Part shown: positions 1-23,499 of the stretch, one piece after another
Layout of the letters: the number at the start of each line of letters is the position of its first letter
Numbering within the stretch: the stretch's first letter is position 1
DNA from: a virus
Length of the DNA stretch: 23,499 bases
Direction: 5' to 3' (one strand)
IMG/VR virus record: IMGVR_UViG_3300009155_000277
Span: 1 to 23,499 of that record
Made by a program: the position numbers and the translations under genes
The notes under the pieces: generated by a model
Told to the model about the DNA's origin: nothing
Databases searched by the model: none
Seen by the model: only the letters and a program-made list of their open reading frames with translations

Positions 1-32
1 ATACAAAAAAATAAAAAAAAAATAAAAAAAAC

Positions 33-63
33 TTGACAAATTATAGAACTTTTTGTATATTTG
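33..63 (+). promoter_or_regulatory. Bacteroidetes-type promoter
   Basis: TTG at 33-35 and TATATTTG at 56-63 are separated by 20 nt. This is the Bacteroidetes housekeeping pattern (TTG at about -33, TAnnTTTG at about -7) and the spacing recurs throughout the window. It drives the leader ORF at 91-180. Confidence 0.8.
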
Positions 64-90
64 TGTATATTTAATTAATAAAGATAAAAA

Positions 91-180
91 ATGAGAACAA
101 TTAATAACATATTTGAATTTGACTTCTTCGCAGCCGAGGCCGATTTTAGCCTAGGGAGGTCAACCTATGTATGTAGTTAA
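91..180 (+). CDS. short leader ORF, 29 aa
   Basis: An ATG-initiated ORF of 29 codons lies 27 nt after a strong promoter and ends 22 nt before an intrinsic terminator. The peptide has five Phe residues, four of them clustered between residues 8 and 13 (FEFDFF), and is followed downstream by a tRNA array whose first gene is tRNA-Phe. The segment 159-166 inside the ORF can pair with 205-212, the left arm of the terminator stem, so ribosome position could decide between terminator and antiterminator. I infer a leader peptide for attenuation. It may instead be an untranslated small RNA. No family recognised. Confidence 0.45.
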   Translation: MRTINNIFEFDFFAAEADFSLGRSTYVCS

Positions 181-202
181 TTAAGTAACTATAGTATATT
201 TG

Positions 203-233
203 AAAGGTTGACTGTTTAGGTCAACCTTTTTTT
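203..233 (+). terminator. intrinsic terminator with alternative upstream pairing
   Basis: A 10-bp perfect stem (AAAGGTTGAC at 203-212, GTCAACCTTT at 220-229, 7-nt loop) is followed by a T run. GTCAACCT also occurs at 159-166 in the leader ORF and could capture the left arm in an 8-bp competing helix, as in attenuators. Confidence 0.8.
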
Positions 234-278
234 GTTTATATAGGTTTGAAAAAAAAATAAAAAAATATTACAAAAAGT

Positions 279-309
279 TTGGAAGTTTAAAAAATAGTTC
301 ATACATTTG
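279..309 (+). promoter_or_regulatory. Bacteroidetes-type promoter, tRNA array (distal)
   Basis: TTG at 279-281 and TACATTTG at 302-309, 20 nt apart. It is the first of two tandem promoters upstream of tRNA-Phe. Confidence 0.8.
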
Positions 310-330
310 TAAAACAAAATTAAGGAAAAC

Positions 331-340
331 GTTCTTTGAA
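331..340 (+). promoter_or_regulatory. boxA-like antitermination element
   Basis: GTTCTTTGAA lies about 20 nt downstream of the promoter at 279-309, and the same word occurs at 3026-3035 after another promoter. It resembles the boxA element of bacterial rRNA leaders, which recruits NusB/S10 for antitermination on untranslated RNA. The function here is inferred from similarity and position. Confidence 0.4.
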
Positions 341-366
341 AGATTAGAAAAAAAATAAAAAAACAT

Positions 367-397
367 TTGCAAATTAAAAATATTATTTATACATTTG
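367..397 (+). promoter_or_regulatory. Bacteroidetes-type promoter, tRNA array (proximal)
   Basis: TTG at 367-369 and TACATTTG at 390-397, 20 nt apart, ending 14 nt before the tRNA-Phe gene. The transcript would start almost at the tRNA 5' end. Confidence 0.85.
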
Positions 398-411
398 TAA
401 AACAAAAATAA

Positions 412-484
412 GGACAGATAGCTCAGTTGGTAGAGCATCGCACTGAAGATGCGAGTGTCGGGGGTTCGATTCCCTCTCTGTCCA
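412..484 (+). tRNA. tRNA-Phe(GAA)
   Basis: Complete cloverleaf: acceptor GGACAGA with TCTGTCC, D-stem GCTC/GAGC, anticodon stem TCGCA/TGCGA with loop CTGAAGA (anticodon GAA), T-loop TTCGATT, discriminator A484. CCA is not encoded. It is the first gene of the array. Confidence 0.97.
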
Positions 485-490
485 CAAAAT

Positions 491-564
491 GTTCCGTTGG
501 ACAAATTGGTTAAGTCGTCACCCTTTCACGGTGAAGATTATGGGTTCGAACCCCATACGGAATG
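491..564 (+). tRNA. tRNA-Glu(TTC)
   Basis: Acceptor GTTCCGT/ACGGAAT with a terminal G:U, anticodon stem TCACC/GGTGA with loop CTTTCAC (anticodon TTC), T-loop TTCGAAC. It lies 6 nt after tRNA-Phe. The spacer to the next tRNA (565-635) holds a 6-bp hairpin, AGATTG (584-589) with CAATCT (613-618), and no gene. Confidence 0.96.
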
Positions 565-635
565 CAACCTCTCATGATGGTAAGATTGAGTGACATTGGA
601 AGAGACAATTGACAATCTGGAAAGACAGATGTTAC

Positions 636-710
636 GGTCTTATAGTCCAGCGGCTAAGATGCCCGACTGTCTATCGGGAGGCTGGGGTTCGATTCCCCAT
701 AGGACCGCCA
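636..710 (+). tRNA. tRNA-Asp(GTC), with encoded CCA
   Basis: Acceptor GGTCTTA (636-642) pairs with TAGGACC (700-706), discriminator G707, then CCA at 708-710. Anticodon stem CCCGA/TCGGG, loop CTGTCTA (anticodon GTC), T-stem TGGGG/CCCCA. It is the only tRNA in the window in which CCA is encoded. The others end in the discriminator and often a single C. Confidence 0.96.
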
Positions 711-796
711 ATTGTAAATACCTAGTGGTTTGGTGGGTATGGATACTAAAAGCTATTAAAAAGGTTCGAAACTTGAGAATAGTTACCAAACTTTAT
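711..796 (+). other. structured inter-tRNA spacer
   Basis: No gene. It holds GTTTGG (about 727) complementary to CCAAAC (about 786) and an inner hairpin CTATT...AATAG whose AAG/CTT top stem closes a TTCGAAA loop resembling a tRNA T-arm. It may be a decayed tRNA fragment or a processing structure. Confidence 0.3.
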
Positions 797-869
797 GGGG
801 ATGTAGCTCAACTGGCTGAGCGTTACCTTTGCAAGGTAAAGGATGTGGGTTCGAATCCCATCATCTCCA
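797..869 (+). tRNA. tRNA-Ala(TGC)
   Basis: Acceptor GGGGATG/CATCTCC, D-stem GCTC/GAGC, anticodon stem TTACC/GGTAA with loop TTTGCAA (anticodon TGC), T-loop TTCGAAT, discriminator A869. The next ATG (871) begins 2 nt after the mature tRNA end. Confidence 0.97.
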
Positions 870-870
870 C

Positions 871-1059
871 ATGGAAAAATTTAGTTTTGAAGAAGGTATA
901 GATTATTACCTAGAAAAAGGGAAGATAGTTTATACTGAACGCTATCTAAAGAAAAGGGGGACTTGCTGCGGCTCTGGTTGCAGACATTGTGTTTTCGACC
1001 CACCTTATACGAAAGGTAACAAAGTTTTAAAAGAAAACACAAACAAAAATTTGGATTAA
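871..1059 (+). CDS. DUF5522-like small cysteine-rich protein (62 aa)
   Basis: The protein has the layout of the DUF5522 family found in many Bacteroidetes: an N-terminal EGIDYY segment (about residues 7-12), then VYTERY, then the Cys cluster RGTCCGSGCRHC (about residues 28-39), which looks like a metal site. Function of the family is unknown to me. The start is placed at ATG 871, two bases after the 3' end of tRNA-Ala. A longer reading from 829 would run through the tRNA and is rejected. Because tRNA 3' processing would cut immediately before the ATG, the mRNA would be nearly leaderless. It is probably acquired from a host. Confidence 0.75.
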   Translation: MEKFSFEEGIDYYLEKGKIVYTERYLKKRGTCCGSGCRHCVFDPPYTKGNKVLKENTNKNLD

Positions 1060-1081
1060 TCAAAAATTTAATGTACATTTG
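1051..1081 (+). promoter_or_regulatory. Bacteroidetes-type promoter
   Basis: TTG at 1051-1053 and TACATTTG at 1074-1081, 20 nt apart. The -33 element overlaps the end of the DUF5522-like gene. The ATG of the next gene (1086) is only 5 nt past the -7 element, so its transcript may be leaderless. Confidence 0.75.
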
Positions 1082-1085
1082 TAAT

Positions 1086-1247
1086 ATGAAAAAAGAAACT
1101 AAAATAAAAGTGTTACAGTTAATCGCTAACTATATAGTTAGCATGTTAGAAAATTCACGTAGTGAAGGTATGTTCTATTATTATTTTGAAATGGGTGCAA
1201 TGGTTAATGCATATGCAATTGAATACCACGACATTTATTTAGATTAA
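1086..1247 (+). CDS. hypothetical protein, 53 aa
   Basis: Small ORF (MKKETKIKVLQLIANYIVSM...) directly under its own promoter. The start ATG is so close to the -7 box that the message would have almost no 5' leader. The sequence is predicted mostly helical, with a Tyr/Met-rich middle (FYYYFEMG). No family recognised. It is followed at 1267 by the promoter of the ParB-like gene. Confidence rests on the promoter and a clean frame. Confidence 0.6.
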   Translation: MKKETKIKVLQLIANYIVSMLENSRSEGMFYYYFEMGAMVNAYAIEYHDIYLD

Positions 1248-1266
1248 AAAAAATATTTAAAAATAT

Positions 1267-1298
1267 TTGGAAGTTTAAAAAAAAAGTTAGTAAATTTG
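1267..1298 (+). promoter_or_regulatory. Bacteroidetes-type promoter
   Basis: TTG at 1267-1269 and TAAATTTG at 1291-1298, 21 nt apart. It serves the ParB-like gene starting at 1323. Confidence 0.7.
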
Positions 1299-1322
1299 TA
1301 ATATAAATAAAATAAAATAAGT

Positions 1323-2288
1323 ATGAATAATGAGAGTAAAACAGTCGATATCGATATCGACAAACAAAAATTTGAAGAGTTAATTGATTTGTTAGATGCG
1401 TACACAACTATTGGGTCAAAAGTTGGTCGTGATGTAATTGACGGTCATGAGTGTGAAGTAAGGTTTGTTTTAGTAACCCCAGATTTAGCAGCTGAAATAC
1501 TAGAAAATCACAATAGCGAAAATAGACCTTTTTCACAAAGTAATGTTGCTAAATTAGTTAAAGAAATTAATTCTGGTAATTGGTCATTCAATGGAGAACC
1601 AATATCTTTCAACAGTAAAGCTAATGTGTCAAATGGTCAACACAGATTACAAGCAATTGTTTTAACTGGTATTGCATTGAGATTTTTAGTTACAACTGGT
1701 CTTGACCCTAAAAGTTTTGCTACTATGGATAACGGTAGAAAAAGAACTGGTTCTGATGTTTTAGCTATTGCTGGTGTTGGTAATTATACAACTGCTGCAT
1801 CTGTTTGTAAATTTGTTTACTCTTTTAAAAACGGAAATTTTGGTTCTGTTTATAGAGCATCAGAAAGTAGAACTTTGACAAATACTCAAATTGAAAGTTA
1901 CTACACAACATTAACAAATGTTGATGAGAGCATTAAATTTGGTGCTGCTATGTCGAAAAAAAGTAATGGGTTATTGAAAGCAACTATTTTAGGTGGGTTT
2001 CATTATTTGTTATCTGAGATTGATGAAGTTTTAGCTGATGAGTTTTTAACTAAACTATCAACTGGTATCGATTTAAAACAAGGTTCACCAATTATTTCAT
2101 TAAGAAATAGATTACTTAAATCTACAACTGATGATAATTACAGAATCACTAGTGAAACTTTAATGAAATTAATCGCATATAGTTGGGAGAAATTCGTTAA
2201 AAACGAAACTGTTAAGAATCTTAAATTACCAGAAAACTATGAAATTAATCTTTATGGTTCATCAAACCAAAAAACATTAAATTTCTAA
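1323..2288 (+). CDS. ParB N-terminal-like domain protein
   Basis: A 321-aa protein. Residues about 48-135 resemble the ParB/Srx-like fold seen in many phage proteins: VTPDLAAEIL, then NRPFSQSNVAKL, then the box VSNGQHRLQAI (about residues 101-111), which corresponds to the nucleotide-binding motif of ParB-type domains, then MDNGRKRT. The C-terminal half is helical and unrecognised. ParB-like domains bind or hydrolyse CTP/ATP, or nick DNA. Which applies here cannot be told. It stands alone between two RNA blocks with its own promoter, so context does not help. A partition role is not supported because there is no ParA neighbour. Confidence 0.65.
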   Translation: MNNESKTVDIDIDKQKFEELIDLLDAYTTIGSKVGRDVIDGHECEVRFVLVTPDLAAEILENHNSENRPFSQSNVAKLVKEINSGNWSFNGEPISFNSKANVSNGQHRLQAIVLTGIALRFLVTTGLDPKSFATMDNGRKRTGSDVLAIAGVGNYTTAASVCKFVYSFKNGNFGSVYRASESRTLTNTQIESYYTTLTNVDESIKFGAAMSKKSNGLLKATILGGFHYLLSEIDEVLADEFLTKLSTGIDLKQGSPIISLRNRLLKSTTDDNYRITSETLMKLIAYSWEKFVKNETVKNLKLPENYEINLYGSSNQKTLNF

Positions 2289-2294
2289 AAAAAC

Positions 2295-2462
2295 GTAACC
2301 GAAAAAGACGTAGGATAGGAAGCGTGGAGAGACGTGTCGAAAGGTACACACTAAGGATAGGTAGACATTCTTAATTGTATTGTCGTAAAACCCAGCTCTC
2401 TAATGGTGTGTGAAGTAGAAACATAAGAACCTACCAGATTCCGTAAATCTATCTTCGGTTAC
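2295..2462 (+). ncRNA. candidate structured RNA upstream of tRNA-Met/Ile2
   Basis: This gene-free stretch is closed by a perfect 9-bp helix, GTAACCGAA (2295-2303) with TTCGGTTAC (2454-2462), extended by GATAG (2314-2318) with CTATC (2449-2453) across a 10-nt bulge. Inside, GGTAG (2360-2364) can pair with CTACC (2431-2435), ACACAC (2346-2351) with GTGTGT (2406-2411) and GAGAG (2327-2331) with CTCTC (2396-2400). Some of these cross, suggesting pseudoknots. It is too small for the large phage RNAs GOLLD or ROOL, and I could not match it to RNase P, tmRNA or 6S RNA. It ends 3 nt before the tRNA. Confidence 0.5.
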
Positions 2463-2465
2463 AAT

Positions 2466-2539
2466 GGACCTCTAGCTCAGTTGGTTAGAGCAACTGACTC
2501 ATAATCAGTAGGTGCTTGGTTCGATTCCAAGGTGGTCCA
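2466..2539 (+). tRNA. tRNA-Met or tRNA-Ile2 (CAT)
   Basis: Acceptor GGACCTC/GTGGTCC with one T-T mismatch, D-stem GCTC/GAGC, anticodon stem ACTGA/TCAGT with loop CTCATAA (anticodon CAT), T-stem CTTGG/CCAAG, discriminator A. Elongator Met and the lysidine-modified Ile2 tRNA share this anticodon and cannot be separated by eye. Confidence 0.93.
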
Positions 2540-2540
2540 C

Positions 2541-2666
2541 ATTTAGGTGATTCTCAGTAATGGAGATAGTAGAATCTTTAGAGTATTGAACATGAAAAGG
2601 CTGGCAAACCGTTAAATTATTTCTCAGTAGTGCCTCACATAACCACCATGATACTCACTAAATTAC
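2541..2666 (+). other. structured inter-tRNA spacer
   Basis: No ORF. It shows a hairpin GATTCT (2549-2554) with AGAATC, and AACCGT (around 2608) complementary to ACGGTT (2665-2670), which would cover the 5' end of the following tRNA-Arg. It may be a processing or regulatory structure. Confidence 0.35.
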
Positions 2667-2740
2667 GGTTCCGTAGCTCAGCTGGATAGAGCCACGCACT
2701 TCTAATGCGTAGGTCACACGTTCGAATCGTGTCGGAATCA
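2667..2740 (+). tRNA. tRNA-Arg(TCT)
   Basis: Acceptor GGTTCCG/CGGAATC, D-stem GCTC/GAGC, anticodon stem ACGCA/TGCGT, loop CTTCTAA (anticodon TCT), T-stem ACACG/CGTGT, discriminator A2740. It is followed 6 nt later by the intron-bearing tRNA. Confidence 0.95.
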
Positions 2741-2746
2741 CAATAA

Positions 2747-2872
2747 TGGAAGGTAGCCCAATCGGTAGAGGCAGCGGAATGCAAAAAGATTAATCTGTTT
2801 TAAAGATTAAGTTCAGCAATTTAAACGCTATTTAGGAACCGCTAAGTGTTAGTTCGAATCTAACCCTTCCGA
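2747..2872 (+). tRNA. tRNA with about 52-54 nt intervening sequence in anticodon arm (Leu(TAG) or Pro(AGG))
   Basis: Acceptor TGGAAGG (2747-2753) pairs with CCTTCCG (2865-2871), T-stem GTTAG/CTAAC surrounds TTCGAAT, the D-arm is present, and the anticodon stem AGCGG (2773-2777) pairs with CCGCT (2839-2843). About 61 nt separate the stem strands instead of 7. The insert carries A-rich GCAAAAAGA, helix TTAATCT (2790-2796) with AGATTAA (2804-2810), GTT, CAGCAA (2814-2819) and about 12 nt to the 3' exon. Removing 2780-2831 gives a 7-nt loop with anticodon TAG. Removing 2778-2831 gives AGG. The G that would follow TAG favours Leu. The exact junction is inferred. Confidence 0.75.
2780..2831 (+). 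other. mini intervening sequence, unpermuted copy 1
   Basis: About 52 nt inside the anticodon arm of the tRNA at 2747-2872. Core: 7-bp helix TTAATCT/AGATTAA closed by a 7-nt loop, then GTT-CAGCAA, then 12 nt. It is far too small for a group I or II intron. Four other copies in the window share this core. Confidence 0.65.
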
Positions 2873-2882
2873 CAAAAGAAGA

Positions 2883-2942
2883 GTGAGCAGCATTAGCCAA
2901 GTTGGAACGAGTACCAGCGTGAAGGTCAAAAATACTCGGCTC
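2883..2942 (+). other. inverted-repeat element after the tRNAs
   Basis: TGAGC (2883-2887) pairs with GCTCA (2938-2942), and GAGTA (about 2909-2913) with TACTC (about 2931-2935). It contains a D-arm-like stretch (TTAGCCAAGTTGG) but no T-arm or acceptor, so it is not a complete tRNA. It could be a degenerate tRNA, or a 3'-end structure for the upstream transcript, although no T run follows. Confidence 0.3.
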
Positions 2943-2981
2943 ATGACTTCTGAAAAAAATGAAAAAAAGTTTGGAAAAAAC

Positions 2982-3012
2982 TTGCAAACGTAAAATAAAG
3001 TTAGTACATTTG
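2982..3012 (+). promoter_or_regulatory. Bacteroidetes-type promoter
   Basis: TTG at 2982-2984 and TACATTTG at 3005-3012, 20 nt apart. A boxA-like GTTCTTTGAA follows at 3026-3035, as in the first tRNA array. Confidence 0.8.
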
Positions 3013-3025
3013 TAGTATAGAAAAA

Positions 3026-3036
3026 GTTCTTTGAAA
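3026..3036 (+). promoter_or_regulatory. boxA-like element, second copy
   Basis: GTTCTTTGAAA, identical in its first 10 nt to 331-340 and at a similar distance after a promoter. Transcription from here would cross the coiled-coil gene and enter the permuted-tRNA block, where antitermination would be useful. Function inferred. Confidence 0.35.
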
Positions 3037-3081
3037 AGTATTAGAAATGAGAGTGTTACATTCTTAAATTTCTTTAAAAAA

Positions 3082-3129
3082 GTTACTAAAAAACTTGACA
3101 TTTGCTTAAAAATGTCGTATATTAGTAAC
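3082..3129 (+). promoter_or_regulatory. second promoter embedded in nested inverted repeats
   Basis: TTG (3095-3097) and TATATTAG (3118-3125) are 20 nt apart, a weaker match to the consensus. GTTACTAA (3082-3089) is complementary to TTAGTAAC (3122-3129), and GACAT (3098-3102) to ATGTC (3112-3116). The repeats overlap both promoter boxes and could be an operator or a hairpin in transcripts from the upstream promoter. Confidence 0.5.
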
Positions 3130-3187
3130 ATAAAAATTGGATTAATTATCATAAAATAAAAAAGTAAAAAAAAAGAAAAAAAAGAGT

Positions 3188-3823
3188 ATGGCAACACCAA
3201 AAAGTACACCAGCAAGAAAAGCTTCTGCAAATACAGAAGTAGTTTTAGGACAAGCAGCAGCACAAATCGCTAAGGCTGTTAATGAATTAAAAGCAGCAAC
3301 TGCAACAGTTTCTACTTTATCGGACCAGTCAGAGCAATTAACTATGTTAGTAGCTAACAAAGAAGAAGCAATTTCTTCATTAGAAGTAGAGTACGCTGAG
3401 AAACGTAGACAATATGACGTTGAGTTAGAATTGTCTTTCAAAGCTAACCAAGAAAGAGTTGTAAATGAGTGGTTACGTTCAAACGGATACACATCTATCT
3501 CAACATCTGACTTAACAACTTTACGTTCTGATTTAGAAACTTCTAGAACAAACACTGAAGCAACAGTTAAGAAAGAAGTAGCTACTGTAGCTGCAACTTT
3601 AAAATCTCAGTACGAGAATGAAATTAAATTAATTCACTCTGAGAACAAAGCTGTTGCTGCTGAAAACGCTGCAAAAATTGGTACGTTAGCAACACAAAAC
3701 ACGTTCTTACAAGAACAAGTTACTAAGTTGTACGAACAATTAGATGCTGAGCGTTCTGCTGGTATCGAAAGAGCGAAAGCTGGTTCAGTAGGTTCAATTA
3801 ACGTTGCACCAGCTGGTAAGTAA
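3188..3823 (+). CDS. alanine-rich coiled-coil protein, 211 aa
   Basis: The protein begins MATPKSTPARKAS (basic, low complexity), then shows long heptad-like helices: residues about 20-100 (AAAQIAKAVNELKAATATVSTL...), a break near residue 100 (NGYTSIST), and a second coiled coil to about residue 190 before a Gly/Ala tail. There is no catalytic motif, signal peptide or membrane segment. It has two upstream promoters and therefore is probably abundant, suggesting a structural or scaffold-like role, but that is inference. Codon use looks optimised (many GCT, GTA, AAC). The permuted-tRNA block follows without a terminator with a T run. Confidence 0.7.
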   Translation: MATPKSTPARKASANTEVVLGQAAAQIAKAVNELKAATATVSTLSDQSEQLTMLVANKEEAISSLEVEYAEKRRQYDVELELSFKANQERVVNEWLRSNGYTSISTSDLTTLRSDLETSRTNTEATVKKEVATVAATLKSQYENEIKLIHSENKAVAAENAAKIGTLATQNTFLQEQVTKLYEQLDAERSAGIERAKAGSVGSINVAPAGK

Positions 3824-3834
3824 TTAGCAATGAT

Positions 3835-3860
3835 ATTCTACGTGGGGAACTGCGTAGAAT
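3835..3860 (+). other. 8-bp hairpin after the coiled-coil gene
   Basis: ATTCTACG (3835-3842) pairs with CGTAGAAT (3853-3860), 10-nt loop, no T run. It is probably a processing or stability structure separating the mRNA from the RNA block. ACAAGG at 3864-3869 can also pair with CCTTGT (3904-3909) in the permuted tRNA that follows. Confidence 0.45.
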
Positions 3861-3874
3861 GTTACAAGGGTAAA

Positions 3875-3999
3875 AAGATTATTTCAGCAACCAAAAATTC
3901 AAGCCTTGTTAATGCCGTGGTCGTGGGTTCGAGTCCCATCAGACTTTAAGTAGTCTGTAGCTCAGCTGGTTAGAGCACGTATGAAAAAAAGTTAATCTT
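3875..3999 (+). tRNA. circularly permuted tRNA gene, probable tRNA-Asn(GTT)
   Basis: The 3' half comes first: loop TTGTTAA (3906-3912, anticodon GTT), TGCCG, variable TGGTC, T-stem GTGGG/CCCAT around TTCGAGT, acceptor CAGACTT (3940-3946). After TAAG comes the 5' half: (T)AGTCTG (3951-3957), TA, D-stem GCTC/GAGC, A, CG. AGTCTG is complementary to CAGACT. Joining CG (3978-3979) to GCC (3903-3905) gives a stem pairing with TGCCG at 4 of 5 positions. The outer ends carry the two halves of the mini-intron: AAGATTA (3875-3881)-TTT-CAGCAA (3885-3890)-12 nt before the 3' half, and A-rich plus TAATCTT (3993-3999) then G after the 5' half. The ends form a 7-bp helix. Circularisation followed by RNase P and 3' cleavage would yield a linear tRNA. 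Confidence 0.65.
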
Positions 4000-4000
4000 G

Positions 4001-4044
4001 TCCCCCCAAATTGGAGTCCTCTGCTCCTTAAACAGAGTAATTAA
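4001..4044 (+). other. spacer hairpins between permuted tRNA genes
   Basis: CTCTG (4020-4024) pairs with CAGAG (about 4032-4036), or alternatively GGAG (4013-4016) with CTCC (4024-4027). No gene. Confidence 0.3.
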
Positions 4045-4168
4045 AAGATTGTTTCAGCAATTAAACTCAAAAATTGTATGGATAACAAGCGGTCTGGGTT
4101 CGAATCCCAGCATGTCCTAACAGAGGTTTGGGCGTGTGGTGTAATGGTAGCACAAAAAGAGCAATCTT
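4045..4168 (+). tRNA. circularly permuted tRNA gene, identity uncertain (anticodon may be GGA)
   Basis: Same plan as 3875-3999. First the 3' half: arm TTGT/ACAA (4074-4077, 4085-4088) with 7-nt loop ATGGATA, T-stem CTGGG/CCCAG around TTCGAAT, acceptor CATGTCC (4111-4117). After a 12-nt linker comes the 5' half: acceptor GGGCGTG (4130-4136), TG, D-stem GTGT/GCAC with AATGGTA loop. GGGCGTG pairs with CATGTCC over 7 bp with two G:U pairs. The outer ends are AAGATTG (4045-4051)-TTT-CAGCAA (4055-4060) and AAAAAGAG-CAATCTT (4162-4168)-G, complementary over 7 bp. By numbering the anticodon is GGA (Ser), but the variable loop is short and position 37 is T, so identity is open. Confidence 0.6.
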
Positions 4169-4179
4169 GGTACTCAAAT

Positions 4180-4257
4180 ATGGCGTTAGCTCAGCTGGTA
4201 GAGCACCGCTGCTTTATTGTGGTGGATGGGTCGTAGGTTCGAATCCTACACGCTGTA
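4180..4257 (+). tRNA. tRNA with enlarged anticodon loop (possibly Lys)
   Basis: Acceptor ATGGCGT (4180-4186) pairs with ACGCTGT (4250-4256), D-stem GCTC/GAGC, T-stem GTAGG/CCTAC around TTCGAAT. The anticodon arm is odd: CCGCT (4206-4210) pairs with GGTGG (4221-4225), leaving a 10-nt loop GCTTTATTGT. The alternative CCGC/GTGG leaves a 10-nt variable region. TTT could be the anticodon, but position 33 would be C. It is either an unusual tRNA or a decayed one. Confidence 0.6.
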
Positions 4258-4258
4258 C

Positions 4259-4356
4259 AAGAACAAACTAGTGTTAGTTCAATTATTGCGGTTTGTAACC
4301 GTAAGTTGAATGAGATTGTGGCCACAATGGGTAAATTCCCACTAGTCTCTGTTCTT
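4259..4356 (+). ncRNA. tRNA-like structured RNA with Thr-type anticodon loop
   Basis: Two stacked closing helices, AAGAACA (4259-4265) with TGTTCTT (4350-4356) and ACTAGTG (4267-4273) with CACTAGT (4340-4346), enclose a long hairpin: TTCAA, TTGCGG (4286-4291), loop TTTGTAA (4292-4298), CCGTAA, TTGAA. The 7-nt loop equals that of tRNA-Thr(TGT). A hairpin ATTGT-GGCC-ACAAT and GGG/CCC around TAAATT follow. There is no normal D-arm or T-loop, so a standard tRNA is unlikely. It could be a tRNA mimic or a highly degenerate tRNA. Confidence 0.45.
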
Positions 4357-4424
4357 CTTATTTTCTTTGTTTAGTAAAACAAAGTGGTGGAAGCTCGGAG
4401 GTAAAACTCTCGGCCCAAAAGGAT

Positions 4425-4501
4425 TGAACAGTAGTATAATGGTATTACGCTCTGCGGTACGTACAAAGAGTGAGATAGTGGTTCGAATCCACTCTGTTTC
4501 A
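4425..4501 (+). tRNA. tRNA with 13-nt anticodon loop, identity uncertain
   Basis: Acceptor GAACAG pairs with CTGTTT (first position mismatched), T-stem AGTGG/CCACT around TTCGAAT, D-arm with AATGG. The anticodon stem GCTCT (4449-4453) pairs with AGAGT (4467-4471) and leaves a 13-nt loop, GCGGTACGTACAA, six longer than normal and containing the palindrome GTACGTAC. Without knowing how it is processed the anticodon cannot be assigned; ACG is one option. Confidence 0.6.
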
Positions 4502-4600
4502 ACAAAATTGGGGAGTACAAAAGATACTGGACGGCAATCTAGTTGAAACCGTATAATCCGTTCTATCAAATGGAGCTTTGCCGAGCAAAAGGAGATAGTT
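4502..4600 (+). other. gene-free structured spacer
   Basis: No T-arm or ORF worth calling. ACGG (about 4531) and CCGT (about 4549), and GATA (about 4525) with TATC (about 4564), allow a branched fold. Nothing else recognised. Confidence 0.25.
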
Positions 4601-4671
4601 GATTCATTAGTGGAGTGGCACCACGGAGGGCGTTAAGCCATCAGACACTGGTTCGAGCCCAGTATGAATTT
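4601..4671 (+). tRNA. unusual tRNA, anticodon TTA by numbering
   Basis: Acceptor GATTCAT/ATGAATT, D-stem GTGG/CCAC with loop AGTGGCA, T-stem ACTGG/CCAGT around TTCGAGC. The anticodon stem GAGGG (4626-4630)/CCATC (4638-4642) has one G-A mismatch and loop CGTTAAG, which places TTA at 34-36 with G instead of T at 33. TTA would read the stop codon TAA. An alternative alignment gives GTT (Asn) with a shorter loop. It needs a covariance-model check. Confidence 0.6.
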
Positions 4672-4692
4672 CGAATATTTAAAAATTTAATA

Positions 4693-5160
4693 ATGACATT
4701 AAATTACCAATTAGGTATGATGGTCGGTGAATACATCATCGCACTACATTTACCAACACTTAGCACAGATATGCTAAAATCTAGAACAATTATCCAAGTA
4801 TCAGAAGAAGAAACTGCTGAATGGGAAACCTTAGAGAAAAAAGAAGAACCATATTGGTTTAATGACAAAAAAAGGGAAGAAGATGAAGAAGGTTATTTAA
4901 AATCTTTTTATGAGAATCGTAAATGGTATCATAAATTGGAAGAAAAATATCTACCAGAAACAATCAAAGTTCCAGTTCCTAGAATTACACCAACAAAAAT
5001 AGAAGAATTTGCGAAAGGTATCAAAAATGCTTTGTGGAATTGTGACATGTCACATTATAGAATACAAGAAGGTTTTTTTGAGCAAACAATAGACATTGCG
5101 TGGTGTTCTTATATTATTTTAACAAGACATATAGAAAAAATTCCAGAAAAGTTTGCATAA
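4693..5160 (+). CDS. hypothetical protein, 155 aa
   Basis: ATG at 4693 is chosen because it lies just after the tRNA (22 nt). An in-frame extension to 4615 would read through the tRNA. The N-terminus (TLNYQLGMMVGEYIIALHLP) is hydrophobic but short. The middle is highly charged and acidic (EEEYLK-type segments with many Glu and Lys, residues about 40-90), and the C-terminus has Cys and aromatic residues (ALWNCDMSHY, IAWCSYIILTRH). There is no recognised family. It is followed by a promoter overlapping its 3' end. Confidence 0.65.
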   Translation: MTLNYQLGMMVGEYIIALHLPTLSTDMLKSRTIIQVSEEETAEWETLEKKEEPYWFNDKKREEDEEGYLKSFYENRKWYHKLEEKYLPETIKVPVPRITPTKIEEFAKGIKNALWNCDMSHYRIQEGFFEQTIDIAWCSYIILTRHIEKIPEKFA

Positions 5161-5183
5161 TTGAAATATTATGTATACATTTG
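5153..5183 (+). promoter_or_regulatory. Bacteroidetes-type promoter
   Basis: TTG at 5153-5155, inside the end of the upstream gene, and TACATTTG at 5176-5183, 20 nt apart. It starts the operon at 5207-7071. Confidence 0.85.
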
Positions 5184-5206
5184 TATCAACATTAAAAATT
5201 TAAGAA

Positions 5207-5932
5207 ATGGGATTAAGAGATTTATTCATCGTTAGTGATGAAAACGCTAACGAACAACCAAAACAAGTGGAAACTGTAAAACCAACTAATACTGCTGCGA
5301 CTACAAAGTTTCCATCTTCTACTCCTCAAGTAGAAGAAAGTGGAGGGTTATTTAGTGCGTTTGGTTTTGGTAAAACAGAAACACCAACACCAACAACTAC
5401 TATACCAACACAAGTGTCTAATGAGCATTTAGAGAAAGCATTTGATTTGTACCAAAATGGTTTTGATTCATTAAACCAACCTGGGTATGACTTCTATGAG
5501 TTTTATCAAGCTGTGATGCAAGCTGGACCAACAAACCCACAAATCTATGTTATGGCATTGACTATGGCTAGTGCTATGGACAAGTCTATTTCAAAAGATA
5601 AATTGGTGCAACAATCAGAGTTTTATATTGCTGAAATTAACAAAGTTTACCAAGACTATAACTCAAAAGGTTTATCTAAGAAACAAGACTTAACAACTCA
5701 AAAACAAAATGAGAATGAATCTCTTGTAGGTGAATTATCTTTGTTAAGACAACAACTAGAAGCAATCCAAACTCAGATTGCTGACAGAGAAAACAAGTTA
5801 TCAGTTATCGATGTGAAGTATGCACCGATGATGAGTGAAGTAGATAGCAAATTGTCAGCAAATGACATGGCTAAAAACAAAATCGTTCAATCTATTGAAC
5901 AAGTTAAAAATGGAATTATTAACAATTTATAA
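5207..5932 (+). CDS. coiled-coil protein of the ABC/OmpA locus, 241 aa
   Basis: The protein has a short conserved-looking start (MGLRDLFIVSDE), a Pro/Thr-rich low-complexity linker with GGLFSAFGFGK (residues about 15-70), a helical domain about 70-150 (EKAFDLYQNGFDSL...YQAVMQAG), and a long C-terminal coiled coil (about 155-235, LLRQQLEAIQTQIADRENKL). No membrane segment. It sits 11 nt upstream of the two-TM coiled-coil gene and in line with the substrate-binding protein, permease and ATPase. I infer that it is a cytoplasmic accessory of that envelope system. Family not recognised. Confidence 0.65.
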   Translation: MGLRDLFIVSDENANEQPKQVETVKPTNTAATTKFPSSTPQVEESGGLFSAFGFGKTETPTPTTTIPTQVSNEHLEKAFDLYQNGFDSLNQPGYDFYEFYQAVMQAGPTNPQIYVMALTMASAMDKSISKDKLVQQSEFYIAEINKVYQDYNSKGLSKKQDLTTQKQNENESLVGELSLLRQQLEAIQTQIADRENKLSVIDVKYAPMMSEVDSKLSANDMAKNKIVQSIEQVKNGIINNL

Positions 5933-5943
5933 AAAGTAGAAAA

Positions 5944-7071
5944 ATGCAAACTAAAACTGAAACAGCAACATCATTTAAAGCAAATTTATCTGAGTTGCCA
6001 ATTTTAAAACACTTTGACCAAAACGAAATCTCTGCAAAAGTAGAAAGTTTCCGTAAAGGTGAAAAAGGAATGTTCTGGTTCTTTAAATTAGCAGCACTTA
6101 TTGGTGTGGGTTATTTAACATGGACTTATGTATTACCACCAGTTTTCCAAGCAATTGGACAATTCTTAGCTGTAGCAGCAACTGGTGTTTTGATTATAGC
6201 TGGAGTTATTATGGCACCAGTGATTGTGAAAGCGATTCGTTTATTTACACGTTCCTTACACAAAGCACTTATCAAATATGACCCATTTGCTCAGTTGGAA
6301 ATCGAAAGACAAAAAATGCTTGAAAATCAACGTACTTTCAGAACAGCTAAAGGTAACATCGCTTCATTAAAAACTGAGATGGAAGTAGAAGCTGATAAAT
6401 CTGAGAAAGAAGCTGAATCTGGTCAAACACGTATCATCTCTTTACAAGGTAAAGCTGAAAAGATTAAGCATGAAATGGATGCTATGGTTCAAAAGATGGG
6501 TATTGATGCTAAATCAGAAGATGATTATGTAAACAGAGCATCTGAATTACAAAAGATTTTGGCTGAAGCACAACGTGTAGCCAACAAATTAAACCAATCT
6601 AAAGACTTTGTTCAAAAGTATGGTTCACGTGCCGCTATCATGAAGAAAATGGGTCAAAAACTTACTATGGTTGAAACTGTTATGGATATCAAAATCCAAG
6701 ACTTTGATGCAACTATCGATATGTTGAAGAAAGACTATGAGTTCGGTCAAAAATCTAACGCTGCGACTAGTGCTGCTAAATCAGCAATGGGTTTCACAAA
6801 AGGATGGGAATTCGACTATGCATTGGATGTTGTAACATCAACTATTGCTAATGATATCGCAATTACTGCTGGTAACTTGAGAGATATCGAAACACTTACA
6901 AGTAACTACTCATTAGATTCTGATGAATTGTATGCAAACTTGAATGCTGTGGCTGATAAAATCAAAGTTGGTCAAGATATCATACCACAAGCAAAACAAT
7001 ATTCAAACCCAGAATATACTCTTTCTCAATCAGATAAAGTTAAATCTGGAGGATTTGGAGAATTATTTTAA
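5944..7071 (+). CDS. membrane-anchored coiled-coil protein, 375 aa
   Basis: Two adjacent membrane segments are visible at about residues 43-65 (MFWFFKLAALIGVGYLTW...) and 72-97 (AIGQFLAVAATGVLIIAGVI), followed by a long charged coiled coil (about 115-250; EIERQKMLENQR, KAEKIKHEMDAMVQKM) and a Ser/Thr-rich C-terminal domain. The long coiled coil after a membrane anchor is reminiscent of PspA-type or envelope-stress proteins, but I see no defining motif. It is co-transcribed with the 241-aa coiled-coil protein 11 nt upstream, and the substrate-binding protein operon follows. Probable inner-membrane partner of the importer cassette; inference only. Confidence 0.65.
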   Translation: MQTKTETATSFKANLSELPILKHFDQNEISAKVESFRKGEKGMFWFFKLAALIGVGYLTWTYVLPPVFQAIGQFLAVAATGVLIIAGVIMAPVIVKAIRLFTRSLHKALIKYDPFAQLEIERQKMLENQRTFRTAKGNIASLKTEMEVEADKSEKEAESGQTRIISLQGKAEKIKHEMDAMVQKMGIDAKSEDDYVNRASELQKILAEAQRVANKLNQSKDFVQKYGSRAAIMKKMGQKLTMVETVMDIKIQDFDATIDMLKKDYEFGQKSNAATSAAKSAMGFTKGWEFDYALDVVTSTIANDIAITAGNLRDIETLTSNYSLDSDELYANLNAVADKIKVGQDIIPQAKQYSNPEYTLSQSDKVKSGGFGELF

Positions 7072-7088
7072 AAAAAGTTGCAAAATGT

Positions 7089-7119
7089 TTGGAGAATTAA
7101 AATATTCTCCATACATTTG
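7089..7119 (+). promoter_or_regulatory. promoter with inverted-repeat operator in its spacer
   Basis: TTG (7089-7091) and TACATTTG (7112-7119) are 20 nt apart. The spacer is almost entirely an inverted repeat, GGAGAAT (7091-7097) and ATTCTCC (7104-7110). A dimeric repressor bound there would block the promoter. No other promoter in the window has this repeat. Confidence 0.7.
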
Positions 7120-7156
7120 TAATATCAAATTAAATGTTTAACTAAAAAAAAAGAAA

Positions 7157-7234
7157 ATGTCAAAAACATCGAATCACGTAAAAATCTCTTGTTTGTTAGA
7201 GTGGATTAAATCTATTAAAAAATACAGATTTTAA
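7157..7234 (+). CDS. possible short upstream ORF, 25 aa
   Basis: MSKTSNHVKISCLLEWIKSI... lies in the leader between the operator-bearing promoter and the substrate-binding protein gene. It is very short and basic. It may be a leader peptide or chance. Confidence 0.35.
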   Translation: MSKTSNHVKISCLLEWIKSIKKYRF

Positions 7235-7284
7235 TCTTAGAAACAAAAATAAATTATTAAAGTAAAAAACGAAAAAAGAAAAAA

Positions 7285-9123
7285 ATGGAAAATGTTAATG
7301 GAGTACAAGGTGGTTTAGCGGCAAAATGGAATCGTTTAACCAAATTAAGTAAAATGTTAATTATGGGTGTTGGGTTAACAATTGTTTTAGCAGTTGTGTA
7401 TATGGCCGCACCTGGATTAAGAGTTGCAGTTTCAAAAGAAATGAAAGCGTTAGCTATTAATGGTGACGACTTAAACAATGTAACTAAAGGTGCTGAATTA
7501 CCTTTACCATCTACTGAAGTGTCTAGTAACTTTGACGAAAGCAAGTTGATTAGAATCGCTGAGTACGCATGGAATGGTAATTCTGGTATGATTGTGGCAA
7601 ATGGTGGACCAACAACGGCTGAAGGGTCGCTTATGGAAGCTGCCGATGTAAATTTAGAAATCGTTCGTCAAGACATGGTTGGTGGTTTACGTGATATGCA
7701 AATCAAGTTTGTTGAGGAATTTAGCAAAGGGGTTGCTTATCCAAAATCACAAAAATCAGCGTTTGCTGTATCGATAATGGGTGATGGTGTACCTTTTTAT
7801 ATTACAACTACTCAAAAAGCGTTAGATGAAAAATTTGGTAAAGGTAAATATCATGTTGTTAATATCGGTGCTATCGGTTTATCATATGGTGAGGACAAAT
7901 TAATCGGTCCTAAAGTATGGCAAGATAACCCACAAACACTTAGAGGTGCTGTTGTATCGTCTGTAATCGGTGATGGGGATTGGGTAGTTGCTGTAAACTA
8001 TGCATCTGCAAATGGTATACCAGTTAACCCAGACCCAACAACTTATGATGCATCTGCATTGAACTTTGTACCATCACAAGATGATGACTTTATCAACTCT
8101 GTAAAAGAATTAATTAAATCTCAAAACACTGGATTTACTGTGCCTTTGAAAGAAGTTAAAGATGGTAAATTAACTGGTAAGACAGTAAATAGAAAAATTG
8201 ATGGTGCAACTACATGGACACCAGGTGATAAAATGGCTTTTGATGCATTGACTGGCTTTACAGATGTTGTATCTACAAAAGACTTTGTTAACCAAATGGC
8301 TACATCAATCATAGTTGTTAAAGAATGGGCGTTACAACACGAAAAAGAAGTAACAAATATCTTGAAACAATCATATACTGCTGCTAACCAAATTAAACAA
8401 TATGACAAATGGGCTCGTAAAGCAGCTGAATGTGTTGCAAAAACATATAACTTTGAAACAGCTGACTATTGGTACAAAATGTTTAAAGGTCAAAAAGGTA
8501 CAAAAGGTGGTTTAGATTACAATATTGGTGGTACACGAGTGTTTAACTACGCTGATGCTATGCAATACTACGGAATCACTGATGGTAACAACAGATATAA
8601 AGCGGTATACAACCAAGTATCTATGTACTTGACAGATTTGAACCCATGTGGTTTCAATGAAACTTGTAAAGATGGTGTTGTACAATACGAAGATGCTGTT
8701 AACTTATACTTTTTGAAATCAATTACTGATGTTGATGCTGGTAAAACACAAACGTTTAACTACGCTGAGAATAAAACAAAAGTAATGGCTGATGGTCAAT
8801 GGAATATTAGCTTTGCTACTGCAAGTACAACTATCCAAGGGTCTGAAAAAACTCTAGAAACTATCTACAACTTGTTAATCCAAGCTGAGCAAACTAAATT
8901 GAAAGTGGTTGGACATACTGATAACGTAGGTAACCCACAATCAAACATGGTATTGTCTAGAGGTCGTGCTAACTCAGTTGTTGATTACTTGGTTAATCGT
9001 GGAATCCCTAGAACTCGTATCCAATTTGTGGATGGTTTGGGTGACACTGACCCAGTTGCGACTAATGCAACAGCTGCTGGTAAAGCGAAAAACAGACGTG
9101 TAGAGATTACATTATTACAATAA
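7285..9123 (+). CDS. ABC substrate-binding protein fused to OmpA-like peptidoglycan-binding domain, 612 aa
   Basis: Residues about 22-45 form an N-terminal membrane anchor (KMLIMGVGLTIVLAVVYMAA). Residues about 65-490 look like a periplasmic type-II solute-binding protein of the nitrate/taurine type. Residues about 515-612 are an OmpA C-terminal domain: KVVGHTDNVGN, LSRGRANSVVDYL, RGIPRTRI, and KNRRVEITL, including the Asp and Arg that bind diaminopimelate. The fusion would tether the binding protein between inner membrane and cell wall. The permease and ATPase genes follow after a terminator, so the binding protein is probably made in excess. Ligand unknown. Finding such a fusion in what looks like a phage genome is unusual. 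Confidence 0.75.
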   Translation: MENVNGVQGGLAAKWNRLTKLSKMLIMGVGLTIVLAVVYMAAPGLRVAVSKEMKALAINGDDLNNVTKGAELPLPSTEVSSNFDESKLIRIAEYAWNGNSGMIVANGGPTTAEGSLMEAADVNLEIVRQDMVGGLRDMQIKFVEEFSKGVAYPKSQKSAFAVSIMGDGVPFYITTTQKALDEKFGKGKYHVVNIGAIGLSYGEDKLIGPKVWQDNPQTLRGAVVSSVIGDGDWVVAVNYASANGIPVNPDPTTYDASALNFVPSQDDDFINSVKELIKSQNTGFTVPLKEVKDGKLTGKTVNRKIDGATTWTPGDKMAFDALTGFTDVVSTKDFVNQMATSIIVVKEWALQHEKEVTNILKQSYTAANQIKQYDKWARKAAECVAKTYNFETADYWYKMFKGQKGTKGGLDYNIGGTRVFNYADAMQYYGITDGNNRYKAVYNQVSMYLTDLNPCGFNETCKDGVVQYEDAVNLYFLKSITDVDAGKTQTFNYAENKTKVMADGQWNISFATASTTIQGSEKTLETIYNLLIQAEQTKLKVVGHTDNVGNPQSNMVLSRGRANSVVDYLVNRGIPRTRIQFVDGLGDTDPVATNATAAGKAKNRRVEITLLQ

Positions 9124-9145
9124 TCTAACATTATTTAAATTAAAG

Positions 9146-9172
9146 TCCCTAACTTAGTTAGGGATTTTTTTT
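9146..9172 (+). terminator. intrinsic terminator, probably partial
   Basis: TCCCTAA (9146-9152) pairs with TTAGGGA (9158-9164), followed by eight T. It lies between the binding-protein gene and the permease gene, which has no promoter of its own that I can see, so read-through presumably sets the ratio. Confidence 0.85.
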
Positions 9173-9191
9173 AACCATTAAAAATAAAAAT

Positions 9192-9962
9192 ATGAAAAAT
9201 TTAATTAAACCGTTTCAAGAACTTAAAAGTACATCAAGAGGTACAATCATGTTAGGTTGGCTAATAGCAATACTTACATTTTGGACTTTGAACATGTTTG
9301 GAACATCACATATGTTCCCTACACCAACACAAGTTATTCATGGGTTTGGTGATTTATGGGCTGAAGGATTAGTAGTTCACATTGTTAGTTCAATAGCGTT
9401 ATGTGCACATGCTGTCTTCTTATCAGTGATTATCTCATTGGTCATTGCATATTCAACAGCAATTCCAATTATGAAGCCAGTAGGTACATTTATATCTAAA
9501 TTAAGATATCTTCCATTGACTGGTATTGCTTTTTATTTAGCTATCATTATTAACGATGCTAGAAGTCTTCAAGTATGGGTGCTTGTAGTGTTCATGACAA
9601 CGTTTCTAACGACTTCTCTTATTCAAATGATACAAGACATCCCCAAAGAAGAATTGGACCATGCAAAAACGCTAGGATGCAATCGTTGGGAAATTCTATG
9701 GGAAGTAGTTATAAAAGGTAGATTAGATTACGTGTTAGAGTTGGTAAGACAAAACTTAGCAATTGTATGGATGATGCTTGTAACTGTTGAGTCTATATTA
9801 GCAGCAGCTGGTGGTATGGGATTCTTAATCAAAAATAGTGACAAGTTAGGTGACAATGGTAGAGTAATTGCATTACAAATTATAATTGTAGTTGTAGGGT
9901 TATCATTGGACTTTATCATCACTAAATTACGTAAATTAATATTCAGATATTCAAATTATTAA
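9192..9962 (+). CDS. ABC transporter permease, BPD_transp_1 family, 256 aa
   Basis: An inner-membrane subunit with about six hydrophobic segments (residues about 20-38, 62-90, 105-120, 126-147, 188-210, 226-245). The cytoplasmic EAA loop that contacts the ATPase is visible at about 152-175 (KEELDHAKTLGCNRWEI, with the conserved Gly at 162). Length and organisation match SsuC/TauC/NrtB-type permeases of the nitrate/sulfonate/taurine group. The ATPase gene follows after 3 nt, so the two are translationally coupled. Substrate cannot be read from the sequence. Confidence 0.85.
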   Translation: MKNLIKPFQELKSTSRGTIMLGWLIAILTFWTLNMFGTSHMFPTPTQVIHGFGDLWAEGLVVHIVSSIALCAHAVFLSVIISLVIAYSTAIPIMKPVGTFISKLRYLPLTGIAFYLAIIINDARSLQVWVLVVFMTTFLTTSLIQMIQDIPKEELDHAKTLGCNRWEILWEVVIKGRLDYVLELVRQNLAIVWMMLVTVESILAAAGGMGFLIKNSDKLGDNGRVIALQIIIVVVGLSLDFIITKLRKLIFRYSNY

Positions 9963-9965
9963 GAC

Positions 9966-10787
9966 ATGAGTTATAGAGAATTAGATACAATATTATACGT
10001 TGATAAGATTAGCGTTGGGTATGAAGGAAAAACAATTCTTAAAGATGTTTCAATCATTGAGAAAAATATAGTAAGAGATGGTCACGATTCCACTGGACAA
10101 ACAATTGCGGTGTTAGGTCGTTCTGGTAGAGGTAAATCTACATTGTTCAAAGCGTTAACTGGATTGGTTAAACCAATGTCTGGACAGATTTTGATAAGTG
10201 ATATGGCTACAGAAGTTGCAGATGATGCAAAAATATTGGCTGAAGGTGATGTAGGGTTTGTTGACCAAAAATACACTTTGTTCAGACATAAAACAGTATA
10301 TCAGATTTGTCAATATGCATTAAGAAAAAGTAAAACGACAAAACAAGAGAAAGATAAGTTGATTACTGAGTTTTTAACTGAATGGGGTTTATTAGAACAC
10401 AAAAATAAATACTCATGTGAGTTATCTGGTGGTCAAAGACAAAGAACTGCAATCATTGAGCAAATGTTATCATCTAAACATTTTATGATTTTGGATGAAC
10501 CATTCTCTGGATTGGACGTTGGAAACATTGAGAAAGTTAAAACATCTTTCCAAAAGATTTTGGATGCTGACGAATATAACACAATCATATTTTCAACACA
10601 CGATATCAGATTGGCTGCTGAATTGGCTGATAGTATTTATATTATTGGTAACCCAGAGGGTACAACTGAATATTCAACAGTCTTAAAACACTATGATTTA
10701 AAGAAAATGGGATTAGCTTGGACACCATATGGTGAGGGTCATAGAAAAGTGGTTGCTGACATAAAAGAAATATTATTAAAATCATAA
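9966..10787 (+). CDS. ABC transporter ATP-binding protein, 273 aa
   Basis: All nucleotide-binding motifs are present: Walker A GRSGRGKST (51-59), signature LSGGQRQR (153-160), Walker B FMILDEPF (173-180), D-loop SGLD (181-184) and switch His212 (STHD). It resembles SsuB/TauB-type importers. The C-terminal 40 residues (KKMGLAWTPYGEGHRKV) are beyond the core. It starts 3 nt after the permease gene. Together with the anchored binding protein this is a complete importer, so it would be expected to be functional in the host membrane. Confidence 0.9.
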   Translation: MSYRELDTILYVDKISVGYEGKTILKDVSIIEKNIVRDGHDSTGQTIAVLGRSGRGKSTLFKALTGLVKPMSGQILISDMATEVADDAKILAEGDVGFVDQKYTLFRHKTVYQICQYALRKSKTTKQEKDKLITEFLTEWGLLEHKNKYSCELSGGQRQRTAIIEQMLSSKHFMILDEPFSGLDVGNIEKVKTSFQKILDADEYNTIIFSTHDIRLAAELADSIYIIGNPEGTTEYSTVLKHYDLKKMGLAWTPYGEGHRKVVADIKEILLKS

Positions 10788-10789
10788 CA

Positions 10790-11047
10790 ATGATAAATTT
10801 TTTTGGTAAATTAGGTCTAATTGCACATGGTCAATTAAGATTGTTTAAAAATCTCTTCTATGAGATACAGTTGTTTGGTCGTATTAGAGATTTTAAAGAT
10901 GGTATTACATTCTTTGAGGTTAAATGTAATTTAGACAGATATAAGAGTGAACATTCACCATCTTTTCAATTAGAATTAACAATATTAAACTTATATAATC
11001 ATATATGGGTTTATCAAAACAATTTTGAAGATGATAATAGTAAGTGA
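10790..11047 (+). CDS. hypothetical protein, 85 aa
   Basis: It starts 2 nt after the ATPase stop and overlaps the start of the HExxH gene by about 20 nt, so it belongs to the same transcript. The N-terminus is mildly hydrophobic (MINFFGKLGLIAHGQLRLF). The rest looks like a small beta domain (ITFFEVKCNLDRY, FQLELTILNLYNHIWVY). No family recognised. Confidence 0.65.
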   Translation: MINFFGKLGLIAHGQLRLFKNLFYEIQLFGRIRDFKDGITFFEVKCNLDRYKSEHSPSFQLELTILNLYNHIWVYQNNFEDDNSK

Positions 11048-11351
11048 TAGGTTTTTAAGGTTCTTGACATTCTTTTTAGGTGGTGGTCAATTACCAGCAG
11101 CTATGGCGTTCTACCCTTTTGTTATATTGAATAGCAAAGTGGTAGCAACGCAAGAGTTGATAAACCATGAAAGGATTCACCTAAGACAACAAATTGAAAT
11201 GTTAATTATACCATTCTATATTTGGTATCTTATTGAGTATTATAGAAAGGGGTATTATAATGTTTCATTTGAAAAAGAAGCGTATGCTAACGATAAAAAC
11301 TTTAATTATCTTAAAAAAAGACGTATATTTAGTTTTATTAGATATTTATAA
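11031..11351 (+). CDS. HExxH-motif protein (putative membrane metallopeptidase-like), about 106 aa
   Basis: The sequence contains NHERIH (HExxH) at about residues 45-50, then a hydrophobic helix (MLIIPFYIWYLIEYY) and a downstream acidic site, SFEKEAYAN, which is the typical third zinc ligand position in gluzincins. I recall very similar small proteins in Bacteroidetes genomes, so it is probably host-derived. Proteolytic activity is not shown. The start could be the ATG at 11025 or 11031; both overlap the upstream gene. The N-terminal segment (FLRFLTFFLGGGQLPAAMAFYP) may insert in the membrane. Confidence 0.65.
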   Translation: MIIVSDRFLRFLTFFLGGGQLPAAMAFYPFVILNSKVVATQELINHERIHLRQQIEMLIIPFYIWYLIEYYRKGYYNVSFEKEAYANDKNFNYLKKRRIFSFIRYL

Positions 11352-11359
11352 TAAAGACT

Positions 11360-11383
11360 TTGTTCATAAGAACAACTTTTAAG
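11360..11383 (+). terminator. weak hairpin, possible terminator
   Basis: TTGTTC (11360-11365), loop ATAA, GAACAA (11370-11375), then CTTTT. The T run is short, so termination would be partial. Confidence 0.4.
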
Positions 11384-11394
11384 CAGAGTTAAGG

Positions 11395-12273
11395 TTGTTG
11401 TTTTTAATTAAAAAAAAATGGATAGTGAATGTAACAGTAAGCAGAAAAGTTGTGGGGACAGTTTGCCTCATGATAGCGACTTTTCTGAACCCTTTAGGGT
11501 TCGACATACTGGTTTTCAAACTGATGCAGTTAACCAACGATTATTGGAATACAATGTACATTCTATATGGATTGGCATTTGTGTTCTTATTGCTGTCGCA
11601 CTTATTTTTTAGATTAAAAAAAAGAGTTTTAGGAAACTTATTTGTAACAATAGCATTATTTGTTAATCCATTGGGTTATGATGTTGTTGTTTACTGTATT
11701 ACGTTATTAACAAAAAATTATTGGATGACTATGGCGATTATGTATGCGTTAGCATTTGTTTTTTTTGGATTTTTTATGTACCTTTACAAAATGAATCCAA
11801 TCAAACTCATTAAAGACAAGATTATTGGGTTACATGAAAAATTTTTAAAAAAAAAAGTAAAAATGAAAACATTTGATGAACTATTTGACGAATTCTTTAA
11901 TAAAAAGAATTCTGAAGAACCAAAAAAGAAATCTAAACCTTCAAGAGAAGAATTTAGTGACGGATTATCTAAATTAATAAACATTTTATCTAGTGCTAAG
12001 CAAATAGATGATGAAGATGAAAAGTTTAAAATAGACAATGAATATGGCGACCCATCTAGAGTTGAGTATTTCAATGAAGATGAATTGTATTTTAAAAAAA
12101 CAATATGGGAAGTTGAAGATGGTGAAATTGTTAAATTAGAAGTGTCAGATGCACCATTTGATGAAGACGAACACAAATCTTTAGAAGAATTATTAGAAGA
12201 AGCTATTGCTGCTGAAGAGTACGAAAAAGCTGCTGAAATAAGGGATGAATTAAATAAAATTAAAAATAATTAA
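11395..12273 (+). CDS. membrane protein with tandem repeat and C-terminal UVR motif, about 290 aa
   Basis: Two tandem repeats of about 50 aa, each with GDxx-like NPLGFDILVF or NPLGYDVVVY followed by a hydrophobic helix, give about four membrane segments in residues 17-135. A charged linker follows, and the C-terminus (LEELLEEAIAAEEYEKAAEIRDEL) is a UVR motif as in UvrB/UvrC and McsA. The first in-frame ATG (11470) would cut repeat 1, so the true start is upstream, at TTG 11395/11398 or GTG 11422. An ATG at 11418 lies in another frame and would need a +1 shift to enter this one. The start is the weak point of the call. Confidence 0.6.
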   Translation: MLFLIKKKWIVNVTVSRKVVGTVCLMIATFLNPLGFDILVFKLMQLTNDYWNTMYILYGLAFVFLLLSHLFFRLKKRVLGNLFVTIALFVNPLGYDVVVYCITLLTKNYWMTMAIMYALAFVFFGFFMYLYKMNPIKLIKDKIIGLHEKFLKKKVKMKTFDELFDEFFNKKNSEEPKKKSKPSREEFSDGLSKLINILSSAKQIDDEDEKFKIDNEYGDPSRVEYFNEDELYFKKTIWEVEDGEIVKLEVSDAPFDEDEHKSLEELLEEAIAAEEYEKAAEIRDELNKIKNN

Positions 12274-12291
12274 AAAAAGTTGTAAAAAAAC

Positions 12292-12322
12292 TTGACAAAT
12301 GTAAAAATAGTTCGTACATTTG
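12292..12322 (+). promoter_or_regulatory. Bacteroidetes-type promoter
   Basis: TTG at 12292-12294 and TACATTTG at 12315-12322, 20 nt apart. It drives the second leader ORF and the second tRNA array. Confidence 0.85.
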
Positions 12323-12391
12323 TATAACTTTTAACAATAAGAGTATATTTAATTAAAACAGTAGCACAAAGCTATACAAAAAAGAGAAATT

Positions 12392-12487
12392 ATGAAAACA
12401 ACATTTACGACATATCAACCGAAACAAACGCAAGGCGGAAAGCCGAGTGTATCGGGTATGTTATATCTGTTGAGTAACGAAGAATAA
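12392..12487 (+). CDS. second short leader ORF, 31 aa
   Basis: MKTTFTTYQPKQTQGGKPSV... is a Thr/Gln-rich ORF between a strong promoter and an intrinsic terminator, just ahead of a tRNA array, the same arrangement as 33-233. ATCGGGT at 12451-12457, inside the ORF, can pair with ACCCGAT (12514-12520), the left arm of the terminator. GGC-GGAAA-GCC (about 12435-12445) is another small hairpin. It could be a leader peptide or part of a regulatory RNA. Confidence 0.45.
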   Translation: MKTTFTTYQPKQTQGGKPSVSGMLYLLSNEE

Positions 12488-12511
12488 AGATTCTTAATTA
12501 CAAGATATTCC

Positions 12512-12545
12512 AAACCCGATTTCAGAAATGACTTCGGGTTTTTTT
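12512..12545 (+). terminator. intrinsic terminator with alternative upstream pairing
   Basis: AAACCCGA (12512-12519) pairs with TCGGGTTT (12534-12541), followed by a run of T to 12545. The competing 7-bp pairing with 12451-12457 mirrors the first leader. Confidence 0.8.
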
Positions 12546-12640
12546 ATTTGGTACCTACACCAAATTACAATGTAGGAACGTTATTTGACATATTGGTTTA
12601 TTTTGGGTTATACATATACAATAGTAGGAATGTAAATTAT

Positions 12641-12714
12641 CGAGTAGTATAGGAGCGGTTTATCTAGCGGCATTTGGAATGCCGAGCACGCTGGTTCGAA
12701 TCCAGCCTATTCGA
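12641..12714 (+). tRNA. tRNA-Pro(TGG)
   Basis: Acceptor CGAGTAG/CTATTCG, short D-stem TAG/CTA, anticodon stem CGGCA/TGCCG, loop TTTGGAA (anticodon TGG), T-stem GCTGG/CCAGC, discriminator A12714. Confidence 0.93.
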
Positions 12715-12724
12715 CAATAATGGT

Positions 12725-12759
12725 TTCCCAAAAGCCATTTAAAAAACAAGTTTTGGGAA
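12725..12759 (+). other. 9-bp inter-tRNA hairpin
   Basis: TTCCCAAAA (12725-12733) pairs with TTTTGGGAA (12751-12759), with a 17-nt loop. It lies between tRNA-Pro and tRNA-Gln and is probably a processing site (for example RNase III) or spacer. Confidence 0.5.
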
Positions 12760-12767
12760 GTTAATAT

Positions 12768-12840
12768 TGTCCTATGGTGTAATTGGCAACACGTCTGGTT
12801 TTGAGCCAGAAGAGTCGAGGTTCGAACCCTTGTGGGACAA
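12768..12840 (+). tRNA. tRNA-Gln(TTG)
   Basis: Acceptor TGTCCTA/TGGGACA, D-arm GTGT...ACAC-like with AATTGG, anticodon stem TCTGG/CCAGA, loop TTTTGAG (anticodon TTG), T-loop TTCGAAC, discriminator A12840. Confidence 0.95.
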
Positions 12841-12866
12841 CAAAGTGAAAATTTTCACAAAAAAAC

Positions 12867-12897
12867 TTGCATATGTTAAAAATTGTTTATACATTTG
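12867..12897 (+). promoter_or_regulatory. Bacteroidetes-type promoter
   Basis: TTG at 12867-12869 and TACATTTG at 12890-12897, 20 nt apart. Its transcript would begin about 10 nt before the Lys stem-loop minigene. The palindrome GTGAAAATTTTCAC (12845-12858) lies just upstream. Confidence 0.85.
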
Positions 12898-12911
12898 TAA
12901 AAGAAAAATAA

Positions 12912-12973
12912 AAGATAGCTTCAGCAATTTTACAACTATCAAACTTTTAATTTGAATCAGAAAATGCTATCTT
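12912..12973 (+). ncRNA. mini-intron halves flanking a tRNA-Lys-like anticodon stem-loop
   Basis: AAGATAGC (12912-12919)-TT-CAGCAA (12922-12927) opens the unit and AGAAAAT-GCTATCTT (12966-12973)-G closes it. The 8-bp outer helix is perfect. These are the same 3' and 5' modules as in the permuted tRNA genes. The 'exon' is only about 20-26 nt: TCAAA-CTTTTAA-TTTGA (12939-12955), a perfect 5-bp, 7-nt loop stem-loop identical in loop sequence to tRNA-Lys(TTT). No acceptor, D- or T-arm is present. By analogy the product could be a tiny circular RNA. It has its own promoter. Confidence 0.5.
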
Positions 12974-12980
12974 GATTTAT

Positions 12981-13063
12981 TGGAGGGTGGCCGAGTGGTT
13001 AAAGGCGGCAGACTGTAAATCTGTTCTCGTAAGGGTACGGGGGTTCGAATCCCTCCCCTCCAA
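12981..13063 (+). tRNA. tRNA-Tyr(GTA)
   Basis: Acceptor TGGAGGG/CCCTCCA, D-arm GGCC...GGC, anticodon stem AGA/TCT region with loop CTGTAAA (anticodon GTA), long class-II variable arm (TCTCGTAAGGGTAC region), T-loop TTCGAAT, discriminator A13063. A normal bacterial tRNA-Tyr. Confidence 0.94.
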
Positions 13064-13073
13064 CAAAAATTAT

Positions 13074-13146
13074 GCCTTTGTAGCACAATTGGTAGTGCAC
13101 TTCACTTGTAATGAAGGGGTCGTAGGTTCGAATCCTATCAAAGGCT
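13074..13146 (+). tRNA. tRNA-Thr(TGT)
   Basis: Acceptor GCCTTTG/CAAAGGC, anticodon stem CTTCA/TGAAG, loop CTTGTAA (anticodon TGT), T-stem GTAGG/CCTAT, discriminator T13146. Confidence 0.95.
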
Positions 13147-13149
13147 CGC

Positions 13150-13179
13150 TTGACTTTTTTGTACCTTGTCGTATATTTA
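13150..13179 (+). promoter_or_regulatory. promoter of the GIY-YIG gene
   Basis: TTG at 13150-13152 and TATATTTA at 13172-13179, 19 nt apart. A variant of the usual pattern; TATATTTA also occurs before the gene at 16211. Confidence 0.55.
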
Positions 13180-13196
13180 TAATAAAACATAGATAT

Positions 13197-13841
13197 ATGG
13201 CAAGGAAAAAAGCAAACATACATTACCTATACAAAACTACTTGTTTGGTTACTGGTAGATGGTATATAGGAATGCACAGTACATGTAACATTGATGATGG
13301 TTATATGGGAAGTGGAAGACGATTAAGAGCATCATTAAGAAAATATGGTGTTGATAATCATAATAAAGAGATTTTAGAGTTCTTTGAGACACGTGAATTA
13401 TTGATTGAAGCAGAAATAAAAGCCATTACTGAAGATATGGTTTTAGATAACAACTGTATGAACCTTATGTGTGGTGGAACTGGAGGGTTTGTTAGTTTAG
13501 AAGCATGTAAAAAAGGTGGTGTTTTAGCACAACAAATTTTACGTGATAAATTAAAAGATAGTGAATATAGAAAAATAACAATGAAAAAGTTATCGGATTC
13601 TATGAAACTAGCATTCATCAATGGTGTTAAAAAAAGAAAGATTAATTATGATTGGAATGGAAAAACACATTCTGATGATGCTAAACAAAAAATGAGTGAA
13701 ACTAAAAAAGGTACTGGAGTTGGTGAAACAAACAGTCAATATGGTACATGTTGGATAACCAAAGATGGTTTAAATAAAAAAATTAAAAAAGAAGAGATTG
13801 ATACCTATCTAAATGAAGGGTGGGTTAAAGGTAGAAAATAA
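13197..13841 (+). CDS. GIY-YIG homing endonuclease, 214 aa
   Basis: The N-terminal GIY-YIG nuclease domain (about residues 8-95) shows HYLYKTT (the GIY position), WYIGMHST (the YIG position), the conserved Arg in SGRRLRASLRKYG, and the downstream Glu (LIEAE). A NUMOD3-like DNA-binding segment, GKTHSDDAKQKMSETKKG, lies at about 158-175, and the C-terminus ends with a GWVKGRK repeat typical of phage homing endonucleases. It is inserted in the tRNA array between tRNA-Thr and tRNA-Gly with its own promoter, so it is a free-standing mobile endonuclease. Its target could be in the tRNA region. Start ATG 13197 gives a full domain; the frame continues upstream only through the tRNAs. Confidence 0.88.
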   Translation: MARKKANIHYLYKTTCLVTGRWYIGMHSTCNIDDGYMGSGRRLRASLRKYGVDNHNKEILEFFETRELLIEAEIKAITEDMVLDNNCMNLMCGGTGGFVSLEACKKGGVLAQQILRDKLKDSEYRKITMKKLSDSMKLAFINGVKKRKINYDWNGKTHSDDAKQKMSETKKGTGVGETNSQYGTCWITKDGLNKKIKKEEIDTYLNEGWVKGRK

Positions 13842-13848
13842 AAACATG

Positions 13849-13929
13849 TGTTAACTAGGGTCGAGCCACATTTTGCCTCGGTTAACAATAGAAGAAAGAA
13901 CCTAGAGGTGGCCGTGACTGTCTTTCTTC
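13849..13929 (+). ncRNA. candidate structured RNA
   Basis: No ORF. TGTTAAC (13849-13855) pairs with GTTAACA (13881-13887), GAAGAAAGA (13891-13899) with TCTTTCTTC (13921-13929) over 9 bp. CTAGG (13855-13859) can also pair with CCTAG (13901-13905) and GCCAC (13865-13869) with GTGGC (13908-13912), which would form a kissing or pseudoknot fold. It lies just before tRNA-Gly, like the candidate RNA at 2295-2462 before tRNA-Met/Ile2. Confidence 0.45.
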
Positions 13930-13936
13930 GAAATTT

Positions 13937-14010
13937 GCAGATATCGTATAATGGTTTTATTATACTAGCCTTCCAAGCCTGGGATTTCAGTTCGATTCTG
14001 AATATCTGCT
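13937..14010 (+). tRNA. tRNA-Gly(TCC), weak anticodon stem
   Basis: Acceptor GCAGATA/TATCTGC, D-stem GTAT/ATAC, loop CTTCCAA (13970-13976, anticodon TCC), T-stem TTCAG/CTGAA around TTCGATT. The anticodon stem pairs well only if one base is bulged (AGC with GCCT), which is unusual. Confidence 0.85.
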
Positions 14011-14019
14011 CTCAGCCAG

Positions 14020-14051
14020 TTGTTAAGTCTGGTGAAAATTAAAACTTAACA
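14020..14051 (+). other. 8-bp inter-tRNA hairpin
   Basis: TTGTTAAG (14020-14027) pairs with CTTAACAA (14044-14051), 16-nt loop. It separates the two Gly tRNAs and is probably a processing structure. Confidence 0.5.
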
Positions 14052-14054
14052 AAT

Positions 14055-14126
14055 GCGAGAGTAGCTCAGTGGTAGAGCATCTGGTTACCAACCAGAGGGT
14101 CGTGGGTTCGAATCCCATCTCTCGCT
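14055..14126 (+). tRNA. tRNA-Gly with anticodon ACC
   Basis: Acceptor GCGAGAG/CTCTCGC, D-stem GCTC/GAGC, anticodon stem TCTGG/CCAGA with loop TTACCAA, T-stem GTGGG/CCCAT. Numbering gives anticodon ACC. A at position 34 is rare in bacterial tRNAs outside Arg(ACG). Confidence 0.9.
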
Positions 14127-14131
14127 CACTT

Positions 14132-14259
14132 GGGGGTGTTGAAATGTTAGATAATCACATTCTGCCTTTTTAGATTAAAGAATGTTTGCAGCAAAAATCA
14201 AAATTATTCACGCAAACTGTAAATTTGATAAAACGTTGGTGCAATTCCAGCCGCCCCCA
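14132..14259 (+). tRNA. tRNA with mini-intron in the D-arm, probable GTA (Tyr) anticodon
   Basis: At 128 nt it is about 54 nt too long. Acceptor GGGGGTG (14132-14138) pairs with CGCCCCC (14252-14258), T-stem GTTGG/CCAGC surrounds TGCAATT, and CAAA-CTGTAAA-TTTG (14213-14227) is a Tyr-type anticodon arm. The insert holds helix ACATTCT (14157-14163) then G, its partner AGAATGT (14179-14185) preceded by AAA, TTG, CAGCAA (14189-14194) and 12 nt. The exon then resumes at TTCA (14207-14210), which pairs with TGAA (14140-14143) to make the D-stem. A second reading as a class II Leu tRNA leaves the GCAAA/CTGTAAA region unexplained. The short variable loop is atypical for bacterial Tyr. Confidence 0.6.
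14153..14206 (+). other. mini intervening sequence, unpermuted copy 2
   Basis: The insert in the tRNA at 14132-14259; 3' boundary by the 12-nt rule after CAGCAA, 5' boundary approximate. Helix loop 15 nt. A pseudoknot-like pairing GTTTGC (14184-14189)/GCAAAC (about 14212-14217) is also possible. Confidence 0.5.
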
Positions 14260-14330
14260 CTAAAATAAAATTATAAAAAAACTAAAAATTATGAAAAATT
14301 CTATCAACATTAAGCGAAAGATAAAACGAT

Positions 14331-14380
14331 AAGGCACTCGGCCAAGCTGGTTACGAGTGTCAATGGAAAAAACACGCCTT
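14331..14380 (+). other. tRNA-like 5' fragment or hairpin before tRNA-Lys
   Basis: CACTCG and CGAGTG (about 14336-14358) enclose a D-loop-like GCCAAGCTGGTTA. AAGGC (about 14332) is complementary to GCCTT (14376-14380), the 5' end of tRNA-Lys. There is no T-arm. An A-run (GGAAAAAAC) follows as in the mini-intron 5' modules, but there is no CAGCAA. Confidence 0.3.
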
Positions 14381-14449
14381 CGTAGCTCAGCTGGATAGAG
14401 CACTCCACTTTTAATGGAGGGGTCATGGGTTCGAGTCCCATCGGGGGTA
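14376..14449 (+). tRNA. tRNA-Lys(TTT), copy 1
   Basis: Acceptor GCCTTCG/CGGGGGT with three G:U pairs, D-stem GCTC/GAGC, anticodon stem CTCCA/TGGAG, loop CTTTTAA (anticodon TTT), T-stem ATGGG/CCCAT, discriminator A14449. Confidence 0.95.
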
Positions 14450-14454
14450 CATAT

Positions 14455-14527
14455 GTACTCGTAGCTTAGTTGGTAGAGCACTCCGCTTTTAACGGAGGGG
14501 TCAAGAGTTCGAATCTCTTCGGGTACA
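14455..14527 (+). tRNA. tRNA-Lys(TTT), copy 2
   Basis: Acceptor GTACTCG/CGGGTAC, anticodon stem CTCCG/CGGAG, loop CTTTTAA (anticodon TTT), T-stem AAGAG/CTCTT. It differs from copy 1 in nearly all stems, so it is not a recent duplication. Confidence 0.95.
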
Positions 14528-14558
14528 CAACTATTAATAAACCAACATGTAACGTATT

Positions 14559-14927
14559 ATGAAACCAGAACAATATAATAAATTGACTGAACTTATTGGC
14601 AAAGATAAAGCTGATGAAGTAAAAGAAAATCTAATCAAGCATAAAGAGGAAAAGAAACGTCAGAAACAAAAAGATGCTGCTGAATTAGAAGAAATGGTTG
14701 ATAGGATGATACCTAAAAAAGACTTGATTGGTGGTGTATATTACAATGGTCATAGATGGAGAGGAAAACATGTTGCCATGTGGGATGCTGAAAAGGAAGC
14801 GTTTTTAACTATCAACTATACTATGGGTAATTTCTTCTTAGAAGAATTGCAGCATTACGAAGATGTTGCTGAAACAAGAATAGATGGTTTTATACCGTTT
14901 ATTGAGATAGAAAAGTTTACTTTATAA
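14559..14927 (+). CDS. hypothetical protein, 122 aa
   Basis: The N-terminal half is a charged helix (KADEVKENLIKHKEEKKRQK, residues about 18-45). The C-terminal half looks globular, with aromatic residues (GGVYYNGHRWRGKHVAMWDAE, then FLTINYTMGNFF). No family recognised. It is the first protein gene after the second tRNA array and has no visible promoter, so it may be read from the tRNA transcript. Confidence 0.65.
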   Translation: MKPEQYNKLTELIGKDKADEVKENLIKHKEEKKRQKQKDAAELEEMVDRMIPKKDLIGGVYYNGHRWRGKHVAMWDAEKEAFLTINYTMGNFFLEELQHYEDVAETRIDGFIPFIEIEKFTL

Positions 14928-14960
14928 TGTTTTTTGATATTTATAACTAAAATAGATATC

Positions 14961-15968
14961 ATGATTAAAAAACTATTAAGAGAAGGTATAATAAAAACAA
15001 ATTTAACTGAAGACTCAATTAAATTATTTGAAACAGTTAAAGATTATTATACGTTTTCTGGTAATATACAAGAAAACATAGACGCATTAAATGAATTATC
15101 AGTTTATTTAAGAGAAGAAGAAGATTTTGACCCATATGGTCATGGAGATAAACCATCAGAACCAACGACAGATGAAAATGTGTGTTTATTAAAGTTTTCA
15201 AAATCTAACACAAAATTAGACTGGCCTTCATTATCATTACCAGCTGGTTTTACATGTCCAGCAGCAACAGCGTGTAAAAATTTTCCAGCTAAAATGGGTA
15301 AAAGATTTTCAGATGGTTCAGCTGTTAAAAAAGCTAGTGAAAAAACTAAATTTCAATGTTATGCTGCTAGAGAACAAGGTCAATATCCTTCATTAAATAA
15401 AAATGTTTTTAGTAACTTAAATTTATTGAAGGATGCTAATAAAACTGGTGGTGTTGATGGCATGGCTAACTTAATAATTGAATCATTAGAAAATGCTAAT
15501 TTTACTTCTAAAATTTTTAGAATTCATGAAGGTGGTGATTTCTTTTCTAATTCTTATTTCCAAGCTTGGATTAAAGTTTGTCAAAAATTTCCAGAAATAA
15601 CATTTTATACACATACAACATCATTAACTTTTTGGATTAATAATAAATCATCTGTACCTAACAATATGAATTTAATTGCTTCTATGGATGAAGAAAATTA
15701 TAACACAATTGTAGATAATGGGTTAAGATATTCTAAAGTTGTGTTTAGTGAAGAAGAAGCAATTAATGAAAGATTACCTATTGATTATGATGATTCATTA
15801 GCTTGTTGTACTAACAAAAATTTTGCATTATTATTACATGGACAACAACCAGCTGGTTCAGAAGCGTCAAAAGCTGTTTCAAAAACTAAAAAACAAGGAA
15901 TTCCAGATAAATTAAAAGGTTTACATAAAGCAAACAAATCAAAAAGAAAAGAATTAATGAGAAAATAA
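14961..15968 (+). CDS. GP88-like phage protein, 335 aa
   Basis: It resembles the phage 'gene product 88' family: LKFSKSNTKLDWPSLSLPAG, then TCPAATACKNF, then FQCYAAREQGQYP, then RIHEGGDFFSNSYFQAW and TFYTHTTSLTFW. The clustered Cys residues (about 94, 100, 127) and the RIHxxGDFF motif are typical. The biochemical function of the family is unknown to me. The start is placed at ATG 14961 (MIKKLLREG), since the longer reading from 14934 adds an unlikely N-terminus. A shared terminator follows. Confidence 0.75.
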   Translation: MIKKLLREGIIKTNLTEDSIKLFETVKDYYTFSGNIQENIDALNELSVYLREEEDFDPYGHGDKPSEPTTDENVCLLKFSKSNTKLDWPSLSLPAGFTCPAATACKNFPAKMGKRFSDGSAVKKASEKTKFQCYAAREQGQYPSLNKNVFSNLNLLKDANKTGGVDGMANLIIESLENANFTSKIFRIHEGGDFFSNSYFQAWIKVCQKFPEITFYTHTTSLTFWINNKSSVPNNMNLIASMDEENYNTIVDNGLRYSKVVFSEEEAINERLPIDYDDSLACCTNKNFALLLHGQQPAGSEASKAVSKTKKQGIPDKLKGLHKANKSKRKELMRK

Positions 15969-15970
15969 AA

Positions 15971-15995
15971 AAAGGAGCTATTAGCTCCTTTTTTG
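15971..15995. terminator. bidirectional terminator between convergent genes
   Basis: AAAGGAGCT (15971-15979), loop ATT (15980-15982), AGCTCCTTT (15983-15991), with A and T runs on both sides. It serves the GP88-like gene (+) and the small basic protein (-). Confidence 0.9.
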
Positions 15996-15998
15996 TTT

Positions 15999-16139
15999 TT
16001 AACCTTGTCCTACGCTTTTCTTTTTATAGTTCTTAGCGTTTTTAGATACTGAAGTTTTACATTTAGAATGAACTCCTGGTCTTTTCTTTTTACCTTTACT
16101 AATTTTAGTAGAAGATACTGTTTTAACTGCTTTTGCCAT
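15999..16139 (-). CDS. small basic Lys/Ser-rich protein, 46 aa
   Basis: The only minus-strand gene I can support. It encodes MAKAVKTVSSTKISKGKKKR... followed by PGVHSKCKTSVSKNAKNYKK and ends KKSVGQG. About a third of the residues are Lys or Arg, suggesting nucleic-acid binding. I recall similar short basic proteins in Bacteroidetes phages, but no function. It converges on the GP88-like gene and shares its terminator. Confidence 0.75.
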   Translation of the reverse strand: MAKAVKTVSSTKISKGKKKRPGVHSKCKTSVSKNAKNYKKKSVGQG

Positions 16140-16166
16140 AATATTAAGTTTTACATATATAAATAC

Positions 16167-16197
16167 TTGATAAACCCATTTTTTATTTGTATATTTA
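16167..16197 (+). promoter_or_regulatory. promoter (TATATTTA variant)
   Basis: TTG at 16167-16169 and TATATTTA at 16190-16197, 20 nt apart. It serves the gene at 16211. The divergent intergenic space also holds TATAAATA-like sequence (16157-16164) that could serve the minus-strand gene. Confidence 0.55.
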
Positions 16198-16210
16198 GTA
16201 AAAAATTATT

Positions 16211-16450
16211 ATGAAGAATCTTATTACTATTGACGTAGACACAGAAAGAGAGCAACCAATACTGATTGGTAAAGGTGCTGAAATTCCATCACCAACAAAT
16301 AAAGATGAAGCACGTGAAATGATTGTAAATGACATAAAATGTGTTTGTGAAACATTATGCATTTTAATTGACGTTGCTGACCAAAATAAATACGCATTAA
16401 AAAGCGAATTGATTACTGAATCAATCAAGCAATTAACAAAAATGCTTTAA
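16211..16450 (+). CDS. hypothetical protein, 79 aa
   Basis: A small acidic protein (MKNLITIDVDTEREQPILIG...), then a helical half with CVCETLCILIDVADQ (three Cys). No family recognised. It starts a run of short phage genes reading to 18662 with little or no spacing. Confidence 0.65.
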   Translation: MKNLITIDVDTEREQPILIGKGAEIPSPTNKDEAREMIVNDIKCVCETLCILIDVADQNKYALKSELITESIKQLTKML

Positions 16451-16478
16451 TATAACATTTAAAATAAAATAATATGAA

Positions 16479-16988
16479 ATGATTGAAATTGATATTACTG
16501 ACGACCAAAAACAAAGAGCAAAAGAATTATATGAGTTTAATGTTTTGAAAGGGTCAGTGACTGAAGGCAAAGGCAACGAAGTTGGTGCATTAGGTGAAGT
16601 GATTGTTTGGGACCAATTTAAAAAGATAACAAAATATGTTGGTTCATATGATTATGATATGATAATCAGAGGTAAAAAAGTCGATGTTAAAACAAAATTA
16701 CAAAACTTTGAACCAAAACCATATCACAGAGCTAACATATTCGCTTACAACATAAGACAGAAATGTGATTACTATTGTTTTGTTGCTATTTTATCTGATT
16801 TATCAAAAGGTTGGATTATTGGGTGGAAAGAAAAAGATAAATTTTTCGAAGAAGCGATATTTAAGAAAAAGGGGGAAGTGGATAACGTTGGAACAAACGA
16901 AGGTTGGGTTTTCAAAGGTGACTGCTACTGTTTAAATAATGACCAATTAGATAATAAGGTGAAAGAAAGGTCAACTAGTATTAATTAA
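16479..16988 (+). CDS. PD-(D/E)XK nuclease-like protein, 169 aa
   Basis: The core of a restriction-endonuclease-like fold can be traced: Glu in a first helix (NEVGALGEVIVWDQF, about residues 30-45), then YDYDMIIRGKKVDVKTKL (about 59-76), giving the Asp and the D-x-K pair (VDVKTK), followed by aromatic beta strands. Such proteins cut or bind DNA (resolvases, restriction-type enzymes); which applies is not clear. The C-terminus has C-x-C (GDCYCLNND). It overlaps no neighbour. Start at ATG 16479, because the ATG at 16474 runs straight into a stop. Confidence 0.6.
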   Translation: MIEIDITDDQKQRAKELYEFNVLKGSVTEGKGNEVGALGEVIVWDQFKKITKYVGSYDYDMIIRGKKVDVKTKLQNFEPKPYHRANIFAYNIRQKCDYYCFVAILSDLSKGWIIGWKEKDKFFEEAIFKKKGEVDNVGTNEGWVFKGDCYCLNNDQLDNKVKERSTSIN

Positions 16989-17010
16989 TTAATTCGTGAA
17001 ACAAGAAAAT

Positions 17011-17478
17011 ATGGAATTAGTAACAACCTATTTATGCAAGACCAGTGATGTCGGTGTACATTCAAATGTATTCGGTGGTAGGTTAATATCAATTATTGAT
17101 GAAAGCAGTGCAGCGTATGTAGCACAAATATGTGATACCCCAAGAGTTGTAACAGTTAAAATTGATGACTTGATATTTGATAAACCAGTAAAGGTAAATA
17201 ACATAATTAAATTATATGCAAAAGTTTTGAATTTTGGAAAAACTTCTATAACTTTGTATGTAGAATTAAGAAAACATGATGTTTATACTGGCGACCAAGA
17301 AATCGCAATAAAAACAAACATAAAGTTTGTTAGAATTAATGATGAAGGTAAACCAATTCCAATAACTGAAGAAGTTAAAAAAAGGTATTACGAAAGAATT
17401 GAGAAATATGGTAAAGGTCTTTTAAGCACTGAGGAAAAAGAAATTGCTATAAAAAATGAAACCAAAAATCTCAATTAG
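17011..17478 (+). CDS. hotdog-fold acyl-CoA thioesterase-like protein, 155 aa
   Basis: It has the layout of YciA/BACH-type acyl-CoA thioesterases: NVFGGRLISIIDESSAAYV (about residues 20-38, with Asn, GG and the Asp/Glu of the active site in the long hotdog helix), then VVTVKIDDLIFDKPVKVNNI, then KTSITLYVEL. In bacteria this family cleaves acyl-CoAs. In a phage its role is unknown; altering host lipid or acyl-CoA pools is a guess. ATG 17011 is preferred over GTG 16996 by family start. It overlaps the next gene by about 23 nt. Confidence 0.7.
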   Translation: MELVTTYLCKTSDVGVHSNVFGGRLISIIDESSAAYVAQICDTPRVVTVKIDDLIFDKPVKVNNIIKLYAKVLNFGKTSITLYVELRKHDVYTGDQEIAIKTNIKFVRINDEGKPIPITEEVKKRYYERIEKYGKGLLSTEEKEIAIKNETKNLN

Positions 17479-17671
17479 CTTTGGTGAACCAGTTGCTTTA
17501 TGTAATCGTTGTGATGCTGTTATGTGTTATGTTCACTGTAAATTCGAAAAATGTAAAGTTCTTGAAGTAAGAACAAATAATGGTGTTCCTTATATTAACA
17601 CACCAATAGGTGACGAAGCACCATTATATTGTTTAAATTGTGAATTATTAACTAATTTAAAATTAAATTAA
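17456..17671 (+). CDS. small Cys-rich protein, 71 aa
   Basis: Two paired-Cys regions (CNRC at about 16-19, CYVH-CKFEKC, CLNC at about 61-64) suggest a zinc ribbon. The start overlaps the thioesterase 3' end, indicating translational coupling. No family recognised. Confidence 0.6.
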   Translation: MKPKISISFGEPVALCNRCDAVMCYVHCKFEKCKVLEVRTNNGVPYINTPIGDEAPLYCLNCELLTNLKLN

Positions 17672-17672
17672 T

Positions 17673-17747
17673 ATGAATTATAACGAAAATAACATTAAGT
17701 TCCTAGCTGAATACATATTCAGTTATGTGATTAGATACCCAAATTAA
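17673..17747 (+). CDS. possible very short ORF, 24 aa
   Basis: MNYNENNIKFLAEYIFSYVI... fills the gap between two coupled genes (start 1 nt after the previous stop, end 2 nt before the next ATG). Length is too small for certainty, but the packing supports it. Confidence 0.4.
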   Translation: MNYNENNIKFLAEYIFSYVIRYPN

Positions 17748-17749
17748 GA

Positions 17750-17998
17750 ATGGATTTTTATATGGAAATTTTGGCATATTTTGCCTCAGTAATAGTATTA
17801 ATATCTTTTATTGTTAAAGACATAGTATTGTTAAGATTATTGAATGTGATAGGTTGCATTTTATTTATAACGTATTCACATTATCACGGCAGATACCCAT
17901 TGGTTTTTTTAAACTTTATGGTTATCATAGTTAATTTAGTTTATATTTACAAACCAATAGTTTCATTATGGAAGGGACGTTTAAAAAAGAGATATTAG
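17750..17998 (+). CDS. small membrane protein, three TM segments, 82 aa
   Basis: Three hydrophobic helices at about residues 5-22, 26-45 and 51-70, ending in a basic tail (WKGRLKKRY). The layout (EILAYFASVIVLISF, then LLRLLNVIGCILF, then PLVFLNFMVIIVNLVYIYK) resembles YgjV/CBU_0592-type small inner-membrane proteins of unknown function. ATG 17750 or 17762 are both possible. It overlaps the next gene by about 30 nt. Confidence 0.6.
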   Translation: MDFYMEILAYFASVIVLISFIVKDIVLLRLLNVIGCILFITYSHYHGRYPLVFLNFMVIIVNLVYIYKPIVSLWKGRLKKRY

Positions 17999-18159
17999 GT
18001 AACGAATTGTACCTATTTAACGCAAAAGGTGAATTAATCTTTAAGCGTTGGTTGAATCAAGGTTATTCAAAAGTTTTTACACCATTTGCTTATGGTAAGA
18101 ATGATACGTATGTATCAATTACAGAACAAGATGGTAAAATAATACGCAAAGAGAAATGA
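17968..18159 (+). CDS. hypothetical protein, 63 aa
   Basis: A small beta-rich protein (KKEILGNELYLFNAKGELIF...). It overlaps the upstream membrane protein by about 30 nt and the DHFR gene start by 4 nt, consistent with a coupled operon. No family recognised. Confidence 0.55.
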   Translation: MEGTFKKEILGNELYLFNAKGELIFKRWLNQGYSKVFTPFAYGKNDTYVSITEQDGKIIRKEK

Positions 18160-18662
18160 TTAGTATTATAGTTGCTGCGTCTACCAATATGGTTATTGGT
18201 AAAGATAATCAATTGCCATGGCATATCCCAGACGATTTAAAGAACTTTAAATCACTTACTGATGGAAAGCGTGTCTACATGGGTAGAAAGTGTTGGGAAT
18301 CGCTTCCAGAGAAGTTTAGACCTCTACCTAATAGAGATAATATTATTATCACCAGAGATACCACATACAAAGCAGAAGGTGCCACAGTATTGAACGATAT
18401 CGACCTTATAAAAAGAGGTTATGAATTATCATCAATTAATTTTGGTCTTACAGAACATTTTGTTATTGGTGGTGCAGAAATATATAAAGAATTATTTCCA
18501 ATCGCTCAAAAATTATATCTTACAGAAGTGTTGGCTGAAGTTGAAGGTGACACTTACCTACAAGGTTTTAACCCAGATGAATGGGTGTTGATAAATGAAA
18601 GTGCCATTTATGAAGAAAATGGTTTCAAATATCGTTTCAAATATTTTCAAAGAAAACAATAA
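18156..18662 (+). CDS. folA: dihydrofolate reductase
   Basis: A complete DHFR of 168 aa, the usual bacterial length. It reduces dihydrofolate with NADPH, feeding thymidylate synthesis. Visible motifs: SIIVAASTNMVIGKDNQLPW (substrate/Met20 loop, residues about 3-22), HIPDDLKNFK (catalytic Asp of the PDD type), the NADPH-binding segment RVYMGRKCWESLP, and FVIGGAEIYKELFP near residue 108. The gene overlaps the upstream one by 4 nt. Phages commonly carry DHFR to supply nucleotides for replication. Confidence 0.95.
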   Translation: MISIIVAASTNMVIGKDNQLPWHIPDDLKNFKSLTDGKRVYMGRKCWESLPEKFRPLPNRDNIIITRDTTYKAEGATVLNDIDLIKRGYELSSINFGLTEHFVIGGAEIYKELFPIAQKLYLTEVLAEVEGDTYLQGFNPDEWVLINESAIYEENGFKYRFKYFQRKQ

Positions 18663-18669
18663 AAAAAAT

Positions 18670-18700
18670 TTGTTTAATCAGTTTTTTGTTTGTACATTTG
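18670..18700 (+). promoter_or_regulatory. Bacteroidetes-type promoter
   Basis: TTG at 18670-18672 and TACATTTG at 18693-18700, 20 nt apart. It begins the 18716-21741 operon. Confidence 0.85.
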
Positions 18701-18715
18701 TCCTATAATTAAATT

Positions 18716-19036
18716 ATGGCACAAGAACGTAAAAAAGCTGAACCAAAACCTATTGTTAAACTTGAACCTAAGAAAAGGGTTCAAACTGCTGTTGAGGAAA
18801 AACCTAAAAAAGAGGTTAAAGTTGAACCAATAGTTGAACCAATAGTTGAAGAACAAGCTGAGGCTAAAGTTAAACGAAGTGAAAACAAATATGTTAGACT
18901 ATCGTTAGAGGCTAAGGCTGATGAAAAACTTCCTTTTTTAGAAAAGGTAAAAAGTGGTGAGTTAAAATATGCGTTCTATGCTATAGATGGTGATAAGGGT
19001 TATCACTATTATTTAGTAACTAAAAAACAAAAATAA
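18716..19036 (+). CDS. hypothetical protein with Lys/Glu/Pro/Val-rich N-terminus, 106 aa
   Basis: The first 55 residues are low complexity with imperfect repeats (KLEPKK, KVEPIVEPIVEEQ, including the tandem VEPIVEPIVE). The C-terminal half is a small domain (YVRLSLEAKADEKLPFLEKV, then YAFYAIDGDKGYHYYLVTK). No family recognised. It is the first gene under its promoter and ends 1 nt before the YqeY-like gene. Confidence 0.65.
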   Translation: MAQERKKAEPKPIVKLEPKKRVQTAVEEKPKKEVKVEPIVEPIVEEQAEAKVKRSENKYVRLSLEAKADEKLPFLEKVKSGELKYAFYAIDGDKGYHYYLVTKKQK

Positions 19037-19037
19037 A

Positions 19038-19433
19038 ATGAGTTTAAAAGAAAGAATCAACACAGATTTCATGGCAGCTTTTAAAGCTAAAGAAATGGAA
19101 AAGAAAAACTTTTTAGGTGTTGTAAAGGGTGAAATACAAAATGAATCTGGTCGCTCTGGTAAAGACGATGATGAAACAGTTATGGGTATTTTAAAGAAAA
19201 TTGAAAAGTCTTTGAAACAAACCAATACTGCTGAATCATTAGCAGAGTTAGAATACATCAAACCATACTTACCAAAGTTAATGGATGAAATTAGTATTCG
19301 TTCAATCATCAGAACATTTAAAAAAGATGGTATTGATGATGTTGGTAAAATGATGGGTGCGTTCAATAAAGTGTATAAAGGTCAAGCAGATAATGCAGTA
19401 GTATCTAAAATAGTTAAAGAAGTGTTAGCATGA
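19038..19433 (+). CDS. GatB/YqeY domain protein, 131 aa
   Basis: It matches the YqeY family: SLKERINTDFMAAFKAKE, then NFLGVVKGEIQNES, then ETVMGILKKIEKSLKQT, then IKPYLPKLMDE and a C-terminal helix set KVVS-type (NKVYKGQADNAVVSKIVKEVL). YqeY resembles the tail domain of the GatB amidotransferase that recognises tRNA. The fusion-free protein's role is not established. In a phage with many tRNAs a tRNA-related function is tempting but inferred. Its stop overlaps the DUF3307 start by 4 nt. Confidence 0.8.
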   Translation: MSLKERINTDFMAAFKAKEMEKKNFLGVVKGEIQNESGRSGKDDDETVMGILKKIEKSLKQTNTAESLAELEYIKPYLPKLMDEISIRSIIRTFKKDGIDDVGKMMGAFNKVYKGQADNAVVSKIVKEVLA

Positions 19434-19807
19434 TTTGGTATATTTTATTTATATTAGTAGTACATTGGTTTGCGGATTTTATTTTACAGACCCATCACAT
19501 GAGCACTAGAAAAAGTAGCAGTAACTACTATCTTACATTACACGTATCTGTATATACATTTGCAACAATTGTTTTATGGGCTTTTGTTTTTCCTTTTACA
19601 TCTATTCATGTTACTAGTTTAGGTATTTGGACATCATTTGCTTCGATATTTGCTAGTCATTGGGTTACAGACTATTTTACGAGTAGATTAACTAGTAAAT
19701 TATACAAAGAAGAAAAGTATCATGACTTTTTTGTTGTGATTGGATTAGACCAAGTGCTGCATTACACACAATTATTATTAACATTTAATTATTTATTACA
19801 ATTATGA
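19430..19807 (+). CDS. DUF3307 family membrane protein, 125 aa
   Basis: It contains the family hallmark LVVHWFADFILQTHHMS near the N-terminus, then a His-bearing membrane helix (LTLHVSVYTFATIVLWAF), SHWVTDYFTSR at about 80-90 and DQVLHYTQLLLTFNY at the end. About three to four membrane segments. The conserved His and Asp suggest metal binding in the membrane. Function unknown. It overlaps both neighbours by 4 nt. Confidence 0.8.
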   Translation: MIWYILFILVVHWFADFILQTHHMSTRKSSSNYYLTLHVSVYTFATIVLWAFVFPFTSIHVTSLGIWTSFASIFASHWVTDYFTSRLTSKLYKEEKYHDFFVVIGLDQVLHYTQLLLTFNYLLQL

Positions 19808-20400
19808 GATTAAAATTAGACCATCAACGTATTTGGTTTGCATCTGATTATCATTTTTGTCACGCAAATGTGATAAAATACGATGGAAGACCATATAAAA
19901 ACGTTAATGAGATGAATGAAGCACTAATCGAAAACTGGAATCATTATATTGCAGAAGATGATGTTGTGTTTTATTTAGGAGATTTATCTTTTGACAAGGA
20001 TGGTAAACAAACACAAGAGTTAGTCAATCAATTAAAAGGTAAAATTCATTACATATTGGGTAACCATGATAAAGAAAAGGACATTAGAAAGCTAAATCGT
20101 TTCGAAACGGTTAGTGATTATATCAATTTATCAGTAATGGATGAAGATAACCCTAGAAAATGGCAAGAAATTATGATGATGCACTACCCAATATTATCTT
20201 GGGACAAGGCACACCACGGTGCTTGGCATTTACATGGTCATTGTCATGGGTCATTAATGAAAGATACCAACTATGATTGGTATTATAATAAAAAAGTATT
20301 GGATGTTGGTTGCTGCATTACAGATTATCATCCAATACATTATACTGATGTGAAACAAATCATGTCACAAAAAGAAGTAGAAAAAGTAGGACACCACTAA
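19804..20400 (+). CDS. calcineurin-like metallophosphoesterase, 198 aa
   Basis: The five metal-binding blocks are present: IWFASDYHFCHAN (D-x-H), FYLGDLSF (GD), YILGNHDKE (GNHD), MMHYPILSWD (H) and HGHCHGS (GHxH). Such enzymes hydrolyse phosphomono- or diesters with a two-metal centre. Phage homologues are common, with unknown or nucleotide substrates. There is no signal peptide, so it is cytoplasmic. It starts inside the end of the DUF3307 gene. Confidence 0.88.
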   Translation: MRLKLDHQRIWFASDYHFCHANVIKYDGRPYKNVNEMNEALIENWNHYIAEDDVVFYLGDLSFDKDGKQTQELVNQLKGKIHYILGNHDKEKDIRKLNRFETVSDYINLSVMDEDNPRKWQEIMMMHYPILSWDKAHHGAWHLHGHCHGSLMKDTNYDWYYNKKVLDVGCCITDYHPIHYTDVKQIMSQKEVEKVGHH

Positions 20401-20412
20401 AATTAAATTAAA

Positions 20413-21741
20413 ATGGAAAGTAAAAAGAAAGTTAAAGAGGTTGAAATTTCATTAGATGAAATTATAAAAATGACGAAAAGACGTAATCCATTATTGGGGG
20501 AAATTGATATTAATTTACCACCTCGTGGGTTTAATATTTCTGATTTAGAATCTGATGATGATGAAGATGATGACGATGATGATAACACGTACACTAGTCT
20601 TTCATTAGAAAGTACATTTGTTGAAATGGCGTTGATAAATAGTTATCTATATGATTGTTTTAAACGAAAACAAAAAGATGTTACAGTTACATCATATGGT
20701 TCAACAGATTCTTTAGGTAGACTATATTTGAATGGAAGTTTTGATAATACTGCTTCTTTTTGGTATGAATGTAATATGCCAGATAATGATAATAAATTCT
20801 TTTTTCAAACAAAAAGTTTTGTTGATAATAGAAATGAAGTACAAGTGCAGCTTCACATTACAATTCAAAATGGAGTGTCAAACGACAAGTTACATGAAAT
20901 CATTGAGAAAATTAAACATCTTTCGTTTAATAACTCAGAATACAAAGGTAAATGTATCAAAGTTAAGTTAAGGGATGGTAGATTTAAAGGTATTGAAATA
21001 ATTGATATCGAAGAGTCATCAAATGAATTAATTTTGAATGATATTCAAATGAAATTTATTGAACATTTTATCTCACGTGTAAAGAGAGGTGGGAACGCTA
21101 GATACTTGTTAAATGGAGAACCAGGAACGGGTAAGACAGAATCTATACGTGAAATAGCTAGAAAATTGATACCTAATGTAACATTTGTTATTCCAGAATT
21201 TCTTTCAACAAATGATTTGACCATGATTATGGAAGGTTGTGAAATTTTTGATAACGCTGTAATCATTATGGATGACATCGATTTATTCTTAGGTTCACGT
21301 GATAATGGAAGTTACACATCATTGTTAGGCCAATTCTTATCATTCTTTGATGGTGTTAAGAAACGTAAAATTAGTTTATTAGCATCAACAAATGACAAAG
21401 GGTTGGTTGATAAAGCTGCCGAAAGACCAGGTCGTTTTAACTTTACATTAGATTATAGTTTCTTAGATGAAGACCAAATAATTAAAGTTTGTAACATTCA
21501 TTTACCAGAACAATGGAGAGTTAAAGAAGTGTATGATGCACTTACTGAGAATATAAATGGTAAAAAACCAAACATCACTGGTGCATTTATTGCTAACTTA
21601 TCTGATAATATTAAAGAAATGTCTGAAGATGATGAAAAATGGTCATTATCCGATACTGTTTCGTTAATCAAAGAATCTTATAAAGGATTCTACTCAAGCC
21701 AAGTTGAGAAAGAAAAATCAACCATGGGGTTTATTAGATAA
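20413..21741 (+). CDS. AAA+ ATPase, 442 aa
   Basis: Residues about 1-200 form an N-terminal domain with an acidic run (ESDDDEDDDDDDNT at 47-59). The AAA+ module follows: Walker A GEPGTGKT (235-242), Walker B VIIMDDID (283-290), sensor 1 STND (325-328) and the arginine finger RPGRF (338-342). This layout resembles BCS1/FtsH-like ATPases that remodel or unfold proteins or complexes. There is no nuclease or protease motif. It is the last gene of the operon, followed by a strong terminator. Target unknown. Confidence 0.85.
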   Translation: MESKKKVKEVEISLDEIIKMTKRRNPLLGEIDINLPPRGFNISDLESDDDEDDDDDDNTYTSLSLESTFVEMALINSYLYDCFKRKQKDVTVTSYGSTDSLGRLYLNGSFDNTASFWYECNMPDNDNKFFFQTKSFVDNRNEVQVQLHITIQNGVSNDKLHEIIEKIKHLSFNNSEYKGKCIKVKLRDGRFKGIEIIDIEESSNELILNDIQMKFIEHFISRVKRGGNARYLLNGEPGTGKTESIREIARKLIPNVTFVIPEFLSTNDLTMIMEGCEIFDNAVIIMDDIDLFLGSRDNGSYTSLLGQFLSFFDGVKKRKISLLASTNDKGLVDKAAERPGRFNFTLDYSFLDEDQIIKVCNIHLPEQWRVKEVYDALTENINGKKPNITGAFIANLSDNIKEMSEDDEKWSLSDTVSLIKESYKGFYSSQVEKEKSTMGFIR

Positions 21742-21746
21742 AAAAG

Positions 21747-21777
21747 AATCCGAATAAGTTGCTTATTCGGATTTTCT
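21747..21777 (+). terminator. terminator overlapping the next promoter
   Basis: AATCCGAATAAG (21747-21758) pairs with CTTATTCGGATT (21762-21773), 12 bp, loop TTG, then a T-rich tail. The loop and next base supply the -33 TTG (21759-21761) of the downstream promoter. Confidence 0.9.
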
Positions 21778-21789
21778 TTTGTACATTTG
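21759..21789 (+). promoter_or_regulatory. promoter of the NAD+ cassette, inside the terminator
   Basis: TTG (21759-21761) sits in the terminator loop and TACATTTG at 21782-21789, 20 nt downstream. Compact packing of a stop and a start signal. Confidence 0.8.
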
Positions 21790-21806
21790 TATTATAAAAT
21801 TAAAAT

Positions 21807-22796
21807 ATGGAAGCAAAATCAAATATTAACCCATCCGATTATGAAATCGGTGTAGTGGTTGCTAGATTCCAAGTGCATAAATTGCATGAAGGACAAAGAA
21901 ATTTACTTAACATGGTTTATAAAAACCACAAGAAAGTAATTATATTTTTAGGTGTTTCAGTAATATCTGGAACTAAGAATAATCCTTTAGACTTTGCATC
22001 ACGCAAAGCAATGATACAAGAGGCTTATCCTAAAGCAGTTGTGTTACCACTTAAAGACAATCGCTCAGATGCTAAATGGTCACAAGTGCTTGATGCTGAA
22101 ATCAAAACACCTTATGGTGATTTATCAGCGGTATTGTATGGTAGTCGTGACTCTTTTATTCCTTATTATAGTGGTAAAAATCCAGTAATTGAATACACAA
22201 CAGATGTATTTTATTCTGGTACTGAAGTACGTAAAGAAGTGTCAAGAGAAATATTGGCATCAGAAGACTTTAGAGCTGGTGTAATCCACGCAACTTATGC
22301 TGCTAGACCAGTAACATATCCAACAGTAGATATCACCGTATACAACGACAAAGGGCAAATCCTTATGGCTAAAAAACCAAACGAAGAGTTTTATCGTTTT
22401 ATTGGTGGGTTTGTTGATAGAACTGATGAGTCTTGGGAACAAGCAGCTAAACGTGAGTTTAAAGAAGAAACTGGTGGAAACGCTGAAATTGACGATATTA
22501 GATATGTTTGTAGTGCTGCTATAAATGATTGGCGTTATGGTAAAACAGAGTCTGGTATTATGACAACACTTTTCATTGGTAAGTTCTTATGGGGACGTAT
22601 TGAACCATCTGATGATATTGCATCATTGCATTGGATAAACCCATCTGACGTTTATAGTAGTGAAATCATGCCAGAACACCAAGAGTTATTTGAATCTTTG
22701 ACACGTTTTTTACATAGAACTGAATTAATCAGTAAAAACACTGGTGAAGGTAAAATAAAAGAAGCAAAAGCTAAATACGGAGAAAGTATCGCATGA
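21807..22796 (+). CDS. nadM: bifunctional NMN adenylyltransferase / Nudix hydrolase, 329 aa
   Basis: The N-terminal nucleotidyltransferase (about residues 10-165) has VVVARFQVHKLHEGQ, where the usual HxGH reads HEGQ, then IFLGVSVISGTKNNPLDFAS-like and YSGTEVRKEV. The C-terminal Nudix domain (about 170-300) has FIGGFVDRTDESWEQAAKRE followed by FKEETG, a Nudix box. The enzyme would make NAD+ from NMN and hydrolyse ADP-ribose-type compounds. The C-terminal tail ends with a Lys/Glu-rich helix. It overlaps the next gene by 4 nt and is two genes upstream of NAMPT. The altered HxGH residue should be checked for activity. Confidence 0.88.
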   Translation: MEAKSNINPSDYEIGVVVARFQVHKLHEGQRNLLNMVYKNHKKVIIFLGVSVISGTKNNPLDFASRKAMIQEAYPKAVVLPLKDNRSDAKWSQVLDAEIKTPYGDLSAVLYGSRDSFIPYYSGKNPVIEYTTDVFYSGTEVRKEVSREILASEDFRAGVIHATYAARPVTYPTVDITVYNDKGQILMAKKPNEEFYRFIGGFVDRTDESWEQAAKREFKEETGGNAEIDDIRYVCSAAINDWRYGKTESGIMTTLFIGKFLWGRIEPSDDIASLHWINPSDVYSSEIMPEHQELFESLTRFLHRTELISKNTGEGKIKEAKAKYGESIA

Positions 22797-23131
22797 AATT
22801 AGCAGTAATTGGTAGCAGAGGTTTTAATGACTATGAGTTGGTTAAAGAAACTTTAAAACATCATACAATAACATTATTGGTTAGTGGTGGTGCGAAAGGT
22901 GCTGATTCATTGGGTGAAAGATATGCAAATGAAAATAACATTCAAACACTTATCTTTAAACCAGATTGGAAGAAACATGGACCAGCAGCTGGTCCACTTA
23001 GAAATACCGATATTGTTAACAATGCCGATACTATCATAGCATTTTGGGATGGTGAAAGTAAAGGAACCAAAGATAGTATCACAAAAGCTGAAAAATTAGG
23101 AAAAAATATAATGATAATAAAAACAAAATAG
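22793..23131 (+). CDS. SLOG-family (DUF2493, YspA cpYpsA-like) protein, 112 aa
   Basis: A Rossmann-like start (KLAVIGSRGFNDYELV) followed by LLVSGGAKGADSLGERYA and PAAGPLRNTDIVNNADTIIA is typical of SLOG domains that bind nucleotide-derived ligands such as ADP-ribose or related signals. It is sandwiched by 4-nt and 1-nt junctions between two NAD+ salvage genes, so the ligand may belong to NAD metabolism or to defence signalling. Exact role unknown. Confidence 0.8.
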   Translation: MKLAVIGSRGFNDYELVKETLKHHTITLLVSGGAKGADSLGERYANENNIQTLIFKPDWKKHGPAAGPLRNTDIVNNADTIIAFWDGESKGTKDSITKAEKLGKNIMIIKTK

Positions 23132-23132
23132 T

Positions 23133-23499
23133 ATGCAATCAGAAACTAGAAGATTAAAAAGAAGTTTAGCACTTAAAGAAGTGATTAAAACTAGATTGGC
23201 AGAAGCAATCAAAAACAAAGATTGGTCTTCAATCGAAACATTAGAAGGTATTATCACAAAAGCATTGGATAAACCTAACAACCTTGTACTTATGGGTGAT
23301 GCGTATAAATACTCACACCATAAATTCTATGAGGATAACACAACAACAGTTTATTCATACATGGAATCACGTGGTGGTCGTTTCCAAGAAACTGTATGGT
23401 ATGGTCTTGAAATGTTCATCAAAGAATATTTAGAGGGTGTTGCTTTCACACAAGAAGAATTAGATGAAGCATATGAGTACTTGGGTACTGAACTTGGTG
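23133..23499 (+). CDS. nadV: nicotinamide phosphoribosyltransferase, N-terminal part (runs off the window)
   Basis: The visible 122 residues contain the NAMPT start: VLMGDAYKYSHHKFYEDNTT, then TVYSYMESRGGRFQETVWYG and LEMFIKEYLEG. NAMPT makes NMN from nicotinamide and PRPP. The gene is open at the right end; the family is normally about 450-500 aa. It starts 1 nt after the SLOG gene. Together with nadM it makes a two-step nicotinamide-to-NAD+ route. Confidence 0.92.
   Translation, partial: MQSETRRLKRSLALKEVIKTRLAEAIKNKDWSSIETLEGIITKALDKPNNLVLMGDAYKYSHHKFYEDNTTTVYSYMESRGGRFQETVWYGLEMFIKEYLEGVAFTQEELDEAYEYLGTELG

What the first reader, a model, noticed from the sequence alone, without database searches (positions are those of the whole stretch)
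3875..3999. Circularly permuted tRNA-Asn-like gene in a phage-like genome
The T-arm/acceptor half (CAGACT) lies before the acceptor/D-arm half (AGTCTG), joined by a 4-nt linker. Outer ends AAGATTA and TAATCTT are complementary and carry the two modules of the mini-intron seen unbroken at 2747-2872. Joining the inner ends restores a numbered anticodon arm with loop TTGTTAA. Permuted tRNAs are established in some algae and archaea; I know of no phage or bacterial case. Complementarity and motifs are seen in the sequence; splicing to a circle is inferred.
Basis: partly seen in the sequence, partly recalled or inferred. Interest (0 to 1): 0.95.

Follow-up and report, generated by a model that had tools for sequence, protein, structure and literature searches.

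The report
Phage Y RNAs shaped like tRNAs
The back-to-front tRNA in this phage fragment is real, but it is most likely not a spliced tRNA gene: it looks like one of a large set of phage 'Y RNAs', small RNAs that mimic tRNAs and are encoded beside a phage version of the RNA-binding protein Ro60.

Summary
At 3871-4005 the T-arm/acceptor half lies before the acceptor/D-arm half, inside a covarying end helix; a second copy (4041-4177), not in the finding, follows. Relatives are abundant in viral contigs: RNAalifold recovers the permuted cloverleaf plus end helix unaided, and ARAGORN of 68 in-silico joined copies tRNAs (0 of 68 as encoded). Splicing is not the best reading. The same end helix and UUCAGCAA/AAAA core also close loops holding only an anticodon stem-loop, or no T loop at all. 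CAGCAA is the most enriched 6-mer beside a phage gene (DUF2828/phrog_850) whose predicted structure is Ro60 (VIA Z 13.9-18.2): 64 of 80 loci, 14 expected, 6 for its reverse complement. In 6 of 8 isolates examined, 2-7 elements lie near that gene on its strand. The window element fits Rfam YrlA end to end with the same arm order (46 bits; gathering 69, so not a formal member). Best reading: YrlA-like Y RNAs that hang tRNA mimics on a phage Ro60. Against: no Ro60 gene in the window or in its closest long relative (206 kb). Function (tether, or decoy for anticodon nucleases) is inferred.

The parts
3875..3999 (+). Permuted tRNA-like Y RNA candidate no. 1 (between end arms): end helix, core, anticodon stem-loop, T arm, acceptor hairpin, D arm, A-rich strand, end helix
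3875..3881 (+). End-helix strand B (AAGATTA), pairs with 3993-3999
3883..3890 (+). Core TTCAGCAA (proposed Ro60-binding internal loop, 5' side)
3903..3917 (+). Anticodon stem-loop portion, loop TTGTTAA (GUU)
3923..3939 (+). T arm
3940..3957 (+). Acceptor hairpin CAGACT-TTAAGT-AGTCTG
3960..3976 (+). D arm
3993..3999 (+). End-helix strand A (TAATCTT), preceded by an A-rich strand
4045..4168 (+). Second permuted tRNA-like candidate, not in the finding: B arm 4045-4051, core to 4060, anticodon-type hairpin 4074-4088, T arm 4094-4110, acceptor 4111-4117/4130-4136, A arm 4162-4168
2747..2872 (+). tRNA in normal order with the same module inserted as a hairpin in the anticodon arm (A 2790-2796, core 2812-2819)
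12912..12973 (+). Short element holding only an anticodon stem-loop TCAAA-CTTTTAA-TTTGA (12939-12955, UUU)
14132..14259 (+). tRNA-like RNA in normal order (GGGGGTG/CGCCCCC) with hairpin module 14157-14185 and variant core GCAGCAA (CAGCAA 14189-14194)

Best explanation
The element is a phage Y RNA of YrlA-like architecture. Shown by sequence: the ends pair in a covarying helix; next to it lie a conserved 5' strand (U)UCAGCAA and an A-rich 3' strand; the loop so closed holds a tRNA mimic (T arm, capped acceptor hairpin, D arm, usually an anticodon stem-loop). Inferred: the helix and core are bound by the phage Ro60-like ring protein, and the tRNA mimic hangs outside to tether or titrate an enzyme that acts on tRNA, for example a repair enzyme or an anticodon nuclease. 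The back-to-front order arises because the molecule's ends lie at the tip of the Ro-binding stem instead of at the acceptor; the normal-order 'intron' tRNA at 2747-2872 is the same kind of body opened at the acceptor. No splicing is needed.
For: Protein side: of 80 loci fetched by the Ro-like protein alone, 51 hold at least one element within the locus (up to 5 kb each side); 71 elements lie on the gene's strand and 1 on the other (a few of the 71 look like coding chance); eight control 6-mers gave 0-6 and 0-4. Without assuming the motif, CAGCAA is the top 6-mer in the 400-nt flanks, 64 of 80 loci (14.3 expected from Markov resampling; reverse complement 6, 9.8 expected), followed by ATCCTG, TACAGC and ATTCTG, pieces of both strands of the module. 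Isolates: elements near the gene in 6 of 8 fetched, 24 on its strand and 0 on the other in those six. Fold: the ten best VIA rows are all Ro60/TROVE structures, Z 13.9-18.2, including Ro60 of Thermus phage phiLo; the next row is 10.4. phrog_850 is in 22 of 24 element-bearing records of at least 150 kb searched. YrlA model: 46 bits, model positions 1-114 of 114, same arm order. Elements without a T arm are common.
Against: No Ro60-like gene in the window or in its 206-kb relative G003, nor in the 160-kb record G068; of the 20 further element records (16-160 kb, mostly fragments) only L027's has it. Over both of 56 element records have it. 29 of 80 Ro loci showed no element, and two of eight isolates none on the gene's strand. 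The YrlA score is below gathering (69), and the core letters differ from YrlA's. Pfam TROVE found nothing in 25 records; only fold comparison links the protein to Ro60. 6 of 83 permuted copies encode CCA right after the discriminator, as do 5 of 30 normal-order candidates, which suggests real tRNA ends in some. Binding was not tested.
Confidence: 0.85

Rival explanations
1. One reading: a permuted tRNA gene. A new intron class of about 45-50 nt, opened at its hairpin tip, is spliced (by itself or by an unknown enzyme plus an RNA ligase) to give a circle that RNase P and tRNase Z open into tRNA-Asn.
For: Joined sequences are called tRNAs (59 of 68; window = Asn GUU). Normal-order tRNAs carry the same module as an insert; with it excised at one or more of up to 220 tried cut pairs, 22 of 30 candidates are called tRNAs. 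CCA follows the discriminator in 6 of 83. RNA ligases (RtcB, Rnl1 or Rnl2) are in 18 of 21 element-bearing records of at least 150 kb, though no control set was run. An archaeal permuted tRNA has a linker of 1 nt (PMC3978253, passages).
Against: The module also closes loops without T arms beside Ro60 genes. Acceptor loops are 4-6 nt in 41 of 83 copies and 2-3 nt in 3, some of them classic tetraloops. Insertion point varies (26|27, 28|29, about 33|34; and by eye). PF01974 in 0 of 25.
Confidence: 0.07
2. Both: the RNAs are Ro60 ligands, but some tRNA-bearing ones are also matured into working tRNAs.
For: CCA-bearing copies; intact D, T and anticodon arms with covarying acceptors.
Against: Capped acceptors; varied anticodons on one body; elements without a T arm.
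Confidence: 0.07
3. Decayed tRNA debris or a chance arrangement.
For: tRNA clusters in phages are rearranged often (general knowledge).
Against: Both-sided changes in 16 of 25 and 14 of 26 predicted pairs; 71:1 strand bias in Ro60 loci.
Confidence: 0.01

Closest known systems
YrlA (Rfam RF02553), bacterial Y RNA
   Same: End stem, internal loop with an A-rich 3' strand, then T arm, short-looped acceptor hairpin and D arm in that order; a Ro60 gene nearby as a class (operon rsr-yrlBA-rtcBA in PMC7790460, passages)
   Different: Below gathering score; core UUCAGCAA instead of the YrlA letters; often an intact anticodon stem-loop; short forms without a T arm; up to 7 elements in a row
Ro60/Rsr proteins, including Ro60 of Thermus phage phiLo (PDB 9l5y) and phage proteins annotated 'Ro-like RNA binding protein' or DUF2828
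   Same: Fold over 378-402 aligned residues; TROVE proteins of jumbo phages noted in PMC7824862 (passage); names
   Different: Not found by Pfam TROVE; 11-18% identity to solved Ro60/TROVE structures
Circularly permuted tRNA genes of algae and Thermofilum
   Same: 3' half before 5' half, short linker, tRNA body (PMC3978253, passages)
   Different: No splicing endonuclease found; junction not BHB-like by eye; versions of the same element without a tRNA body
Phage tRNAs that escape anticodon nucleases (recalled, no call)
   Same: tRNA-like RNA displaying an anticodon arm
   Different: Here grafted on a proposed Ro-binding stem; many have no open acceptor end

Membership tests
Y RNA (Ro60 ligand) | Encoded near a Ro60-family gene | tested here: met
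   As a class: 51 of 80 Ro loci and 6 of 8 isolates. For the window itself no Ro gene is in view
Y RNA (Ro60 ligand) | 5' and 3' ends form a stem | tested here: met
   End helix with both-sided changes in the 26-sequence set and one such change in the 17-sequence set
Y RNA (Ro60 ligand) | Binds Ro60 | not testable with these tools
   Needs pull-down or binding assay
YrlA (RF02553) | Reaches the Rfam gathering score of 69 | tested here: not met
   46 bits; L502 copy 39.7 bits; no YrlA at gathering in 7 isolate loci
YrlA (RF02553) | tRNA-like module ordered T arm, acceptor hairpin, D arm | tested here: met
   alignment
Partner protein: Ro60/TROVE | Ro60 fold (helical part plus vWA domain) | tested here: met
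   AlphaFold pLDDT 80.4; Z 13.9-18.2 to the ten Ro60/TROVE entries listed
Partner protein: Ro60/TROVE | Pfam TROVE sequence profile | tested here: not met
   0 of 25 records; DUF2828 instead
Circularly permuted tRNA gene | 3' half encoded before 5' half, joinable to a cloverleaf | tested here: met
Circularly permuted tRNA gene | tRNA-splicing endonuclease present | tested here: not met
   PF01974 in 0 of 25 phage records; hosts not examined
Circularly permuted tRNA gene | BHB motif at the junction | tested here: inconclusive
   Judged by eye only on the alignments: a large asymmetric internal loop, no BHB seen
Circularly permuted tRNA gene | Circular intermediate and mature charged tRNA | not testable with these tools
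   No RNA data

The most novel reading that the evidence does not exclude
Phages run Ro60 ribonucleoproteins as display racks: sets of Y RNAs present interchangeable tRNA anticodon arms (whole permuted tRNAs down to a bare 17-nt arm, mostly U36 types such as UUU, UGU and UCU) that titrate or capture host anticodon nucleases or tRNA-modifying and repair enzymes. The same RNA design occurs in nature opened at two different points, at the acceptor or at the Ro stem.
Probability: 0.35. Interest if true: 0.9.

Novelty: new variant of a known kind. Interest (0 to 1): 0.72.

Why it matters
PMC7790460 (passage) states that functions of bacterial Ro60 and Y RNAs had been studied only in Deinococcus radiodurans; what phages do with Ro60 is open. 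A compact sequence signature (end helix, UUCAGCAA, A-rich strand) that marks phage Y RNA candidates of many shapes near a Ro60 gene makes the system searchable and testable in laboratory phages. The variety of displayed anticodon arms suggests a concrete idea, decoys for anticodon nucleases, close to one raised for YrlA in the same paper. It also warns that permuted or intron-bearing 'tRNA genes' in phages may be Y RNAs.

Tried and rejected
Tried and dropped: (1) T4 rnaC/rnaD as relatives: looked at by eye, not the element. (2) 'No TROVE, so not a Y RNA': I held this until the shared DUF2828 protein turned up and its fold proved to be Ro60. (3) RNA ligases as the splicing partner: common, but without a control set they prove nothing. 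(4) Group I or II introns: none listed by Rfam in the regions scanned. (5) A PhoH-like protein shared by 6 of 6 whole contigs (name from my reading of the sequence): not followed.

Weak spots of the counts. Element scans use fixed rules on CAGCAA, so they find that core by design; one search is the check that does not. Scans hit coding sequence now and then: several, single ones, and a few of the 71 (for example L423, L457 and one each in L455 and L482). In one search, 65 of the 71 had no T loop by one strict expression; at least one of these (L437) has a variant T loop. In one search, Ro-positive control contig G026 had no element, G029 3, G033 4 hits of which one looks like coding chance, G037 2; Ro-negative G027 and G030 had one chance-like hit each, G034 none. 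In tRNA-fetched control loci 14 of 119 gave a hit with the scan; three of the 119 carry the Ro-like gene. In 13 records not chosen for the element (12 from the tRNA scan, one chance hit), phrog_850 was found in 6, one of them partial. Of 146 fetched element loci (1-15 kb each) 22 include the Ro-like gene, of 119 controls 3. Mis-joined halves were still called tRNA in 253 of 1337 cases, since many halves are closely related; the join point was chosen to maximise the anticodon stem, and acceptor positions to maximise pairing. One search's 30 normal-order candidates include some false hairpins, and many cut pairs were tried for each. Of 146 short elements 52 hold a canonical anticodon stem-loop, against a mean of 2.9 in shuffles that keep base composition only; related copies count separately. 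The eight isolates were picked by me for host variety from 60 rows shown of 682 records. In isolate LAh_9 the annotated gene start (3899) lies before two of the elements, the match starts at 4001.

Literature: the listings showed no paper on permuted tRNAs of phages or on this Y RNA signature; passages only were seen of PMC12386605, PMC10085705, PMC3978253, PMC7824862, PMC7765460 and PMC7790460. The main Y RNA papers (PMC4201824, PMC6047535, PMC10870794) are not held, so an earlier description there cannot be ruled out. PMC7765460 (passage) says YrlA has been reported in several phages.

Full report
What is in the window. It is one of at least five related elements in the window: a normal-order tRNA with the module as a hairpin in its anticodon arm (2747-2872), two permuted ones (3871-4005 and 4041-4177), a short one holding only an anticodon stem-loop (12912-12973), and a second normal-order one with a variant core (14132-14259). 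The window is a 23.5-kb virus record with phage-type genes: homing endonuclease, GP88, DHFR, OmpA, NUDIX.

It is conserved and structured. An exact pattern for core plus T loop found 34 loci in viral contigs, nearly all permuted on inspection, and 2 in bacterial and archaeal genomes, the latter without the rest of the element by eye. In the loci fetched by then, 147 distinct core-plus-T-loop sites gave 106 with a matching downstream end-helix strand, some of them chance; 68 passed a filter that ignores the acceptor, and 40 of these have 7/7 acceptor pairs, against 4.4% for swapped halves. A wider core search gave 99 unique candidates, 83 with good acceptor, T and D arms, in 65 loci; the loop between the acceptor strands is 2-28 nt, median 6. 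RNAalifold, given only native-order alignments of 26 and 17 sequences, predicts end helix, anticodon hairpin, T arm, acceptor hairpin and D arm in both, with both-sided changes in 16 of 25 and 14 of 26 pairs. ARAGORN of 68 joined copies tRNAs, 0 of 68 native ones, 0 of 1360 shuffles and 253 of 1337 mis-joined ones.

Why I left the splicing reading. The end helix and core also enclose other things: a bare anticodon stem-loop (window 12912-12973 and others), D-anticodon-T arms without an acceptor, or stretches with no T loop. Many acceptor loops are very short, some GAAA-, GTAA- or TTCG-type loops, although 6 of 83 encode CCA at the right place. Algal permuted tRNAs, and probably the archaeal ones, depend on a BHB motif and its endonuclease (PMC3978253, passages); PF01974 was absent from 25 of 25 records, and I see no BHB-like junction in the alignments (by eye).

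The protein that travels with it. Six whole element-bearing contigs were compared; by BLASTP clustering only two protein families were shared by five or more. One, in 5 of 6, is DUF2828 with a vWA-type domain, phrog_850 'RNA-binding protein'. It occurs in 36 of 49 records searched: 30 of 36 chosen for the element and 6 of 13 others. With, 22 of 24 element-bearing records of at least 150 kb have it. AlphaFold on an alignment of 21 phage sequences gave pLDDT 80.4; Foldseek and VIA put Ro60/TROVE entries at the top, including Ro60 of Thermus phage phiLo, VIA Z 13.9-18.2 for the first ten rows against 10.4 for the next. It is thus a Ro60 by fold, although Pfam TROVE misses it.

Test from the protein side. 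Counting all 6-mers in the 400-nt flanks, CAGCAA ranks first (64 of 80 loci, 14.3 expected; reverse complement 6 of 80, 9.8 expected), followed by words from both strands of the module. In public phages a tblastn match to the protein is in 682 of 50,697 records, some named 'Ro-like RNA binding protein'. Eight were fetched: Aeromonas LAh_9 has 7 elements, Klebsiella KP13-16 5, Escherichia JH2 4, Listeria LP-125 3, Mycobacterium Archie 3 and Campylobacter F356 2, all on the gene's strand and within about 1.2 kb of it; Stenotrophomonas DLP_6 none, Vibrio VH7D none on the gene's strand and one on the other. By eye JH2, KP13-16 and Archie have permuted tRNA-like copies among them. None of seven isolate loci scanned against Rfam scored as YrlA at its cut-off.

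What it most resembles. Rfam YrlA aligns to window 3894-4002 over its whole length at 46 bits (gathering 69) with the same order of arms and a short-looped acceptor hairpin. In many copies the anticodon stem-loop is displayed beside the end stem; in others the stem sits at the anticodon loop, as in YrlA (by eye). The normal-order 'intron' tRNAs show a similar junction, with the molecule's ends at the acceptor instead (by eye).

Function. Inferred only. The anticodon varies on one body, and 52 of 146 short elements hold a canonical anticodon stem-loop (2.9 expected); 35 of these 52 have U36, the type that carries t6A37 (modification recalled). That fits a tether or decoy for enzymes acting on anticodon arms; PMC7790460 raises the inhibitor idea for YrlA (passage).

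Open point against. Neither the window nor its 206-kb relative has a recognisable Ro60 gene, nor has the 160-kb record G068; one 64-kb relative, L027, does. Incomplete records, loss, or use of a host Ro60 could explain this.

Noticed in passing
window 4180-4258 and 4601-4672: ARAGORN calls a tRNA with an odd anticodon loop (ttat) and a possible ochre-suppressor tRNA (anticodon tta).
   Followed up: no
window 4011-4044 and linker 4118-4129; L008, L010, L004: A hairpin upstream of the second permuted element (CCTCTG...CAGAG) is also complementary to its acceptor loop (ACAGAGG); in L008 both change together (CCTCTA/TAGAGG). A parallel case is GACC upstream with GGTC in the loop of another subfamily (by eye).
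   Followed up: partly
L014 1483-1621 versus window 3871-4005: Near-identical copies differ in both strands of the acceptor stem, as if the acceptor hairpin had been swapped in one piece.
   Followed up: partly
window 12972-13841: A homing endonuclease reading frame (phrog_314) lies in, and as listed overlaps, the tRNA-Tyr/Thr stretch of the tRNA cluster.
   Followed up: no
L149 2758-2865, L150 3248-3360: Aeromonas T4-like phages carry a stripped version: core, anticodon-like hairpin, T arm and part of an acceptor but no D arm by eye, unannotated in the records.
   Followed up: partly
window about 4259-4355: tRNA-like stretch by eye (ends AGAACA/TGTTCT, loop TTTGTAA) not called by ARAGORN.
   Followed up: no
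record G018 (contig of L076) 306953-308371: The Ro60-like frame holds one in-frame TAG.
   Followed up: no
L502 6390-6465: Weak tmRNA match (31.6 bits, below cut-off) in the tRNA cluster of Klebsiella phage KP13-16.
   Followed up: no
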